DNA from: a virus
Direction: 5' to 3' (one strand)
DNA: 59,633 nt
IMG/VR virus record: IMGVR_UViG_3300023184_000136
Span: 1-59,633 of that record
Part shown: positions 1 through 59,633 of the stretch, in pieces
Position numbering within the stretch: position 1 is the first letter of the stretch
Layout: every line of letters starts with the position of its first letter
Notes under the pieces: model-generated
Databases searched by the model: none
The model's input: only the letters and a program-made list of their open reading frames with translations
Told to the model about the DNA's origin: nothing
Made by a program: the position numbers and the translations under genes

Positions 1-1
1 A

Positions 2-2569
2 AATACCCCAAGTGAAACTCCAACAAACACGCCAAGCGAAACGCCTACAAATACACCAACCAATACTGAAACTCCAACTAATACTCCAAGCGAAACTCCA
101 ACAAACACGCCAAGCGAAACGCCTACAAACACACCAACCCAAACTAACACACAAACACAAACAGCCACAACAACTAATACACCTACGCCAACACTTACTC
201 CGACAGTGACTCAAACACCGGGACTAACAACTCAATTCCAAGATTGTAGTGATGGTGTTATTTTTAGATTCCATAACGGAGCTCTACCAACGACAACAGG
301 ATTTACTTATAATATTACTGGTGGAAATGACTTTGTTGGATGTGCAACAATAGTTCCAACTACGGGTGAAGGTCCATTATATGACGGTACAGGTGTTATA
401 TTCACACAAACAACTGGATGTGGTGACCCCGTATGTCCAAGAACAAGTCAATCGCCATCTTTATTATCTGAATGTTCAACAGGTCAGGTAGTATACTTTA
501 ATGTTGATACTGACACTGCTTTCGTAGGTGCCGTATATCTTGTTAGTGGTCATTGTTATTCATTTATTGAGTTCTCAGGACCAGGTGGAGAGTATGTGCC
601 AGGTCCATCATACAGTAGATGTGTGGATTGTATACCTGTGCCTGTTACACCAACACCTTACCCATCACCAACAAATACGCCAACGGTTTCATTAACACCA
701 TCAGCATGTTCGACAACCTATTGTTTTAGTACAACAGATTCTGTTCTATCGGGTTATAGTGGAAATTATACTTATACAGGTTCTTACAATGGAAGGTCGA
801 CTTTTATTGGAGACGGAACATCAGTAGGGTTTATCTATTATAATAATACTTCTTGGTGTTTAAGTACTTCAGTAGGAGGAACTTGTTTATATCAAGGAGC
901 TTCCCCTTGTTACTTTAGTTGCCCTGATTTCCCATCAAACGTATTTTATACTGGACCATGTGTAACACCAACACCAACTCCAATTAACTGTAGTATTTTT
1001 GACTTTAATGCATATTTTGATTGTGATTGGGAACCAATACCAACGCCAACTCCAACCGTCCCATGTGACGATGTTAATTTTGATTTATTAACGATTGGAG
1101 TAACACCGACACCAACACCATCGAAAAATTGTTCTGGTAAATCAGTTGTTTTCAGTTTGAGTGGATTTACAACACAACCTACGCCAACGCCAAGTAATAC
1201 ACCAACAGTTACTTTAACAAGAACTGTAAACGTTGCTAATTCTATTAGTTATGTAATACTTGATGAAACATTTAGTTGTACATCAGCTAAAGTCTTAATT
1301 GATTGTTCAAATGGTGATGAGGTTTATGTATGTGGTACATTGGCATTAAGTGGAACACCGGCAACTATCGGTACTGTTCTATTGGTTGATTTGGATGATG
1401 ATACAAGAAGATGTGTTATCTATGATAGAGATGATTCCAATATTTCATCAAACGTAAATGTCAATGAGGTTATTGCGTTGTATAATGAATGTGGATTCTG
1501 TAATGTTGTTCCAACACCGACTCCTACGGTTACTCAATCTCCAACAGCAACAAACACGAGCACACCAACACAAACACCGACAAATACTGCAACACCGACT
1601 TTAACACCATCACCAACATCAACAAACGGAACAACACCACCTCCAACGCCAACACAAACAACAACAATGACTCCAACCAATTCACCAACACATACAATTA
1701 CACCAACACCTTCTGTAACACCAAACTATGTTTATGTTTATGAAAGTTGTTCACCAATATCTTATGGTAGTCCATTGAATACTCAGGTTATTCAAAATGA
1801 AAGAGTTTCTTTCACAAACGTACAAGGAACAATATTCAAAGATAGTGTAGGGAATTGTTGGAATTATCAAGGTAGATTTGATTCCGATTATATTGCACCT
1901 CCAACAGTTAATGCCGTTAGTTATGAAGGTAACTATTTCAGTGGAGGTCCTACAACAGTTTACCCAACATGTCAAGATTGTCAGATAATACCAGTAGTGG
2001 CGTGTGAATACATTTACTTCAATGCTGTAAGATGTGATAACGGACAAAGTGTTGTTGTTGCGGCTTGTAACCTTGGTACAGGTGTATCTCTAAATTCTGG
2101 TGGATTTGATTTAGGTACATTAACTCTTACGCCAACAGTTGGTCAAACACATTCAGTATCTGTACCAAACGGAGATGATTATTGTGTTATCTTAAGTTCA
2201 GTTACAACTTCGGTAGCTAACCCTAAATTAATAGGAACTCCGGCTTGGTCCACATATACATGTTCAACATGTCCAATTTATAAAACATATTATGTAAATG
2301 CTTGTGACGGAAGTGCTCAAAATGTTTTAATATATGCACCTTCAAATTCGGTAACATTATCAGTTGGAACAGCGGTGAGCGTTGATATTAGCACAACTTG
2401 TTATACTATTATAAGCTACGAAGGAATCCAAACAGAGGTTTACTTATTACCTGGAATAACACCACAATTGTCTCAGTCATTCGTTACTTGTCAAGAATGT
2501 TTTGACGCGTTTGCAAGTCAAGGTGGTGGAGGTGGAGGAGACACTGGTGGAGGAGGTTCAAGTTCATAA
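2..2569 (+). CDS. Thr-Pro-repeat, Cys-rich virion-type protein, 5' end outside window
   Basis: The reading frame is open from the left edge, so the start lies outside the window; the first internal Met is at 206, but the upstream codons continue the same Thr-Pro/Asn-Thr-Pro-Ser repeat, so it is not the true start. The protein alternates Thr-Pro-rich linkers (bases 2-205, around 640-700, 1510-1730) with Cys-rich globular modules, and ends in a Gly-rich tail (GGGGGG, then GGGGSSS). No catalytic motif is visible. Thr-Pro linkers between small beta-rich modules are common in extracellular or virion surface proteins. Together with the two similar genes downstream (3449, 4158) and the tail-type gene at 6170, I infer a tail or decoration component. 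The exact role is unknown. Confidence 0.8.
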
Positions 2570-2572
2570 TGT

Positions 2573-3220
2573 ATGACAACATTTAACAAGACAGCTAATC
2601 TACATCAATACTTTCATTATCAAAGAGGTAGTGTTCATACAGGAACTGCTTGGAATAGACCATCGTACAAATCCATCAAAGATTTTTTCACAGTTATAAG
2701 TCAAGAGACGAATATCTTATCAAAATATGATGTTTATTTAATGGGAGGAATTCTATATGACTTCAAAGAAACTTGGGACGTTGATTTATGTTTAACAGGA
2801 GACATAACAAGTTATGAAGACCTTGAAAATGATATGAACTTAATGTATGACTTAGCGTTAAATCATTTCAAATTACTTTTAGATATTCAATGGTATGAGA
2901 AACCATTACCTGTTATTACTTATGAAGAAATAACTTCAAAAAATTTTGTTCATCATAAACTAAAATACATTAAAACGACATATATCAAGAAAGAAATAGG
3001 TCAAGAAGTAACCGAATTTGATGTTAGAGATAATGAAGGTGTGACAAAATTAACCGAATATTTGGTTAAAGGATATCATGAAGAATATCCGGGAACCAAA
3101 GAAAAAGTAATTAATAGAATAAAAAACAACCCTAATAGAGTATTAAAATCAGTATTTGATGTTAAAACATTTTTAACAACAGACGAACAATATTTTATTA
3201 ATAATACAAATAGAGTTTAA
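2573..3220 (+). CDS. Nucleotidyltransferase-fold protein
   Basis: A 215-residue protein beginning 3 bases after the previous stop. The segment YLMGGILYDFKETWDVDLCL (residues 55-74) has the GG-x9-DxD pattern of the polymerase-beta-type nucleotidyltransferase superfamily, with Gly58-Gly59 and Asp69/Asp71 as likely metal ligands. Members transfer a nucleotide to proteins, RNA or small molecules, and the substrate cannot be told here. It sits inside the virion-protein block, so it may be a late protein. The superfamily call rests on one motif. A third acidic residue is not obvious, so an inactive fold is possible. Confidence 0.5.
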   Translation: MTTFNKTANLHQYFHYQRGSVHTGTAWNRPSYKSIKDFFTVISQETNILSKYDVYLMGGILYDFKETWDVDLCLTGDITSYEDLENDMNLMYDLALNHFKLLLDIQWYEKPLPVITYEEITSKNFVHHKLKYIKTTYIKKEIGQEVTEFDVRDNEGVTKLTEYLVKGYHEEYPGTKEKVINRIKNNPNRVLKSVFDVKTFLTTDEQYFINNTNRV

Positions 3221-3222
3221 AG

Positions 3223-3230
3223 TATTTATA
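3223..3230 (+). promoter_or_regulatory. Putative phage late promoter motif TATTTATA
   Basis: TATTTATA lies 3 nt upstream of the ATG at 3234. It is one of 13 such sites before start codons in this window. Confidence 0.5.
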
Positions 3231-3233
3231 GTT

Positions 3234-3452
3234 ATGGCAGTACAAGTTACAATCAGTGGTATTACAGGAACTTCCCCTTATGACATTTACATATGTCAGT
3301 CAGGAGGAACAGGTTGTTTTTATATTACAACCACCTCAACAATACCTTATGTATTTGACATACCAGCACCCAATAACACATCGTTATCGTATATGTTAAA
3401 AATAAAAGATGGGGATGGTTGTACATTTAATGCCATAGCGAACGTATCATGA
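3234..3452 (+). CDS. Small beta-rich protein, paralogue of the next gene's N-terminus
   Basis: 72 residues with no recognised domain. It aligns by eye with the first 70 residues of the next protein: both start M-x-x-Q-V-T-I, both have YxCxSxxGxCxYxxT in the middle, then IPYVFDIP versus FPYTFDVP, and both end with a Gly-Cys pair. The stop overlaps the start of the next gene (ATGA). A TATTTATA motif is just upstream. It looks like a single free-standing copy of a small module that the next gene joins to a Thr-Pro linker, probably a virion surface module. Confidence 0.65.
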   Translation: MAVQVTISGITGTSPYDIYICQSGGTGCFYITTTSTIPYVFDIPAPNNTSLSYMLKIKDGDGCTFNAIANVS

Positions 3453-4096
3453 GTCAACAAGTTACAATAACATCGGTTACTGCGAATACCCCTGTAGAAA
3501 TTTATTATTGTGATTCTACTAGTGGGTCTTGTGTTTATGTCCAAACCGTATCAACTTTTCCATATACCTTTGATGTACCTGACCCATATGACACTGAAGA
3601 CTTTGTTATTAAAATCATTGACACCCAAGGATGTATTGACGGAGATATAATCTATATTACACCAACACCAACACCCTCAATTACGCCAAGTCAAACAATC
3701 ACACCTACAGTTACAACAACACCAACTAATACACCATCTCACACTCCAACGACAACACCAACAATTACAGTAACATCAACAGTGACTCCAACAATTACAC
3801 CAACTCCATCAGTAACTCCTGTTCTTTACTATCATGCCAAAGGCCAAAACACATACGTAACATCAGGAGATTGTTGCGGAGATATAATAACTTCAACATA
3901 TTATTACACTTATTTAAGTGATGGTAATACAGTACCTGTGGTTGGAATTAAAGTTTATACTACGCAAGTTTCAGGAGTACTTTATAATCCTTTTAATGGT
4001 AATAATAGATATATTAAAATGATTTGGAATGGAAGTAATTATGCTGTTAGAATTGATATTGTAGGGAACATTGTTGATTTTAGTTTGTGTTCTTAA
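3449..4096 (+). CDS. Module plus Thr-Pro linker virion-type protein
   Basis: 215 residues. Residues 1-70 resemble the whole preceding small protein. Residues about 70-125 are a Thr-Pro-rich linker with the TPTPS/TPT repeat also seen in the genes at 2 and 4158. The C-terminal 90 residues form a separate globular part with a CC pair (GDCCGD). Start overlaps the previous stop as ATGA, implying translational coupling. The layout, module-linker-module, suggests a surface-exposed structural protein. Function is not known. Confidence 0.65.
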   Translation: MSQQVTITSVTANTPVEIYYCDSTSGSCVYVQTVSTFPYTFDVPDPYDTEDFVIKIIDTQGCIDGDIIYITPTPTPSITPSQTITPTVTTTPTNTPSHTPTTTPTITVTSTVTPTITPTPSVTPVLYYHAKGQNTYVTSGDCCGDIITSTYYYTYLSDGNTVPVVGIKVYTTQVSGVLYNPFNGNNRYIKMIWNGSNYAVRIDIVGNIVDFSLCS

Positions 4097-4157
4097 ACAT
4101 TAATCTATACAAAATATTCTAAAATCTTATACTTATAGGATATAATAAATTCAATTA

Positions 4158-6143
4158 ATGGCGACAACAACTCCAACACCAACTCCATCAGTCACACCAA
4201 TATTTTGTGGTAGTGGTGTTACAACTGGTGGTTATTATTATACCGATTGTTGCGGCAACTTTGTTCAAGGTGCTGACGCCAATGTTATTGTTAGTTTAGA
4301 TTATACAAAACCAAGTAATGGTGTTACTAAGCTGAACGTTATTGCGACAACATCTTGTCCAACACCCACTCAAACTCCAACACCAACTAATACACCAACA
4401 ACAACAAATACGCCAAGTGTTACTCCAACACAAACTCATACGCCAACAACTACAATAACTCAATCACCTACCCCTTCTAATGCTGCCGCTTACAGGTTAA
4501 AAAATGACTGTGATGTGTTCACATTGTTTGACATGGGAATAAGATGTCAAGTATTGAAACAACCATCTTCAAATGGAACTTTTGATGGTATATTAACATT
4601 AAGAGTTACAGGTGGAACAGCTCCATATTCATATTATTGGTCAGGAGGTCAAAGAACTCAAACTTTGAGAAATATACCTGCGGGTAATTATCCAATCACA
4701 GTTGTTGATTATTACGGTGATTATACCGCATCAACAATATGTAGTATTTTTGCACCTAGCCCAACTCCGACAACAACAAATACACCAAGTCCAACACTTA
4801 CACCATCACCAACATGGCCGAACTTGTGTTTAATTGTAACATATGCGACACAAGCTTATGGACCTTATCAATTTGTGATAAGTGGAAGTCAAAATGGAAG
4901 ACCACAATGGACTTCAGGTTCATTGGTGCTTGGATGGTCAACAAGAAACTTAAGATGGGAAATTCAGGGTTGGACGAATACTGTTGGATTACCTGTAAGT
5001 ACAGACCCATCAAACATACCGGTAAGTTCATGGTCAATCGCAGGAGGAGTAGGAACACAACCTTCAATCTCAATGACACAAGGAACTTGTCCATCTTACT
5101 TACCTTTATCAACTAACGTAGTGGCAACAAATACATCATGTAGCGGAACACTTAACTGTAATGGTTCAATTAGTGTTACAACAATGGGTGGAGTACCTCC
5201 GTACATCTATTCAATTAATAATGGAAACACTTATCAATCAAGTAACGTATTTAATGGTTTATGTCAAAATACTTACACTGTGATAATAAAAGACTCTCTT
5301 AACAATAGTCAAACTCAAGTTGTTCAAGTAGGATTTGATTCGGCACCAACAACATATGCAATTACAACTGTTCTTGATAGAATTGAATTAATTGCTGGAA
5401 ACACTCAAATTGCTTATTGGTATGTGGATGTTCAACCACCAATTACTGACGGCTCAATTGTGAACTTTGACTTGAATGTAAGTATTAGTAAGAACTACAA
5501 TCAACCTGGTGAAGGTAGTATTGTTAGTGATATAACAGTTGCTCAAAATGAAGTATCTCAATATCCATCATCAACATCATCAATTACAACAACTTCACCA
5601 AGACCTTATTGTAGTCCTTATGAAACAATCAATATTAATGATGTTCAAGTTTACTCATTACAAGTTAGTAAGGATATTAAAGTTTCTGGTACATCAACAT
5701 CAAGTTTACAAATTACAAATGGACAGGTTGGGGCTAATGGTTGTGTAACTAAGTTAGACCAAACAATATTAACTTCAGTTTCAACTTCAATTATTGATGG
5801 TTGTTTATGTTGTACAATAACGGATGATGATATACCACAAGGTATACAAAACCATAATATACAATATGGTCAAAATGTGGACCAACAACCTTTAGATTAT
5901 ACAGTGGTGGCTGCGGGTGTTGGTTATACCCAATCAGAAGCTTGTGGAGACTATAACCTTAATCCAATAAGATATGTTAATGGACCTTCATTCCAAACTG
6001 GACTTGGTTTATATGGTGGAAATCCTTCACACCCACGTTTGTTGACTCAATACCCATATTGTACTGACGGTTCGGGAAGATTATATGAATTAAACAACGG
6101 AATTATTGGGCAAGAAATTGGTTATAGTTGCAGTAGTTATTAA
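4158..6143 (+). CDS. Large Thr-Pro-repeat virion-type protein
   Basis: 661 residues starting [14 protein letters not shown]. Short globular modules rich in Cys, Gly and Tyr are separated by Thr-Pro linkers (near residues 72-118 and 200-222). The repeat GGxxPYxYxxxxG, seen as GGTAPYSYYWSGG and GGVPPYIYSINNG, resembles the SprB/gliding-motility adhesin repeat type found in Bacteroidota surface proteins (GGxxPYxYxW...), which is a beta-sandwich module. A role in adhesion to the host or as a fibre is plausible but inferred. It is followed closely by the tail-type gene at 6170. Confidence 0.7.
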   Translation: MATTTPTPTPSVTPIFCGSGVTTGGYYYTDCCGNFVQGADANVIVSLDYTKPSNGVTKLNVIATTSCPTPTQTPTPTNTPTTTNTPSVTPTQTHTPTTTITQSPTPSNAAAYRLKNDCDVFTLFDMGIRCQVLKQPSSNGTFDGILTLRVTGGTAPYSYYWSGGQRTQTLRNIPAGNYPITVVDYYGDYTASTICSIFAPSPTPTTTNTPSPTLTPSPTWPNLCLIVTYATQAYGPYQFVISGSQNGRPQWTSGSLVLGWSTRNLRWEIQGWTNTVGLPVSTDPSNIPVSSWSIAGGVGTQPSISMTQGTCPSYLPLSTNVVATNTSCSGTLNCNGSISVTTMGGVPPYIYSINNGNTYQSSNVFNGLCQNTYTVIIKDSLNNSQTQVVQVGFDSAPTTYAITTVLDRIELIAGNTQIAYWYVDVQPPITDGSIVNFDLNVSISKNYNQPGEGSIVSDITVAQNEVSQYPSSTSSITTTSPRPYCSPYETININDVQVYSLQVSKDIKVSGTSTSSLQITNGQVGANGCVTKLDQTILTSVSTSIIDGCLCCTITDDDIPQGIQNHNIQYGQNVDQQPLDYTVVAAGVGYTQSEACGDYNLNPIRYVNGPSFQTGLGLYGGNPSHPRLLTQYPYCTDGSGRLYELNNGIIGQEIGYSCSSY

Positions 6144-6157
6144 AAAAGAAAAAAGAA

Positions 6158-6165
6158 TATTTATA
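6158..6165 (+). promoter_or_regulatory. Putative phage late promoter motif TATTTATA
   Basis: TATTTATA 4 nt upstream of the ATG at 6170, in an A-rich gap after the previous stop. Confidence 0.5.
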
Positions 6166-6169
6166 AACA

Positions 6170-8383
6170 ATGGCATACATTATAAAAAATACGGCAGGAT
6201 TAATTAACACAAGACTTACTGATGTAGGTAGAAGAAACTTATCTCAGGGAAACTTTAATATTTCATATTTCCAAATCGGAGATAGTGAAGTATCTTATTC
6301 TGCGGTGACTAACTATAACCAAGTTAACAATAATATTTTAATGCCAGCGTTTAATGCTCAGAACGATACTGGTTCACCACAGTCAAACAAAGAAAATATT
6401 AAATATCCTTATTATGTTAGTGGACAAAAAGGTAATACCTATGGTCTTCCTTTTATGGATAGTGCGGTACAATCAGTTTATAACTCTGCGGGACCTAAAG
6501 GATTTTTTACAACAGGAGGAACTCAAGGAGCTTGGACGGCTCAAACAGCTTCAGCATATACTGTAACATCTAACTATACTGTTGATATGTTAACATTAAC
6601 AGGTCAAACTACAATCAATATTAATTTAGATTTATCAGTATGTTCACCTTCATCTGGAACTCCATCAGTTAATGACTTTATTACATTGTTTTTAGACGGA
6701 TATGGAGGATGTGGTGATTTTGGGACTTATCCAATTTTGACTTATAGAATTCAAGATATTACACCATCTACTGGAACTTCTGCAACAACGGTTTGGACTC
6801 TAACTTTAGATAGAAGTGTACCTAATTATTCATTTTTAACTGGAGGTACTAAAGACGCTCGAGCGCTAATCTATCCATCAGGAATGACCGCGTTATACGA
6901 TTCGATAACACCGGCACCTTATTGGCAGACAGACACACTTAACTTCGAATCACCTTGTGATGTTGTTAATAGAGAAAATACTTTGATATGGAATATGAAT
7001 ATTCCTTGGTCAGTAAATCCAGCAGGATTAGATAATAATGCATGGGAGGGATACAACCAATTTGGTTCGGTAAGTTATATTGGAACTAAAGAATATTTGG
7101 GATATCAAGAACCAAGTGGACAAACAGACACAAGCCAAGTTTATTACTATAACTCTTTCGATGAGAAAGTTATTGTTACACCAAAACAACAAAAAGCTAT
7201 TGCAATTATTCACTACACTAATCAAGACATTGATAATGTGTACGGTGAGAAATTTGCAACAGTACCATATGACCCACAAAATCCAAATGACAATACTGGA
7301 TTAGCTAGACATCTAAAATTGACTTTACCTACACTAATGTGGCACAAATCAACAGGAAGTTCAATTGGAGAAACGTTTTGGATTGACCCACCAAATTACG
7401 ATTTGTGTTATCCTTATTACATAAAATCTGCGGTTAATACAGATATGAATGACCCTGGTATTAGATATTACCATCTATGGGATACAAACCCTGATGACAA
7501 TGGTAATCTTAACAGGATTGGTAAAGTGTTCCCTGACCAACAAACAATTGTTGTTGATGATGAAGAGGTTGTTGCAGCACTTTCAAACAAAGCCAACAGA
7601 AATTGGACATTACCAGCACCTAAATTATCGTTATTAACACCAAATACTTGTTATACTAACAACTCAACGGCAACAGGTTTATTCTCAGCAACAACACAAG
7701 CGATGTGGGTTACATATAGATTTGATTCTACTGCGTTTACTCAGTCATTACATTGTAATTACTATTCTTATATTAAAGCTGATTCAACTGTCACTGCAAA
7801 CACACAGAACGTGGCTGTTAGATTTGGTCCTGAATTCTCATTCTTGAATCCTAGTTTTCAAACTAATTTAACAGGATATACCGCTAACTCAATTAAATTA
7901 TTGTGTCAGATAGTTTCAGGTGATACACAACCAAATCCAATTTTATGGAGAGAGATTGATATTACAAGTGAAATTAGTGGTTCATCAATAAACAATTATT
8001 TAACGATGAGTGGTTTGACTGGAACTACATTCCAAATTTCAAAGTCAGAATATGATTCGGCACCTTACTATGACTTAAGTGATTACATTGATTTAACACC
8101 TTTAAATGACACTGATGTATTGAATTTCGGCGATGAATATTACTATTATGGGAATTTCGAAACTGACATTTCCGCAACCATTTATGAGATGAGATATCTC
8201 ATTACACTTGGGCGTAATCAGTTCACCAACACATCAAATCCGACATGGACTTCAGGAACAACTTCATATGTAACTGAAATTGGCCTTTACGATACAAATA
8301 AAGACCTTATTGTTATATCTAAACTACAGTCTCCTGAATTAAGACAAGGTATTCAGCAATACGTAGTCAAATTGGATTTCTAA
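6170..8383 (+). CDS. Tail/baseplate-type structural protein
   Basis: 737 residues. The N-terminus reads IIKNTAGLINTRLTDVGR, then RRNLSQGNFNISYFQIGDSEV, a pattern I associate with conserved tail or baseplate proteins of large phages, though I cannot name a T4 counterpart. The rest is rich in Thr, Asn, Tyr and aromatic residues with no low-complexity linker, as expected for a beta-rich virion protein. It closes the structural block and is preceded by a late-type motif. The next gene starts 2 bases after its stop. Structural role is inferred; which part of the virion is unknown. Confidence 0.6.
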   Translation: MAYIIKNTAGLINTRLTDVGRRNLSQGNFNISYFQIGDSEVSYSAVTNYNQVNNNILMPAFNAQNDTGSPQSNKENIKYPYYVSGQKGNTYGLPFMDSAVQSVYNSAGPKGFFTTGGTQGAWTAQTASAYTVTSNYTVDMLTLTGQTTININLDLSVCSPSSGTPSVNDFITLFLDGYGGCGDFGTYPILTYRIQDITPSTGTSATTVWTLTLDRSVPNYSFLTGGTKDARALIYPSGMTALYDSITPAPYWQTDTLNFESPCDVVNRENTLIWNMNIPWSVNPAGLDNNAWEGYNQFGSVSYIGTKEYLGYQEPSGQTDTSQVYYYNSFDEKVIVTPKQQKAIAIIHYTNQDIDNVYGEKFATVPYDPQNPNDNTGLARHLKLTLPTLMWHKSTGSSIGETFWIDPPNYDLCYPYYIKSAVNTDMNDPGIRYYHLWDTNPDDNGNLNRIGKVFPDQQTIVVDDEEVVAALSNKANRNWTLPAPKLSLLTPNTCYTNNSTATGLFSATTQAMWVTYRFDSTAFTQSLHCNYYSYIKADSTVTANTQNVAVRFGPEFSFLNPSFQTNLTGYTANSIKLLCQIVSGDTQPNPILWREIDITSEISGSSINNYLTMSGLTGTTFQISKSEYDSAPYYDLSDYIDLTPLNDTDVLNFGDEYYYYGNFETDISATIYEMRYLITLGRNQFTNTSNPTWTSGTTSYVTEIGLYDTNKDLIVISKLQSPELRQGIQQYVVKLDF

Positions 8384-8385
8384 TT

Positions 8386-8988
8386 ATGGCAAAAAATATA
8401 GTAAAAGATTCACCCAAAATTCTTGGGTTGGATGTATCGACAAAGACTATCGGATGGGCACTATTTGACATCGATAGTAAGAGCTTATTGGAATTAACTC
8501 ACGTTTCTCCAAGACCTAAACCAACAACTGATAGCAAAATTGAAGAACTATTACTTAAGAGTGGTGTGTTCAGAAACAAGCTTGAGGCATATGTTGGTAT
8601 GGGTATTACCAAAGTAATCATCGAAGAACCATTATTAAACTCAAATAACGTATGGACTGTAGGTACTCTCATGAGATACAACACATTGATTTGTAAAGAA
8701 ATCTATGATGTATTAGGAGTTATCCCTGAGTTCATTTCAACATACAATTCAAGAAAATTCGCATTCCCACATCTTGTTCAACCAAACGATAAAGGTAAAT
8801 ACGTCCTATTCGGTGGTTTTGAAAAAGATGCCGACAAGAAAGTCATCATATGGGAATTGGTTGCAAAAAGAGAACCTCAAATCACTTGGCAATATACCAA
8901 GAACAATACCCTCAAGAAAGAAAACTATGACCAAACAGATGCTTATTGTGCTACTTTAGGTTATATGAAATTTAAAGAAATTTGGTAG
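8386..8988 (+). CDS. RuvC-like (RNase H fold) nuclease
   Basis: 200 residues. Residues 12-28 (ILGLDVSTKTIGWALFD) form the first strand pair of the RuvC/RNase H fold with catalytic Asp16. VIIEEPL at 78-84 gives the second acidic residue (Glu80 or Glu81). YDQTDAYCATLGY near 181-193 supplies the C-terminal Asp185. Such enzymes resolve Holliday junctions or trim branched DNA. In T4-like phages this job is usually done by a different enzyme (endonuclease VII), so a RuvC-type protein could be its substitute before packaging. Length fits the family (about 170-200). Substrate is inferred. Confidence 0.75.
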   Translation: MAKNIVKDSPKILGLDVSTKTIGWALFDIDSKSLLELTHVSPRPKPTTDSKIEELLLKSGVFRNKLEAYVGMGITKVIIEEPLLNSNNVWTVGTLMRYNTLICKEIYDVLGVIPEFISTYNSRKFAFPHLVQPNDKGKYVLFGGFEKDADKKVIIWELVAKREPQITWQYTKNNTLKKENYDQTDAYCATLGYMKFKEIW

Positions 8989-9012
8989 TTTAAACTATTC
9001 TACGTATATTTG
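8982..9012 (+). promoter_or_regulatory. Bacteroidota-type promoter
   Basis: TTG at 8982-8984, a 20-bp spacer, then TATATTTG at 9005-9012, matching the -33/-7 consensus TTG...TAnnTTTG. The ATG at 9019 is about where transcription would begin, so the message is nearly leaderless. Confidence 0.75.
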
Positions 9013-9018
9013 TCTTCT

Positions 9019-9378
9019 ATGGCAAGATATATTATAGAAGATATTGAAACTAAAGGAATTAAGAAGTCACTCAAAAAGTGGGGTGAAATACCTATTAATA
9101 CAGAATATTTGGACGGAGTCATTAAAATCAACAATTATAGAAAATATACTTGGGCTGAAGAAGTTGATATAATTTTTGAAGGAAAAATATCTGTCAGAGT
9201 GGGGGTTGAGAATAGAACGTGGTATACCACCTCAATATTAAAAAAATATAGTATTTCAAAAGTTAAACTTAACAGATTTTTAAGGAAAAATTCTTTATTT
9301 GAAGTTAAAACAAGGATGAAATATTTTGGTGTTGAGATAAAAGATTATTACAATATAACAAAAATTAAATGGGAATAA
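9019..9378 (+). CDS. Small basic protein of unknown function
   Basis: 119 residues from ATG 9019. A TTG at 9010 in the same frame is part of the promoter element and is not the start. Rich in Lys, Ile, Tyr and Arg with alternating hydrophobic and charged residues. No motif is recognised. Its own promoter directly abuts the start codon, so it probably heads the transcript that continues into the small membrane protein and primase. Confidence 0.65.
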   Translation: MARYIIEDIETKGIKKSLKKWGEIPINTEYLDGVIKINNYRKYTWAEEVDIIFEGKISVRVGVENRTWYTTSILKKYSISKVKLNRFLRKNSLFEVKTRMKYFGVEIKDYYNITKIKWE

Positions 9379-9379
9379 T

Positions 9380-9550
9380 ATGATTATATTTGCTTACATG
9401 TGGGTTGTTGGTTTGTTATTGGTAACCCTATTTATGATAGTGGCTGGAGTTGTTGAAAAGAATTTCAACGAATCTCATCCTGTGAAGAAGTGGTGGAGAC
9501 GCAATATTATTGCGCCAGACCCATATGATAAAACACCGTATAATGACTGA
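9380..9550 (+). CDS. Small single-pass membrane protein
   Basis: 56 residues, too short for most gene finders. One hydrophobic segment (about residues 3-25, FAYMWVVGLLLVTLFMIVAG) is followed by a basic, Trp-containing tail (KKWWRR). It starts 1 base after the preceding stop, and its last bases overlap the primase start at 9543. The tight packing supports a real gene. Function is unknown; short phage membrane proteins of this kind are often host-takeover or lysis-control factors. Confidence 0.6.
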   Translation: MIIFAYMWVVGLLLVTLFMIVAGVVEKNFNESHPVKKWWRRNIIAPDPYDKTPYND

Positions 9551-10457
9551 TGAAGTTGATTTATTAGTTGAACTCTTAACTGATGTCTTAGGTAAACCAC
9601 ATCAGCACTATGGGTCAAAAGGTCAGATATCTTTTGACTGTCCGGCTTGTGCTGCTGAGAAAGGTTTGGAAGAGGGTGATGGTAAGGGTAACTTGGAAAT
9701 TAACTACGGTAAACACGTATACAAGTGTTGGGCTTGTGGTGAATTATATGGTACACACGGTCCACTCGGTAAACTATTTGATAAGTACGGAACCAAAAAA
9801 CAGAAGAAGGTCTATGACCTAATCAAACCTGAGGAGTTGAAACAGGAGGACATCAAACGTCCTCGACTAAGACTACCCGAAGGATATACCCAATTCAAAG
9901 AATCTAACCCAAGATTTATACCTCATATCGAGGCTTATAATTATCTGGTCTCAAGAGGTATCACAGATGACATTATAGAACGATTTAAGATAGGTTATAC
10001 CGCAGTTGGGGATTATGCCTACCGAATCGTTGTCCCGTCTTATAACACAGAAAACACCCTAAATTACTTCGTTGCAAGGGCTTGGGTACCCAAAAAGATG
10101 AAATACAAGAACCCTCCTGTGCCCAAGGATGAAATTATTTTTAATGAAAGTGCTATAGATTGGAAAAAAAACGTATATTTGTGCGAAGGAGTATTTGATT
10201 CGTTCTTTTTAACTAACCCAATAGTGATGTTGGGGAAGAAAATGAGTAAGTTGTTGTTTGAGACGTTATACAACAAAGCTGAAGCGAATATCATCATCTG
10301 TACAGATGGAGATGCGTGGACAGACGGATTGAAACTTTACCACGAGTTAAATGGTGGGAGATTATACAACAAGATTAAAATCATCAAGTTGCCTAATGAC
10401 AAAGACGTTTGTGATTTAAGGGGACAAATTGACGAGTATTATTATGAAATTAAGTAA
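9543..10457 (+). CDS. DNA primase, zinc-finger plus TOPRIM
   Basis: 304 residues from ATG 9543, which overlaps the preceding stop; an upstream TTG at 9510 is less likely. It makes RNA primers for DNA replication. A CHC2-like zinc-binding domain is present (Cys33-x2-Cys36 in CPAC and Cys62-x2-Cys65 in CWAC). The TOPRIM domain has the Glu motif VYLCEGVFDS near residue 215 and the metal-binding DGD in IIICTDGDAW near 254. There is no helicase domain, so a separate replicative helicase must lie outside the window, as in T4 (gp61 with gp41). Its end overlaps the next gene by 14 bases. Confidence 0.85.
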   Translation: MTDEVDLLVELLTDVLGKPHQHYGSKGQISFDCPACAAEKGLEEGDGKGNLEINYGKHVYKCWACGELYGTHGPLGKLFDKYGTKKQKKVYDLIKPEELKQEDIKRPRLRLPEGYTQFKESNPRFIPHIEAYNYLVSRGITDDIIERFKIGYTAVGDYAYRIVVPSYNTENTLNYFVARAWVPKKMKYKNPPVPKDEIIFNESAIDWKKNVYLCEGVFDSFFLTNPIVMLGKKMSKLLFETLYNKAEANIIICTDGDAWTDGLKLYHELNGGRLYNKIKIIKLPNDKDVCDLRGQIDEYYYEIK

Positions 10458-11292
10458 CATCGCACAAGAAATCAGAGAGTTAGTTAAAACAAGACAACAA
10501 GAACTTGGATTGACCTTTGAAGAAGACAAACACATCTACACAATGAATGGAAGGAAAGATTATCCTTCAGTTTCTAAAGTCCTCAAACAATTTTACACAG
10601 AGTTTCCATCAGAAGAAATATCTTATCACAAAGCGGGTGGTGACCCACAAAAACAACAACAATTACTTGACGAGTGGGCAGCAGCTGGTGAATACTCAAC
10701 CAATATGGGTAGTAGAGTTCACTATGTGTTGGAGAAGAATGTTATTGAACGTAACGGAAATTACAAAGAAGTGAGACAACCTATCTTTGATTGTGATTTA
10801 ACCCAAATGATGAAGGGTGATGCAATGATTAATGCCGGTAAGAAGTATGTTGATTTAATGGAAGAGAGAGGTGCCGTTCTATTAGATACGGAGATGGTTC
10901 TTGGTGACCCTGAATTGGGGTATACAGGACAACCCGATAAAATATGGTTGATGATGAACAGAGCAAAAACAGAATTTGGATTTGTTGTTACCGATTGGAA
11001 GACTAATAAGAAAAAGAATTTTCAAGAGACAGGTTATACTAAAAGATTAAAAGACCCATTTGGTAAGTTCCCTGATACCGCCTTAGGTCACTACTACCTT
11101 CAATTACCTTTATATGCTAAATTACTTTTAAAGATGTTACAGGGCACCAAATATGCCGATGTTAAGTTATTAGGATGTGTTATCACTCACTTATCAGATG
11201 AAGCTCAATTTGAAGAATTTAAAGTACCTCAAGAGATTGTTAACACTGTCTTAGACATGGATATTAAAAAATATTTGATAAGTAAGAAGTAA
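10444..11292 (+). CDS. RecB/Cas4-like PD-(D/E)XK nuclease
   Basis: 282 residues from ATG 10444. The series of motifs is that of the RecB-type nuclease fold: GSRVHYVLE with His93; Glu150 in LLDTEM; GYTGQPDKI with Asp165; VVTDWKTNK with Asp184 and Lys186 (the D-x-K core); and YLQLPLYAKLL with Gln220 (motif QxxxY). Such proteins act as 5'-3' or structure-specific DNA exonucleases. Placement between primase and the Mre11/Rad50-like pair suggests a role in recombination or DNA-end processing. It is a stand-alone nuclease without a helicase domain. Confidence 0.8.
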   Translation: MKLSNIAQEIRELVKTRQQELGLTFEEDKHIYTMNGRKDYPSVSKVLKQFYTEFPSEEISYHKAGGDPQKQQQLLDEWAAAGEYSTNMGSRVHYVLEKNVIERNGNYKEVRQPIFDCDLTQMMKGDAMINAGKKYVDLMEERGAVLLDTEMVLGDPELGYTGQPDKIWLMMNRAKTEFGFVVTDWKTNKKKNFQETGYTKRLKDPFGKFPDTALGHYYLQLPLYAKLLLKMLQGTKYADVKLLGCVITHLSDEAQFEEFKVPQEIVNTVLDMDIKKYLISKK

Positions 11293-11324
11293 TTGATTAT
11301 ATTTTAAACAATAAAAAAGAGAAT

Positions 11325-11564
11325 ATGCAAGATTTACAAAGACCTAAAATTAATCTAAGAGATTGTCCGACTATCAAATGTGAAAGTTGTGGTAGTATCT
11401 ATTTTAGAGAGGTTATTTATCTTAAGAAAGTATCTAAGATAATGACGGGGGATTCTGAGGATACAACAGTACCGTTCCCAATTTATAAGTGTGACGATTG
11501 TGGTCACATAAACGAAGGATTCAATCCTTTTGAAGGTTTAAAAACTATAACAGATGGAGAATAA
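11325..11564 (+). CDS. Zinc-ribbon protein
   Basis: 79 residues. Two Cys pairs, CESCGSIYFRE near residue 20 and CDDCGHINEG near residue 57, are spaced as in a zinc ribbon. No further domain is seen. The 3' end overlaps the small membrane protein at 11554. It may be a transcription-related or structural zinc protein. Function unknown. Confidence 0.65.
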   Translation: MQDLQRPKINLRDCPTIKCESCGSIYFREVIYLKKVSKIMTGDSEDTTVPFPIYKCDDCGHINEGFNPFEGLKTITDGE

Positions 11565-11703
11565 ATTCATGAAATTTTGGAAAAAATTCGGTCCTTACCT
11601 ATTAATTGGTACCGGTATCAGTCAATTCATAGTGTTTGAAAATTGGGCTGTAGGCTCCTTATTTATGATTTTAGGATTTATATTAATGACCGACAATGAT
11701 TAA
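11554..11703 (+). CDS. Small membrane protein
   Basis: 49 residues, starting MENKFMKFWKKFG. Two short hydrophobic stretches (YLLIGTGISQFIVF and GSLFMILGFILM) form one or two membrane segments. It overlaps the preceding gene by 11 bases and the Mre11-like gene by 8, so all three are probably translationally coupled. No function recognised. Confidence 0.55.
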   Translation: MENKFMKFWKKFGPYLLIGTGISQFIVFENWAVGSLFMILGFILMTDND

Positions 11704-12475
11704 AAGATTAATACATTTTTCTGATTTACATATCAGATTGTTTAAGGACCACGACTTGTATCGTAGCGTCCTTGAAACAGCATTAAAGGAGTGGGAGACA
11801 CTACGACCTGACCGAATAGTATTCACAGGTGACTTGGTGCACTCCAAGAATCAAATGACACCCGAGTTGGTGGAGTTTGTTGCGTGGGTGTTAACTGAGT
11901 GTGCGAAGATTGCGAAGACCGTTGTTATCATTGGTAACCACGACTTCCTTGAAAACAACAACACTCGTCTTGATGCGTTGACTCCTGTTATTGATTCATT
12001 GAAGAACGATAACATATCTTATTATAAGAGTAGAGGTGTGTATGAGGATGAGAACATCAATTGGTGTGTCTATTCATTAATGGACCACAATATTCCTCCT
12101 GACGTTCAAAAGTCAGATAAAATAAACATAGGATTATTCCACGGACCAGTTCAAGGTTTGTATACTGACATCGGATACAAGTTTGAAGATGGATTTGATG
12201 TGAGCAAGTTCAAAGGATGCGATTTGGTTCTTTGTGGTGATATCCATAAACGACAAATATTTGATATCCCAAATGGCAAAAAGGCATATATGGTCGGTTC
12301 TACCATACAACAGAACTTCGGTGAGACAATTAGAAAACACGGCTATGGCGTATATGAAGTTGAAAAAGACGAGTATACTTTTGTGGATTTACCTAATCCT
12401 AAACCTTTTCTTTCTTTTTACATTAATTCGATTGAGTGTTTAGAGAAAGGAACTGAAAAATTGGTTAACTACTAA
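11696..12475 (+). CDS. SbcD/Mre11-like nuclease, T4 gp47-type
   Basis: 259 residues with all hallmark motifs of the calcineurin-like phosphoesterase fold: Asp10-Leu-His12 (FSDLHIR), GDLVHSK with Asp46, GNHD at 80-83, a conserved His in GLFHGP and GDIHKRQ near residue 180. It is the nuclease half of the Mre11-Rad50/SbcCD complex, which processes DNA ends for recombination-dependent replication. The partner ATPase is encoded at 14008, separated by five small genes rather than adjacent as in T4. Length is short compared with cellular SbcD (about 400), like T4 gp47 (about 340) or smaller, so the capping region is reduced. Confidence 0.85.
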   Translation: MIKRLIHFSDLHIRLFKDHDLYRSVLETALKEWETLRPDRIVFTGDLVHSKNQMTPELVEFVAWVLTECAKIAKTVVIIGNHDFLENNNTRLDALTPVIDSLKNDNISYYKSRGVYEDENINWCVYSLMDHNIPPDVQKSDKINIGLFHGPVQGLYTDIGYKFEDGFDVSKFKGCDLVLCGDIHKRQIFDIPNGKKAYMVGSTIQQNFGETIRKHGYGVYEVEKDEYTFVDLPNPKPFLSFYINSIECLEKGTEKLVNY

Positions 12476-12476
12476 A

Positions 12477-13286
12477 ATGGAAGTCAAACTTACTCTCACC
12501 AATTCCGAACATAAAGATTTAATTTCTTTCTGTAATCTGAATGATTTATTGGTAAGTCAAGTTGTCAAGGATTCCTTTACAACTGGATTCAATATCGAAA
12601 GGTATGGTCTCCTGAATGCAGGTAATGAGGTTAAAGAGAAAGAGGTTATTAAGGAAGTAATCAAGTATGTTGAGGTTCCTGTGGTAGAAGAGAAAGAGGT
12701 TATCAAGATTGAATATGTTGAAGTACCTGTTGAGAAGATTGTAACCAAAGAAGTAATAGTTGAGAAGATTGTTGAGGTAATTAAAGAGGTTCCAGTAGAC
12801 AGAGTTGTTGAAAAAATCGTTGAAATAACCAAAGAAATTCCTGTTGAAAAGGTAGTTATTAAAGAGGTGATTAAGGAGATTCCTGTTGAGAAAATTGTCA
12901 CCAAAACAGAATACGTTAGTGATGATACTCAGATAAATGAACTGTTGTTAAAAATACAAGAGTTGGAAGATACACCTCCAAAGGTAGTTGAGGTAATCAA
13001 AGAAGTACCTGTGGACAGAGTGGTGATACAGGAGAAGATAGTTGAAACTATTAAGGAAGTGGCTGTTGAGGTAATCAAAGAGGTGATAGTGGAGAAAGAA
13101 GTAGGCGGGGTGGATAAGAGTAAGTTAGATGCTCTCCAAGCTACCGTTCAAAAGATAAGAGCCGACAATCTTGAAAAGGATAGATTGATAAAAGAATATG
13201 AGAAGACAATTCAAGATATTCAAAAATTCCAAGAGAATAAACAAGCGGTTTATCTCAGCGGGTCAAACTTAAATAAAACATTATAA
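12477..13286 (+). CDS. Val-Glu-Lys repeat protein between the gp47-like and gp46-like genes
   Basis: 269 residues. The middle (about residues 50-210) is built from degenerate 8-12-residue units such as VPVEKIVTKEVI, VEKIVEVIKEVP and VDRVVEKIVEITKE, dominated by Val, Glu, Lys and Ile. The C-terminus (about 215-260) looks like a coiled coil (LQATVQKIRADNLEKDRLIKE). Repeats of the EVPVEK kind are common in extended, filamentous proteins. It lies directly after the Mre11-like gene with a 1-base gap and overlaps the next gene by one base. A role tied to the recombination complex is only suggested by position. Confidence 0.7.
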   Translation: MEVKLTLTNSEHKDLISFCNLNDLLVSQVVKDSFTTGFNIERYGLLNAGNEVKEKEVIKEVIKYVEVPVVEEKEVIKIEYVEVPVEKIVTKEVIVEKIVEVIKEVPVDRVVEKIVEITKEIPVEKVVIKEVIKEIPVEKIVTKTEYVSDDTQINELLLKIQELEDTPPKVVEVIKEVPVDRVVIQEKIVETIKEVAVEVIKEVIVEKEVGGVDKSKLDALQATVQKIRADNLEKDRLIKEYEKTIQDIQKFQENKQAVYLSGSNLNKTL

Positions 13287-13486
13287 TGGGAGAAATCGAA
13301 TGGGGTAAATGTGAGATTTGTGATAACGAAGGTCAGCTACATCGCAAGTATTATATGTACGGGATTAAATGTGAATGTTGTAGTAATGAACACTTCGAAA
13401 TTGTGTGGCATTGTGGGAACTGTGAACCCAAAGACCCAGGGGTTAGAAAAATCCAATTAAGTAACGAATTAAAACACAAAATATGA
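13286..13486 (+). CDS. Small zinc-finger-like protein
   Basis: 66 residues. Cys pairs KCEICDNEG (near residue 8), KCECCSNEH (near 29) and HCGNCEP (near 43) can bind one or two zinc ions. It shares one base with the previous gene's stop codon and overlaps the next start by 4 bases (ATGA-like coupling). The fold type resembles treble-clef/zinc-ribbon proteins. Function unknown. Confidence 0.65.
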   Translation: MGEIEWGKCEICDNEGQLHRKYYMYGIKCECCSNEHFEIVWHCGNCEPKDPGVRKIQLSNELKHKI

Positions 13487-13836
13487 TAACACAATTAATT
13501 TTATGGATGCTAATGGCTTATGGAATGAGCAATATCCTTGTTTACGGGAGCATTTTCAACGGACCAAGAAATTACATTTTCAATGAAGCTGACCATGGTG
13601 TCGGATTCCTTAATGGATTTTTTGTATTTCTTAAGGATATGTTGAAATGTATGATGTGTACTCCAACGTGGGTTGGATTCTTTTTCGGAATTTTCTTATA
13701 TTCACCTGTACACGAAATGCTCGGGGTAACAAAGATTATCTCATGGTTTTTTGATGGTATGTTGGCATCAGGTTCAGTATGGGCAATTAATTCAATAATA
13801 GAATGGTTTGAAGAGAACCGACCAAAAAAACAATAA
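13483..13836 (+). CDS. Multi-pass membrane protein with CxxC motif
   Basis: 117 residues. Three hydrophobic segments are visible: residues 1-24 (LILWMLMAYGMSNILVYGSIF), about 58-78 (CTPTWVGFFFGIFLYSPV) and about 85-108. Before the second segment is CMMCTPTWVGF, a CxxC-x2-W pattern like that of DUF1360-type membrane proteins. Ends in a charged tail. It overlaps the preceding gene by 4 bases. It could act at the host envelope, but nothing specific shows this. Confidence 0.65.
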   Translation: MITQLILWMLMAYGMSNILVYGSIFNGPRNYIFNEADHGVGFLNGFFVFLKDMLKCMMCTPTWVGFFFGIFLYSPVHEMLGVTKIISWFFDGMLASGSVWAINSIIEWFEENRPKKQ

Positions 13837-13837
13837 A

Positions 13838-14005
13838 ATGGGTAAGAACGAGAAAGAACACCGCAAGAAAGTTGCGGCAAGAAACTTAAAGTTAAAGGCG
13901 GAACAAAGCGCGTTCCAAAAATTATTCAATGAGTCTATGAAGACTCAGATTGAAGAAATGAAAAAGAAAGATGCTGCGGCGTCTGGTCTTACAGTAAAAC
14001 AATAA
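13838..14005 (+). CDS. Small charged helical protein
   Basis: 55 residues from ATG 13838, 1 base after the previous stop. The same frame is open upstream to a TTG at 13808 inside the preceding gene, but the ATG is the natural start. Highly charged, Lys/Glu-rich and probably one long helix (KKVAARNLKLKAEQSAFQKL). No known domain. Position immediately before the Rad50-like gene may matter. Confidence 0.6.
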   Translation: MGKNEKEHRKKVAARNLKLKAEQSAFQKLFNESMKTQIEEMKKKDAAASGLTVKQ

Positions 14006-14007
14006 AA

Positions 14008-16386
14008 ATGAAATGGGATTTATTCAATCCAATTCCTGAGTATAACTACGCATATATGTCAACAAAATTAGATATATCTACTTTGGAGAACCCGAACATA
14101 CAAGTAATATGGGAGGACACTCCGGATAACTTCACACAAGAAAGAATCAAGTCTGTTAAACAATATTTTAACAAGAAGTATAGCACAACGAACGTTAATG
14201 TTATTACTAAGGTTAAGATGACTGAGGAGACACAACAGACCATCGATGTTGCTGTGAATATCATGGACAAGAACTACCAGAACGAATTGATTAAGTCTCT
14301 TCTTGAAGGTAAACAACAAGACCAATACTACGACCAAGTGATGAACATCGACCTTTCGGTTGAGAACAGAATGATGGCTAACGAGGTAGAGGTGACTCCA
14401 TTCAAGAGATGGTACATCAAGAAGATTGAGTTCAGTAACTTCTTATCCTATGGTGAGAATCAGGTTATTGACTTCGACAAGTGTGATGGTATCACCGTGG
14501 TTGAATCAGACCCTCCAAACTTTGGAGGTAAGACGGTATTGACCGTTGACTTGTTATTATTCTTATTCTTCAACACGACAACCAAGACACAGAAAGCCGA
14601 GGAAATCTTCAACAGATTCACAGACAAGAATTCGGTATCGGTTAAGGGTGACATCATCATTGATGGTGAGGAGTATATTATTGCTCGTAAGATTGAAAGA
14701 AAGAAATCTAAAGCTGGTGAATGGAATGTTAAGACTGAGTTGGACTTCTTCAAGAAGTTAGCTGATGGTCAATTGCAGAACTTTACAGGGGAGCAAAGAC
14801 GTGAGACTGAGAACTTTATCAAGACATCTATTGGAGACATGGATGACTTCCTAATGACCATTGTAACGACAGCGTCAAACCTTGAAGACTTGTTGGAGGC
14901 AAAACCTACAGCTCGTGGTCAGGTGTTGAGTAGATTCTTAGGTCTTGAATTCTTGAAGAAGAAGGAAGAGACAGGTAAAGAAATATTTGCTGAGTTCTCA
15001 AAGGGAATGATGTCCAATGTGTATAACACGGAGTCATTGAAACAGGATAATGAAACCAATAGAGAAGAGATAACAAGACTTGAAAATGAGACTGAGGAAT
15101 CAACCTTAAAGGTTCAAGACGTGGATAAGAGATTACAAAAGGGTCAGGATTATAAGGATGAGTTATTGAAGTCCAAGTTCTCTGATTTGGACCAAGAGTT
15201 GATTGTGTTGAATCCAATCAAACTTCAATCAGACATCAGTGACTTTGAGTCTAGTAGTGAAAGAATCAAAGGACAAATCAAGGATATTAAAATCGTTGAA
15301 CCTAAAGAGTTCTATCACGAAGACAAACACGATGAGGTTAAGGGTGAGTTGAAACGAGTTGCTGGTGAGTTAATCCTTGCACAGAAACAAGTTAGCGACA
15401 TCCAAGAACTTATTAAAAAATATGGAGATGGGATTCAATGTGAGCACTGTGGAATCAAATTAAGGGAAGCGGCTCTCACAAAGAAAAAGATTGATGAGTT
15501 GAAGGATTGGGAGAAGAAAGTTAAAGACCTTGATAAAGAACAAACCAAACTTGAGAAGAAAGAAGAATCATTCACTCAACTTAAGAAAGACTTTGATGAA
15601 TATGAGAGAAACAAACTAATCAAGGAGAAGTATGAACTGTCGTTGGAATCCAATGATTTGAAATTGGGACAAGCTAAAGACAAACTTAAGAGATACCAAG
15701 AGGTTCAAGATAAGATTAAGAAGAACAATGAGGTGGATGCTCAGTTGGTTAAAGCCGGTCTTCGTATTGACGAGTTGATTAATGAGAAGAGAGGGTACGA
15801 AAGAATTCAATCAAGTAATGCAACTCAAATCAAAAACCTTGAAGGTCGTATCGAGAAGAACAACGATATCATCCTCAGAATTGCTGAAGAGTTTGAACGT
15901 GAGAAGATTTATAAAATCTACGTTGATGTCTTCGGTAAGAACGGAATCAGTAAGATTATTATGAAGACAATGATGCCATTGATTAACTCTGAACTTCAGA
16001 GATTACTTCAGGACTCTTGTTTCTTCAACTTGGAGATTCGTATTAACGACAAGAACGAGGTTGACTTTATTATGATTGACAACGGAACAGGTATTGAAAA
16101 ACCAATGACCGCTGGCTCAGGGTATGAGAAAACCGTGGGAGCGTTGGCTATCAGAGCGGTACTTGCTAAGGTATGTTCACTTCCAAAACCTAATATATCA
16201 GTATATGATGAGACGTGGGGTAAGGTGTCTAACGATAATCTTGAGATGGTTGGGGACTTCTTCATGAAGTTGAAGGATTACTTTGAAAAAATATTTGTCA
16301 TATCACATAATCCTTTAATATCAAATTGGGCGGATAACGTAGTCCATATTACAAAAACCGAAAATGTATCAAAAGTCTCACAATAG
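14008..16386 (+). CDS. SbcC/Rad50-like ATPase, T4 gp46-type
   Basis: 792 residues. ATP-binding head with a Walker A variant PPNFGGKTVL (about residues 168-177; GxxGxGKT is shortened to FGGKT), long coiled-coil arms (about 320-660) interrupted by the zinc hook CEHC near residue 478, an ABC signature region TAGSGYEKTVGALAIR near 700, Walker B ISVYDETWG near 731 and a switch His in VISHNPLISNW. It pairs with the Mre11-like protein at 11696 for DNA-end processing. Unusual is an N-terminal extension of about 130 residues before the first head strand (WYIKKIEFSNFLSYGENQ); family members begin at that strand. The stop codon lies inside a terminator hairpin. Confidence 0.88.
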   Translation: MKWDLFNPIPEYNYAYMSTKLDISTLENPNIQVIWEDTPDNFTQERIKSVKQYFNKKYSTTNVNVITKVKMTEETQQTIDVAVNIMDKNYQNELIKSLLEGKQQDQYYDQVMNIDLSVENRMMANEVEVTPFKRWYIKKIEFSNFLSYGENQVIDFDKCDGITVVESDPPNFGGKTVLTVDLLLFLFFNTTTKTQKAEEIFNRFTDKNSVSVKGDIIIDGEEYIIARKIERKKSKAGEWNVKTELDFFKKLADGQLQNFTGEQRRETENFIKTSIGDMDDFLMTIVTTASNLEDLLEAKPTARGQVLSRFLGLEFLKKKEETGKEIFAEFSKGMMSNVYNTESLKQDNETNREEITRLENETEESTLKVQDVDKRLQKGQDYKDELLKSKFSDLDQELIVLNPIKLQSDISDFESSSERIKGQIKDIKIVEPKEFYHEDKHDEVKGELKRVAGELILAQKQVSDIQELIKKYGDGIQCEHCGIKLREAALTKKKIDELKDWEKKVKDLDKEQTKLEKKEESFTQLKKDFDEYERNKLIKEKYELSLESNDLKLGQAKDKLKRYQEVQDKIKKNNEVDAQLVKAGLRIDELINEKRGYERIQSSNATQIKNLEGRIEKNNDIILRIAEEFEREKIYKIYVDVFGKNGISKIIMKTMMPLINSELQRLLQDSCFFNLEIRINDKNEVDFIMIDNGTGIEKPMTAGSGYEKTVGALAIRAVLAKVCSLPKPNISVYDETWGKVSNDNLEMVGDFFMKLKDYFEKIFVISHNPLISNWADNVVHITKTENVSKVSQ

Positions 16387-16397
16387 TGGGACTTTTT
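16371..16397 (+). terminator. Rho-independent terminator overlapping the Rad50-like stop codon
   Basis: AAAGTCTCAC pairs with GTGGGACTTT around a 4-nt loop, followed by T residues. The TAG stop at 16384 is within the loop side of the hairpin. Confidence 0.65.
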
Positions 16398-16415
16398 CAT
16401 GTGAATAACTTTTAT

Positions 16416-16446
16416 TTGGTGGATTGAAATGGGTTCCATATCTTTG
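16416..16446 (+). promoter_or_regulatory. Bacteroidota-type promoter
   Basis: TTG at 16416-16418, 20-bp spacer, TATCTTTG at 16439-16446, a full match to the host consensus. Start codon 16475 follows about 20 nt after the expected transcription start. Confidence 0.8.
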
Positions 16447-16474
16447 TATTCACAAACAAATAAACAAATACAAT

Positions 16475-17029
16475 ATGAAAAAAATCCTTATGGTCGCAAT
16501 CGCCTTAATTGCAACGGTTTCAACTTTCGCTCAAAAACAAATCACTTACAATGAAATGAAAACTTTCAGCAAAGGAGCTTTTGAAGCTGCAGATTTTGAT
16601 TCTTATGTTGGTGCTGACGGTCATACTTATAAAATAGGTGATACATTAAAACTTGGTCGACCATCATCAAACAAAACATTTGCATTTATTGATGAAGGTA
16701 ATGTATTAGTTACCCCAACTCCAACAACTGCTAGTTCTAGTGGTACAAATTCAATTATCAAAAGAATTTATGTTGGTGGAAGTAAAAGAATGGGTTTTAG
16801 AATTTATTTTGTTGGTAAAGGGATATGTGGAATGTGTCCACAATATTACATTAATGTTGAAGAAGCTATGGCAGTTGGTGAATTAAAATCTTTCGGAATG
16901 AGTAGAGAAGATGCTATTGCAAAACTTAAAGAACAAAAAGATTTGTTAGATTTGGGGATGATTACCAAAGAACAATTTGAAAAAATTAAAACAGAACTCA
17001 CACCAATCGTGATGAAGTCATTACAATAA
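16475..17029 (+). CDS. Secreted protein with C-terminal SHOCT-like domain
   Basis: 184 residues from ATG 16475. An in-frame ATG at 16424 lies upstream of the promoter's -7 box and would not be in the message. Residues 1-20 (MKKILMVAIALIATVSTFAQ) are a signal peptide with the FAQ cleavage site typical of Bacteroidota. The C-terminus, about residues 145-184, with LKEQKDLLDLGMITKEQFEK, matches the SHOCT pattern of short C-terminal domains (LxxLxxLxxxGxITxEEFE). The middle is unrecognised, with a GMCPQYY motif. It stands alone between a promoter and a terminator. It is probably exported to the periplasm and could alter the infected cell's envelope. Confidence 0.7.
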   Translation: MKKILMVAIALIATVSTFAQKQITYNEMKTFSKGAFEAADFDSYVGADGHTYKIGDTLKLGRPSSNKTFAFIDEGNVLVTPTPTTASSSGTNSIIKRIYVGGSKRMGFRIYFVGKGICGMCPQYYINVEEAMAVGELKSFGMSREDAIAKLKEQKDLLDLGMITKEQFEKIKTELTPIVMKSLQ

Positions 17030-17035
17030 GATTTG

Positions 17036-17064
17036 AACCCTCACCCTCAACGGTGGGGGTTTTT
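17036..17064 (+). terminator. Rho-independent terminator
   Basis: Ten-base-pair stem AACCCTCACC/GGTGGGGGTT with a 6-nt loop, followed by TTTT. Confidence 0.8.
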
Positions 17065-17075
17065 AATTACAAAGA

Positions 17076-17083
17076 TATTTATT
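17076..17083 (+). promoter_or_regulatory. Putative phage late promoter motif TATTTATT
   Basis: TATTTATT 5 nt upstream of the ATG at 17089, immediately after a terminator. Confidence 0.5.
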
Positions 17084-17088
17084 GTGAG

Positions 17089-18270
17089 ATGAAAGAATTG
17101 ATTAGACATATATTGTACAACCATATTAACGAACAAAGAGGAGGAGGTAATAAATTAGATACTCAAAAATTCATTGAAAGGGCAAAAGAAATTCATGGAA
17201 ATAAATTTGATTATTCTAAAGTAAATTATGAGGGAATGAGAATTCCTGTTGAAATCATTTGTCCAATACATGGTAAAACAATCCAAACACCTTTGGACCA
17301 TTTAAGAGGCAGTGGATGTAGTAAATGTGGTAATGAATTAAAAAAATATATTAGACTGAAACCTGTTGAGGAGTTTTTGAAACAAGCAAAGGAAGTTCAT
17401 GGGGACAAATATGATTATTCTAAAGTTGATTATAAAAATACAGAAACTAAAGTTAAAATAATATGTCCGATACATGGAGAATTTTTACAATCACCACACA
17501 GTCATTTGGGTGGTAAGGGATGTCCTAAATGTTCAGGTAAAAATCAAACAGAGGACGATTTTATTAGAAAGGCTCAAGAAGTTCATGGAAATAAGTATGA
17601 TTATTCACAATTGAATTTCAAAAATATGTCATCTCCTGTAACAATTATCTGCCCAATTCATGGTAAATTTACTCAAAATGTTGGCCATCACTTAAATGGT
17701 CATGGATGTTTTGAATGTGGAAACGAAAAGAAAATAGAAAACAGAAGAATGTCCATTGATGATTTTGTTAAACAATCACAGGAAATTCATGGGGACAAAT
17801 ATGACTATTCAAAAACTGAAAATGTTAAATTAAACAAAGATTTAACTACAATTATATGTCCAGTACATGGGGAATTTTTACAATCTAGAAATTCACATTT
17901 AAGAGGTAGAGGATGCCCACTATGTAGAGAATCAAAAGGTGAAAAGTTAATAAATAATTTATTAAAACAAAATAGTGTAAATTTTAAGAGACAATATAGA
18001 TTTGATGATTGTACAAATAAGTTTGAAAAATTTTGTGTGAAATTACCATTTGATTTCTATTTACCCGATTTAAATGTTGCAATTGAGTATGACGGAGTCC
18101 AACATTTTGTTCCATCATTTGGCCCCCGTTCATTTGAAATTACTCAAAGAAACGATAAATTTAAAAACAATTATTGTCGTAAAAAAAATATTAAACTAAT
18201 AAGAATACCTTATACTTGGGATGCTGAAAAAGTCAAAACTCAATTAATTAAAAAATTAGGAATTAAATAG
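17089..18270 (+). CDS. Vsr/EDxHD-type endonuclease with four zinc-finger-like repeats
   Basis: 393 residues from ATG 17089; an upstream GTG at 17053 lies inside the preceding terminator. Four repeats of about 62 residues (consensus F...A.EVHG.KYDYS, then ICP.HG.F.Q, then GC..C) occupy about residues 25-285 and resemble the DUF723-type repeats of phage endonucleases, likely DNA-binding. The C-terminal domain has FDFYLPDLNVAIEYDGVQHF and later RNDKFKNNYC and LIRIPY, the Vsr-like EDxHD homing nuclease core. The N-terminus MKELIRHILYNHINEQRGGG carries the [I/L]-x-E tag described in the findings. It could be a free-standing homing endonuclease, or an injected nuclease, or both. Own terminators at both ends. 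Confidence 0.75.
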   Translation: MKELIRHILYNHINEQRGGGNKLDTQKFIERAKEIHGNKFDYSKVNYEGMRIPVEIICPIHGKTIQTPLDHLRGSGCSKCGNELKKYIRLKPVEEFLKQAKEVHGDKYDYSKVDYKNTETKVKIICPIHGEFLQSPHSHLGGKGCPKCSGKNQTEDDFIRKAQEVHGNKYDYSQLNFKNMSSPVTIICPIHGKFTQNVGHHLNGHGCFECGNEKKIENRRMSIDDFVKQSQEIHGDKYDYSKTENVKLNKDLTTIICPVHGEFLQSRNSHLRGRGCPLCRESKGEKLINNLLKQNSVNFKRQYRFDDCTNKFEKFCVKLPFDFYLPDLNVAIEYDGVQHFVPSFGPRSFEITQRNDKFKNNYCRKKNIKLIRIPYTWDAEKVKTQLIKKLGIK

Positions 18271-18294
18271 ACCCCACCCTGTGTGGGGTTTTTT
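18271..18294 (+). terminator. Rho-independent terminator
   Basis: CCCCAC/GTGGGG stem with a 5-nt loop and six T residues. Confidence 0.85.
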
Positions 18295-18305
18295 ATTCTA
18301 TATGG

Positions 18306-18313
18306 TATTTATT
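18306..18313 (+). promoter_or_regulatory. Putative phage late promoter motif TATTTATT
   Basis: TATTTATT 4 nt upstream of the ATG at 18318, directly after a terminator. Confidence 0.5.
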
Positions 18314-18317
18314 GTAT

Positions 18318-18767
18318 ATGAAATTCATTATAAAAGAATCACAATATCAAAGGTTATTATTAGAGAGTAACCATATGAATTTTTATGATAATTTTCCTAC
18401 TATATTGGAAGAACTATTACAAGTTCCAGAATTTAGGGAGGATTTAAAAGAACATTCATATAATAAAAATGGTTATGTTAATTGGTGGAAGAGAGCGAAG
18501 GAAGATATGCAATTTTTAATTCGTGACAAATACTGTGGGTTATTTAAACAATTGGCTAGAAAGTATAAATTTAAATTAGATGTGGATGGGTATGGCGAAA
18601 AATATTTATGTATGACGTATGGAGGGATGTTTGGAGAAGCATTTTTTCACCAACTAAGGGGAAATAGATATGTTGGTGATGATGCACCAATAGATGATGG
18701 TCCCTATGAATATGAAGGACCCCCTTGGGTTTCTGAGTTTTTTATGAAAACATTTTACGGTAAATAA
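18318..18767 (+). CDS. Tagged protein of unknown function
   Basis: 149 residues from ATG 18318. The N-terminus MKFIIKESQYQRLLLES contains two [I/L]-x-E sites (IKE-S and LLE-S) in the first 17 residues, like other tagged proteins in this window. The body is rich in Tyr, Lys and Gly with a short acidic stretch (DDAPIDDGPYEYEG). No domain is recognised. It is a single-gene unit between two terminators with a late-type motif in front. A packaged head protein is inferred. Confidence 0.65.
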   Translation: MKFIIKESQYQRLLLESNHMNFYDNFPTILEELLQVPEFREDLKEHSYNKNGYVNWWKRAKEDMQFLIRDKYCGLFKQLARKYKFKLDVDGYGEKYLCMTYGGMFGEAFFHQLRGNRYVGDDAPIDDGPYEYEGPPWVSEFFMKTFYGK

Positions 18768-18774
18768 AATTATG

Positions 18775-18799
18775 ACCCCACCCACCAGTGGGGTTTTTT
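18775..18799 (+). terminator. Rho-independent terminator
   Basis: CCCCAC/GTGGGG stem with a 6-nt loop and six T residues, nearly the same stem as the terminator at 18271. Confidence 0.85.
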
Positions 18800-18818
18800 A
18801 TTTTTATCTAGCTTGATA

Positions 18819-18849
18819 TTGACTAGATAAATTATTAATTGTATATTTT
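18819..18849 (+). promoter_or_regulatory. Bacteroidota-type promoter, near consensus
   Basis: TTG at 18819-18821, 20-bp spacer, TATATTTT at 18842-18849 (one mismatch to TAnnTTTG). The ATG at 18866 follows. Confidence 0.5.
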
Positions 18850-18865
18850 ATAAAAAGTAAAGTAT

Positions 18866-19270
18866 ATGTCACCAATTGAAAAAGTAATCAAAGAAAATCA
18901 AGAAGAGTTTATGGACATGGTAATTAAGTTTGTAAACGAAAAAACTTTGACAAAACAAAAGAAAGCACCAAAAACTATTTGTCATTTCCAAGCGTTGGGA
19001 AAAACGTATGATAGTAATATTTTTGCAAGAAACTATGAAAGTTTTTTACAAGACGTTTCTAAAATAATGGAGTATGATAAATTTAAATCAATCCTTAAAG
19101 GATTTGTTAGAGAGAGTGAGAATGATTTCTCAGAATCTCATGAAGGAAAAACATCTATGATTAAATTACATAATGGAGGTGTAGCGACTTGTTATTCAGG
19201 AACCCCAAAAAAATTGGAACACATTAAAGGACTATGCGATGTTATGGGGGTTAGTTTAATAATCAAATAA
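18866..19270 (+). CDS. Protein of unknown function
   Basis: 134 residues, Lys-rich, with a central segment GKTYDSNIFARNYESFLQDV and a C-terminal LEHIKGLCDVMGVSLIIK. I do not recognise a family. It has its own near-consensus host-type promoter and lies among single accessory genes. It is the first of two adjacent genes of unknown function upstream of the DNA methyltransferase, so a link to modification is possible but unsupported. Confidence 0.55.
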   Translation: MSPIEKVIKENQEEFMDMVIKFVNEKTLTKQKKAPKTICHFQALGKTYDSNIFARNYESFLQDVSKIMEYDKFKSILKGFVRESENDFSESHEGKTSMIKLHNGGVATCYSGTPKKLEHIKGLCDVMGVSLIIK

Positions 19271-19281
19271 TAACAAGTAAG

Positions 19282-19312
19282 TTGGTTTTATAAAAATTTT
19301 TATTTACATTTC
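19282..19312 (+). promoter_or_regulatory. Bacteroidota-type promoter, near consensus
   Basis: TTG at 19282-19284, 20-bp spacer, TACATTTC at 19305-19312 (last base differs from consensus). The ATG at 19325 is about where the message would begin. Confidence 0.5.
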
Positions 19313-19324
19313 TAAAAAAGAAAT

Positions 19325-19873
19325 ATGGAATCAATTAACAATCTTAAAAAGATTATCAAAGATAATTGGGGATTAATTATTAATGATTTTAATGCACATA
19401 TTGAAGAAAAGTTTGAGCAATTTTTCTTTATGTCTTATTCGGATTATTTTAAGAATAATAAAACACAAGAAATAACTAAAATAATTTCACCTGTATTCAA
19501 TGCCATATTGTGTAAAAATTTAAAGCCTTTTGGTTTTAATAGGTGTGAAAGTGATGGTTCAGATTATGTGTTTGATAACGTTTTTATTGAAGGTAAAATC
19601 ACATTATCAAAAGATAATTCTTGGACCGGTAATGGATATAAGAAAACTAGCTGGCATTTATTAATCAAGTTAGATTTGGATGAAAATGGTATGATTCGTT
19701 ATTCATTCTGTGGTTTAGTTCCATTAGATGAGTGTATTTCAGACTGGACCAAGCCAACACTTGGTAGTAATTTTAGCTCATTAAAATTTGAAAATCAGGA
19801 CTATCAAAAAATAAATATTATTAATGGTATGATTGAAAGAAAGACTAGTCTTTTATCTATTATTTTGTTATAA
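19325..19873 (+). CDS. Protein of unknown function upstream of a methyltransferase
   Basis: 182 residues, rich in Asn, Ile, Phe and Lys. No catalytic motif stands out. The gap to the methyltransferase gene is 8 bases, so the two are probably co-transcribed. A cognate restriction enzyme would be one idea for this position, but no PD-(D/E)XK or HNH motif can be seen, so I leave it unassigned. Confidence 0.55.
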   Translation: MESINNLKKIIKDNWGLIINDFNAHIEEKFEQFFFMSYSDYFKNNKTQEITKIISPVFNAILCKNLKPFGFNRCESDGSDYVFDNVFIEGKITLSKDNSWTGNGYKKTSWHLLIKLDLDENGMIRYSFCGLVPLDECISDWTKPTLGSNFSSLKFENQDYQKINIINGMIERKTSLLSIILL

Positions 19874-19881
19874 TTATTAAT

Positions 19882-20706
19882 ATGGAATTAAATAAAATAT
19901 ACAACGAAGACTGTCTAATAACTCTATCTAACGTACCTGATAATACTATTGACCTAACTGTAACATCACCTCCCTACGATGATTTAAGAACGTATAATAA
20001 TCATATCTCAGGTATTAAAACTGAATTTAATGGATACTCTTTTGACTTTGAAAAAATTGCAAGAGAATTGTATAGAACAACTAAAGAAGGAGGAGTAGTT
20101 GTATGGGTTGTTGGAGACGGAACAGAGAAAGGAAGTGAAACAGGAACATCATTCAAACAAGCATTATTCTTCAAAGAGATTGGATTTAATATTCATGACA
20201 CAATGATTTACATGAAGAATAATTTTTCAAATCCATCTTCAAATAGATACCATCAAATTTTTGAATACATGTTTGTTTTATCTAAGGGTAAACCAAAGAC
20301 ATTCAATTCAATTAAAGATAGAAAGAATGTTTATGGTGGTCAGGTTGGTAGTTGGGGTAAGAATACTTCTCGACAAGTGGATGGAACGATGGTAGAAAGA
20401 AAGAAAAAAATCATTGAAGAGTACGGTCAAAGATATAATGTATGGACATTTAAGACATCTAAGAACGGTCAGGAGGATGAAATAGCTTATCAACACCCTG
20501 CAATATTCCCAATTCAGTTGGTTAAGGACCATATAATGAGTTGGTCAAACCCTGGTGATTTAATTTTTGACCCGTTTATGGGTAGTGGGACAACGGCAAA
20601 AGCTGCAGTTCAAACTGAAAGGTCTTACTTGGGTAGTGAACTTTCTGAGGAGTACTATGGTATTTGTTTAAAAAGATTAGAAACGATTCAAAAAGAATTA
20701 AGATAA
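19882..20706 (+). CDS. DNA amino-methyltransferase (TSPPY type)
   Basis: 274 residues. The catalytic motif IV TSPPYDD is near residue 30, and the AdoMet-binding motif I FDPFMGSGTTAKAA is near residue 232. This order (catalytic before binding) marks the beta class of N4-cytosine/N6-adenine methyltransferases. The second subject of the family in this window is at 53264. It would modify phage or host DNA to avoid restriction or regulate expression. Recognition sequence cannot be read from the protein. Confidence 0.85.
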   Translation: MELNKIYNEDCLITLSNVPDNTIDLTVTSPPYDDLRTYNNHISGIKTEFNGYSFDFEKIARELYRTTKEGGVVVWVVGDGTEKGSETGTSFKQALFFKEIGFNIHDTMIYMKNNFSNPSSNRYHQIFEYMFVLSKGKPKTFNSIKDRKNVYGGQVGSWGKNTSRQVDGTMVERKKKIIEEYGQRYNVWTFKTSKNGQEDEIAYQHPAIFPIQLVKDHIMSWSNPGDLIFDPFMGSGTTAKAAVQTERSYLGSELSEEYYGICLKRLETIQKELR

Positions 20707-20717
20707 ATTAACAGATG

Positions 20718-20736
20718 CTAGTTATTACTAGTTTTT
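20718..20736 (+). terminator. Rho-independent terminator
   Basis: CTAGT/ACTAG stem with TATT loop followed by TTTTT, 11 bases after the methyltransferase stop. Short AT-rich stem. Confidence 0.5.
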
Positions 20737-20768
20737 CTTAATATTGACGATATTTATTAATGAATATC

Positions 20769-20810
20769 AATCCCATCCGCATCTCGCAAGAGTTATGTGA
20801 TGGGATTTTT
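20769..20810 (+). terminator. Hairpin with T tract, terminator or leader structure
   Basis: AATCCCATC pairs with GATGGGATT across about 21 nt, followed by T residues that run into the late-type motif of the next gene. A separate TATTTATT occurs at 20751 just before it. Confidence 0.55.
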
Positions 20811-20817
20811 ATTTATA
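20810..20817 (+). promoter_or_regulatory. Putative phage late promoter motif TATTTATA
   Basis: TATTTATA 19 nt upstream of the ATG at 20837, after a terminator-like hairpin. Confidence 0.45.
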
Positions 20818-20836
20818 AACATTAAACAAAACGAAA

Positions 20837-21286
20837 ATGAAGAAAAAATTTTTGTTAGTTTTTGCTCTCGTAAGTTCGTTAGTAGTGTTTGGACAAGACC
20901 ACAAAAAGGGATGGGATGTCTCAGTGGGACCAACATTATTCGTACCGATGGCAAAAACTGTTGATTGGAACTCCAAAGCTTATGGAGAAACCGTGAAATT
21001 TCACAAAGAAAACATGGTGGTAACTGTGGGTTTTATGCAGGATAAGAACAACTTTGTTGTTGCTCCTGTATTAATTGGAGGTCGAAAGCATCTTAATCAT
21101 AACCTACAACTAGGTCTTGATGCGGGTGTTACTTTTTTCCATGGTCAAAAGGGACAATTTACATACGTTCCTTCCCTTGGTTACAAGATAAACAAAAAAT
21201 GGTGCTTAGAACAATCACTTCTAAGGACTGTAAAAGATGGTAAGACAACCAACCGAGTAGGGTTAGGGTTGCTTTATAATCTTTAA
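20837..21286 (+). CDS. Small outer-membrane-barrel-like secreted protein
   Basis: 149 residues. Residues 1-20 (MKKKFLLVFALVSSLVVFGQ) form a signal peptide with a Bacteroidota-style VFGQ cleavage site. The rest alternates hydrophobic and polar residues with Gly turns (WDVSVGPTLFVPM, LQLGLDAGVTFFHG, FTYVPSLGYKINKKW) and ends in VGLGLLYNL, as expected for a beta barrel of about eight strands. Phage genes of this kind may block receptors or alter the outer membrane after infection. That role is inferred. It may have been gained from a host, since its style is that of cellular outer-membrane proteins. Confidence 0.6.
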   Translation: MKKKFLLVFALVSSLVVFGQDHKKGWDVSVGPTLFVPMAKTVDWNSKAYGETVKFHKENMVVTVGFMQDKNNFVVAPVLIGGRKHLNHNLQLGLDAGVTFFHGQKGQFTYVPSLGYKINKKWCLEQSLLRTVKDGKTTNRVGLGLLYNL

Positions 21287-21310
21287 AGTCAAAAAAAACA
21301 AAAAATTCAT

Positions 21311-21418
21311 ATGGAGCAATTCGAATTTTTATGGCATTGGCACTTCTTATTAGGAGTACTTGTCGGAATTGTGGTGGGACCACATGTTCACAAGCTTATT
21401 TCAAAATTTAAGAAATAA
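21311..21418 (+). CDS. Tiny membrane protein
   Basis: 35 residues: one hydrophobic segment (HFLLGVLVGIVVGPHVHKLI) with His residues and a basic tail KFKK. It follows the barrel-like gene by 24 bases and ends 9 bases before a terminator, consistent with a two-gene unit. No family is recognised. Confidence 0.45.
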   Translation: MEQFEFLWHWHFLLGVLVGIVVGPHVHKLISKFKK

Positions 21419-21427
21419 GAGAAAAAG

Positions 21428-21451
21428 CCCCTGATTATTCAGGGGTTTTTT
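21428..21451 (+). terminator. Rho-independent terminator
   Basis: CCCCTGA/TCAGGGG stem, 4-nt loop, six T residues. Confidence 0.88.
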
Positions 21452-21479
21452 GTTTATATGAGTTTATTGTGTATATTTG
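21450..21479 (+). promoter_or_regulatory. Bacteroidota-type promoter
   Basis: TTG at 21450-21452 (overlapping the terminator T tract), 19-bp spacer, TATATTTG at 21472-21479. ATG 21484 lies 4 nt after the box, so the message is leaderless or nearly so. Confidence 0.75.
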
Positions 21480-21483
21480 CTCC

Positions 21484-21963
21484 ATGCAGATATTCCTACC
21501 ATACAACGACTTTAGAAAATCCCTTAGAGTGTTGGACAATAAACGATTGGGTAAACAACGTGTTGAGACTTATCAGATTATATCTGCCATCACTCGTAGA
21601 CCAAAGTTGGATGGAACTCCTTATAAGGGTTGGTTGAACCATCCTTGTACCATTATGTGGAAGGATTATGTTCCAGCCCTTAAGTTGTATTTGAATTATT
21701 CAATTGACGAGTGGATTGCACGAGGATTCAAAAACACAATGAATATGGAATCATTTGAGGAAGATATTGTATATCCTCATTGGTTTGGTAATGAGAAGTT
21801 TCATTCCTCACATAGAGCCAACCTATTAAAAAAAGAACCTGACTTTTATAATCAATATGGGTGGACTGAAGACCCATTAAATCCATATGTTTGGATGGAC
21901 AAAGAAAATAAATGGTATGAACAACATTCAGGAGTAAAAGGAAGAGTATATTATGAACAGTAA
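21484..21963 (+). CDS. MSMEG_6728-like protein, possible pyrimidine-dimer glycosylase fold
   Basis: 159 residues from ATG 21484, directly after its promoter; the frame upstream runs through the -7 box and cannot be translated from this transcript. The pattern MQIFLPYNDFRKSLRVLDNK, then RLGKQRVETYQI, NHPCTIMWKDY, SHRANLLKKEPDFY and PYVW fits a conserved family annotated as MSMEG_6728, related to pyrimidine-dimer DNA glycosylases. It may act in DNA repair. Biochemical function of this branch is poorly defined, so I leave it as a family call. It overlaps the next gene by 11 bases. Confidence 0.7.
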   Translation: MQIFLPYNDFRKSLRVLDNKRLGKQRVETYQIISAITRRPKLDGTPYKGWLNHPCTIMWKDYVPALKLYLNYSIDEWIARGFKNTMNMESFEEDIVYPHWFGNEKFHSSHRANLLKKEPDFYNQYGWTEDPLNPYVWMDKENKWYEQHSGVKGRVYYEQ

Positions 21964-22444
21964 AGAACTATTAGCGTTTATTAAACAACACTCGGACAAT
22001 CCGTTGGAGTTGTTGGTTGAAACATTGAATGACTTCAAAAACGAGAAAGGGTTTGAACAGGACTTGTTAACTCCTGGTTTCTTGAAGGAGTGGCAAATAT
22101 CTGAATTGCTTAATCACATATGTCATAAGACCAAACATGGAGCTGATGCAACCAATCAAGAAGGTACTGAGAACTATGAATATTTAAGTTGTAAGGACGG
22201 AGGTTCATTCCAATTGGATAGAATCCATAAGGATAACCTTCACCGTATTGAACGTAATACCAAGTTCTTTTTTGCATTATATGATAAGGAAAATGGATTG
22301 AAGTGTTCAAAGATTTGGTCAATTGATGCTACCGTTGTATTGGAGGAAGCTAAGGTTAAAATTGCCAAGATGAAGGAAAGTTCCAACCACATTGGATTCT
22401 CTCAAAGTTGGGTGGAAGAACACGGTATGGTAGTTTATAGTTAA
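21953..22444 (+). CDS. Protein of unknown function
   Basis: 163 residues. Contains HICHKTKHGADATNQ and a following YEYLSCKDGGSFQLDRI, then HRIERNTKFFFALYDKE. The pattern of E-x-L-x-C/K and F-Q-L-D-R is like that seen in some restriction-endonuclease-fold proteins, but I cannot assign catalytic residues. Coupled to the preceding gene by overlap and followed by a weak hairpin. Confidence 0.55.
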   Translation: MNSKELLAFIKQHSDNPLELLVETLNDFKNEKGFEQDLLTPGFLKEWQISELLNHICHKTKHGADATNQEGTENYEYLSCKDGGSFQLDRIHKDNLHRIERNTKFFFALYDKENGLKCSKIWSIDATVVLEEAKVKIAKMKESSNHIGFSQSWVEEHGMVVYS

Positions 22445-22459
22445 AAAATATAAAAAAAT

Positions 22460-22481
22460 AATCAGTATTTGTACTGATTTT
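22460..22481 (+). terminator. AT-rich hairpin terminator
   Basis: AATCAGTA/TACTGATT stem with a 4-nt loop, followed by TT and A-rich sequence. Confidence 0.5.
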
Positions 22482-22514
22482 AAAAATAAAAGAATACCTT
22501 CGTAAAAATAATAT

Positions 22515-23039
22515 ATGATAATGAAAAAATACTTTTTGATTTTGTTCGGAGAATTTGAATCCGAAGAATTTTGTAAAGATGTTGCGTTAACAATTGCACC
22601 ACTTGTGGATTCACCACAATTAAAGTTTCAACATAGTAATGGTGGATTATTATTCCATTTCGCCAGTGAGGTGGACCAAGTTGAAATGTATGAGTTCCTT
22701 TCTATTTCATTCTTTGGTCTTGTGACTTCGTTCATTTTGACAGAGAATACTGACAATTTGTCACTTTATATGCCTGAGGATGCGAAAACACACCTATTAG
22801 ATTTGGAAAACGCGAGTGGTGATATATCTATTAATATGGACTTATCTAAACCAAATTTCTTTGAGGATGAGTTTGAAGAAGACGATGAAGATGATTTTAT
22901 GGCACTAGTTTTGAACAGAGTTAAAGATAAAGTAAAGAAGCCATCCTTGGACCAGTTATTGGAAAAGGTTGGAAACAAAGGGGTTGAATCATTAACACCA
23001 TTTGAAAAAGATACGTTGGATGCGTATAGTAAAAATTAA
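22515..23039 (+). CDS. Acidic protein with DUF6576-like tail, next to the sigma gene
   Basis: 174 residues. An N-terminal mixed domain (KKYFLILFGEFESEEFCKDV...) is followed by an acidic stretch (FEDEFEEDDEDDF) and a C-terminal SLDQLLEKVGNKGVESLTPF-type motif, which resembles the short helical tail (DUF6576) of many Bacteroidota proteins. It ends 2 bases before the sigma-factor gene, so the two are surely co-expressed. A regulator or accessory of the sigma factor is a tempting guess without direct support. Confidence 0.6.
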   Translation: MIMKKYFLILFGEFESEEFCKDVALTIAPLVDSPQLKFQHSNGGLLFHFASEVDQVEMYEFLSISFFGLVTSFILTENTDNLSLYMPEDAKTHLLDLENASGDISINMDLSKPNFFEDEFEEDDEDDFMALVLNRVKDKVKKPSLDQLLEKVGNKGVESLTPFEKDTLDAYSKN

Positions 23040-23041
23040 TT

Positions 23042-23839
23042 ATGAGAGAAAAAGCAGTAATACCAATTAACCAAGACGAGATTGCAAGTTATTTAAAAGA
23101 CATTCGAAAGTTAACTGTAATGACGGTTGAAAGAGAACGTGAACTTGCAGATAGAATGTTATCGGGAAACATTACCGATGAAGAAAAGGCGGAGATAAAG
23201 AAGGAGATACTTGAAGGTAACCTTCGTTTCGTTATCACCGTGAGTAAACAATATCAAAACCAAGGGTTGGACTTCCCTGATTTGATTGCCGAAGGAAACT
23301 ATGGTTTGTTGAAAGCCATCGAGAACTTTGATTGGTCCAAGAAATTAAGATTTATATCTTATGCCGTTTGGTGGGTTCGTCAATCCATCCTGCAATCTCT
23401 TAATGAGAATGCAAGAACCATTCGTCTTCCCGTGAATGTGGTACAAGAGTTACAGAAAGCTAAGAAAGAGTTAGATAGAGAGGGTGTTGAATTACCTGAT
23501 AAGTTTGTTAACCTACCTTATACTGTTAACTTGGATTCACCTTTAAATGAAGATGGAGACACTTTGATGGACGTATTGAATAATCCTAACGCTGAGTGGG
23601 CTGATTCCAACTTGACTACTGAACAGACTTTGAAAGATAAGTTATTGGGTATGTTGGATGTATTGGATGAGAGAGAAAGAATTATCGTGGAGGATTATTT
23701 TGGACTATCTGGCTCAACAAGAACCTTGGAAGATATAGGTAATGACTTCGACTTAACGAAGGAAAGGGTACGACAGATTAAGGAAAAAGCTCTCAGAAAA
23801 CTGAGAAATGAGACGGGTTCTCTGTTCGATTATATGTAA
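23042..23839 (+). CDS. Phage-encoded sigma-70 family factor
   Basis: 265 residues with all core sigma regions: region 1.2 (DEIASYLKDIRKLTVMTVER), region 2 (GNLRFVITVSKQYQNQGLDF, then IAEGNYGLLKAIENFDWSKK, RFISYAVWWVRQSI), region 3 and region 4 with a helix-turn-helix (RTLEDIGNDFDLTKERVRQI). Length and sequence are close to the primary sigma factors of Bacteroidota, which are also short (about 290 residues), and unlike T4 gp55. It directs RNA polymerase to promoters. It could redirect host polymerase to phage genes, possibly to the TATTTATA motif, though its region 2/4 look primary-type. Followed by a terminator. Confidence 0.88.
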   Translation: MREKAVIPINQDEIASYLKDIRKLTVMTVERERELADRMLSGNITDEEKAEIKKEILEGNLRFVITVSKQYQNQGLDFPDLIAEGNYGLLKAIENFDWSKKLRFISYAVWWVRQSILQSLNENARTIRLPVNVVQELQKAKKELDREGVELPDKFVNLPYTVNLDSPLNEDGDTLMDVLNNPNAEWADSNLTTEQTLKDKLLGMLDVLDERERIIVEDYFGLSGSTRTLEDIGNDFDLTKERVRQIKEKALRKLRNETGSLFDYM

Positions 23840-23850
23840 AATTAGTTAAA

Positions 23851-23876
23851 GGGTGTATTTATTCAATACACCTTTT
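23851..23876 (+). terminator. Rho-independent terminator
   Basis: GGTGTAT/ATACACC stem with a 7-nt loop then TTTT. The loop happens to contain TATTTAT, but no start codon follows closely. Confidence 0.7.
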
Positions 23877-23908
23877 ATATTTTAGGGTGTGTATTAAAAT
23901 TAAAAATT

Positions 23909-24190
23909 ATGAAAAAATTTATAGAAAACAACTTTACGGTTATTGTATTAGTAATTGCTCTTTTAACATTCTTTAAAGGATGCGGTGACACAAGAGAGTT
24001 ATCAAAGATTAAAAAAGAAATTACAGCAATCAAAGATTCAACTTATACTAAAGGTGAGTTGGATAGAGAACTTAAGATTTCGGGTCTTGAATCAGAAAAA
24101 AGAATGATTCAGGCGACTGACAGAAAATTATTAGATGTTAGAAGACAAACTGAAATTGAAGAAGAGATAAAAAGACTAAACAAAAAATAG
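23909..24190 (+). CDS. Membrane-anchored coiled-coil protein
   Basis: 93 residues. One N-terminal membrane segment (FTVIVLVIALLTFF) followed by GCGD and a long Lys/Glu-rich coiled coil (residues 30-93). Ends 1 base before the four-pass membrane gene. Its place at the head of an amidase/spanin-like cluster suggests a lysis-control role such as an antiholin or an additional spanin, which is inferred from context only. Confidence 0.6.
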   Translation: MKKFIENNFTVIVLVIALLTFFKGCGDTRELSKIKKEITAIKDSTYTKGELDRELKISGLESEKRMIQATDRKLLDVRRQTEIEEEIKRLNKK

Positions 24191-24191
24191 A

Positions 24192-24908
24192 ATGAATTGG
24201 TTTCAAAAAAACTTTAAAACGATAATCTATATTGCGTTTTTGGTTCCAATCCTAACTGTTGCGGGAGTATCAATTTCTCACGTAACAAAATGGTATGGTT
24301 TATCTAACCCGTTTAGTTGGGCGATATATCTATCAGTTGGTATCGAAATAGCTGCGTTATCGGCATTGGCTGCGATTTCTGCAAAAATGGGTAAAAAAGT
24401 TTACTTCCCATTTGGTATCGTAACCCTAATTCAATTTATTGGTAACATATTCTTTGCTTATCAATACATTGATGTTAACAGTCAGTCCTTCAAAGATTGG
24501 GTGGACATGGTTGACCCTATTGTTAGTTTGTTGGGTGTTGATTCAGGAGACCCTGTTGGTCATAAAAGATTCTTGGCATTATTTGCTGGTGGTATGTTAC
24601 CTATTATCTCTTTATCTTTCCTACATATGTTGGTAAAATTTGAAGAGGAAGATAAGAATACTGATTTATTGGTTAAAGATATTAATATTGATTTGTTAAG
24701 TACTGAGGCCGGTAAAAAAGAAGCTGAATTCTTTGAAGAAAAACTTAATCCAACTGACGAAGAACTTAGAATATTGGAGGAAGAATTACGAAAAATTAAC
24801 GAAAAGAAATTTGGTAATTTGGTTGAACAATACGAACCAATGGAAGAAATACCAGAAAAAATAATTCCAGAAAAAAAAATCCTTACTTACACTAGAAGAG
24901 ATGCTTGA
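24192..24908 (+). CDS. Four-pass membrane protein, possible holin
   Basis: 238 residues. Four hydrophobic segments near residues 10-28, 43-62, 72-92 and 126-147, then an acidic/basic cytoplasmic tail of about 90 residues (KKEAEFFEEKLNPTDEEL). It overlaps the amidase gene by 8 bases. Position immediately before an amidase suggests a holin that releases the lytic enzyme, but it is larger than typical holins and has a long tail, so another membrane function is possible. Confidence 0.5.
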   Translation: MNWFQKNFKTIIYIAFLVPILTVAGVSISHVTKWYGLSNPFSWAIYLSVGIEIAALSALAAISAKMGKKVYFPFGIVTLIQFIGNIFFAYQYIDVNSQSFKDWVDMVDPIVSLLGVDSGDPVGHKRFLALFAGGMLPIISLSFLHMLVKFEEEDKNTDLLVKDINIDLLSTEAGKKEAEFFEEKLNPTDEELRILEEELRKINEKKFGNLVEQYEPMEEIPEKIIPEKKILTYTRRDA

Positions 24909-25506
24909 TATAATAAAATATGGAAATTTTAAATCGGTAGGTAAACAAAAAAAGAAGAGACAAATAATCTTATGTCATACGTCAAGGGAGGTTGAGGAAT
25001 ACTTAGCCTCCCTTAAATTTAGGTATAATGGAAAGTACGATAAGATACCTAACTATATTGTAACAACAGAAGGTAAAGTCATTCAACTACTTGACGATAT
25101 ATCTTATTCAAATTATTTCACTGAGCAAAACATTAACAGGAACTCTGTTGTTGTTTGTTTAGAAAATTTGGGATGGTTGGAAAAGAAACCACTAACCAAC
25201 TATTATATTAACTGGAAAGGGAGTATTTATAATAAACAGGTTTACGAAAAAAAGTGGAGAGATTTCTTTTTCTGGCAACCTTACACAACAAGTCAAACGG
25301 AAACAACAGGTGAATTGTGTAACCAAATAATTGAATCTCTTAACTTGGAAAGAAAGTTCATAGGACATAATACCAAGGTTGAAGGTGTTAGTAGATTTGG
25401 AGGTATCGTATCCAAAAGTAATTTTGATACTGCATTCACTGACTTGAACCCATCTTTCAATTTCGAAACTTTTACAAAATTTATAGAACATGAGCAACTT
25501 GCATAA
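24901..25506 (+). CDS. N-acetylmuramoyl-L-alanine amidase-like endolysin
   Basis: 201 residues of the Amidase_2/PGRP fold: IILCHTSRE (His zinc ligand near residue 25), PNYIVTTEGKVIQLLDD, a central NSVVVCLENLGWL and FIGHNTKVEG with the second His near 157. These enzymes cut the peptide from muramic acid in peptidoglycan at lysis. No signal peptide, so it would need a holin. It overlaps both neighbours slightly (8 and 17 bases). The third zinc ligand (usually Cys or Asp near the end) is not clear, so activity is inferred. Confidence 0.7.
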   Translation: MLDIIKYGNFKSVGKQKKKRQIILCHTSREVEEYLASLKFRYNGKYDKIPNYIVTTEGKVIQLLDDISYSNYFTEQNINRNSVVVCLENLGWLEKKPLTNYYINWKGSIYNKQVYEKKWRDFFFWQPYTTSQTETTGELCNQIIESLNLERKFIGHNTKVEGVSRFGGIVSKSNFDTAFTDLNPSFNFETFTKFIEHEQLA

Positions 25507-26092
25507 TGAAAGATACGATGAGATTAAATCTCTTCTAAAGAAATCAAGAATGTTAATGGAGCAAACAACAGATGAAGCTCCACCCAACATTGCCGCAGAT
25601 ATCGAACAAAAAATAGACCAAGACAATCAAGAGTACGAGACTGCAAATGATGTTGAAACAGACAACGACAATGAAGGTTCTAATGAACAACCTACAGCCA
25701 AAGATAAAGTACAAAAGTACAGAATCTCTGGTGGTATCTTAGCTCTTCACGGAAAAAGCAAAACTGATACTGACATCACTACTGATGATAAATTAGCCTT
25801 CCAAGAAACAATGGATGAATTTGTTAATGAGGTTTCTGACCTTGTTGACTTCAACACGTTAAATGTGTATCCAAATAATGTTGATTGGTCGGGTAAAATC
25901 ATTGATTCAGATTTAGATTTTACTTTCACAATCGGAGAAAATAGTGGAATCTATGTTGATGGAGAAATGTTAAAGGTTGACGAAAGCTTCTTACAATTAT
26001 TAAATAAACTTCAACAATACTATCAAAAATTCAAATCCAAGTGGTCAAGAATTTTAGCTAGTAGGAAAAAAACAAGAGAAACAAATGATTAA
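25490..26092 (+). CDS. Tagged acidic protein of unknown function
   Basis: 200 residues. The N-terminal helix YDEIKSLLKKSRMLMEQ ends in LME-Q, fitting the [I/L]-x-E tag seen elsewhere in the window. Then comes an acidic, disordered stretch (about residues 27-68, many Asp/Glu/Asn) and a mixed C-terminal half (SGGILALHGKSKTDTDITTD, GEMLKVDESFLQLLNKL). Highly basic last residues. It sits between the amidase and the spanin-like genes but reads more like a head-core or scaffold type protein. Confidence 0.6.
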   Translation: MSNLHNERYDEIKSLLKKSRMLMEQTTDEAPPNIAADIEQKIDQDNQEYETANDVETDNDNEGSNEQPTAKDKVQKYRISGGILALHGKSKTDTDITTDDKLAFQETMDEFVNEVSDLVDFNTLNVYPNNVDWSGKIIDSDLDFTFTIGENSGIYVDGEMLKVDESFLQLLNKLQQYYQKFKSKWSRILASRKKTRETND

Positions 26093-26438
26093 TTTCCTTA
26101 AAAAGAACTACAAAACAATTGCAAAAGTCTTAGTTGGACTATTCCTATTGTATTGGGTAATATTCGTTTTAACTCCAAGAGTTGGAATGGATGCGTTAGA
26201 GAAAGCAAAGATTGATTCATTAAACAACACTATCAAAGAACTTTACAAAGAACAACAAAAATTAGATAGTGCAATTGAAGGATATAATGAAAAGATTGAT
26301 GAGGTTGACAACCACATCGACAAAATAAAAGGTCAAAAAACAATCGTAAAAGAAATATACCATGAAGAAATTAATCGCGCTGGTAACTATACTGAGCCTC
26401 AGCTTGACAGCTTTTTCTCAGCAAGATACCACAATTAA
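26085..26438 (+). CDS. Inner-membrane spanin-like protein
   Basis: 117 residues: N-in basic start, one membrane segment (VLVGLFLLYWVIFVLTP, about residues 15-31), then a periplasmic coiled coil (about 38-85) and a short tail ending PQLDSFFSARYHN. This Rz-like layout suits an inner-membrane spanin subunit that helps to fuse membranes at lysis. The next gene starts 77 bases before its end in another frame, the nested arrangement typical of Rz/Rz1 pairs. Confidence 0.6.
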   Translation: MINFLKKNYKTIAKVLVGLFLLYWVIFVLTPRVGMDALEKAKIDSLNNTIKELYKEQQKLDSAIEGYNEKIDEVDNHIDKIKGQKTIVKEIYHEEINRAGNYTEPQLDSFFSARYHN

Positions 26439-26772
26439 AACTAAATGTTTACCCGTTAGTGTTTTCAAACTAATTGCTAAAGATTTATTATCTGGTGATT
26501 CTGCTAAAGCTGAATTGAAATTGGCAGAACAAAACATTGTAAGCCTTGAAAGTAAAGTAGGTTTAAAAGATAGTGTTATTAACACAATGAAAGTTAAAGA
26601 AACTAACTACGTTAAAATCATTGATACACAAAATGAAAAATATAATGTGTTAGATGGATATTCTAAAAGATTAGAATGGGATTTGAAGAAAGAGAAAGTA
26701 AAAGGTAAATTCAAGTCAATTTTAGGGACTGGTATGATTGCAGTATTAACATTTTTCTTAATAACAAAATAA
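26362..26772 (+). CDS. Secreted partner, outer spanin-like
   Basis: 136 residues starting inside the 3' end of the preceding gene in another frame. Residues 1-19 (MKKLIALVTILSLSLTAFS) are a signal peptide with an AFSQ-type end typical of Bacteroidota. A coiled-coil body follows, with a last hydrophobic segment (TGMIAVLTFFLITK). No lipobox is visible, so unlike lambda Rz1 it would be anchored by the C-terminal segment. Nested position suggests the outer partner of a spanin pair. It ends where the next ATG begins (TAATG). Confidence 0.55.
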   Translation: MKKLIALVTILSLSLTAFSQQDTTIKTKCLPVSVFKLIAKDLLSGDSAKAELKLAEQNIVSLESKVGLKDSVINTMKVKETNYVKIIDTQNEKYNVLDGYSKRLEWDLKKEKVKGKFKSILGTGMIAVLTFFLITK

Positions 26773-27017
26773 TGGCACTTACATCTTCAGAAAAAAATGA
26801 AATAGAGGTTATTGTACGTAAAGAGATTAAAAACTTTATGGGTAATAGCACTGTTAAACAATTTGAGGATAAACTTATGGATAGAATCCAAAAGGATATC
26901 AAAAAAGGTAAGTTGGAAGGTGATATTAAAGATATCACATTAAGAATGTTCCGTGAGTTCTATCAGTTCATGTGGATGAATAGAAGTTATTGGGAACCAA
27001 GATTAAAGAACGCTTAA
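26772..27017 (+). CDS. Small helical protein of unknown function
   Basis: 81 residues, helical and charged, ending in an aromatic motif FREFYQFMWMNRSYWEPR. It begins within the previous stop (TAATG) and is followed by a 1-base gap. No recognised domain. Probably belongs to the same late transcript as the genes on each side. Confidence 0.6.
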   Translation: MALTSSEKNEIEVIVRKEIKNFMGNSTVKQFEDKLMDRIQKDIKKGKLEGDIKDITLRMFREFYQFMWMNRSYWEPRLKNA

Positions 27018-27018
27018 C

Positions 27019-27639
27019 ATGGGAAAAATCGGTGATTTATTTAAAAACAAGTTAGCAAAGGCGTATAACGAACCAGGAATACAAATCAATGCTTCAACAA
27101 TGAAAGACTTTTCAAATTACACTCGTAATTTAAAAGAGAAAGAGGAAACTAAAGAAGCAACGGGTTCTGGGTCAAGTGGAGCTTATTCGGCACCATTATT
27201 CGGGGGAGAAACAGACGAGTTTATTGAGAAAAGTGACAAAGAAACTCCAAAATTAGAAACAAAAGAACAAAAGAAGAAAGTAAAAAAAGTTAAAAAGGTT
27301 ACTGAAGAGGTAGAGAAAGTAGAAGCTAAAGAGGCTACAGGTTCGGGTTCAGTTGGTGGTTATGAATCACCGGCAATGTGGGCTAAATCAACTAAGAAGA
27401 AAGATTGGGGACCAAGTAGAAAACCACAAATACCTGGAGGAGGATTTGTTAAGATTAAGAAAAGATGTACTAAGTTCCCTTATTGTAATCAAGGAGATAT
27501 TAATAATCTTAAAATTACTAAAAACGAATCAGTCCAGAATGCAATTAGAAATGTATCCAAGAAAATGAAAATCAGTGAAGAGAGAATTAAAAAGATTCTT
27601 GAACAAGAGATGATTAAATTGAATAAAAGAACTAAATAA
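27019..27639 (+). CDS. Virion-type protein with duplicated EATGSGS motif
   Basis: 206 residues. Two copies of a short motif, EATGSGSSGAYSAPLFGG (near residue 48) and EATGSGSVGGYESPAMWAKS (near 111), flank a Lys/Glu-rich linker. A Cys pair (RCTKFPYCNQGD) follows and the C-terminus SEERIKKILEQEMIKLNKRT is a helix similar to the [I/L]-x-E tags. I know the motif pattern only as a feature of uncharacterised phage proteins. Likely structural or scaffold-like, unproven. Confidence 0.55.
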   Translation: MGKIGDLFKNKLAKAYNEPGIQINASTMKDFSNYTRNLKEKEETKEATGSGSSGAYSAPLFGGETDEFIEKSDKETPKLETKEQKKKVKKVKKVTEEVEKVEAKEATGSGSVGGYESPAMWAKSTKKKDWGPSRKPQIPGGGFVKIKKRCTKFPYCNQGDINNLKITKNESVQNAIRNVSKKMKISEERIKKILEQEMIKLNKRTK

Positions 27640-27642
27640 AGA

Positions 27643-27650
27643 TATTTATA
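27643..27650 (+). promoter_or_regulatory. Putative phage late promoter motif TATTTATA
   Basis: TATTTATA 13 nt upstream of the ATG at 27664, just after the preceding stop. Confidence 0.5.
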
Positions 27651-27663
27651 ATAAAAAATTACG

Positions 27664-29424
27664 ATGAACAACTTTGAAAATAATATTGACAAAATGGTCT
27701 CAAAAATTCTTTCTGAGGAAATTGAGAAGAAATCTAAACAAATTTCTGAACAACTTGAAGAAGAATTGAGTACTGGTCAAAAAAAAATAGCTAAACAAGC
27801 TGAGCCAAAAGATAAAATTACAGGTGCGGATTTTAAGAAATTAAGAGATGCAAAGAAACATAAAGAAGAAGTTGAAGAATTCTTTTTCTCTGATGACGAA
27901 GAAGATGAATCAACTTCAGGTGATTACGAAGGAGACGAAGATGCAGAAGATGAAGCTGAAAAATTATCGGCTCAAGAACCTACGTATGTAGGTAAAGGTC
28001 TACGTAAACCAAAAATGATTGGCTCATTTGATGATGAACATGGTTGGTTTGACGAACATGACAGACAAACACATCCTGATGATTTAGAAGATTATGACGA
28101 AGAGGAGTTTCATGATGTAGATTCATTACTTGCAAAACACGGTAGAAAACAACCTTGGTTTGGACCTAACGACGGAGAAAGATTTTTTAAAAGATATCAA
28201 GATAAATTTGGTGGTAAACCATTTAGAGTTAGACTTGCAAAAGGTTTAGAAGAAGACGCTGAAACTGATGAAGGAAATGAATTTTCAGGTGCTTTAGACA
28301 ATGCTAGAAAACATCATGAAAAAAGTTTTGAAGTTGGCGGTCACAAATATCCTGTTAAAGAAGCGAAGGGTAAAAAATGTCCTAAATGTGGAATGGTTGA
28401 TTGTAAATGTAATCACAAAAAAGAAACTAAAGAATCTGAGAAAAAGTGGATTCAAAAAACAGATATGAAAAAAGGTGCATTACATAAAAAGTTAAATGTT
28501 CCTGAAGACAAGAAAATCCCAAAAACTTTATTAAACAAATTAAAAAAAGAATTAATGGCTAAAGGTGAAGGAGACAAGAAATTATCTGCGGCCGATTCAA
28601 AATTATTGAAACAAGTTAATTTGGCGTTAACTCTTAAAAGTGTAAAAGAAAATAGAAACGTTCTTTCTTTGACTGAGAATGAATTAATTGATATGATTGA
28701 GAGTTTAGTTTTAGAACAAAAAGTTAAAGACATTGCAGAAAAAGATAACATCAGTAAGAAAGAAGCAACAGGTTTAAAGAAAACTGAAAAAGTTTTAGGA
28801 AAGAATAAATCAGAGGGAGACGCATACTTCAAAGAATTGGCTAAAAAAATGACTGATTACTTAAAAGATGGTACTAAAGCAAAATATGAAATGAATCCTG
28901 AAAAATTCCCTGAAAGTAACTATCAAATGGATAAAGATGCTAAGGTTATGAAATACAATCCATCTGAGGCGGTTGAAGAATATATTGATGCTTTCTCTTA
29001 TCCGGGAATGACAAATTTAGTATATGATGAAATCAAACCTGATGATAAAAGAATTGATAAGCAATTAAAAGGAGATTCAACATTTGGTAATGCTGTTACT
29101 GATAAAGAAGGAAAAGCGTTAGGTAATGTAGTCCCAAGTAAAGTTGGTGAAAAATTCAAGAAAAACTATGATGAAAATTTATATGGTGCTGAGCAAATGA
29201 AAGCGTCTTATAAGAGACAACCACAACCTGTTGAGGTTGAGGGTAATGGTCAAACTAAAGGTTCTTTAAAATCTAAAAAAGGAGCTGACAGTCAAAGTTC
29301 AATTGCAAAGGCAAGTAAAATACTTAACACGTTAGAATCTACTGAAAACAAAGCAGAAAAACTTGTTAACGAAGATATGGAAAAAATGAAAAATTTGATT
29401 GATTATAATAGAAAAACTCAATAA
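27664..29424 (+). CDS. Large charged, tagged protein, probably head-internal
   Basis: 586 residues, Lys/Glu/Asp-rich, largely disordered. The N-terminus ENNIDKMVSKILSEEIEKKS carries the ILSE-E tag. A second tag-like segment lies inside: SLTENELIDMIESLVLEQ at about 337-354, nearly the same pattern as the N-terminus of the protein at 55525. Also seen are CPKCGMVDCKC near residue 240 and a short module GALHKKLNVPEDKKIPKTLL after it. Low-complexity charged proteins with protease-type sites are typical of phage internal or scaffold proteins. A late-type motif precedes it. Confidence 0.65.
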   Translation: MNNFENNIDKMVSKILSEEIEKKSKQISEQLEEELSTGQKKIAKQAEPKDKITGADFKKLRDAKKHKEEVEEFFFSDDEEDESTSGDYEGDEDAEDEAEKLSAQEPTYVGKGLRKPKMIGSFDDEHGWFDEHDRQTHPDDLEDYDEEEFHDVDSLLAKHGRKQPWFGPNDGERFFKRYQDKFGGKPFRVRLAKGLEEDAETDEGNEFSGALDNARKHHEKSFEVGGHKYPVKEAKGKKCPKCGMVDCKCNHKKETKESEKKWIQKTDMKKGALHKKLNVPEDKKIPKTLLNKLKKELMAKGEGDKKLSAADSKLLKQVNLALTLKSVKENRNVLSLTENELIDMIESLVLEQKVKDIAEKDNISKKEATGLKKTEKVLGKNKSEGDAYFKELAKKMTDYLKDGTKAKYEMNPEKFPESNYQMDKDAKVMKYNPSEAVEEYIDAFSYPGMTNLVYDEIKPDDKRIDKQLKGDSTFGNAVTDKEGKALGNVVPSKVGEKFKKNYDENLYGAEQMKASYKRQPQPVEVEGNGQTKGSLKSKKGADSQSSIAKASKILNTLESTENKAEKLVNEDMEKMKNLIDYNRKTQ

Positions 29425-29463
29425 AAATTCACATTTCAAATGTATAACTTATATTCTCCATAG

Positions 29464-29934
29464 ATGAACTCTATGGAGAATTTTTTTAATTGGATGTCTA
29501 AGCCTATACCTAAAGAAGAAGTAGTGGTATGGTTCAATGTTCATAACATGAATTATGAAAAAATTGAACTGTACGGTGATATATTTAAGTCACTTAACTT
29601 TATCATTACCGATACCTACCTTGGGGAGAATGTGCTAGAAACAAAGATATTAATGTCTGAAGAAGATAATACGTTGCACTTTGATTGGTGCTGGAATAAA
29701 TTATTGGATGACTTTAAGAAAGAAAACATTATAATTAAACACGGAGGACAACATAAAGATTATCTCGAATCATTCTTTTCAGACAGTTATTATAATCAAA
29801 AAGAAGATAATATTAAGAGTGTGATTCCTGAATTTATTTCAGAAGTATTTGATATAGAAAAACCATTCAGTAAGTCAGATTTAGATATCCTGACCGAACT
29901 TTATAAACTACTAGAAAAAAATATTGAAGTATAA
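29464..29934 (+). CDS. Protein of unknown function
   Basis: 156 residues from ATG 29464 (a second ATG at 29473 is equally possible). Contains EEVVVWFNVHNMNYEKIELY and WCWNKLLDDFKKENI. Mixed alpha/beta with a helical C-terminal half. No family is recognised. It stands 40 bases after the large charged protein without a clear terminator between them. Confidence 0.55.
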   Translation: MNSMENFFNWMSKPIPKEEVVVWFNVHNMNYEKIELYGDIFKSLNFIITDTYLGENVLETKILMSEEDNTLHFDWCWNKLLDDFKKENIIIKHGGQHKDYLESFFSDSYYNQKEDNIKSVIPEFISEVFDIEKPFSKSDLDILTELYKLLEKNIEV

Positions 29935-30018
29935 AAAAGCGTTGATTCTATTTACACCAGGACAAAAAAATTTATATTTCAGGTTATAACCAATAAACAA
30001 TTTTTAACATTTTAAAAG

Positions 30019-30201
30019 ATGGAAACTTTAGAGCAAATTAAAGAATTAACAGAACTTCTTTCAGTTGATTCAACAAAATTCTTCAAGGGAAATAAAAGTG
30101 CGGGTACAAGAGCAAGAAAGTCAGCACAAGAATTGAAGGCTTTACTACAAAAGTTAAGAGGAGAAATCCTTGAACACAAAAAGACAGAAGATAATGCATA
30201 A
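30019..30201 (+). CDS. Histone H1-like DNA-binding protein
   Basis: 60 residues. The segment KFFKGNKSAGTRARKSAQEL (residues 21-40) matches the signature of the small Bacteroidota histone H1-like proteins (GNKxAGTRARKxxxEL), preceded by an acidic helix. These proteins bind and condense DNA. In a phage it could coat incoming or replicating DNA or compete with the host protein. It overlaps the next gene (ATGCATAA). Strong family resemblance makes this a good marker for host range. Confidence 0.75.
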   Translation: METLEQIKELTELLSVDSTKFFKGNKSAGTRARKSAQELKALLQKLRGEILEHKKTEDNA

Positions 30202-30382
30202 TATTGACGCTTTATATTTTTTTATATTCGTATTCACAATATTAGTGTCATTGAAAAATGTCACAAAGTTTATAAGTGCCTTAGCACAACGTGAACCTAA
30301 ACCGTTAACGTATAGTGTTAAGGAACTTATATTCCTTGGTTTATCAATAAGTTACATATTCACATACATTTTTAAATTATGA
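30194..30382 (+). CDS. Small two-pass membrane protein
   Basis: 62 residues from ATG 30194, overlapping the stop of the H1-like gene. Two hydrophobic segments (ALYFFIFVFTILVSL and LIFLGLSISYIFTYIF) with a basic loop between them. Overlaps the next gene by 4 bases. Function unknown. Confidence 0.55.
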   Translation: MHNIDALYFFIFVFTILVSLKNVTKFISALAQREPKPLTYSVKELIFLGLSISYIFTYIFKL

Positions 30383-30819
30383 GTTTTTACAAAGAAATAG
30401 TACCATTTATAGATTATATCCATTCAATCAGGAAACTTAAAACTTATGTTAGTTTTGATATGGTTTTCCCAACCAAGTGGAGCATGCCGAAGAGTATGTT
30501 AGAAGAAGGTGAAACAGTTGCATTCCAAGCGGAAGACCAAAACTACAAAGGTATTTCCTTTGTTTCACAGATAGATGAACTGAATGTTTCAACAGTCCTT
30601 ACAAAAATAGCCAAAGTTATCAAACTTAACCAAGAGAGAGAACTCAAAGAAAAATTATTTAAACAGACAGTTGAACAACTCAAACAAACATTTGAGAAAA
30701 CAGATTTAGATAAACTTCAAAATCTATATTTTGATTTTGATGAGGATGACGCACCAAATTTAGATATCGATGAGCAATATGGAGACGAGCCAGAGGATGC
30801 TGAATTGGCTGGAGAGTGA
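30379..30819 (+). CDS. Acidic-tailed protein of unknown function
   Basis: 146 residues. Segment KTYVSFDMVFPTKWSMPKSM and the phrase FQAEDQNYKGISFVSQIDE are followed by a helical, Lys/Gln-rich region and a strongly acidic tail (DFDEDDAPNLDIDEQYGDEP). No family known to me. It overlaps both neighbours, so it is part of a tightly coupled set of small genes (30019-31161). Confidence 0.6.
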   Translation: MSFYKEIVPFIDYIHSIRKLKTYVSFDMVFPTKWSMPKSMLEEGETVAFQAEDQNYKGISFVSQIDELNVSTVLTKIAKVIKLNQERELKEKLFKQTVEQLKQTFEKTDLDKLQNLYFDFDEDDAPNLDIDEQYGDEPEDAELAGE

Positions 30820-30964
30820 GAAAAAAAGGGATGACTTACAAGAGAAATCCTATAAAAACAAAATCGTTAAAGAGATTAAACAATTTAAGAAGGAAGAATT
30901 TTTTCCTGTTCCTAAAGAATTAACATTATGGCAGAAGATAAAAATACTAATCCTGGGGAATTAG
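30770..30964 (+). CDS. Small charged protein with hydrophobic tail
   Basis: 64 residues, overlapping the previous gene by 50 bases in another frame. ATG 30770 or ATG 30779 could be the start. Helical and Lys/Glu-rich with a C-terminal WQKIKILILGN that overlaps the next start. The large overlap lowers confidence, but the frame links neatly with the next gene. Confidence 0.45.
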   Translation: MSNMETSQRMLNWLESEKKRDDLQEKSYKNKIVKEIKQFKKEEFFPVPKELTLWQKIKILILGN

Positions 30965-31161
30965 AGAAACTAGCATTAATTGCTGAGTCAGTACAAACTT
31001 TGTTCAGTGGTAAAGGTACTATTATATTTGAGCTACCTAAGGGAGAATATTCAAGTGTGATTAATCACTTTAGAGAAATTGATAGAAACCACAAACAATT
31101 TTCAATAGACATCTCAGGAACTGAGTTCCATTTTATTTTAATGGAGGAGAGTAAGTCGTAA
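30928..31161 (+). CDS. Small protein of unknown function
   Basis: 77 residues. The segment GKGTIIFELPKGEYSSVINH and the closing FSIDISGTEFHFILMEE suggest a small alpha/beta fold. No match recognised. It runs 29 bases into the convergent minus-strand gene that ends at 31133, so the two are tail-to-tail. Confidence 0.55.
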   Translation: MAEDKNTNPGELEKLALIAESVQTLFSGKGTIIFELPKGEYSSVINHFREIDRNHKQFSIDISGTEFHFILMEESKS

Positions 31162-31780
31162 ACTTTCTGTAAAGGACTTTCTTATCATATCCTTTGGATT
31201 CTAACAAACTATACATATATTTTCTTTGAGGGGTTGAGTAATCTTTGATAAAAAGACAATCACCCCTTTTTATTTTATGGAAGTGATTAGATAAACAATC
31301 TATAAATCTGGAAGATTCGATTTCATTTTTACACGAGAACAAATTAACAACATCATCGTTCTGAACAACAATCTTATTATTAAGAACAGACACCATCTTC
31401 AACCCATCAGATTTCAAATACTTCTTTATAAACTCTTGAGTGAATATTTTTTTATTGATTTGAATATCAAATAAAGATTCTTCTTTTTTAAATTGAGTTA
31501 TTTTAAACAATGTCATACCTTCTTCATCGAGTTTAACCTTTTTACTTCGACCCATTTCATCGGTCATATAAACTGGAACAAGTTGCCTTGAGCTCAACTC
31601 AATAATACCAATCTCATATTGAGACAGTTGTCCATTTTCAACTACCACATCAAAGATAACATCATTAGACTCCGCCAATTTTTTTTCATAAAACTGAGTT
31701 GCCTTCTTTAAAGTTACAAACTTCTTTATTATCTTTTTCTTTAGTTTATTCTTAAACAATACTACAAAGTAGTTTACCAT
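31133..31780 (-). CDS. Protein of unknown function, divergent from dnaJ
   Basis: 215 residues from the ATG at 31780 (MVNYFVVLFKNKLKKKIIKK). The frame is open further upstream, but that would run into the dnaJ gene. Basic N-terminus, then mixed alpha/beta with EIGIIELSSRQLVPVYMTDE and a C-terminal YMYSLLESKGYDKKVLYRKF. No family recognised. Its start codon and that of dnaJ are only 2 bases apart on opposite strands, so its promoter must lie within dnaJ. Confidence 0.55.
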   Translation of the reverse strand: MVNYFVVLFKNKLKKKIIKKFVTLKKATQFYEKKLAESNDVIFDVVVENGQLSQYEIGIIELSSRQLVPVYMTDEMGRSKKVKLDEEGMTLFKITQFKKEESLFDIQINKKIFTQEFIKKYLKSDGLKMVSVLNNKIVVQNDDVVNLFSCKNEIESSRFIDCLSNHFHKIKRGDCLFIKDYSTPQRKYMYSLLESKGYDKKVLYRKFTTYSPPLK

Positions 31781-31782
31781 AT

Positions 31783-32709
31783 ATGAAAGATTATTACAAA
31801 ATACTGGAAGTTGAAGAGCAATCGTCAGAAGATGACATAAAAAAAAGTTATCGAAACCTTTCAAAAAAGTATCATCCTGATGTAAACCCTGGTGGTGAAG
31901 AGATGTTTAAAGACATTGCCGAGGCGTATGAAGTGTTAGGTAATAAAGACAAACGTGCACAGTATAATAACCGAAAGAGTAATCCCTACGGTGGAACACC
32001 ATTTGAAGATTTATTCACTCAAATGTTTAACCAACGAAATCAGCAACAGCAACAACATTTCAGAAGAAAGTCTGCTCCTGACAAAGTTATAAAGGTTCAG
32101 ATATCACCTATAGAGTCTTATAAGGCTTCAGTCAAAACCGTTAACTATTTTAGAGAACAAGGGTGTAGTGTTTGTAAAGGAACTGGTGGTGATACTAATA
32201 CTTGTGGTACTTGTGGAGGAGCGGGATTCCAACTAAAAACATTTGGAACAGGATTTATGGTTCAACAAGTAAGAACTGCATGTCCTTCTTGTAATGGTAG
32301 AGGAAGCATAATCATCAACAAATGTCATCACTGTTCAGGTAAAGGTACCAAGACGGCAACACAAGAGATTAGAGTGAACATTCCATATGGTGCCGATGAC
32401 GGTCAGTTCCTTAAGTTACAAAATTTGGGTGACTTCAGTAACGGTGAGTACGGAGACTTAGTTTTACAAATAGAAATGACTCCGACAGACGGATATGAAA
32501 AAATGAATAATGATTTAATTTATAATCTATATTTGAACTTAGAACAATTACAACAAGATAAGTTTAACATTCCACATCCAGATGCAGACCTTATGATGTC
32601 TGCGCCAGCAACGTTCGATACCTCCAAACCATTAAGATTAAGAGGTAAAGGATATAGCGGTGGAGATATGTATGTAAAACTTCATGTGAAGTTTGAGAGA
32701 ACTACTTAA
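31783..32709 (+). CDS. dnaJ: DnaJ-type co-chaperone
   Basis: 308 residues. J domain at residues 1-65 with the HPD tripeptide at 31-33. Only a short G/F-like linker follows. The zinc domain has the four canonical CxxCxGxG motifs (CSVCKGTG, CGTCGGAG, CPSCNGRG, CHHCSGKG). The C-terminal substrate-binding domain is shortened against the 370-380 residues of cellular type I DnaJ. It would recruit host DnaK to phage folding or assembly. Head-to-head with the minus-strand gene at 31780. Phage-borne DnaJ occurs in some large phages, not in T4 itself. Confidence 0.88.
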   Translation: MKDYYKILEVEEQSSEDDIKKSYRNLSKKYHPDVNPGGEEMFKDIAEAYEVLGNKDKRAQYNNRKSNPYGGTPFEDLFTQMFNQRNQQQQQHFRRKSAPDKVIKVQISPIESYKASVKTVNYFREQGCSVCKGTGGDTNTCGTCGGAGFQLKTFGTGFMVQQVRTACPSCNGRGSIIINKCHHCSGKGTKTATQEIRVNIPYGADDGQFLKLQNLGDFSNGEYGDLVLQIEMTPTDGYEKMNNDLIYNLYLNLEQLQQDKFNIPHPDADLMMSAPATFDTSKPLRLRGKGYSGGDMYVKLHVKFERTT

Positions 32710-32848
32710 AGTAATTAATTATTTCTTTAACTATTTGATAGGTTCCATAGCATGATGAGAACAACATATAGAAACCAAAGAGTATAGTTCCAACTTGAAA
32801 TTTCCCTGGTCCTTTTTGTTTACAGGTCTGACATTCTTTTTCTGACAT
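32702..32848 (-). CDS. Tiny CxxC membrane protein
   Basis: 48 residues on the minus strand, not in most ORF lists because of its size. It begins MSEKECQTCKQKGPG, with a Cys-x2-Cys pair, followed by one hydrophobic segment (GTILFGFYMLFSSCYGTYQI) and a short charged tail. It ends 8 bases inside the end of dnaJ and starts within the shared region upstream of the plus-strand gene at 32859. Supported by its neat fit in an otherwise empty gap and its membrane-protein character. Function unknown. Confidence 0.5.
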   Translation of the reverse strand: MSEKECQTCKQKGPGKFQVGTILFGFYMLFSSCYGTYQIVKEIINYFK

Positions 32849-32855
32849 ATTTATA
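32848..32855 (+). promoter_or_regulatory. Putative phage late promoter motif TATTTATA
   Basis: TATTTATA 3 nt upstream of the ATG at 32859. Its first base is also the last base of the divergent minus-strand start codon. Confidence 0.5.
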
Positions 32856-32858
32856 AGT

Positions 32859-33035
32859 ATGATTAGTGAACAAATTATTAAAAGAGTCCTTTATCAATTT
32901 CTTGATGAAAAGGAATCAGGTAAATTTAAGAAACCTCGCAAGTATAGTCAATCTTATTGTAAATCTACACCTTGTAATAAGATGGGTTTCACACAGAAAG
33001 CCTCTTGTAGACCATACAAAAATTGTTATAAGTAA
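32859..33035 (+). CDS. Small tagged Cys-rich basic protein
   Basis: 58 residues, unlisted in long-ORF scans in this frame. The N-terminus MISEQIIKRVLYQFLDEKES has ISE-Q and LDE-K sites of the tag type. A basic, Cys-rich tail follows (SYCKSTPCNKMGFTQKASCR, then PYKNCYK) with four Cys, perhaps a small zinc or disulfide module. A TATTTATA motif is 3 nt upstream. The combination of tag, basic charge and late-type motif suggests a small internal head protein bound to DNA. Confidence 0.6.
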   Translation: MISEQIIKRVLYQFLDEKESGKFKKPRKYSQSYCKSTPCNKMGFTQKASCRPYKNCYK

Positions 33036-33071
33036 ATTTGCTTTTTTAATTTTTTTTATTATACTTCTAAT

Positions 33072-33911
33072 ATGTTAAGTTATATCGGAGGTAAATCAAA
33101 AATTGGGAAATGGATAGTTCCATTATACCCACAAGACATGGAAACATATGTAGAAACATTCGGAGGAATGTTTTGGTGTTTCTTTAATATGGATTTGAGT
33201 CAATACCCAAATCTTAAGAAAGTTGTGTACAACGACTTCAACCCATTAAATTATAATTTGTTTCGGTGTGTTCAAAATCCAACTGAACTAAAAAGAGCAA
33301 TGGACGCAATTCCTGTTCAACAAGTTGGGGTTACTGTCACTCCTCCTGAAATGAAGGAACAATTTGTTGCATTCCAAAAAGAATTGTTTGGTAGTGGTTT
33401 TACAATAAACTACCCTGACTATGAGGTAGCCGCCAAATACGCGTACGTCCTCACACAGGTCTTTTCAGGTAGTAAGCCTGAGACATCTTCATTTATAGAT
33501 TTAAAAGGGAACTACAAGTCTAAATTCATCACATTTAGGGATAAATTATCAAAACCTGCATGGATTACACATTTTGATAAAATAACTCATGTTGAAAATT
33601 TAGATTTTGAAGATGTTATTAGAAAATATGATTCACCAACAACTTACATTTATTTAGACCCTCCATATTGGAAGACCGAGAATTATTATAATAATCATGA
33701 TTTTGACCGTGAAGACCACGAAAGACTGGCAAATGTTCTTAGTGGAGTTCAGGGTAAATTTAGTTTATCATATTACGATTTTCCGTTATTACATGATTGG
33801 TTTCCTGAGAATCAGTATAGGTGGGAACGTAAACAATTTGCTAAAGCGGCTGCTGCGAAAAAAAATGTCAAACAAAATATGGCTGAAGAGCTGTTGATAT
33901 TGAATTATTAG
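33072..33911 (+). CDS. D12-class N6-adenine DNA methyltransferase (Dam-like)
   Basis: 279 residues. AdoMet-binding motif I YIGGKSKIGKWI near residue 4 and FGGMFWCFFNMD near 38, with catalytic motif IV YLDPPYWKTENYY near 194. This order and the GGK start match the D12/Dam family (alpha class), which methylates adenine, often in GATC. T4 itself encodes a Dam of this type. It may protect phage DNA. Third methyltransferase-type gene in the window, of a different class from those at 19882 and 53264. Confidence 0.82.
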   Translation: MLSYIGGKSKIGKWIVPLYPQDMETYVETFGGMFWCFFNMDLSQYPNLKKVVYNDFNPLNYNLFRCVQNPTELKRAMDAIPVQQVGVTVTPPEMKEQFVAFQKELFGSGFTINYPDYEVAAKYAYVLTQVFSGSKPETSSFIDLKGNYKSKFITFRDKLSKPAWITHFDKITHVENLDFEDVIRKYDSPTTYIYLDPPYWKTENYYNNHDFDREDHERLANVLSGVQGKFSLSYYDFPLLHDWFPENQYRWERKQFAKAAAAKKNVKQNMAEELLILNY

Positions 33912-33931
33912 TTATTTTTGTATTCACAATA

Positions 33932-33939
33932 TATTTATA
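33932..33939 (+). promoter_or_regulatory. Putative phage late promoter motif TATTTATA
   Basis: TATTTATA 15 nt upstream of the ATG at 33955. A TATTTTTG (33913-33920) resembling a host -7 box lies just before it, without a well-spaced TTG. Confidence 0.5.
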
Positions 33940-33954
33940 ATTAAATCAAAAGAG

Positions 33955-35301
33955 ATGAAGTTTACGTCGTTATTGAAGTCTGTTATATTAGAGCAATCTA
34001 AATTTGAAGTGTTATTGAACGCTTTGACAAAACCTTCTGTGGATAAAGAAGGGAAAAAAATGAAACCAAAACTTTCAAAAGAAGAGTTCTATGAGCTTAT
34101 GCAAGCTGACCCAACGACTAAATTAAACGACGTTGATTTACAAACTTCAGACCCTGAAGAGTTGAAGAAGGTTAAAGCTGGTAAGTTTACTGCTTGGATT
34201 ATTAAGAACTACTTAACTCCAAAAACTGAAAGACAGCCAGGTGAGAGAGGATATGAAGAAGAAGTAAAACAAGCTAAATTAACTTATATTGAGGACTTAA
34301 GTAAGATTACAAATGACTTAAATAAGTTTATTAGATTTAAAGATAGAATTGAAGGTGAGAGAGATTTAAACAAATTGACTCCATCTGAACTTTATGATAA
34401 GGTAAAAGATTTCTCATTAGAAAAAACTAAAGCGTCCGCTGAAGAAAAGAAGGAAGCTTCCAAAACATTTGAACACCCAGGTGGTCAAGTTATTTACAGA
34501 GGAGATGAGTGGACTGTTGTTAAAATTTCTGATAAGTCTCAATTGGGTAAAGACGCTGCTTGTTTCTATGGTGGTTACTATTTGGAACCATCTAAAGGTG
34601 AAACAAGATGGTGTACTTCAGGTCCTGGTTTAACTTATTTTGAAAGATATATTAAAGATGGTCCTCTGTATGTAATCATTAAAAATGATGATACTAGATT
34701 AGGTCAAAAATCAATGTTGCCGGCAACAAGATATCAATTCCATTTCCCATCTAACCAATTTATGGATTCTGCTGACCATTCAATTGATTTAGTTCAGTTC
34801 TTAAATGGACCAATGGCGGAATTAAAGAATTTATTTAAACCTGAGTTTGCTAAAGGATTAACTGTTGGTGGCGAGAAACTTGTTATTGATAGTTTCAGTC
34901 ACGGAGCAATTGGTAAATTTATTGCGTTATATGGATTGGATGATTTAATTGGTAACTTACCAGATACTTTAAAAGAATTCCAAATTCAAAATAGAGACAG
35001 TAAAAATAATGATGTAATCATTAACATTCCTGAAGAGATTGGAAGATTCAAAGATTTGAATATGATTCTTTTGGATAACTGTATTGATTCAATTCCTGAA
35101 GCAGTTTGTCAGTTACCTAAGTTAAGATTTATGGCGTTAATTAATAACCCTAAGTTGACTTCAATACCTGAATGTATTGCTGATTTACCAAACTTATATT
35201 TCTTGAACTTAAAAGGTTCACCAAATGTAAAAATACCTCAAGCGATATTAGCTAAGGGTGAAGATTTGGGTAATGGTATGTTGGATTTACAATCACATTA
35301 A
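33955..35301 (+). CDS. Tagged leucine-rich-repeat protein with WCT-type domain
   Basis: 448 residues. N-terminus MKFTSLLKSVILEQSKF carries ILE-Q. Residues about 160-245 hold a domain with CFYGGYYLEPSKGETRWCTS and then YFERYIKDGPLYVII, which matches by eye the domain of the protein at 49176 (YGKGTKWCTA...HFNRYNEDGKLFYVI). The C-terminal third has leucine-rich repeats (IPEEIGRFKDLNMILLDNC, IPEAVCQLPKLRFMALINNP, IPECIADLPNLYFLNLKGSP). LRRs usually bind proteins, so this may be an effector delivered with the phage DNA. That role is inferred from the tag and domain mix. Confidence 0.75.
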   Translation: MKFTSLLKSVILEQSKFEVLLNALTKPSVDKEGKKMKPKLSKEEFYELMQADPTTKLNDVDLQTSDPEELKKVKAGKFTAWIIKNYLTPKTERQPGERGYEEEVKQAKLTYIEDLSKITNDLNKFIRFKDRIEGERDLNKLTPSELYDKVKDFSLEKTKASAEEKKEASKTFEHPGGQVIYRGDEWTVVKISDKSQLGKDAACFYGGYYLEPSKGETRWCTSGPGLTYFERYIKDGPLYVIIKNDDTRLGQKSMLPATRYQFHFPSNQFMDSADHSIDLVQFLNGPMAELKNLFKPEFAKGLTVGGEKLVIDSFSHGAIGKFIALYGLDDLIGNLPDTLKEFQIQNRDSKNNDVIINIPEEIGRFKDLNMILLDNCIDSIPEAVCQLPKLRFMALINNPKLTSIPECIADLPNLYFLNLKGSPNVKIPQAILAKGEDLGNGMLDLQSH

Positions 35302-35312
35302 AATTGATTTAT

Positions 35313-35612
35313 ATGAGTGTTGATGTTGAAATATACATGAATAACTTGATTAAGTTTTTTAAGGAAAACCCTAAAGACTTGTTGAATCTTATCCCAAAGA
35401 ACAAAGAGGATGAGTTCTATGTCAAGATTAAAGAGGTTGCGGCTCAGAATTATGAAAAAGGTGAAGAGGCGGCACTAACTCAACCACAACTAATAGACAT
35501 TTGTAGGGTATTGAATGGTCAGGTGATTGATGAGAAGATTGAAGAAAAAGTTGAAGAATTAGATAAGAGGATTTTTATAAAATACAAAAACGGTTATATC
35601 TGTTTAAATTAA
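35313..35612 (+). CDS. Small helical protein of unknown function
   Basis: 99 residues from ATG 35313 (an upstream TTG at 35304 is in frame). Lys/Glu-rich helices (MNNLIKFFKENPKDLLNLIP) with a C-terminal KRIFIKYKNGYICLN. No family recognised. It is followed at once by a terminator, so it closes the transcript of the LRR gene. Confidence 0.6.
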   Translation: MSVDVEIYMNNLIKFFKENPKDLLNLIPKNKEDEFYVKIKEVAAQNYEKGEEAALTQPQLIDICRVLNGQVIDEKIEEKVEELDKRIFIKYKNGYICLN

Positions 35613-35617
35613 ATAAG

Positions 35618-35641
35618 TGGGAGACATTGTCTCCCATTTTT
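35618..35641 (+). terminator. Rho-independent terminator
   Basis: GGGAGA/TCTCCC stem with CATTG loop, then ATTTTTATTTT. The TTG in its loop is also the -33 element of the next promoter. Confidence 0.8.
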
Positions 35642-35657
35642 ATTTTCACTATATTTG
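35627..35657 (+). promoter_or_regulatory. Bacteroidota-type promoter embedded in a terminator
   Basis: TTG at 35627-35629, 20-bp spacer, TATATTTG at 35650-35657. The GTG start at 35662 lies 4 nt after the box. Confidence 0.7.
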
Positions 35658-35661
35658 CAAG

Positions 35662-37302
35662 GTGAAAGAAGAAATCTACAAGAAAAGTTTTGAGAGGTAC
35701 AGTACCACAAAGTATAAAGACTATAATAGTATTGTGCCAATAGATGGACATAATCCTGAATTTATTTTTGGTGCAACCGAAAAACATCCTGCATTCCAAA
35801 AAGAAGAATCTTGGGAAGAGGAAGAGTATTATATGAAACATTTGAAAGACCCTATGTATTCAGTTCGCAAAGAGTATACGATGATTGTGGTTGAAAAGAA
35901 TGGGGATAAGGTTAGTATAAAATTTTTTACGGGAATGATGTCTAGACGAGAGGGAAAACCTTGGTTTAAAGTAGAAAAAAATGTTGATTACATTTCAGTA
36001 AATTTAAAAACAGGGGATGTTTATAATGGGCATTTAAGAGGGTTTAATAAGAAAAAGAAATGTATTAAGAATGTAAGAAGGAATTGTTTCTTTTTGGAAC
36101 CAGCGAATAGTATTAAGTCTAAAATGAAAAATTATTTAACTCTTTTTACTAATACTGCATTTAATGAAGTTACAACCGCATTCTCGGAGTTTTTATTTCA
36201 AATTGACCAAAGGGAAAACTTTGAAAATTTGAATTATGAAGATAGACTATTTAGGTTTTATCTTAACAAAAGAGGAATCAAATATCCTAACAACTTTAAA
36301 GTTTATACAGGTGAACTGAGAGGACCTGAAATAAAAAAGATATTGAAGAAAAACGACAATAAGCTAGTCGAATCAATTATGATTAGACATAATCTTTCAG
36401 GTAAGAAAGTAAGACATGCTTTACATTTTTGTAATAAGTTAAATCTACCTTTATATGAAGTCGCAAGAAAATTATTTGGAGATGATTGGTTGAACCAAGA
36501 TAAAGAAAGTATTATATTGGATTTGTTAAATCAACCATCTTCTTTTATAAATGTACCGGCTCAGTTTACTGAATTGATTTCAAAAGAGGAGTTGAAAAAA
36601 GTTTACACACTTTTCAAACAAGTTTTCATACATGAAAATTTAGATTCAACGACCTTCGGCGACCACATAAGAATGTATGTTGAATTAAAATCATTCGGGG
36701 AACATGATTTGAAGTGGAAGTCAGTTGAAAGTAAACCTGATTTTCGTAAAGAACATTTGGATTGGACAGAGAAACTCCAACATTATAAAATGGGTAATTA
36801 CACAAGACATTATCCTGAGTATATGTATGAAATGATATCTCAACCTTCACATGCCGATTTTCATCAAGTACTTTTGGATACAAGTTCAAACTATAATGAT
36901 GAGAGTAGTTATCAGTCCAACTGTGTTAAAGGATATATTGGAAAACCAAGTTGTTTAATTATTTCTGTAAGGTATGGGAAATTTTTAGAAGAAAGGGCAA
37001 CGATTGAATATAAGTTAACTATGAACAACGGAGTAGTATATGCTGATAGAGTTCAAAGTTTGGGTAAGTTCAATCAAAAATTGGAAGATTCATGGACTAC
37101 AGTTCTATTGAAATTGGATAAACAAGTATTATCTTGTGTTAGAGACAAACGATTTGAAACTGTTAAAATAACCAAAGAGTGTAAGAACGGAGCAATTCTC
37201 AAATCTGATACTTATTGGGATAAAGAGGGTAGTCTTCGATGGACATTTAAAAACATTGACTCACAAGAATCGATTTTCCACTTTAACCTTCCATTATTAT
37301 GA
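35662..37302 (+). CDS. PcfJ-like protein
   Basis: 546 residues with a GTG start at 35662. The frame is open upstream, but those codons are inside the terminator and promoter, and the message from TATATTTG would start about here. The C-terminal region YQSNCVKGYIGKPSCLIISV, then RATIEYKLTMNNGVVYADRV, QSLGKFNQ matches the PcfJ-type domain (N-C-V-x2-Y...I-x-S-V-R...A-T-I-E). PcfJ-like proteins occur in plasmids, phages and mobile elements; function is not well known. Its own host-type promoter suggests early expression. Confidence 0.7.
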   Translation: MKEEIYKKSFERYSTTKYKDYNSIVPIDGHNPEFIFGATEKHPAFQKEESWEEEEYYMKHLKDPMYSVRKEYTMIVVEKNGDKVSIKFFTGMMSRREGKPWFKVEKNVDYISVNLKTGDVYNGHLRGFNKKKKCIKNVRRNCFFLEPANSIKSKMKNYLTLFTNTAFNEVTTAFSEFLFQIDQRENFENLNYEDRLFRFYLNKRGIKYPNNFKVYTGELRGPEIKKILKKNDNKLVESIMIRHNLSGKKVRHALHFCNKLNLPLYEVARKLFGDDWLNQDKESIILDLLNQPSSFINVPAQFTELISKEELKKVYTLFKQVFIHENLDSTTFGDHIRMYVELKSFGEHDLKWKSVESKPDFRKEHLDWTEKLQHYKMGNYTRHYPEYMYEMISQPSHADFHQVLLDTSSNYNDESSYQSNCVKGYIGKPSCLIISVRYGKFLEERATIEYKLTMNNGVVYADRVQSLGKFNQKLEDSWTTVLLKLDKQVLSCVRDKRFETVKITKECKNGAILKSDTYWDKEGSLRWTFKNIDSQESIFHFNLPLL

Positions 37303-37649
37303 AACCAGAATACATACAAAATTTAGAATCAAAAGATGGCATCTTTTCAATAATGGGTTGTTATGAATTGAAAGGAGAATTCTTAAAATACTTAAGTGAA
37401 AAAAAACTATCGAGAGTATATGAAAAGGGATTAATGAATGAAAGTAATCAGGTAAAATTTGGGGAAGTAATTTTTAAAAGCCAACAAAACTTTTATTTAT
37501 TTGTTCAAATCCGAGTGATTCCACAGTCAGACACAATTTCAAATTTAACTATTTATTATAAAGCGGAACAATACAACGAATTGTATTTGTTCTTATCACA
37601 ATTATTAAAACAATATAAAAATGCAACAACTAACAACAGAACAACTTAA
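37299..37649 (+). CDS. Protein of unknown function
   Basis: 116 residues. Starts within the last codons of the PcfJ-like gene and runs 29 bases into the thioredoxin gene. Mixed alpha/beta (LESKDGIFSIMGCYELKGEF, FYLFVQIRVIPQSDTISNLT). No family recognised. Coupled expression with thioredoxin and glutaredoxin-like genes is likely. Confidence 0.55.
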   Translation: MKPEYIQNLESKDGIFSIMGCYELKGEFLKYLSEKKLSRVYEKGLMNESNQVKFGEVIFKSQQNFYLFVQIRVIPQSDTISNLTIYYKAEQYNELYLFLSQLLKQYKNATTNNRTT

Positions 37650-37944
37650 ACAAAAAATGGCTAACGGTGAGGACTTCATACTAGATTTATTTGCAGTATG
37701 GTGTGGACCTTGTAAGGTTATGTTATCTAACTTAGAAAAAGTGAATGAATCTTTAATTAAAGAATCAACAGAACCTAGATACGGGATTTATAAGTACGAT
37801 ATTGATTCAGACAGAGATTTCGTAATTGAAACCTTAGGTATAAGAAGTGTACCAACAATAAAAATATTTAAGGAAGGCAAGGAAGTATTCTCTCAAGCGG
37901 GAGTAATGTCTCCAACCCAAGTACTTAGTTTAATCGAAGACTAA
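37621..37944 (+). CDS. Thioredoxin
   Basis: 107 residues of the thioredoxin fold: active-site WCGPC at residues 27-31 (LDLFAVWCGPCKVM), cis-Pro motif VPTIKIFKEG near residue 78. It reduces protein disulfides in the cytoplasm and in phages often supports ribonucleotide reductase, which is not in this window. The stop of thioredoxin overlaps the start of the glutaredoxin-like gene by one base. Confidence 0.88.
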   Translation: MQQLTTEQLKQKMANGEDFILDLFAVWCGPCKVMLSNLEKVNESLIKESTEPRYGIYKYDIDSDRDFVIETLGIRSVPTIKIFKEGKEVFSQAGVMSPTQVLSLIED

Positions 37945-38246
37945 TGAAAGATTTATCAGTAGTAGTTTATACAATGCAAGGATGTCCATTCTGTCAGGAC
38001 TTTAAAGATATGCTACAGAAAGAAGGTATTGAATTTTTTGATAGAGATATCGATAAGTACAAACAAGAGTATGATATCTTCAGTGAAATTACAAAGAATG
38101 ATATGATACCAGCTCTTCTAATCATCGAAGGAGACGATAAATCTCATGAGTCATTCTTATATGCTCCTGATAGAGACTATGACGAACTAACAGAGGCGTT
38201 AACCATTGTTAATGAACACAGGAAGAAGGTGGGGATTATTAAATAA
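37944..38246 (+). CDS. Glutaredoxin-like protein
   Basis: 100 residues. Active site CPFC at 14-17 (VVYTMQGCPFCQDFKDML), followed by a standard beta-alpha-beta core and an altered cis-Pro region (DMIPALLIIEGDD). It would work in thiol-disulfide exchange, likely as electron donor to a reductase together with the adjacent thioredoxin. It ends tail-to-tail with the minus-strand gene at 38239. Confidence 0.8.
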   Translation: MKDLSVVVYTMQGCPFCQDFKDMLQKEGIEFFDRDIDKYKQEYDIFSEITKNDMIPALLIIEGDDKSHESFLYAPDRDYDELTEALTIVNEHRKKVGIIK

Positions 38247-38928
38247 TAATAAAATCTTTAACCTTTTCTTTTAAGAAAGGATATTCATCAAGTGGATTAG
38301 TTACTTCAACATAACAATCCACTTTTTTTATTTCATTACTAATTGCCGAAGTGTCAAAATCAAAGACATCCAATATAGATGACCTCAAGTTTTCATCATA
38401 GTCTTCAGTATGAATATTATACACCTTAAAATCAGACTCTAACTTTTCTTTGTCCGTCGGAACTTCAAACCTTAATCCTGAGAATGGATAGTTTGATGGT
38501 ATGTTATACACAATATGTTTTGTGTAGTAATATAATAATCGACCTTGATTAAGGGAATAACCGTGAGGAAACTCTGAAACAACAATTAATTCAGAATCAT
38601 CATCAAATACCTCCTCGTTGGTGGGGTATGAACAATTATCGTTATTGAATAAAGTGAATTTATAATCTTTTTTAGATACAAATTTTTTATTGTATTCAAT
38701 CAAATCAATGGTATTCAATGATTTAAAAGAAAATTTTTCACAAAATTCATCTGACAATTTTGAAATATCTAAAGGGATGTTATAAGATGTGAGTCCTTTA
38801 ATAACATAAAAATTATTACAATCTGCAATTTGTATTATTGAATCTTCATCAGAAGGAATACTTTTAAGTATGTAATCGGCAAATAAATTTATTATAGATA
38901 TTTTACTTTTAGGTGACTTTAAATTCAT
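38239..38928 (-). CDS. Protein of unknown function
   Basis: 229 residues on the minus strand. Contains ELIVVSEFPHGYSLNQGRLL and YYTKHIVYNIPSNYPFSGLR, mixed alpha/beta, acidic overall. I do not recognise the family. It is the only minus-strand gene between the redox pair and the tail fibres. No late-type motif is seen upstream. Possibly a regulator or morphon gene. Confidence 0.6.
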   Translation of the reverse strand: MNLKSPKSKISIINLFADYILKSIPSDEDSIIQIADCNNFYVIKGLTSYNIPLDISKLSDEFCEKFSFKSLNTIDLIEYNKKFVSKKDYKFTLFNNDNCSYPTNEEVFDDDSELIVVSEFPHGYSLNQGRLLYYYTKHIVYNIPSNYPFSGLRFEVPTDKEKLESDFKVYNIHTEDYDENLRSSILDVFDFDTSAISNEIKKVDCYVEVTNPLDEYPFLKEKVKDFIII

Positions 38929-39018
38929 AAAAAAAGAATTAAATTTTAATAATCCTAATACTAATAAAAATTATCTGAAAGTTGTAGTATTCTTTTTTAC
39001 AATAATAAACTTTCGTTG

Positions 39019-39026
39019 TATTTATA
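39019..39026 (+). promoter_or_regulatory. Putative phage late promoter motif TATTTATA
   Basis: TATTTATA 19 nt upstream of the ATG at 39046, heading the fibre gene cluster. Confidence 0.5.
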
Positions 39027-39045
39027 GGATAACAAAACAGTTTGG

Positions 39046-42012
39046 ATGGCAAATATTATAATTTATCCCAGTAACGCAATTTCAAGACAACCTGGGAGGA
39101 TACCAAAAATAGATTTTTCAAATACCGCAACTATTACTTTACAAGTAATATCTGGGGCTACTATCCAATTTGGAACCAATGCTTTGGTGGTAAATCCAAC
39201 TCTTGGTGCAGTTTCTGCAACAACAATAAATGTTAAAGATTATTATGCTGTCACAGGAGTTCAAGTAATTAATGGTACAAGTTCATGGATTGGACCATCA
39301 ACAAACGTTTTAGGTAATACAGGAGCTCAAGGTAATACAGGAGCTCAAGGCTCAACAGGAGGAGGAGGTTCAGCAGGTGCTCAAGGTAGTACAGGGGCAC
39401 AGGGTTCAACAGGGGCACAAGGTGCAACTGGTAATACAGGTGCTCAAGGTGCTACGGGGGCTCAAGGAGCGATAGGTAATACAGGAGCGATAGGTAATAC
39501 AGGAGCACAAGGTTCAACAGGTGCACAAGGTTCGACAGGTGCTCAGGGCCAAACAGGTAATACAGGTGCTCAAGGTGCTACGGGGGCTCAAGGAGCGATA
39601 GGTAATACAGGAGCAATAGGTAATACAGGAGCCCAAGGAGGAACAGGGGCACAAGGTAGTACAGGTGCTCAAGGCCAAACAGGTAACACAGGAGCCCAAG
39701 GGTCAGGAGGTGCAACAGGAGCCCAAGGTAACACAGGAGCAATAGGTAATACAGGAGCTCAAGGAGCTGGTGGCGGAACAGGAAATACAGGAGCTCAAGG
39801 AGCGACAGGAAATACGGGTGCTCAGGGTTCAGGTGGTGGAACAGGAAATACAGGAGCTCAAGGTCAAACTGGAAATGCGGGAGCTCAGGGAGCGACAGGG
39901 AATGTAGGTACAACAGGACCTGGCGGTAATATAGGTAACACGGGAGCTCAAGGTTTAGGTGGTGGAACAGGAAATACAGGAGCTCAAGGTCAAACTGGAA
40001 ATGCGGGAGCTCAGGGAGCGACAGGGAATGTAGGTACAACAGGACCTGGAGGTAATACAGGAAATACAGGAGCTCAGGGTTCAGGAGGTGGGACAGGAAA
40101 TACAGGAGCTCAAGGGGCACAAGGAGGTGTATATGGTGTAGGCCAAGTATCATATCAAATATGGTCCGTCAATGCTGGTAATGGCAGTCTGTCTCAATAT
40201 GGTCAGTACCCTACTGATTCAACTGATTTTAACAAATGGTTTAATACCGCATATTCTAACTCAACTTTATACTCATCAGGTAATTCTACACCTGGAGTAA
40301 TTTGGGATTTTGTAGTTTGGACGACAATTACAAATGCTGGTATAACAATTCCAGCTACAGCGGGAGATTATATTGCGGTACAAACTTTTTCAACATTCAG
40401 ACCAACAGAAACTGGAACTTATACGTTTACCGCAGAATCAGACGATTCTTGCGACCTTTTTATTAACGGCACAAATGTTGCTAGTTTTTACGGTGGTAGA
40501 GGTACACCCGCATTAGGTACCACAGTGGGAACAATATCTTTAACCGCTGGAGTTAATTACTCAATGAGAGTAAGAATGCAGGAATATGCTGGTGGAGAGG
40601 GATTAAGAATATTTTGGAAAAAACCGTCTCAATCAACTGGAGGCACGTGGTATCAAAATACGGAGGAGGTTGGATTATCAGGCGCTCTTGGTCCAATAGG
40701 AGTTCAAGGAGCTCAGGGCCAAACAGGTCATCCAGGAGCTCAAGGGTCAGGAGGAGCAACGGGAGCTCAAGGTAATCCAGGTCAAACGGGTAATACAGGG
40801 GCTCAAGGAGCGGGAGGAAACGTAGGTACAACAGGACCTGGCGGTAATATAGGTAACACGGGAGCTCAAGGGTCAGGAGGAGCAACGGGAGCTCAAGGTA
40901 ATCCGGGTCAAACAGGACATCCAGGAGCTCAAGGAGCGTTAGGGGCAGGAGGACCACAAGGAGCTGGAGGAGCCACAGGAGCACAAGGTGCTCAAGGTGC
41001 TCAAGGTACTGTGGGACCACAAGGGGCACCAGGATTTCAAGGTAATAGAGGACCACAAGGACCGGGAGGACCAACAGGTGCTCAAGGTTCTCAAGGAGCT
41101 CCAGGATTTCAAGGAGGTGGAGGAGGACAAGGTTCTCAAGGAGCCACAGGACCAGGTGGTGGTACAGGACCTCAAGGTGCACAAGGAGCCACAGGACCAG
41201 GTGGTGGTACAGGACCTCAAGGTGCACAAGGTGCCGGTGGAAACGGAGGGCCAGGTGGTGGACAAGGTGCACAAGGTGCAGGTGGAAACGGAGGACCACA
41301 AGGAGCTCAAGGGTCTCAGGGTGGTTCAGGAAATAGTGGTGCTCAAGGAGCTCAAGGTCCAACAGGACCACAAGGAGCTCAAGGTCCAACAGGACCTCCT
41401 GGAATCAATTGTTATGGCGTTTATTTTTATCTAAATAATAACTGTTATTTTGCGTGTAATTATAATCAATATTATCTTTTAGGTTATCAACAATATTATA
41501 ATTATTTTGTATTTGCAACACCACACTATACAAGTTATACTAACTGTTTGAATACGAACTGTGATTTTGCTGGTCGTCAGTCAATTTACGGTAGTTATAT
41601 GAGTAATTTAATAGAATGTTGGTATGTATTTCCAACCTGTGGTGATGGAGATACTCTACAATATTATTGTTCTTATTTTTCGGATGAAGCATTAAAGACA
41701 GGTATTAAAACGCTTAAGGATGCTCTCCCTAAGTTGTTAGAACTTGAGGCGGTTGAATATGATTGGAATCAAAATCTTGGTGCTGACAAATACGATTACT
41801 TTAAAAGAAGAGGTAAATTACATACCATTGGATTAATTGCTCAAGACGTTAGAAAATATTATCCCGAAGTTGTAGGTATGCATGAAGATGGGTATTATTT
41901 TGTTGAATACCACAAATTAAATGCTGTTTTAGTTGAAGCTATAAAATCACAACAAATATTTATAGAAGATATTAAAGATGAATTAAACTTACTTGAAACT
42001 CTAATAAATTAA
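39046..42012 (+). CDS. Collagen-like tail fibre with PA14-like and S74-type domains
   Basis: 988 residues. An N-terminal head of about 90 residues is followed by a collagen-like Gly-X-Y stretch (about 91-365, many [12 protein letters not shown] units), a globular domain (about 370-545) with the pattern of a PA14 carbohydrate-binding domain ([20 protein letters not shown]), a second collagen-like stretch (about 546-785), a Tyr/Cys/Asn-rich segment (to about 880) and a C-terminal domain starting [12 protein letters not shown] with [14 protein letters not shown], the intramolecular chaperone of the endosialidase/Peptidase S74 type. Such domains help fibres to trimerise and are often cut off. Probably the longest host-binding fibre. 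Confidence 0.85.
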
Positions 42013-44093
42013 TGGCAAACGTACTCATATATCCTCAAGGGAAAGGTGGTAACACCAATCCACACGTTTTATTTGATGATGGAACTAATAAGCTTCAAAT
42101 AAATGTTACTAACGCATTGGTTTTTTCATCTACAACGGTGTCAAGTGGTGTAACTATTGGAACAGCAAGTATTATTGTTTCAGGGTCATCGACTGCGGGT
42201 TCTACTTATGTTGGTGCAACTCAAATGATTGATGCTACAGGTGTATGGGTAGGACCAACAACAGCAATTAAAGGACTCCAAGGAGCTCAAGGTGCTCAAG
42301 GTAATACAGGTGCACAAGGTAATACAGGAGCACAAGGTGCATCAACAGGTGCTCAAGGTAATACAGGTGCTCAAGGGGGTCAAGGTGCTCAGGGAGCTCA
42401 AGGGGCTGCAACGGGAGCTCAAGGTAATACAGGAGCACAAGGAGGACAAGGTGCTCAAGGTGCACAAGGAGCCGCAACAGGAGCTCAAGGTAATACAGGA
42501 GCTCAAGGAGGAACTGGTGCTCAGGGAGCTCAAGGAGCCGCAATAGGAGCTCAAGGTAATACAGGAGCACAAGGAGGACAAGGTGCTCAAGGTGCACAAG
42601 GAGCTGCAACAGGAGCCCAAGGTAATACAGGAGCCCAAGGAGGAACTGGTGCTCAGGGAGCTCAAGGAGCTGCAACAGGAGCCCAAGGAGCTATAGGTTC
42701 TCAAGGCGCTCAAGGTTCTCAAGGTGCTCAAGGAGCTTCAACAGGAGCCCAAGGTGCCCAAGGAGCTCAAGGAGGAACAGGAGCCCAAGGTGCTCAAGGA
42801 GCTTCAACAGGAGCCCAAGGAGCCCAAGGTGCTCAAGGAGGAACAGGAGCTCAAGGTGCTCAAGGAGCTTCAACAGGAGCTCAAGGAGCTCAAGGAACTT
42901 TAGGTTTCCAAGGAGCTCAAGGTGCTCAAGGAGCCGCAACAGGAGCCCAAGGTGCTCAAGGAGCTCAAGGAGGAACTGGTGCCCAAGGAGCTCAAGGAGC
43001 CGCAACAGGAGCCCAAGGTGCTCAAGGAGCATTAGGTTTCCAAGGAGCCCAAGGTGCTCAAGGAGCCAACACAGGAGCCCAAGGTGCTCAAGGTTCTCAA
43101 GGACCAACAGGAGCACAAGGAGCACAAGGAGCTTCAACAGGTGCACAAGGAGCACAAGGAGCTTTAGGTTTCCAAGGAGCCCAAGGTGCTCAAGGTGGTA
43201 ATACAGGAGCCCAAGGTGCTCAAGGTTCTCAAGGACCAACAGGGGCTCAGGGAGCTCAAGGGGCCAACACAGGGGCTCAAGGTGCTGCAGGAGCTGGAGG
43301 ACCGCAAGGGGCTCAAGGTACTGCGGGAAGTACGGGAGCACAAGGTTCTCAAGGAGCGGTAGGCGCTCAAGGGCCTCAAGGACCAGCAAGTGGAGTTGCA
43401 GGTGCCCCTGGACCAACAGGACCAACAGGTGCTCAAGGTTCCCAAGGACTACAAGGTGGAGGAGGTGCGACAGGAGCCCAAGGAGCCCAAGGTTCAGGTG
43501 GTGGTGGTGGTGGCCAAGGTTCTCAAGGTGCTCAAGGTTCAGGTGGTGGTGGTGGTGGCCAAGGTTCTCAAGGTGCTCAAGGTTCAGGTGGTGGAGGAGG
43601 AGCCACAGGTGCACAAGGTTCTCAAGGAGGAGGAGGAGGACAAGGTGCTCAAGGTCCGGTAGGTGCTGACGGTCCACAAGGAAATACAGGACCCCAAGGA
43701 GATACGGGTAATCAAGGCCATCAAGGTCTTGCAGGACCAGGAGGACCTTCGGATATAAGACTTAAAGATAATGTTGTTAGACTTGAAAATAATTTAGATG
43801 TAATTCAAAAACTTCAAGGTGTCCTTTTTGAATGGGATGACGATAGTGTTTATTTAAGAGGTAACAAAAGTCTTCAATCCCAAGCAGCATTTTCAGGTGA
43901 TTCATTTGGGTTTATTGCTCAGGAGATGGAAAAAGTTATACCTGGAGTTGTTGATACTAATAGAGATGGGTATAAATCTATTGAATATGGTCAACTTGTA
44001 AGTTTAGGGATTGGTTCAATACAAGAACAACAAAAAAGAATAGATTCGATATTAGAAAGAATAAACAAACTTAAAGAATTAGTAAGTGGCTGA
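42012..44093 (+). CDS. Collagen-like tail fibre with S74-type chaperone
   Basis: 693 residues, starting within the stop codon of the previous fibre gene (TAATG). The N-terminal head (about 1-85) resembles that of the first fibre ([13 protein letters not shown] versus [13 protein letters not shown]). A nearly continuous collagen-like region follows (about 86-575), largely of [13 protein letters not shown]-type units. The C-terminal domain begins [18 protein letters not shown] and contains [16 protein letters not shown], an S74-type chaperone. Fibre or whisker role inferred from architecture. Confidence 0.85.
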
Positions 44094-46215
44094 AGATATA
44101 ATAATAACCCCAGCGTCGGGTAAAATAGACTTTTATGATTCTGCATCCACAGTTACAACATGGGTGATAGAAACAGGTACGCTTAAATTTAAAAGAGGCG
44201 CAACTACGTATCTTTCTATGGATAATACTTATCCAAACTTCAGAGTGACTTCTGCAGATTTAAGATTAATTACATCACTTACAAACAACTCAGGAAACTT
44301 GATAGATTCAACGGGTTGGTTAGGTACAAGATATACTCAAGGTGCTCAAGGTGCTCAAGGAGGACAAGGTGCTCAGGGAGCTCAAGGTGGAACTGGAGGA
44401 CAAGGAGCACAAGGTGCTCAAGGTTCTACAGGTGCTCAAGGCTCTACAGGTGCCCAAGGAGGACAAGGAGCACAAGGAGCTCAAGGAGCAACAGGAACGG
44501 CCGGAGCTCAAGGTTCACAAGGAGGACAAGGTGCTCAAGGTGCTCAAGGTTCAACAGGAGCCCAAGGTTCACAAGGAGCTCAAGGAGGACAAGGAGCACA
44601 AGGTGCTCAAGGGGCGACAGGAACGGCCGGAGCTCAAGGTTCACAAGGAGGACAAGGTGCTCAAGGAGCCCAAGGTTCGACAGGTGCTCAAGGAGCCCAA
44701 GGTGCTCAAGGAGGACAAGGCGCTCAAGGAGCTAAGGGAGGTCAGGGAGCCACAGGAGCTCAAGGTTCACAAGGAGGTCAAGGAGCTCAAGGAGCACAAG
44801 GTGGTGGTGGAGCCACAGGAGCCCAAGGTGCTCAAGGAGGTCAAGGAGCTCAAGGAGCGCAAGGTGGTGGTGGAGCCACAGGAGCCCAAGGTGCTCAAGG
44901 TGGACAAGGAGCTCAAGGAGCTCAAGGAACTAAAGGAGGTCAAGGAGCTCAAGGTTCACAAGGTGGACAAGGAGCTCAAGGAGCACAAGGTGGTGGTGGA
45001 GCCACAGGAGCCCAAGGTGCTCAAGGAGGACAAGGTGCTCAGGGAGCTCAGGGTGGAACTGGAGGACAAGGAGCTCAAGGTTCACAAGGAGGTCAAGGTT
45101 CACAAGGAGGAGCTGGAGGCGCTGGTGCTCAAGGTTCACAAGGAGGAACAGGAGCCCAAGGTGCTCAAGGTGGACAAGGAGCTCAAGGAGCTCAAGGAGC
45201 TCAAGGTTCACAAGGAGGTCAAGGTTCACAAGGAGGAGCTGGAGGTGCTGGTGCTCAAGGTTCACAAGGAGGAACAGGAGGACAAGGTTCTCAAGGTGCT
45301 CAAGGACCTAAGGGTGTTCAAGGAGCTCAAGGTTCACAAGGAGGTCAGGGAGCTCAAGGAGGAGCTGGAGGAGCCGGAGCTCAAGGTTCACAAGGAGGAA
45401 CAGGAGGCCAAGGAGCTCAAGGTGCTCAAGGTTCCCAAGGAGGTCAAGGAGCTCAAGGAGCGACTGCTGCAACCGGTGCTCAAGGTGCTCAAGGAGCTTC
45501 ACCAACAGGACCAACAGGACCAGGAGGTGCTCAAGGTTTCCAAGGAGGACCAGGAGGGCAAGGAGCTCAAGGGTCTCAAGGACCAACAGGACCAGGTGGA
45601 GGACAAGGTGCTCAAGGAGCTCAAGGACCAACAGGACCAGGAGGTGCAACAGGAAGTCAAGGTGCTCAAGGACCAGTAGGACCGGGGGGTGCAACAGGAA
45701 GTCAAGGTGCTCAAGGACCAGTAGGACCAGGTGGAGGTCAAGGTGCTCAAGGAGCTCAAGGACCAGGAGGACCGCAAGGACCAGGAGGTAATCAAGGAGC
45801 TCAAGGACTTCAAGGTGGTGCAGGTATTCAAGGAGCTCAAGGAGCCAAAGGACCTGTCGGAGACCAAGGACCAACAGGACCACCTTCGGATATAAGATTT
45901 AAAAAGAATATTAGAAATATAGAGACACCACTTACAAAATTATTAAAAATAAGAGGAGTTGAGTTTATTTGGAAAAGACCAAATGATGATGGTGATAATA
46001 CGGTTGACATAGGATTTATTGCGCAAGAAGTTGCGGAGATATTCCCTGAATTAGTTTATAGTGGTAATAACACAACGGATTTGAAAAAAGTTAAGTATCA
46101 CGAAATAGTTTCAATTTGTCTTGAGGCGATAAAAGAACAATTTGAAGAATTAGATGAAAGTGAGACTAGATTAGAATATTTTGAAAATAGAATAAAAGAA
46201 AAGGGGTTGATTTAA
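44086..46215 (+). CDS. Third collagen-like tail fibre with S74-type chaperone
   Basis: 709 residues with a GTG start at 44086 overlapping the previous stop by 8 bases. The N-terminal head (about 1-82; [20 protein letters not shown]) differs from those of the two upstream fibres, so it may attach elsewhere. Collagen-like region about 83-600. The C-terminal domain [20 protein letters not shown] with [16 protein letters not shown] is of the S74 type and close to that of the second fibre. The gene is closed by a bidirectional terminator. Confidence 0.85.
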
Positions 46216-46229
46216 ACCCCTTCTTTATT
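46201..46229. terminator. Bidirectional terminator between convergent genes
   Basis: AAGGGGTT/AACCCCTT stem, within the last codons of both converging genes. T-rich on the plus side; the A-rich flank acts on the minus side. Confidence 0.7.
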
Positions 46230-47057
46230 TAATAACATTTCTATTTCGTCTTTTGTGTTGTATAACATTGTTAAGAATCTTGGCCACATTTTAGGATTAT
46301 GTTTCTTAACTAATTCGATGTAAGTTAAATAATAAGGTTCATCTTTCTTATCAATGAGTTCTGTGGTTTGTGGATAGTCAACTGAGATATCTCCAAGAAT
46401 TTTAGATATTTTATTATCTCCGATGTTTTCATCATTTAACCTATCTAAGATATCTAATGACAATTTGGAAAGCTTCTCATTTTTTCCAAAATAGTTTACA
46501 ATATTATTTAAAGACTTAAGGAGGAATTTTTTATTTTCTACATTTTTTAATCTATTAAATCTTCTTGAGAATTCACCAACCAAAGCTTCTAAGAATTCAT
46601 TTGTGATTGCTCTAAATTCAATTGGATGACCCCAATAATCTTTATCTGACTTTTCATTATATCTTGATTGATATTTGATATTCATTTTTGTAGACTGTGA
46701 TGGGTCTGTGGCGTGTAACATTTCGTGATAGATGGTTAAGAAAAGGTTTTTCTTGGAACCATACTTTTTTGGATTCAATTGAATTACCAAATCTAACGGG
46801 TCTCTTGAACCTTTTGGTCTTGTATCTAATTCACCGAAATGAGGATATCTTGGATTGATATAAATTTGAACTAAAGCATCTGAACCATCTGAAGTTTTAA
46901 ATTGTAGTTGGTCTACTTTTGTTTTCTTATCGTATTGTTTGTTTCTATTAGACCACAACTTATTAGTTAACTCTATCAACCTTGTATAGGTTTCAGGGTC
47001 AAATCTAAATCTCTTTTGTTCTGAGATAACTGTTTCTAATATATTAATAAACTTCAT
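46212..47057 (-). CDS. Tagged zinc metalloprotease-like protein (HExxH)
   Basis: 281 residues. The N-terminus MKFINILETVISEQKRF has the ISE-Q tag. LTIYHEMLHATDPSQ near residue 108 carries HExxH, the zinc-binding and catalytic motif of gluzincin/SprT-like metalloproteases. A possible third ligand is unclear (HPIEF downstream). It starts immediately after the stop of the neighbouring protease-like gene at 47057 (shared base), so the two are one operon with the gene at 48843. It is a candidate injected protease. Target unknown. Confidence 0.7.
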   Translation of the reverse strand: MKFINILETVISEQKRFRFDPETYTRLIELTNKLWSNRNKQYDKKTKVDQLQFKTSDGSDALVQIYINPRYPHFGELDTRPKGSRDPLDLVIQLNPKKYGSKKNLFLTIYHEMLHATDPSQSTKMNIKYQSRYNEKSDKDYWGHPIEFRAITNEFLEALVGEFSRRFNRLKNVENKKFLLKSLNNIVNYFGKNEKLSKLSLDILDRLNDENIGDNKISKILGDISVDYPQTTELIDKKDEPYYLTYIELVKKHNPKMWPRFLTMLYNTKDEIEMLLNKEGV

Positions 47058-47845
47058 TAGTCTAAATCAGTACTCCAATCAATTTGGAGTTTTTTTGGTT
47101 TAATTTTGTCTGCGTATTGGTCAAAGACATTTTTAAAAGGAATTTGAGCTTGTTTGATATCTTTAATCCTTCTCATGTCATCACCAATACCTGTAGATAA
47201 ATATGATTGAATCTCATCATCTACAACTTTCTCAGCATATCCCATACCAGTTATCTTCTTGGCAACTTGATTTCTTACCGATTGATTCATGTTCTCGATG
47301 TTAGAGAATTGTTTGTTTCTGTAAGCTGGAGTTGAGAACCATAGACCGTGAGCAACCTCATGGAATATTAAAGATGGGTCATCACCTGTAGATTGGTCGA
47401 TACCAATTAAGTAATAGTTATCACCACCAACAATGGCTCTTACGGTATCAACAATGCTAAACATAATTAAATCGTAGAAGTTAAGGTCAGGAATCATAGA
47501 CATACAAGATTCAATTGAATCACAAGGTATGTTATAACCAGCCCAATCTTCGTGGTATGTGAAGATGTCGTTCTTTGTTTTCTCTTTGTAGAATTTTGTG
47601 TAGTCTTGCCACTTGAATCCTTTACCTCTGAAACTATCTGAATCAGATTCATAGAACTCTTGGTAACGCATAAAAACTCTAGCTCTTAACTTATCGTTCT
47701 TAATAACAACAGCAAATATCTTCGGGTACATCTCAAACAACTCAATCTGTGATAAAATTGATTTGATGTTTGGTGGTGGAGTTTTACGTGGAGTAAAACC
47801 TCTTTGTTCCCTTAATACTTTTAATATAAGTTTATCTTTACTCAT
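47057..47845 (-). CDS. Tagged HExxH protein, probable metalloprotease
   Basis: 262 residues. N-terminus MSKDKLILKVLREQRGF carries LRE-Q. DDPSLIFHEVAHGLWFSTPA near residue 158 has the HExxH zinc motif, different in context from the next gene's, and the two proteins share little else by eye. Middle of an apparent three-gene minus-strand operon (48843 to 46212) with one-base overlaps. Likely cargo protein with protease activity; substrate unknown. Confidence 0.68.
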   Translation of the reverse strand: MSKDKLILKVLREQRGFTPRKTPPPNIKSILSQIELFEMYPKIFAVVIKNDKLRARVFMRYQEFYESDSDSFRGKGFKWQDYTKFYKEKTKNDIFTYHEDWAGYNIPCDSIESCMSMIPDLNFYDLIMFSIVDTVRAIVGGDNYYLIGIDQSTGDDPSLIFHEVAHGLWFSTPAYRNKQFSNIENMNQSVRNQVAKKITGMGYAEKVVDDEIQSYLSTGIGDDMRRIKDIKQAQIPFKNVFDQYADKIKPKKLQIDWSTDLD

Positions 47846-48843
47846 TAAATGTAATCTTTAAAATACTCATTAATATTTTTATCTACTTTACGACTATCAG
47901 GGTAATCAGGTGGGTTTACAGATAAACAATCTCTGTCTTCCGCCATTATAGCTATGAAACTACCGTGGTATTCTAAAGTCCCTGAATTACCATAACCTTT
48001 ATTATTGTTTAGGTAATCATTTATATCTGTCTCAAATGCAGTCAAAGGTAACTTATTATATTGAATTTCCGTATTCTTTTTATATGGGTGGGGTTTTGTT
48101 ATCCATTCACCTGGACCTATTACATAATCTTGTAATTCGTACCATATTGAACGATAAATATCATCCTCATACGCTGAGTTATAGGATGAACTATGTATCG
48201 AGTATAATTCACTTTTTAATTCATCTAATGGGCCGTTAAGTAGTTCATTCATACTCTCTTTATCATCAACTATTCGCTTAACATTTTCCATATTAACTTC
48301 GACATAGTCAGGATGACCTTGTTCTGATGCAATTAATTGTAGTTCGTCACTCAATCCTGTAACTTCTTGACCCTCTAAAATATTAACAATATATTCTTGT
48401 AATCTTTTATCATTTTCAGGTGTAAGTTCTTCAATAACGTCGCTATAAACATCATCGGTTGTGTTATAGTAAGGTTCCCAATCGCTTTCACCATTCAAAA
48501 CAGATTCGATAGTATCTCTATCAGGTCCATTTCTATCGTTTTTACAAAACAATCTTGCCAAATCACCTCTATCATTAAGTTCCAAATATGCTTTCCCATC
48601 TTCAATTACTACATCATTCAACAAAGTTTGAATCCATTTATAATAATTTTCTCTATCGTTTTCATACAACCAAAGAAGATATTCGTTTTGCCAATATCCA
48701 CCATTATCAGCATTGTTGGGGTCAATGTCTCCCATACGGCCTCGTTTCTTCAACATATTGAAGAATGTTTGGTAGTCATTGAAGTATTTCTCAACCTCTA
48801 AGTCGTTGTTATTAAATTTTTCTATAATGTCATCTATGTCCAT
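47845..48843 (-). CDS. Acidic protein of unknown function, first in the protease operon
   Basis: 332 residues from ATG 48843. A further upstream in-frame ATG at 48870 would place the late motif inside the coding region, so I prefer 48843. Rich in Asp, Glu, Asn and Tyr; contains NGGYWQNEYLLWLYENDREN and a C-terminal FIAIMAEDRDCLSVNPPDYP. The N-terminus MDIDDIIEKFNNNDLEVEKY lacks a clear tag. Its late-type motif is 4 nt upstream on the coding strand. Could be an inhibitor or partner of the proteases; unproven. Confidence 0.6.
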   Translation of the reverse strand: MDIDDIIEKFNNNDLEVEKYFNDYQTFFNMLKKRGRMGDIDPNNADNGGYWQNEYLLWLYENDRENYYKWIQTLLNDVVIEDGKAYLELNDRGDLARLFCKNDRNGPDRDTIESVLNGESDWEPYYNTTDDVYSDVIEELTPENDKRLQEYIVNILEGQEVTGLSDELQLIASEQGHPDYVEVNMENVKRIVDDKESMNELLNGPLDELKSELYSIHSSSYNSAYEDDIYRSIWYELQDYVIGPGEWITKPHPYKKNTEIQYNKLPLTAFETDINDYLNNNKGYGNSGTLEYHGSFIAIMAEDRDCLSVNPPDYPDSRKVDKNINEYFKDYI

Positions 48844-48847
48844 TACA

Positions 48848-48855
48848 TATAAATA
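48848..48855 (-). promoter_or_regulatory. Putative phage late promoter motif TATTTATA (minus strand)
   Basis: Read on the minus strand, TATTTATA lies 4 nt upstream of the start at 48843. It follows the terminator of the gene at 49088. Confidence 0.55.
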
Positions 48856-48856
48856 C

Positions 48857-48881
48857 AAAAAAAGGGACATTTTATTGTCCC
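48857..48881 (-). terminator. Rho-independent terminator, minus strand
   Basis: On the minus strand GGGACA/TGTCCC with a short loop followed by seven T residues, separating the gene at 49088 from that at 48843. Confidence 0.75.
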
Positions 48882-48908
48882 TCTTAATAGTTTTTTTGAA
48901 TTAGGTTA

Positions 48909-49088
48909 TTATTTCACCCAACCGTTAGTGTTAGTCTTGTTAACGTTGTAGTACTTCTCAATCGTTTTCTTGATTGCTGACTTAACATCTTCGTTAACAT
49001 TTGGCTTCGCTGGTGGTGGAGCTTGTTGAACATTAGACTGTGCTGGTGGTTGACTTTCATTACCTTTATTTTTGCATCCGCATCCCAT
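48909..49088 (-). CDS. Small Cys-starting protein
   Basis: 59 residues on the minus strand, starting MGCGCKNKGNESQPPAQ, followed by a Pro/Ala/Gln-rich linker (QQAPPPAKPN) and a short helix (NEDVKSAIKKTIEKYYNVN). The Cys pair right after the start could bind metal or receive a modification. It is followed by a clear terminator in its own direction, which supports a real gene. Function unknown. Confidence 0.6.
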   Translation of the reverse strand: MGCGCKNKGNESQPPAQSNVQQAPPPAKPNVNEDVKSAIKKTIEKYYNVNKTNTNGWVK

Positions 49089-49155
49089 GGTATTAATTTT
49101 TTCTTTGGTTTATCATAATAAATATTATCTTTAGTGAAATATAAACTTAAAAGAA

Positions 49156-49163
49156 TATTTATC
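49156..49163 (+). promoter_or_regulatory. Putative phage late promoter motif TATTTATC
   Basis: TATTTATC 12 nt upstream of the ATG at 49176. Confidence 0.45.
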
Positions 49164-49175
49164 AAATAAAACAGA

Positions 49176-50927
49176 ATGGATTTTTTAAAATTGATTAGTG
49201 AAGGTAGAATAGAACAGTTTGAAACAAAGTACGGTAAAAAGTTTTCACCTGAACAACTAAAAAGAATGAGTAAACTTATTCCACCAAAGTATTTGGATTG
49301 GGTGGGTAAAAATATCGATTCAATTAACTTTGATGAGAACTTTGATAAATTAGCTGACGCAGTTAATAAATTCGTTTCAATTGGCTCTAACTTACCTGTA
49401 ACAGATTTATATCAATATCCAAATACTACAAAATTATTTCAAGCGTTAGCTGACTACGAAAACAAAACTAGAAGAACTGTAAGAAAAGTTGAAGGTGGTA
49501 ATGTTGTTTATGATGACTCACGTTTTTTTGTTGTTAATCCTTTAACTCATGAATCATCTTGTTATTATGGAAAAGGTACAAAGTGGTGTACTGCGGCGGA
49601 ATCGAATAGCCATTTCAATCGGTACAATGAAGACGGTAAATTATTTTACGTTATTGATAAAAGTCTCCCAACCAACAACCCTGAATATAAAATAGCTATT
49701 CTTAAAAAGTTTGATGGTCTTGAATCATATTGGAACGCCCTTGATGAAAGTATAACTCATGGGTGGATTTTTGGTACAGATGAATTAAAAAAAGTTAACG
49801 AAGGTATTACCAACTATATGGAGGCCGAATATGCTGACCAATTAAAAATATTTAGAGATAAAGAGGCGGCTAAAAAAGAAAGAGATAGATTGGAAAAATT
49901 AAGACTACAAAACATATTAAACGAACAAAGAGCTGAAGCACAAGAGAGAAGAGAAAACGGAGAATGGGATTTAGGTCCCGACTGTCCTGAAGAAGGATTG
50001 AAAGCACACGCCCTTTTAGATTGGCTTGAAAGTAATGATAATGTTGAAGTTAAAACAAACGAAGATAGAATTGAGATTCAAAGATTAAAAGATGAGATTG
50101 AAAGATTAGAAAGTGAGTACGATAATAGTGAAGATGTTAGAACAGATTTGTTAGATGAAAAAGAAACTTTAGAAGATGAACTAGAGACATTAGAAAGTAG
50201 TATTGATGTTTATAATATTATTCCAACAGGTAGACATTATGATATGACTGAATTTGAGGTAATTGATTCAGATGTAGAAGGACGTAGATATGCCGTTGGT
50301 ACACAGGGCGAAGTTGATACAAGTGCTTATGATTGTGTTGATAATCTAATTGATGATATTGGGTATAATGGATTTAATCAAGGATTTGCCCGAGGATATA
50401 TTGATGAAGAAGCGGTTGCCTCTTATGCTGAAGAGGTTTATGATGATGATGTTAGAGACAACCCAGAGTCTTATTTTGATGATAGCGAAAGACAACTTTC
50501 AAGCGAACAAGATGAAAAGATAGAAATATTAGATAGTAGAATAGAACAGACTGAGGCTTTAATTGAGAGACTTGAAAATGAAATGACTGGTGATGATTCA
50601 GATATTGAGGAACAAATAGATGAACTTAATGATAGAATTACCGAATACAAAGATGAAATTGAAGAAATTGAAGCAGACCCCGAGGGTGAGTTTCCTGATG
50701 ACTTGATTAACGATAAAGTTAGTGACTTGGTTTCAGATGTAAGACGTGACCCAGAAGAGTTTATGGAAACATTTGGATTGAATTGGGAAGACTATATTGA
50801 CAAAGATGATTTCATTCAAGGAGTTATAGATTCTGATGGATATGGTTCTTGTTTAAGTAGTTATGATGGAAATTCGGATGAGGTATATGTCCAAGGACAA
50901 CTATTTTACGTAATCAGAATTGATTAA
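49176..50927 (+). CDS. Tagged protein with WCT-type domain and long coiled coils
   Basis: 583 residues. N-terminus MDFLKLISEGRIEQFETKYG contains ISE-G and RIE-Q. Residues about 127-170 have CYYGKGTKWCTAAESNSHF and YNEDGKLFYVIDKS, the same pattern as in the LRR protein at 33955. The C-terminal half is strongly acidic with coiled-coil stretches (IEIQRLKDEIERLESEYDNS; IEQTEALIERLENEMTGDDS). No catalytic motif recognised. Late-type motif upstream. Likely an internal virion protein or an effector sharing a domain with the LRR protein. Confidence 0.7.
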   Translation: MDFLKLISEGRIEQFETKYGKKFSPEQLKRMSKLIPPKYLDWVGKNIDSINFDENFDKLADAVNKFVSIGSNLPVTDLYQYPNTTKLFQALADYENKTRRTVRKVEGGNVVYDDSRFFVVNPLTHESSCYYGKGTKWCTAAESNSHFNRYNEDGKLFYVIDKSLPTNNPEYKIAILKKFDGLESYWNALDESITHGWIFGTDELKKVNEGITNYMEAEYADQLKIFRDKEAAKKERDRLEKLRLQNILNEQRAEAQERRENGEWDLGPDCPEEGLKAHALLDWLESNDNVEVKTNEDRIEIQRLKDEIERLESEYDNSEDVRTDLLDEKETLEDELETLESSIDVYNIIPTGRHYDMTEFEVIDSDVEGRRYAVGTQGEVDTSAYDCVDNLIDDIGYNGFNQGFARGYIDEEAVASYAEEVYDDDVRDNPESYFDDSERQLSSEQDEKIEILDSRIEQTEALIERLENEMTGDDSDIEEQIDELNDRITEYKDEIEEIEADPEGEFPDDLINDKVSDLVSDVRRDPEEFMETFGLNWEDYIDKDDFIQGVIDSDGYGSCLSSYDGNSDEVYVQGQLFYVIRID

Positions 50928-50953
50928 AATTAAATTTAAAGTTATATTTTGGT

Positions 50954-51733
50954 ATGGCAAGAAAAAAGAAGATGTCGTTTAAGCTTAATCCCGAATGGTT
51001 ATTGAAGGAGCCGGTTGACTTTGAATACAACAAATATACTTTATTGGACTACTTGCAAAAGTGTGAAAAAGGTTTCGACAGGTTAGAGATATATCCTGAC
51101 TTCGTTGAGTTATCACTACATCTTGCAAACTTACAATCATTAGTTAAAGAAAATACTTTATTACTTACAAAAAAGAAATTTGAATCTTGTGATGATGAGA
51201 TTCTATTGAAAGAACTCTACCCAAAAAAACCAAGAGATTTAAGTACCGAAGAGGAAAATGAATTAGATAAAACCATCAAGTATTCGGGTAATAAACTATT
51301 CGACGCATTCAATATGGCAAAGTCAATTTGGAACATGGCTTATGATGCGGTTACCATCTCAATTAAAAAGAATAAACATTCTTTAAATGGAGGATTAGGT
51401 TACATCTTTTATTATGATAAGGAAGATGTAAAATTATATGTTTGGGAATATCAAATCAAGAAAGTCAAAGGTGATGATGTTAATAATAAAACGCACCTTA
51501 ATCTAATCTACAAAGACGAGCCGAAAGATATTACTCTTTCATCATTAATAGATACGTACTCAACGTGGAAAGATTTAGGAGACCATCATGATTTTTCAGT
51601 ATTTGAAATGAAAACAACACATAGATTCCCAATGGATGCAACCCTAATTCCAATTATGAAAAGAAAAGTGATGGCATATGTTTTCCAAGTAGTTAATTTA
51701 GAAAAGATAAAAAACTTTGACTCAGAAGATTAA
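50954..51733 (+). CDS. Protein of unknown function
   Basis: 259 residues. Basic start (MARKKKMSFKLNPEWLLKEP), then alpha/beta with YTLLDYLQKCEKGFDRLEIY and a C-terminal FEMKTTHRFPMDATLIPIMK. No family recognised. Single gene between the tagged protein and the next promoter. Confidence 0.6.
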   Translation: MARKKKMSFKLNPEWLLKEPVDFEYNKYTLLDYLQKCEKGFDRLEIYPDFVELSLHLANLQSLVKENTLLLTKKKFESCDDEILLKELYPKKPRDLSTEEENELDKTIKYSGNKLFDAFNMAKSIWNMAYDAVTISIKKNKHSLNGGLGYIFYYDKEDVKLYVWEYQIKKVKGDDVNNKTHLNLIYKDEPKDITLSSLIDTYSTWKDLGDHHDFSVFEMKTTHRFPMDATLIPIMKRKVMAYVFQVVNLEKIKNFDSED

Positions 51734-51747
51734 ATTTCCTATATTTG
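51717..51747 (+). promoter_or_regulatory. Bacteroidota-type promoter
   Basis: TTG at 51717-51719, 20-bp spacer, TATATTTG at 51740-51747; ATG 51752 follows 4 nt later, so the message is nearly leaderless. It drives the small-gene operon up to 54118. Confidence 0.78.
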
Positions 51748-51751
51748 TTTT

Positions 51752-51973
51752 ATGGGATTTAATCAACGTTATGTAAGTTTTGAGAGATGCTATAACGCAT
51801 TAACCAATGGTGGTTTAAAAAACTATTATGGAAAAAGTGATGGACTCACTTTTGAAGATGATGAAAGTGTAAAGATATATGAACTATTCGTTCAGGGAAA
51901 AACTGATGAAGAAATTCTATCAATTATAAATAACAAAAAAAACATGGAGGAAACAACCAATGAAGTGTATTAA
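51752..51973 (+). CDS. Small protein of unknown function, first in operon
   Basis: 73 residues. Contains YNALTNGGLKNYYGKSDGLTFEDDESV, written here in parts: YNALTNGGLKNYYGK then FEDDESVKIYELFVQGKTDE. It resembles small regulatory helical proteins, but I recognise no family. It overlaps the next gene by 14 bases and follows a full host-type promoter. Confidence 0.58.
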   Translation: MGFNQRYVSFERCYNALTNGGLKNYYGKSDGLTFEDDESVKIYELFVQGKTDEEILSIINNKKNMEETTNEVY

Positions 51974-52208
51974 AGCATTACGAGCAGGAAAAGATGTACA
52001 AGTAGGTGACATCAAAAGAGTAGACGAAAAAACAGCCTATAACATGGTGGGTTCATCATGGGCTTACATTTCCAAAACAGAATGGAAATTATCAAGAGGT
52101 AAAAAAGTTGCTGAAGAAGTAACAGAACAATCAAGTGACCAACCAACCGAACAAGTTGAAAAGAAACCTTACAAGAAAGGTAGTAAACCTGAAAAAAATT
52201 CTAAGTAA
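51960..52208 (+). CDS. Small protein with charged tail
   Basis: 82 residues. N-terminal MKCIKALRAGKDVQVGDIKR suggests a small beta domain like that of phage proteins of this size. The tail (KKPYKKGSKPEKNSK) is Lys/Glu-rich and disordered. Overlaps the next gene's start by one base. Function unknown. Confidence 0.58.
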   Translation: MKCIKALRAGKDVQVGDIKRVDEKTAYNMVGSSWAYISKTEWKLSRGKKVAEEVTEQSSDQPTEQVEKKPYKKGSKPEKNSK

Positions 52209-52435
52209 TGGTACAAAATGAAATGGTAAATGGACCTGCTCATTATGGCGGGGTGGATAATCCATACGAAGTAATTAAAGTCTGCGAAGCTTGGGGATTA
52301 GATTTCGATGCGTATCTTTTCAACGTGGTTAAATATGTTGCAAGGGCTGGTAAGAAAGATGAAACAAAAGAACTTGAAGATTTGAAAAAGGCTGCATTTT
52401 ATTTAGACCGTAAAATTAAAAACTTAGAGAAATGA
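52208..52435 (+). CDS. DUF3310 family protein
   Basis: 75 residues. The sequence PAHYGGVDNPYEVIKVCEAW, then GLDFDAYLFNVVKYVARAGK and EDLKKAAFYLDRKI is the typical DUF3310 pattern found in many phages (HY....E.I......GF..GN..KY..R...K....DL.KA..YL...). Sometimes labelled nucleotide kinase, without clear proof. Belongs to a tight operon with the APS-kinase-like gene, overlapping it by 4 bases. Confidence 0.8.
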   Translation: MVQNEMVNGPAHYGGVDNPYEVIKVCEAWGLDFDAYLFNVVKYVARAGKKDETKELEDLKKAAFYLDRKIKNLEK

Positions 52436-52866
52436 TATATTGGTTAACAGGACAACCTGGTGCTGGTAAGACAACATTAGCCACTTGGATACAATCAAGT
52501 TTTCCCAATAAGTCTATGATTGTGGATGGGGACGACCTTCGTGAAATCTTTATTAACAAAGACTACAGCGAGGAAGGTAGACGTAAGAATATTGAGAAGG
52601 CTCAGATACTTGCCAAATTTTTACATCATAAAGGATATACTGTGATTGTATCTTTAGTATCACCTTTTAGGGACCAAAGAGAAGAATTCAAGGTAGAGAT
52701 GAAAGATGATTTAATAGAGGTATATGTACATACCCAAAATGTTAGAGGTAGAGAACAGTTTCACGTAAACTATGAAGAACCTTTAAGTCTCTTCATTGAT
52801 TGTGACACTACAGATAGTAGTGAGTATGCAACATTTTTAGAATTAAGAAGAAAATTAAAAATATAA
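52432..52866 (+). CDS. Adenylylsulfate (APS) kinase-like P-loop kinase
   Basis: 144 residues. Walker A GQPGAGKTTLA near residues 7-17, followed by the kinase core with VDGDDLREIF (APS-kinase signature D-G-D-x-x-R) and YSEEGRRKNIEKAQILAKFL. In cells CysC phosphorylates adenylylsulfate. Length is a little short of the family (about 180-200) and the C-terminal part that shapes the substrate site is reduced, so a different small-molecule or nucleotide substrate is possible. It pairs with a nucleotidyltransferase gene, sharing one base. Confidence 0.75.
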   Translation: MIYWLTGQPGAGKTTLATWIQSSFPNKSMIVDGDDLREIFINKDYSEEGRRKNIEKAQILAKFLHHKGYTVIVSLVSPFRDQREEFKVEMKDDLIEVYVHTQNVRGREQFHVNYEEPLSLFIDCDTTDSSEYATFLELRRKLKI

Positions 52867-53267
52867 TGGAAAAAATTCACGTAGAAGGAGACCCGAAACT
52901 AAAGAATACTCAAGGTAAACAATATTCAATGTTTATCGGAAGATGGCAACCGTGGCATTCTGGTCACAAATGGTTAATTGACCAAAGATTAAAGGAAGGT
53001 AAAAATGTTTTGATTTGTATCAGAGATGTCAAACCTGATGAAAAAAACCCCTTTACCACTGAACAAGTTCATTCGAATATATTATTTGAATTGTTGGATT
53101 TAATTAGTGAAGGAAGAGTTGAAATTATCAAAATCCCTGACATCGAATCAGTAAACTTTGGTAGAGGAGTTGGTTATGATATTATTGAACATATACCACC
53201 AACAGAAATAAGTGAGATATCGGCAACTAAAATTAGAGAACAATTAAAACAAGAGGGAAAGTTATGA
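52866..53267 (+). CDS. Cytidylyltransferase/NMNAT-fold nucleotidyltransferase
   Basis: 133 residues. The HxGH nucleotidyltransferase motif is seen in FIGRWQPWHSGHKWLIDQRL near residues 24-36, and the ISATKIREQL motif (ISSTxIR-type) near residue 121. Members add AMP or CMP to small phosphates (nicotinamide mononucleotide, glycerol phosphate, pantetheine phosphate). Next to an APS-kinase-like gene and a methyltransferase gene, it may make a nucleotide-linked compound for modification or NAD recycling. Substrate not deducible. Confidence 0.72.
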   Translation: MEKIHVEGDPKLKNTQGKQYSMFIGRWQPWHSGHKWLIDQRLKEGKNVLICIRDVKPDEKNPFTTEQVHSNILFELLDLISEGRVEIIKIPDIESVNFGRGVGYDIIEHIPPTEISEISATKIREQLKQEGKL

Positions 53268-54118
53268 TAGAAGATTACATAGGGAAAGTTATTAATGGGG
53301 ATTGTATTGAAGTGATGGCGAAGATGCCAGAATCTTCTGTGGATTTAATTGTAACGTCACCACCTTATGGTGTTGGAATTGCTTACGACTCATTCAACGA
53401 CGACATTGAATTTGAACAATATAAATTATTCAGTGCTAGTTGGTTAAGAGAGGCTTATAGAGTGTTAAAAGATGACGGCAGAATTGCCTTAAACATTCCT
53501 TATGAAATTAACAGACAAGACAAAGGTGGAAGAATACTGATGGTGTCTGAACTTTGGCAAGTGATGAAGAGTATTGGTTACAAGTTTTATGGTATTGTGG
53601 ATTTAGAAGAAGATTCTCCACATAGAAGTAAGACTACTGCGTGGGGTTCATGGATGTCACCATCGGCACCTTATATCTATAACCCAAAAGAATGTGTGTT
53701 GTTGGCGTATAAAAAGACTCATATAAAAAAGATTAAGGGAGAACCTGAATGGGTTGGTGAGGTTATGGATATTGAACAGGAAGATGGGACAACAAAAAAG
53801 AAAACAATGTATCAAGATGAACATAAGAAAGAATTTATGGAGTTGGTATACGGACAGTGGGATTATTTTGCTGATACAAAACAAATGACTAAGGCAACAT
53901 TCTCAATGGATATTCCAATGAAAGCTATTAAAATTCTAACATACAGGAACGATATTGTTCTTGACCCATTTACAGGTTCTGGTACAAGTATTTGTGCCGC
54001 TGAGATTGGTGGACGTAGGTGGATAGGGATTGAATTAAGTGAGAATTATTCTAAGGTGGCGAAAGACAGAGTTCAACATTTTATTGATAAAAAGAAACAA
54101 ACTAAATTAGATTTATAA
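53264..54118 (+). CDS. DNA amino-methyltransferase (TSPPY type)
   Basis: 284 residues. Motif IV IVTSPPYGVG near residue 30 and motif I VLDPFTGSGTSICAAEIGG near residue 228, again the beta-class order (N4-cytosine or N6-adenine). A second copy of this class after the gene at 19882; sequences are only generally similar, so they likely modify different sites. Overlaps the nucleotidyltransferase gene by 4 bases, and ends at a terminator. Confidence 0.85.
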   Translation: MIEDYIGKVINGDCIEVMAKMPESSVDLIVTSPPYGVGIAYDSFNDDIEFEQYKLFSASWLREAYRVLKDDGRIALNIPYEINRQDKGGRILMVSELWQVMKSIGYKFYGIVDLEEDSPHRSKTTAWGSWMSPSAPYIYNPKECVLLAYKKTHIKKIKGEPEWVGEVMDIEQEDGTTKKKTMYQDEHKKEFMELVYGQWDYFADTKQMTKATFSMDIPMKAIKILTYRNDIVLDPFTGSGTSICAAEIGGRRWIGIELSENYSKVAKDRVQHFIDKKKQTKLDL

Positions 54119-54120
54119 TT

Positions 54121-54148
54121 AAAGGGTCGTTATGACCCTTTTTTTTAT
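54121..54148 (+). terminator. Rho-independent terminator
   Basis: AAAGGGTC/GACCCTTT stem with a 5-nt loop and eight T residues. Confidence 0.88.
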
Positions 54149-54156
54149 TTACAGGA

Positions 54157-54164
54157 TATTTATA
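54157..54164 (+). promoter_or_regulatory. Putative phage late promoter motif TATTTATA
   Basis: TATTTATA 17 nt upstream of the ATG at 54182, after a terminator. Another AT-rich stretch (TTATAAATAA) lies just before the start. Confidence 0.5.
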
Positions 54165-54181
54165 AGGATATTATAAATAAA

Positions 54182-55141
54182 ATGGCTGACATCGTTATAA
54201 ACAAAAAACAATTAAATTTAATCAAGGAACAACAAGTACTTAACGAGTCGTTGTTAAGCATCGAGAATGTATTAATGGCTGTTGGATTCGTACCTGTTAT
54301 TGGAGAATTGGCTGACATTGCTTTAATATGCTATTATCTTTATAAAGGTGAAAAATTATACGCGGCGTTAATGTTGATTGCTCTTATACCTACAGTTGGT
54401 GATTTTATTGTTAAACCAATTATAAAATTATTTCAAGGTAGTAGAAAAGGAGCGGTTGCGTTAAAAACTGGCGGTGTAAAATTAACTGAGTATTTAGCCA
54501 AAAATCCTGAAGCTGCTGCTAAATTTGCTAAATTAGGAAAATATGTAAAAACTCCTGCAGTTGAAAAAACAGTACAGGGGATTACAAAGGTGAACTCAAG
54601 CTTAGGTTCAAAATTAAAATCAGGATTGAGTGAAATAAGTGGAGGAAGTGTTATTGCCGGAACCAAGGCAGCTGCAAAAGAAGTTGCTGCGGGAGGTAAA
54701 TTTGGTAAAGGACTTAAGGACTATTTTCAAGGAGAAAGATTAACTAATTACTTTGTTAAACATGGTGTTGCACCTGAAACTGGAATTAAAAGATGGTGGT
54801 TGAACGTACAAGCTGGTGGAGATAGAAGAGCTGCGTTCAGAAAATTTATTAGTACTAATAATTTACTTGCTTACTTTGGAATTCCTTCTTTGACAACATT
54901 TGAAAGGAAGATGTCTGAAGATGCTGAATTTAGAAAAAAAGTTGCTGATGACCCTAAAACAAGTGACTACATTGCCAAGAATTATAATGATGACTCTAAA
55001 AAATCGTCAGAATCACAAGCATCTAACAACACGGCACAAACCACACAAACTACACCAAATAAAAACGATAACCCATTAGTAGGATTAATTGGAGGTTTGT
55101 TTAATAATCAATTAGGTAAAGCCGCCTTATCAACAATTTAA
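54182..55141 (+). CDS. Tagged membrane-active protein
   Basis: 319 residues. N-terminus MADIVINKKQLNLIKEQQVL carries IKE-Q, then LNE-S. Two hydrophobic stretches near residues 36-85 have the pattern GFVPVIGELADIALICYYLY, then ALMLIALIPTVGDFIVKPI, similar to the membrane-spanning pretoxin region (VPVVGE.AD......IPVVGD) of polymorphic toxins. The middle is Ala/Gly/Lys-rich, and the C-terminal part is charged and then disordered with Asn/Thr. It could be an injected pore or envelope-crossing protein. No toxin domain is seen. Late-type motif upstream. Confidence 0.65.
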   Translation: MADIVINKKQLNLIKEQQVLNESLLSIENVLMAVGFVPVIGELADIALICYYLYKGEKLYAALMLIALIPTVGDFIVKPIIKLFQGSRKGAVALKTGGVKLTEYLAKNPEAAAKFAKLGKYVKTPAVEKTVQGITKVNSSLGSKLKSGLSEISGGSVIAGTKAAAKEVAAGGKFGKGLKDYFQGERLTNYFVKHGVAPETGIKRWWLNVQAGGDRRAAFRKFISTNNLLAYFGIPSLTTFERKMSEDAEFRKKVADDPKTSDYIAKNYNDDSKKSSESQASNNTAQTTQTTPNKNDNPLVGLIGGLFNNQLGKAALSTI

Positions 55142-55151
55142 AATAAAAGAT

Positions 55152-55523
55152 ATGAAAGAAGAAATAACACTCAAACTTGTCCAAATACAATTACAGTTCA
55201 AATTTTTACATTGGCAAACATTTGGAGATGCTAAACATAAAGCTTATGGAGAAATTTATGAGGCTATGGGAGGTAATATAGATAAGTTAGTAGAGGCTAT
55301 GATGGGAAAATATGGAAGAGTCCAATTTGATTCAGAATTTTCTATTATGTTCCAAGACATCTCAGCATTAAGTGTTCAAAACTTTATGGATGGAATCACT
55401 GAATTCTTAGTGGGTATGACAGAACAATTAGACCCAAAATATGATAGTGACTTATTAAACATCAGAGATGAAATTTTGGGTGACATAAATCAAACAAAAT
55501 ACAGACTTACATTAAAATATTAA
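55152..55523 (+). CDS. Ferritin-like (DUF5856-type) protein
   Basis: 123 residues. Four helices with FKFLHWQTFGDAKHKAYGEI near residues 19-38 and YEAMGGNIDKLVEAMMGKYG following. The HWQT...HK.....E arrangement resembles the Dps/ferritin-like four-helix fold, in the short phage DUF5856 group. Metal ligands are not fully conserved in what I can see. It lies between two tagged genes with gaps of 10 and 1 bases. Confidence 0.65.
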   Translation: MKEEITLKLVQIQLQFKFLHWQTFGDAKHKAYGEIYEAMGGNIDKLVEAMMGKYGRVQFDSEFSIMFQDISALSVQNFMDGITEFLVGMTEQLDPKYDSDLLNIRDEILGDINQTKYRLTLKY

Positions 55524-55524
55524 T

Positions 55525-55869
55525 ATGGCAAAAAAAGTAATACGATTGACTGAGGCTGACTTAACAAATGTCATCAAGAGAGTAATCACAGAACAAAGTG
55601 AAGAAAGAAATATCACAAGGGCTATTCAAAAGTTTTTAAACAAAACAATGAAAGCAGGATTAAGTGAAGATGGTAGAACAGGACGTAATTCTGCAACAGA
55701 AGCAGCAATTTCAAAATACCAATCTAGAATTGGAGTATATCCTTCAGATGGTACGTGGGGTCCAAACACATGGGATAAGATGCCGGAACAAGATAGAAAA
55801 TTATTGAAGGACCTTATTGCTAAAGAGGGTGGACCCGTGGATACATTTTTAAATTGGTTAGGAGTTTAA
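55525..55869 (+). CDS. Tagged peptidoglycan-binding-like protein
   Basis: 114 residues. N-terminus KVIRLTEADLTNVIKRVITE followed by QSEE is the clearest form of the tag: LTE-A at 8-10 and ITE-Q at about 22-24. The remainder ATEAAISKYQSRIGVYPSDG, then TWGPNTWDKM matches the peptidoglycan-binding-like (PG_binding_1) repeat. It could anchor cargo to the wall or be part of an entry device. Overlaps the next gene's start by one base. Confidence 0.68.
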   Translation: MAKKVIRLTEADLTNVIKRVITEQSEERNITRAIQKFLNKTMKAGLSEDGRTGRNSATEAAISKYQSRIGVYPSDGTWGPNTWDKMPEQDRKLLKDLIAKEGGPVDTFLNWLGV

Positions 55870-57266
55870 TGAAAAAAATAATATCAGAATCAGGATTAAG
55901 AGACATTTCAGCTTTAAGGAAAAGATATCCTAAAGCTGAAATTTATTTTCACCAAGACTTGGACGGTGTCACAACCGCTATTGCGATGAAGAAATATCTT
56001 GAAGATAATGGTATTAAGGTTGTTGGTTCTCACATAATTCAATACGGAGATAAAGAATTTGCCGTTAAAAAGAATGATGCTAAAGGAGACGTAATGCCGG
56101 TTTTAGTTGATTTTGCTCATGGTAAACCAATGTTCAAGATACATACGGACCACCATGATAGACAAGTAGGTGCTGATAAAGACACATCAAAGTCATTCAG
56201 ACAAGCTCGTTCAAATGTTGAAACAATATCTCAAATTGTTTCTCCAAAAGATTTATTTCCAAGTTCGGATGTCCTTTTAATTAATACTGTAGACTCTGCA
56301 GATTTTGCCCGTCAGAATATTACACCTGAAGATGTTGTAAATTACCTTTTTCGTTTTGATAAAGAATTACCACTTCAAAAAAACAAAATGTTATTAGGGT
56401 TTGTTATTAACAAATTAGTTTTAGCTTTCAAAAACAGACCAGGATTTTTGGAAGGATTGGTTATGGATAGTGAGCCTTCATTAATGTCAATTCTTACTAA
56501 CATAAAGAAATGGATGAAAGAAACTAATGCCGTTGGTACAGAAGAACTTCAACATAATGCCAAAGACTATATGAAATCAATGGAAGGGGTTCCAAAAGTT
56601 GAAGATAGTATTATATCTCAATACGGAGGAGGTTCAATGTTTAAACCAGGTTCATATGACCGTTATACCCCTTTTAAGAACAATCCTGACGCTGATTTTT
56701 TAATCATGTCTTGGCCAATGGGGTTAGTTCAAGCGTCTTGTAATCCATTTAAAAAGGACAGAGAATTGAAAGGAGTTAACTTAGGTGAGATAGCTCAAGA
56801 AGTTTTGGGAAGATGGGAGTCTAAACTTAAAGAAAAGATGATTCCTTTGTCTACAGTTAAATGGGTTAGTGAAACAAGCGTTGGACCTGAAAGTATTGGA
56901 TTTACATTTCAAGACTTTAATGCCATTTATGGTGGAAAGTTTGAGAACCTACCAAACGGAGAAAAAGCGCTTAATCATATTAAAGATATGATGGAGACAC
57001 CATTCAAAGACTTACCTGAGGAACATAGAGAAATGTTAGATAAGATTAAAGTAAGTGCGTGGGATATAATTCAAGCCAATTCAGGAGGTCACAAATGTAT
57101 TACAAACATCGGAGGTTTAAGTTATTTAGGGAGAGGTACAAGACCACCTCAAGGAACATATCGTTATGACTCAAACAAAGAAGACCATCCGTACGTTAAG
57201 TTCGTGAAGATGATTGCCCAAGAATTTGAAAATAAATTAAAAGAGAAGATTCAAGAATCAAAATAA
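55869..57266 (+). CDS. Tagged DHH-family phosphoesterase-like protein
   Basis: 465 residues from ATG 55869 (upstream TTG 55854 lies in the previous gene). N-terminus MKKIISESGLRDI has ISE-S. DHH-superfamily motifs: YFHQDLDGVTTAIAM (His-x-Asp-x-Asp-Gly, near residue 30), VLVDFAHG, HTDHHDR with the DHH triad near residue 97 and NTVDSADFAR near 144. The family includes RecJ, oligoribonuclease NrnA and cyclic-dinucleotide phosphodiesterases. A DHHA1 domain is not obvious. It could degrade small RNA/DNA or a second messenger after infection. Substrate unknown. Confidence 0.75.
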   Translation: MKKIISESGLRDISALRKRYPKAEIYFHQDLDGVTTAIAMKKYLEDNGIKVVGSHIIQYGDKEFAVKKNDAKGDVMPVLVDFAHGKPMFKIHTDHHDRQVGADKDTSKSFRQARSNVETISQIVSPKDLFPSSDVLLINTVDSADFARQNITPEDVVNYLFRFDKELPLQKNKMLLGFVINKLVLAFKNRPGFLEGLVMDSEPSLMSILTNIKKWMKETNAVGTEELQHNAKDYMKSMEGVPKVEDSIISQYGGGSMFKPGSYDRYTPFKNNPDADFLIMSWPMGLVQASCNPFKKDRELKGVNLGEIAQEVLGRWESKLKEKMIPLSTVKWVSETSVGPESIGFTFQDFNAIYGGKFENLPNGEKALNHIKDMMETPFKDLPEEHREMLDKIKVSAWDIIQANSGGHKCITNIGGLSYLGRGTRPPQGTYRYDSNKEDHPYVKFVKMIAQEFENKLKEKIQESK

Positions 57267-57605
57267 GTATTCAACGGTATCACCAGGTTGAATATTCAAC
57301 TCTTCGCAAGTTCCACCATCCAATTCCAAAACTATATTACCTCTACCACAATAAGATGGGCAAGGTTTTTTATTACATGGAGGACAATTGGAGTGTATAT
57401 TAACAATAACGTTATTTTTAATCATTATTATATCTAAAGGTATAATACAGTTCTTCATCCAAAAACATTGTTTCTTTCCACCCATTAAGAATAACAAACC
57501 TTCAAAAGATTTATTAAACTTTTTACCCATCATCCCAATTCTTTGGGATTTTTCATCAACAAGTGTTTTGATTTTAAAAATATTATTGTTAACTTTAACT
57601 CTCAT
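57258..57605 (-). CDS. DUF192 family protein
   Basis: 115 residues on the minus strand. MGGKKQCFWMKNCIIPLDII matches the DUF192 signature (FxMxNTxxPLDxxF), followed by a Cys-rich loop (CPPCNKKPCPSYC) and LELDGGTCEELNIQPGDTVE near the end. DUF192 proteins are found in bacteria and archaea with unknown role. The Cys-rich insertion is unusual. It overlaps the DHH gene tail-to-tail by 9 bases, and a minus-strand late-type motif is 4 nt upstream. Confidence 0.8.
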   Translation of the reverse strand: MRVKVNNNIFKIKTLVDEKSQRIGMMGKKFNKSFEGLLFLMGGKKQCFWMKNCIIPLDIIMIKNNVIVNIHSNCPPCNKKPCPSYCGRGNIVLELDGGTCEELNIQPGDTVEYLF

Positions 57606-57609
57606 AACT

Positions 57610-57617
57610 AATAAATA
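57610..57617 (-). promoter_or_regulatory. Putative phage late promoter motif TATTTATT (minus strand)
   Basis: Read on the minus strand, TATTTATT lies 4 nt upstream of the start at 57605. It also lies between the divergent DUF192 and NUDIX genes. Confidence 0.5.
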
Positions 57618-57619
57618 CC

Positions 57620-58039
57620 ATGGATAAAAAAAGATACACAGGAATCATCGTAAAATGTGGAGATAAAATCTTACTTTGTAAAAGAAATAACTTAGGTTCA
57701 TTCCCGGGAATGTGGTCAATACCTGGAGGTAAACTTGAAGAAGATGAGACAACTCAAGAGGGTGCGAAGAGAGAATTCTTTGAAGAAACTGCGGTTGACA
57801 TCCAAGACCAAGAGTTAACTTTTGTTGGTATGATACCTCGACACACCAGAGATGGTAAGAAGATTAAAGGATTGATGTATGTGTATTTATTAAAAGTTGA
57901 TAGCCCAATTCATCCTGATTTGGTTAATGCTATCGATGGAGAAGAACACACTGAATGTGGTTATTTTTCTATTGATGAAATAACCGAAGAGAAGTCAGGT
58001 GAGTATCTTCATAAACTCGCAGAAATAGTTTTACAATGA
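57620..58039 (+). CDS. NUDIX hydrolase
   Basis: 139 residues. Complete NUDIX box GGKLEEDETTQEGAKREFFE, then ET (GX5EX7REUXEE), residues about 38-60, in a compact domain of normal length. It would hydrolyse a nucleoside diphosphate linked to another group (for example oxidised dNTPs, NADH or capped RNA). With the nucleotide genes at 52432-53267 it suggests nucleotide-pool work. Start is 14 bases from the divergent DUF192 gene. Next small gene overlaps by 4 bases. Confidence 0.85.
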   Translation: MDKKRYTGIIVKCGDKILLCKRNNLGSFPGMWSIPGGKLEEDETTQEGAKREFFEETAVDIQDQELTFVGMIPRHTRDGKKIKGLMYVYLLKVDSPIHPDLVNAIDGEEHTECGYFSIDEITEEKSGEYLHKLAEIVLQ

Positions 58040-58152
58040 TAGTTGATGTAATAATATTCGGACTTATGGCAGTAGTAATTGTCGTTGGACTTTATGGTTG
58101 GTGGTCAATAGAGAGACAAATTAAAAAAAATATTGACGATATGGACCTTTAA
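58036..58152 (+). CDS. Tiny membrane protein
   Basis: 38 residues overlapping the NUDIX stop (ATGA). One hydrophobic segment (VIIFGLMAVVIVVGLYGWW) and a short charged tail (ERQIKKNIDDMDL). Its position directly after the NUDIX gene and clean overlap support it. Function unknown. It is the last protein gene before the RNA island. Confidence 0.5.
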   Translation: MIVDVIIFGLMAVVIVVGLYGWWSIERQIKKNIDDMDL

Positions 58153-58255
58153 TTGAAAAAAAGTATTACCTTTGTAAGACTTTGATGGAAATGGAGATAT
58201 TTATATTTCCACACCTGAAAAGGTGAACATCCCCAAAAAATAGTTTCATAGAAAT

Positions 58256-58286
58256 TTGGCAGTGTCAAAACTGTTGATTACTTTTG
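58256..58286 (+). promoter_or_regulatory. Bacteroidota-type promoter of the first RNA unit
   Basis: TTG at 58256-58258, 20-bp spacer, TACTTTTG at 58279-58286, then TGAGACAA. Same layout as the promoters at 58564 and 58745. Confidence 0.7.
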
Positions 58287-58300
58287 TGAGACAACCCTAT

Positions 58301-58348
58301 CCCACAAGTGAAAAGATTGAGAGATTTGATTAACTTGTGGGGTTTTTT
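58301..58348 (+). terminator. Strong hairpin with T tract between promoter and boxA-like site
   Basis: CCCACAAGT at 58301-58309 pairs with ACTTGTGGG at 58333-58341 (9 bp), followed by six T residues. It is a terminator by form. Because it stands about 10 nt after the promoter start and before a boxA-like site, it could instead be an attenuator or leader hairpin. Confidence 0.6.
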
Positions 58349-58361
58349 ATCGGATGTTGTT

Positions 58362-58376
58362 TAGCTCTTTAAAAAT
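58362..58376 (+). promoter_or_regulatory. boxA-like antitermination motif
   Basis: TAGCTCTTTAAAAAT resembles the rRNA-leader boxA (E. coli TGCTCTTTAACA). Similar sites are at 58618 and 58858. Confidence 0.4.
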
Positions 58377-58377
58377 T

Positions 58378-58447
58378 TGATTACACCCGCTGGTACAACC
58401 AGCGCATGACGTGGATAGGTGACCGTGGGGAAGTGGGATTGTAATCA
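58378..58447 (+). ncRNA. Structured RNA element upstream of tRNA-Met
   Basis: An 8-bp closing helix TGATTACA (58378-58385)/TGTAATCA (58440-58447) encloses a 6-bp hairpin CGCTGG/CCAGCG with a TACAA loop (58388-58404) and the segment AGGTGACCGTGGGGAA. No tRNA T-arm is present, so it is not a tRNA. It may be a processed leader piece. Partial resemblance to a segment of the unit at 58601 (AGGTGATTGAGGGTGAA). Confidence 0.45.
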
Positions 58448-58458
58448 TTAAGATATAT

Positions 58459-58530
58459 CGTGAGGTAGAGCAGTGGTAGCTCGGAAGGCTCATAACCTTT
58501 AGGTCGCGAGTTCGAATCTCGCCCTCGCAA
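58459..58530 (+). tRNA. tRNA-Met(CAT), initiator type
   Basis: A 72-nt cloverleaf. Acceptor stem CGTGAGG/CCTCGCA with a C1-A72 mismatch; D stem GAGC/GCTC with A11-U24; anticodon loop CTCATAA; T arm GCGAG-TTCGAAT-CTCGC; discriminator A. The C1-A72 mismatch and the R11-Y24 pair are initiator hallmarks in bacteria. The anticodon stem has only two of the three G-C pairs usual at its base (29-41 is A-U). The 3' CCA is not encoded. It follows the structured element by 11 nt and probably shares its transcript. Confidence 0.88.
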
Positions 58531-58563
58531 CAAAAAATAGTTTAACTATTTTTAAAAAAAGAT

Positions 58564-58594
58564 TTGACGAATTGAAAAGTTCTTCATATCTTTG
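58564..58594 (+). promoter_or_regulatory. Bacteroidota-type promoter of the second RNA unit
   Basis: TTG at 58564-58566, 20-bp spacer, TATCTTTG at 58587-58594, a full consensus match with no protein gene downstream. Confidence 0.78.
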
Positions 58595-58617
58595 AAAAAC
58601 AATCGGGTAAAACCGAA

Positions 58618-58630
58618 AGTTCTTTAACAT
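58618..58630 (+). promoter_or_regulatory. boxA-like antitermination motif
   Basis: AGTTCTTTAACAT, close to the rRNA-leader boxA core (CTCTTTAACA). Confidence 0.45.
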
Positions 58631-58700
58631 CGAGATGCAGTTAACCTGTCCCATTAGGAGTGGGAGGTGATTGAGGGTGAATAACACATCTTCAATGAAG

Positions 58701-58724
58701 AATAACGAATTCAGTTATTTTGTT
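58701..58724 (+). terminator. Weak AT-rich terminator hairpin
   Basis: AATAAC/GTTATT stem followed by TTGTT, ahead of the next promoter. Confidence 0.4.
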
Positions 58725-58744
58725 AAAAAAACTTACAAAAAAGT

Positions 58745-58775
58745 TTGATTGTTTCCCAAAACATTCTTACCTTTG
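58745..58775 (+). promoter_or_regulatory. Bacteroidota-type promoter of the large RNA unit
   Basis: TTG at 58745-58747, 20-bp spacer, TACCTTTG at 58768-58775, followed by TAAGACAAAAG. Confidence 0.8.
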
Positions 58776-58781
58776 TAAGAC

Positions 58782-58850
58782 AAAAGAAGAGAAGGGGTAG
58801 TTAAGGTCCCAAGTTTACTTGGCCGTAAAGTTTTCCCTTTTCTTCTTTTT
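58782..58850 (+). ncRNA. Leader hairpin carrying the GGUCCCA/UGGCCGUAAAG module
   Basis: A 15-bp outer stem (AAAAGAAGAGAAGGG with CCCTTTTCTTCTTTT) encloses an inner hairpin CCAAGT/ACTTGG flanked by GGTC on the 5' side and CCGTAAAG on the 3' side. The outer stem ends in a T run, so it may terminate a short RNA or be the 5' domain of the large RNA. Its inner module recurs, permuted, at 59516-59533. Confidence 0.6.
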
Positions 58851-58857
58851 AAAAAAA

Positions 58858-58870
58858 AGTTCTTTGAATA
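58858..58870 (+). promoter_or_regulatory. boxA-like antitermination motif
   Basis: AGTTCTTTGAATA, a form like the AGTTCTTTGA motif of rRNA leaders, at the entry to the large RNA. Confidence 0.4.
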
Positions 58871-59633
58871 AAAATATTGTCTGTTCAGAATGTTTGATAA
58901 TGAGACCTTCGGGTTGATTTTGAATAACAAAATGATAAGATATATTGGGCGGTCTATAGTCCATAAAATAAACCATGAAAGTGGTATAAAGTGATTTGTT
59001 CTTGATTGGAACGGTTGCGGCTTCGGGAACGGAGCTCGAGTAGACAAGCGGGATATCATTCGACCTTGAGTACTGAGGGTAACACTGTAGGGAAAGTGGT
59101 TGAGTGACTAAGCGATGTGGGTCGTTTAGTTGAGGTGGGAACACCGATAAGAATAACTCGTAGAGCTGTTGTAAGAAGTATGGTCGTCCAACTATACAAT
59201 TACGGAGTTCAATATTAGAGTAGATTTAAAACCGAAAGGTAAGAGTTCGTACAGGTGGTGCTGTTGCTCTCCTTATCAGATACCTACCAAGGTGTCAGTT
59301 ATGAAGTAAACTCAAAGTATGGAGGTCGGGAGACTTCAAGGTGTAGTTCAGTATCGTCTCATTCAAAAGATGAGATGACTGGTTTGACGGACCGCTACAT
59401 CTATTATCCACAAATCACAACTTTGTTAATTAAGGTTTAACAACTTATAAATCAATAAAGGAAAAGTGTTCGTCAGTCGTGGTAGACAGGTCACTACTTA
59501 GTCATGAGTTGTTCATGGCCGTAAAGGGTCCCAAACCCGATACGATTGTTTTGAAAGTTCTCTAATCCCGCAAGGATGAGTTTGGGTGGCAACCTAGAAG
59601 AGTGATGAGTAAGAATAGAGTATATTACGACTT
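58871..59633 (+). ncRNA. Large structured non-coding RNA, 3' end outside the window
   Basis: About 760 nt without a convincing protein gene and less AT-rich than the surroundings. Visible helices: ACTAAGCGA/TCGTTTAGT (59107-59130), GGTG/CACC with GGAA loop (59134-59145), AACTCGTAG/TTACGGAGTT with a bulge (59155-59209), ACC/GGT with GAAA loop (59231-59240), ACCT/AGGT (59282-59293), AGGTC/GACTT with GGGA loop (59323-59336), CGTCTCAT/ATGAGATG (59355-59377) and GTGGT/ACTAC (59479-59497). Three GNRA tetraloops point to folded RNA. Setting (phage, beside a tRNA, own promoter) is that of GOLLD and ROOL RNAs; family membership is untested. Confidence 0.65.

What the first reader, a model, noticed from the sequence alone, without database searches (positions are those of the whole stretch)
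55869..57266. Tagged DHH-type phosphoesterase, possible injected anti-signalling enzyme
A RecJ/NrnA-type DHH protein with complete His-x-Asp-x-Asp-Gly and Asp-His-His motifs also carries the tag. If packaged, it would act at once on entry. DHH enzymes can cut oligonucleotides and cyclic dinucleotides, which are messengers of antiphage systems such as CBASS and type III CRISPR. This is an attractive, testable role.
Basis: inference. Interest (0 to 1): 0.55.

Follow-up and report, generated by a model that had tools for sequence, protein, structure and literature searches.

The report
Tagged DHH phosphodiesterase in giant phages
A giant phage encodes a nucleotide-cutting enzyme whose first seven residues look like a "pack me into the head" label, so it may be injected with the phage DNA; what it cuts is unknown, but countering host alarm signals is a leading possibility.

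Summary
Observation holds. ATG 55869–57266 encodes a 465-aa DHH/DHHA1-fold protein with HxDxDG, DHH, two further Asp and GGH motifs, and a short N-terminal tag, MKKIISE|S. Of 461 relatives found, the 80 kept (and the window) all have [LIV]xE|[ST]G. The key new evidence: tags are lineage-specific. Homologues in 634–735 kb phages start MISKYNQFINE|E, MLRKYGQFINE|E, MIKEFHNFALNE|E, like other proteins there; models of those tags, trained without T4, rank T4's real capsid-targeted IPIII and IPII first and second of 43 T4 genes. The 735 kb homologue fits only with one extra residue. A bacterial homologue has a signal-peptide-like start instead. A 317 kb relative has T4-type portal, capsid protein and S77 protease; its predicted capsid-protein cut site and its DHH tag both read LINE|. 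Packaging is likely (0.7), not shown. Substrate is open: nearest folds PggH, PAP phosphatase, RecJ. Anti-signalling gains from an equally tagged 2H phosphoesterase in two giant phages (in one, weakly Acb1-like), and loses from the gene's above-median conservation. New variant of a known kind: jumbo-phage DHH enzymes as counter-signalling is a printed prediction; a tagged, packaged one was not seen in my searches.

The parts
55869..57266 (+). DHH/DHHA1-fold phosphodiesterase gene, 465 aa, stop included
55869..55889 (+). N-terminal tag MKKIISE, predicted cut after Glu7
   Evidence: [LIV]xE[ST]G in 81 of 81; held-out score; residues 1-5 pLDDT < 50
55860..55864 (+). AGGAG ribosome-binding site before ATG 55869
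   Evidence: read
55950..55967 (+). motif I HQDLDG (residues 28-33)
   Evidence: H28, D30, D32 and G33 invariant
56109..56111 (+). motif II Asp81
   Evidence: invariant; motif number recalled
56148..56156 (+). motif III Asp-His-His (94-96)
   Evidence: invariant
56292..56294 (+). motif IV Asp142
   Evidence: invariant; motif number recalled
57084..57092 (+). DHHA1-type Gly-Gly-His (406-408)
   Evidence: invariant
55525..55869 (+). upstream gene overlapping the DHH start: long-tag protein with PG_binding_1 domain (23.6 bits, cut-off 23)
   Evidence: its family is immediately upstream of DHH in 65 of 81 loci
55152..55523 (+). untagged DUF5856 protein in the same run of genes
54182..55141 (+). 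tagged 319-aa protein (...LIKE|QQ), first gene of the run leading to DHH
54157..54164 (+). TATTTATA, putative late promoter of the run 54182-57266
   Evidence: within 60 nt upstream of 46 of 371 genes in the 317 kb relative, other orientation 16

Best explanation
It is a DHH/DHHA1-fold metal-dependent phosphodiesterase that a T4-type giant phage probably packages into its head. Steps. (1) Late transcription from a TATTTATA promoter, together with two other tagged genes (inferred). (2) The N-terminal peptide MKKIISE acts as a capsid-targeting sequence and draws the enzyme into the prohead core (inferred from tag swapping and T4 precedent). (3) The S77 prohead protease cuts after Glu7 and frees the enzyme (inferred). 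(4) It is ejected with the DNA and works before any phage gene is expressed (inferred). (5) It hydrolyses short oligonucleotides or nucleotide messengers with its two-metal DHH site (chemistry from the superfamily; substrate not known). The likeliest purpose is to blunt host nucleotide signalling. Estimates: fold 0.97; tag real and modular 0.85; packaged and cut 0.7; anti-signalling purpose 0.4.
For: Fold. Tag conserved in 81 of 81. Tag swap: three 634-735 kb phages have DHH starts of another form, shared with other proteins there; in a held-out score the LR745206 DHH tag is equalled by 0 of 10869 internal Glu sites, and the window's by 1 of 5351 in its own lineage's model. T4 yardstick: scored with the LR745206 and LR756501 tag models, T4's IPIII and IPII rank 1 and 2 of 43 T4 genes (4 of 10869 and 9 of 6662 internal sites as high). 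The bacterial homologue L162 has a signal-peptide-like start instead. RNA ligase starts with a tag in LR745206 and LR756502 and without one in LR756501 and the 317 kb phage, so tags are add-ons. Head system: Gp23 240 bits, Portal_T4 264 bits and Peptidase_S77 77.9 bits in the 317 kb relative; its capsid protein reads LINE|A, as do 74 of 80 relatives (in the other 6 the stretch was not located), and its DHH reads LINE|S. Five of 80 DHH relatives, at least two of them near-identical, carry a C-terminal extension after an internal ITE|Q; a TseH-like domain scores over the cut-off in one of two scanned and just under it in the other. Equally tagged in LR745206: a 2H (34.3 bits)-RNase_T fusion with a sub-cut-off Acb1 match, and a T4 Rnl1-type RNA ligase; LR756502 has a tagged unfused 2H protein and a tagged RNA ligase. 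Precedents: T4 capsid-targeting sequences and injected IPI (PMC9026906 passages); Tad1 injected by phiKZ (PMC13282480 passage).
Against: No proteomic or cleavage data. ESG[IL]R is conserved beyond the cut site, so Glu7 could be structural. The LR756501 DHH tag fails the ungapped held-out score (508 of 6662 internal sites score as high). An unanchored motif search did not single out the DHH tags. T4 IPI ranks only 6 and 8 of 43 in the same yardstick, and the window's DHH start scores poorly in the giant-phage model (425 of 10869), so the window's short tag is linked to T4's only through the homologues and the cut-site motif. S77 matches in LR745206, LR756502 and LR756501 are under the curated cut-off. 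At 79% identity to the 317 kb relative the gene is above the median of 72.7% (rank 16 of 55), unlike a typical arms-race gene. Other tagged giant-phage proteins with a Pfam match over the cut-off are a methyltransferase, a radical-SAM protein and UPF0227, which do not point to defence. No PADLOC match. No substrate-defining residue was identified.
Confidence: 0.5

Rival explanations
1. Packaged and injected, but for metabolism: a nanoRNase or RecJ-like exonuclease that clears short RNA/DNA ends at the start of infection, with no anti-defence role. (The rivals overlap, so the odds need not sum to 1.)
For: RecJ, PF0399 and nanoRNases are among the fold neighbours; above-median conservation; 461 relatives found in viral contigs.
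Against: Equally tagged proteins in LR745206 include a 2H-exonuclease fusion and an RNA ligase, which fit defence and repair as well or better.
Confidence: 0.25
2. Not packaged: the N-terminus is simply a conserved structural start of a late cytoplasmic DHH enzyme.
For: G9, R11 and I13 just after the site are as conserved as Glu7 in the 24-row alignment; no virion data.
Against: Giant-phage homologues have quite different starts that resemble other proteins of their own genomes and T4's real capsid-targeting sequence; residues 1-5 are not confidently folded.
Confidence: 0.2
3. A PAP phosphatase serving PAPS chemistry: an APS-kinase-like gene and an adjoining nucleotidyltransferase lie about 3 kb upstream.
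For: APS_kinase 68.5 bits at 52432, family present in 51 of 81 loci, many of them short contigs; a DHH PAP phosphatase is the second fold match (Z 15.2).
Against: Of 7 records with DHH searched, only the 317 kb one has APS kinase; three of the six without it are 634-735 kb long, two others are fragments and one is a bacterial bin.
Confidence: 0.08
4. Envelope or periplasm cargo: an exported nuclease that works with wall-binding and TseH-like partners.
For: Tagged PG_binding_1 gene next door; TseH-like extension in relatives; the bacterial homologue has a signal-peptide-like start.
Against: The extension occurs in 5 of 80 only; the 81 phage N-termini, 16 read as tags, not as export signals (by eye).
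Confidence: 0.07

Closest known systems
PggH, PAP phosphatase, NrnA/DhhP, NrN and RecJ (DHH/DHHA1 phosphodiesterases)
   Same: Fold; catalytic motifs correspond by recall. PggH 7d62 Z 16.7 over 268 residues, rmsd 4.3; PAP phosphatase 8a8k Z 15.2 over 279, rmsd 4.0; RecJ 2zxo Z 13.3 over 297, rmsd 4.0; NrN 9lqc Z 11.1 over 234, rmsd 4.2.
   Different: 12-13% identity in these four rows; below the Pfam DHH cut-off and far below the RecJ cut-off; conserved stretch YGGGSMFKPGSYDRY, not known to me from the others; GGH followed by ITNI two residues on, rather than the usual AAG (recalled); tagged.
T4 internal proteins IPI-IPIII and Alt with capsid-targeting sequences
   Same: Short N-terminal peptide ending in Glu, in a lineage with a gp21-type protease; tag models from giant phages pick out T4 IPIII and IPII; T4 sequences carry foreign enzymes into the head (PMC9026906 passages).
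   Different: The window's tag is seven residues and of another sequence; the cargo is a DHH enzyme; packaging not shown.
Acb1 and Tad1, phage anti-signalling proteins
   Same: Proposed purpose; Tad1 is described as injected by phiKZ (PMC13282480 passage).
   Different: Other folds and mechanisms (recalled); no substrate shown here.
DHH phosphodiesterases predicted in jumbo phages (PMC7824862)
   Same: That paper predicts that DHH enzymes of a small number of jumbo phages possibly counter nucleotide signals (passage).
   Different: The passages read mention no tag or packaging for them; whether this subfamily is among them was not tested.

Membership tests
DHH/DHHA1 phosphoesterase superfamily | catalytic motifs I-IV and the DHHA1 GGH | tested here: met
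   invariant in 11 rows
DHH/DHHA1 phosphoesterase superfamily | fold | tested here: met
Pfam PF01368 by score alone | curated cut-off 28.1 bits | tested here: not met
   19.4 bits; a divergent member, so filed by motifs and fold and not by this model
RecJ single-strand exonuclease | NCBIfam recJ equivalog cut-off | tested here: not met
   13.5 against 396.9 bits
NrnA/DhhP/PggH-type dinucleotide phosphodiesterase | hydrolysis of dinucleotides | not testable with these tools
   fold alike, activity unknown
NrN SAM-AMP phosphodiesterase | structural match and SAM-AMP hydrolysis | tested here: inconclusive
   Z 11.1, behind PggH and PAP phosphatase; activity unknown
T4-type capsid-targeted internal protein | short N-terminal peptide ending in a prohead-protease-type Glu site | tested here: met
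   for the giant-phage homologues
T4-type capsid-targeted internal protein | gp21-type protease in the same phage | tested here: inconclusive
   met in the 317 kb relative (77.9 bits); below cut-off in three giant phages; the window is a fragment and was not searched for it
T4-type capsid-targeted internal protein | presence in the virion, cut after Glu | not testable with these tools
   needs proteomics

The most novel reading that the evidence does not exclude
Giant phages carry a tagged, head-packaged enzyme kit aimed at the nucleotide alarms and RNA damage of host defence. The DHH enzyme is its most widely kept part, present with lineage-specific tags across distant giant-phage lineages; an Acb1-like 2H phosphoesterase (with an exonuclease in one phage) and a repair RNA ligase join it in some. 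The DHH enzyme would be an injected off-switch for a linear or conjugated messenger such as SAM-AMP or pNpN.
Probability: 0.3. Interest if true: 0.8.

Novelty: new variant of a known kind. Interest (0 to 1): 0.6.

Why it matters
A 2026 review names only one injected anti-signalling protein in jumbo phages, Tad1 (PMC13282480 passage). If this enzyme is another, phages can disarm host messengers before the first phage transcript. The lineage-specific tags also offer a sequence-only way to list the likely injected proteins of giant phages known only from metagenomes, for which virion proteomics is hard to get.

Tried and rejected
Unanchored N-terminal motif search: found only the generic M-K start and did not separate tags (own DHH rank 529 of 909, 113 of 515 and 22 of 371). 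It was replaced by the patterns, which were written after seeing the N-termini and whose counts include the DHH proteins, and then by scoring with the DHH rows left out of training, which is the evidence I rely on together with the T4 yardstick. In one search the 317 kb model had only 3 training rows; one search replaced it with 11.

First AlphaFold2 model (pLDDT 67.9) was poor because the alignment was shallow; the second used distant relatives. PDB search by sequence profile and by single sequence found no DHH enzyme. PADLOC gave nothing. Cellular origin: 3 relatives from 76 candidate stretches: one on a contig with a terminase-like neighbour (L161, my reading), one in a Myxococcales MAG, one partial; 1 of 377 genomes drawn from the phylum of that MAG, the MAG itself. 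Prevalence test: found in 5 of 5 contigs chosen for holding DHH and 0 of 5 chosen for the capsid protein; the contigs are fragments, so this says nothing. Capsid proteins of LR745206 and LR756501 were found only as short pieces, so the cut-site comparison rests on the window's own lineage. The capsid-protein site is placed by position and motif; alignment to mature T4 gp23 starts only at residue 72 of the query, so it is a prediction.

Changed on re-reading the calls: the 2H-exonuclease fusion is in one giant phage, not two (the second has the 2H protein alone); this left the odds as they were, because the T4 yardstick was added on the other side.

Full report
What is there. ATG 55869 to stop 57266 encodes 465 aa behind AGGAG, its start overlapping the stop of the gene before. 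The record is a virus record of 59,633 bases. Sequence libraries barely see the family: Pfam DHH 19.4 bits against 28.1, PHROG DHH E 0.077, RecJ 13.5 against 396.9, PADLOC nothing. The motifs are nevertheless complete and invariant in 11 rows that reach down to 23% identity: H28, D30, D32, G33, D81, D94-H95-H96, D142, G406-G407-H408. The second AlphaFold2 model, made with distant relatives, reaches pLDDT 82 and pTM 0.83, with residues 1–5 under 50. Foldseek gives 41 PDB chains at E 0.001 or better, with RecJ and DhhP at the top. VIA-align puts PggH first (Z 16.7, rmsd 4.3, 268 aligned), then PAP phosphatase (15.2, 4.0, 279), PF0399 (14.3, 4.1, 320), RecJ (13.3, 4.0, 297); NrN bound to SAH-AMP is at 11.1 (4.2, 234). 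In the viral library the two strong matches, 63% and 40% identical, are uncharacterized proteins. So the enzyme class is firm and the substrate is not.

How widespread. A scan of viral contigs gave 465 pattern matches, 461 of them relatives; the best 80 were kept, 76–100% identical, one on a 317 kb contig. In annotated phages only 4 records match, all uncultured giant phages of 634–735 kb without annotation, two of them of the same length with the same match. In bacteria it is very rare: 3 relatives from 76 candidate stretches, and 1 of 377 genomes from the phylum of the Myxococcales MAG, the MAG itself. That MAG's protein (L162) begins with a signal-peptide-like stretch where the phages have the tag (by eye, no predictor run).

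The tag. All 81 sequences (80 plus window) have [LIV]xE[ST]G at the start, and Glu7 is invariant. More telling is what happens in distant phages. LR745206 begins MISKYNQFINE|E, LR756502 MLRKYGQFINE|E, LR756501 MIKEFHNFALNE|E, L158 MKKYTEFVNE|E, L160 MKIKFNEYILNE|E, and the L161 group M[KR]xxL[LYFN]E|SG. These forms follow other proteins of the same genomes: the KYxxFIxE type at 23 of 909 N-termini in LR745206 and 20 of 515 in the first 400 kb of LR756501, 0 of 371 in the 317 kb relative; the short IITE[SQ] type 2, 0 and 10; the long LTE[SN]DL type 0, 0 and 7 (patterns written after the fact, DHH included in the counts). With the DHH proteins left out of training, the LR745206 DHH tag is equalled by 0 of 10869 internal Glu sites and by 3 of 908 other N-termini. 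In a model of 11 tagged proteins of the 317 kb relative, the window DHH is equalled by 1 of 5351 and that relative's own DHH by 2 of 5351, or 4 and 17 with the start Met ignored. Across lineages the fit is lost: the window DHH start is equalled by 425 of 10869 sites in the LR745206 model, and the LR745206 DHH by 983 of 5351 in the 317 kb model. The LR756501 DHH does not pass even in its own genome (508 of 6662) because it has one residue more before the Glu. Overall [LIV]xE[QS] near the start is enriched in all four sets: window 11 against 2.4 expected, 317 kb relative 42 against 15.3, LR745206 55 against 28.5, first 400 kb of LR756501 28 against 12.1.

Why the tag looks like head targeting. 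T4 capsid-targeting sequences are short N-terminal peptides removed by the gp21 protease, sufficient to bring foreign proteins into the head; IPI, an ejected T4 internal protein, blocks a restriction enzyme (PMC9026906, passages). As a yardstick I scored 43 of the 45 complete genes in 25 kb of T4 with the giant-phage tag models: IPIII and IPII (TYQEFIAE|A) came first and second in both (4 of 10869 and 9 of 6662 internal sites as high); IPI came 6th and 8th. The 317 kb relative of the window is T4-type in its head genes: Gp23 240 bits, Portal_T4 264 bits, Peptidase_S77 77.9 bits, Terminase_6N 46.8 bits. Its capsid protein has LINE|A at residue 60; the same occurs in 74 of 80 relatives, the stretch not being located in the other 6, and its DHH protein reads MKKLINE|S. 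The giant phages have only sub-cut-off S77 matches (20.1–24.1 bits, cut-off 27). TATTTATA lies within 60 nt upstream of 46 of 371 genes in the 317 kb relative (16 in the other orientation), including the portal, a collagen-like tail gene and several tagged genes, though not the capsid protein or terminase. In the window it stands at 54157, before the run of four genes that ends in DHH. I read it as a late promoter; that is inference.

Modularity. RNA ligase is tagged in LR745206 and LR756502 but untagged in LR756501 and the 317 kb relative, so tags are add-ons. Five of 80 DHH relatives carry a C-terminal extension after an ITE|Q motif, a second possible cut site; of two scanned, the TseH-like domain scored 29.0 and 26.0 bits against a cut-off of 27.

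What it might do. DHH enzymes cut c-di-AMP, pApA and nanoRNA (PMC12072042, passages). NrN of Bacteroides fragilis cuts SAM-AMP but not cA2–6 or pApA (PMC10600005, passages). A jumbo-phage survey predicts that DHH enzymes in a few jumbo phages possibly counter messenger defences and cites a DHH-DHHA1 nuclease that degrades a type III CRISPR messenger (PMC7824862, passages). A 2026 review calls Tad1, injected by phiKZ, the only anti-defence protein described in jumbo phages so far (PMC13282480, passage). Here, LR745206 also has a protein with the same tag type (MKLKKYKQFIKE|S) that joins a 2H phosphoesterase with two HLT motifs (34.3 bits, cut-off 27; Acb1 23.1 bits, under its cut-off 27) to an RNase_T exonuclease (31.8, cut-off 24), and a tagged T4 Rnl1-type RNA ligase (75.3 bits). 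LR756502 has a tagged 2H protein of 179 aa, unfused, and a tagged RNA ligase. This company favours work on RNA and nucleotide messengers. But it was seen in two related phages only, the 2H family being absent from the window, the 317 kb relative and LR756501; and of 20 tagged giant-phage proteins scanned, out of 32 listed, 15 had no match over a cut-off, while the other three with one are a methyltransferase, a radical-SAM protein and UPF0227.

Against anti-defence: the gene is 79% identical to that of the 317 kb relative, rank 16 of 55 shared genes, median 72.7%, while six of the seven other tagged window genes in that table (25490, 27664, 33955, 46212, 49176 and 55525; the tag of 49176 is by eye) are 57–70%; the seventh (47057) is 80%. 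That suggests a steady target rather than a moving one. The PAP-phosphatase idea fits the APS-kinase-like neighbour, but APS kinase is absent from the six other records searched, some of them fragments.

In print. Searches for capsid-targeting terms with prohead, jumbo-phage or metagenome terms and for DHH with jumbo phage, packaged, or CBASS listed no report that I recognised as a tagged or packaged DHH enzyme. Only open-licence PubMed Central papers were searched; I read passages of five papers and saw the rest as listings.

Noticed in passing
L128:8260-9573 (LR745206) and L258:1405-1944 (LR756502): 2H phosphoesterase starting with a T4-capsid-targeting-like tag; in LR745206 fused to an RNase_T exonuclease and Acb1-like by a sub-cut-off match. 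A candidate injected anti-CBASS enzyme.
   Followed up: partly
L129:10485-11744, L261:1264-2535, L262:1432-2238, L263:1357-2439: T4 Rnl1-type RNA ligase tagged in two giant phages and untagged in two other phages: a natural test of tag gain and loss.
   Followed up: partly
L007, L072, L073, L077, L079: DHH protein with a C-terminal extension after an internal ITE|Q motif; TseH-like domain in the two scanned (L077 29.0 and L072 26.0 bits, cut-off 27).
   Followed up: partly
L162:5824-7485: Myxococcales MAG homologue of the phage DHH enzyme with a signal-peptide-like start (by eye), suggesting an exported enzyme.
   Followed up: partly
window 54157, 3223, 6158, 27643, 33932, 39019 and others: TATTTATA 10-30 nt before genes; the most enriched upstream 8-mer of the 317 kb relative. 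Looks like a late promoter.
   Followed up: partly
window 52432-53267: APS-kinase-like gene directly followed by a small nucleotidyltransferase; possibly a PAPS-making pair.
   Followed up: partly
window 18312-18767: Small protein with a start MKFIIKES (second Met), the same short tag class as MKYIIKES in the 317 kb relative, with no Pfam match at E 0.01.
   Followed up: no
L165:1581-2942 and neighbours of L161, L166, L167: Amidoligase-like protein (PF12224 28.9 bits in L165, the only one scanned) upstream of DHH in another phage group, with starts near TLLE|S in several copies.
   Followed up: no
LR745206, many places: About three dozen proteins starting MKYLKxYKxFE or similar, many followed by a similar acidic segment (by eye): possibly a large expanded family of tagged proteins.
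   Followed up: no
window 39046-46215: Three adjacent collagen-like GAQG-repeat proteins of 693-988 aa.
   Followed up: no
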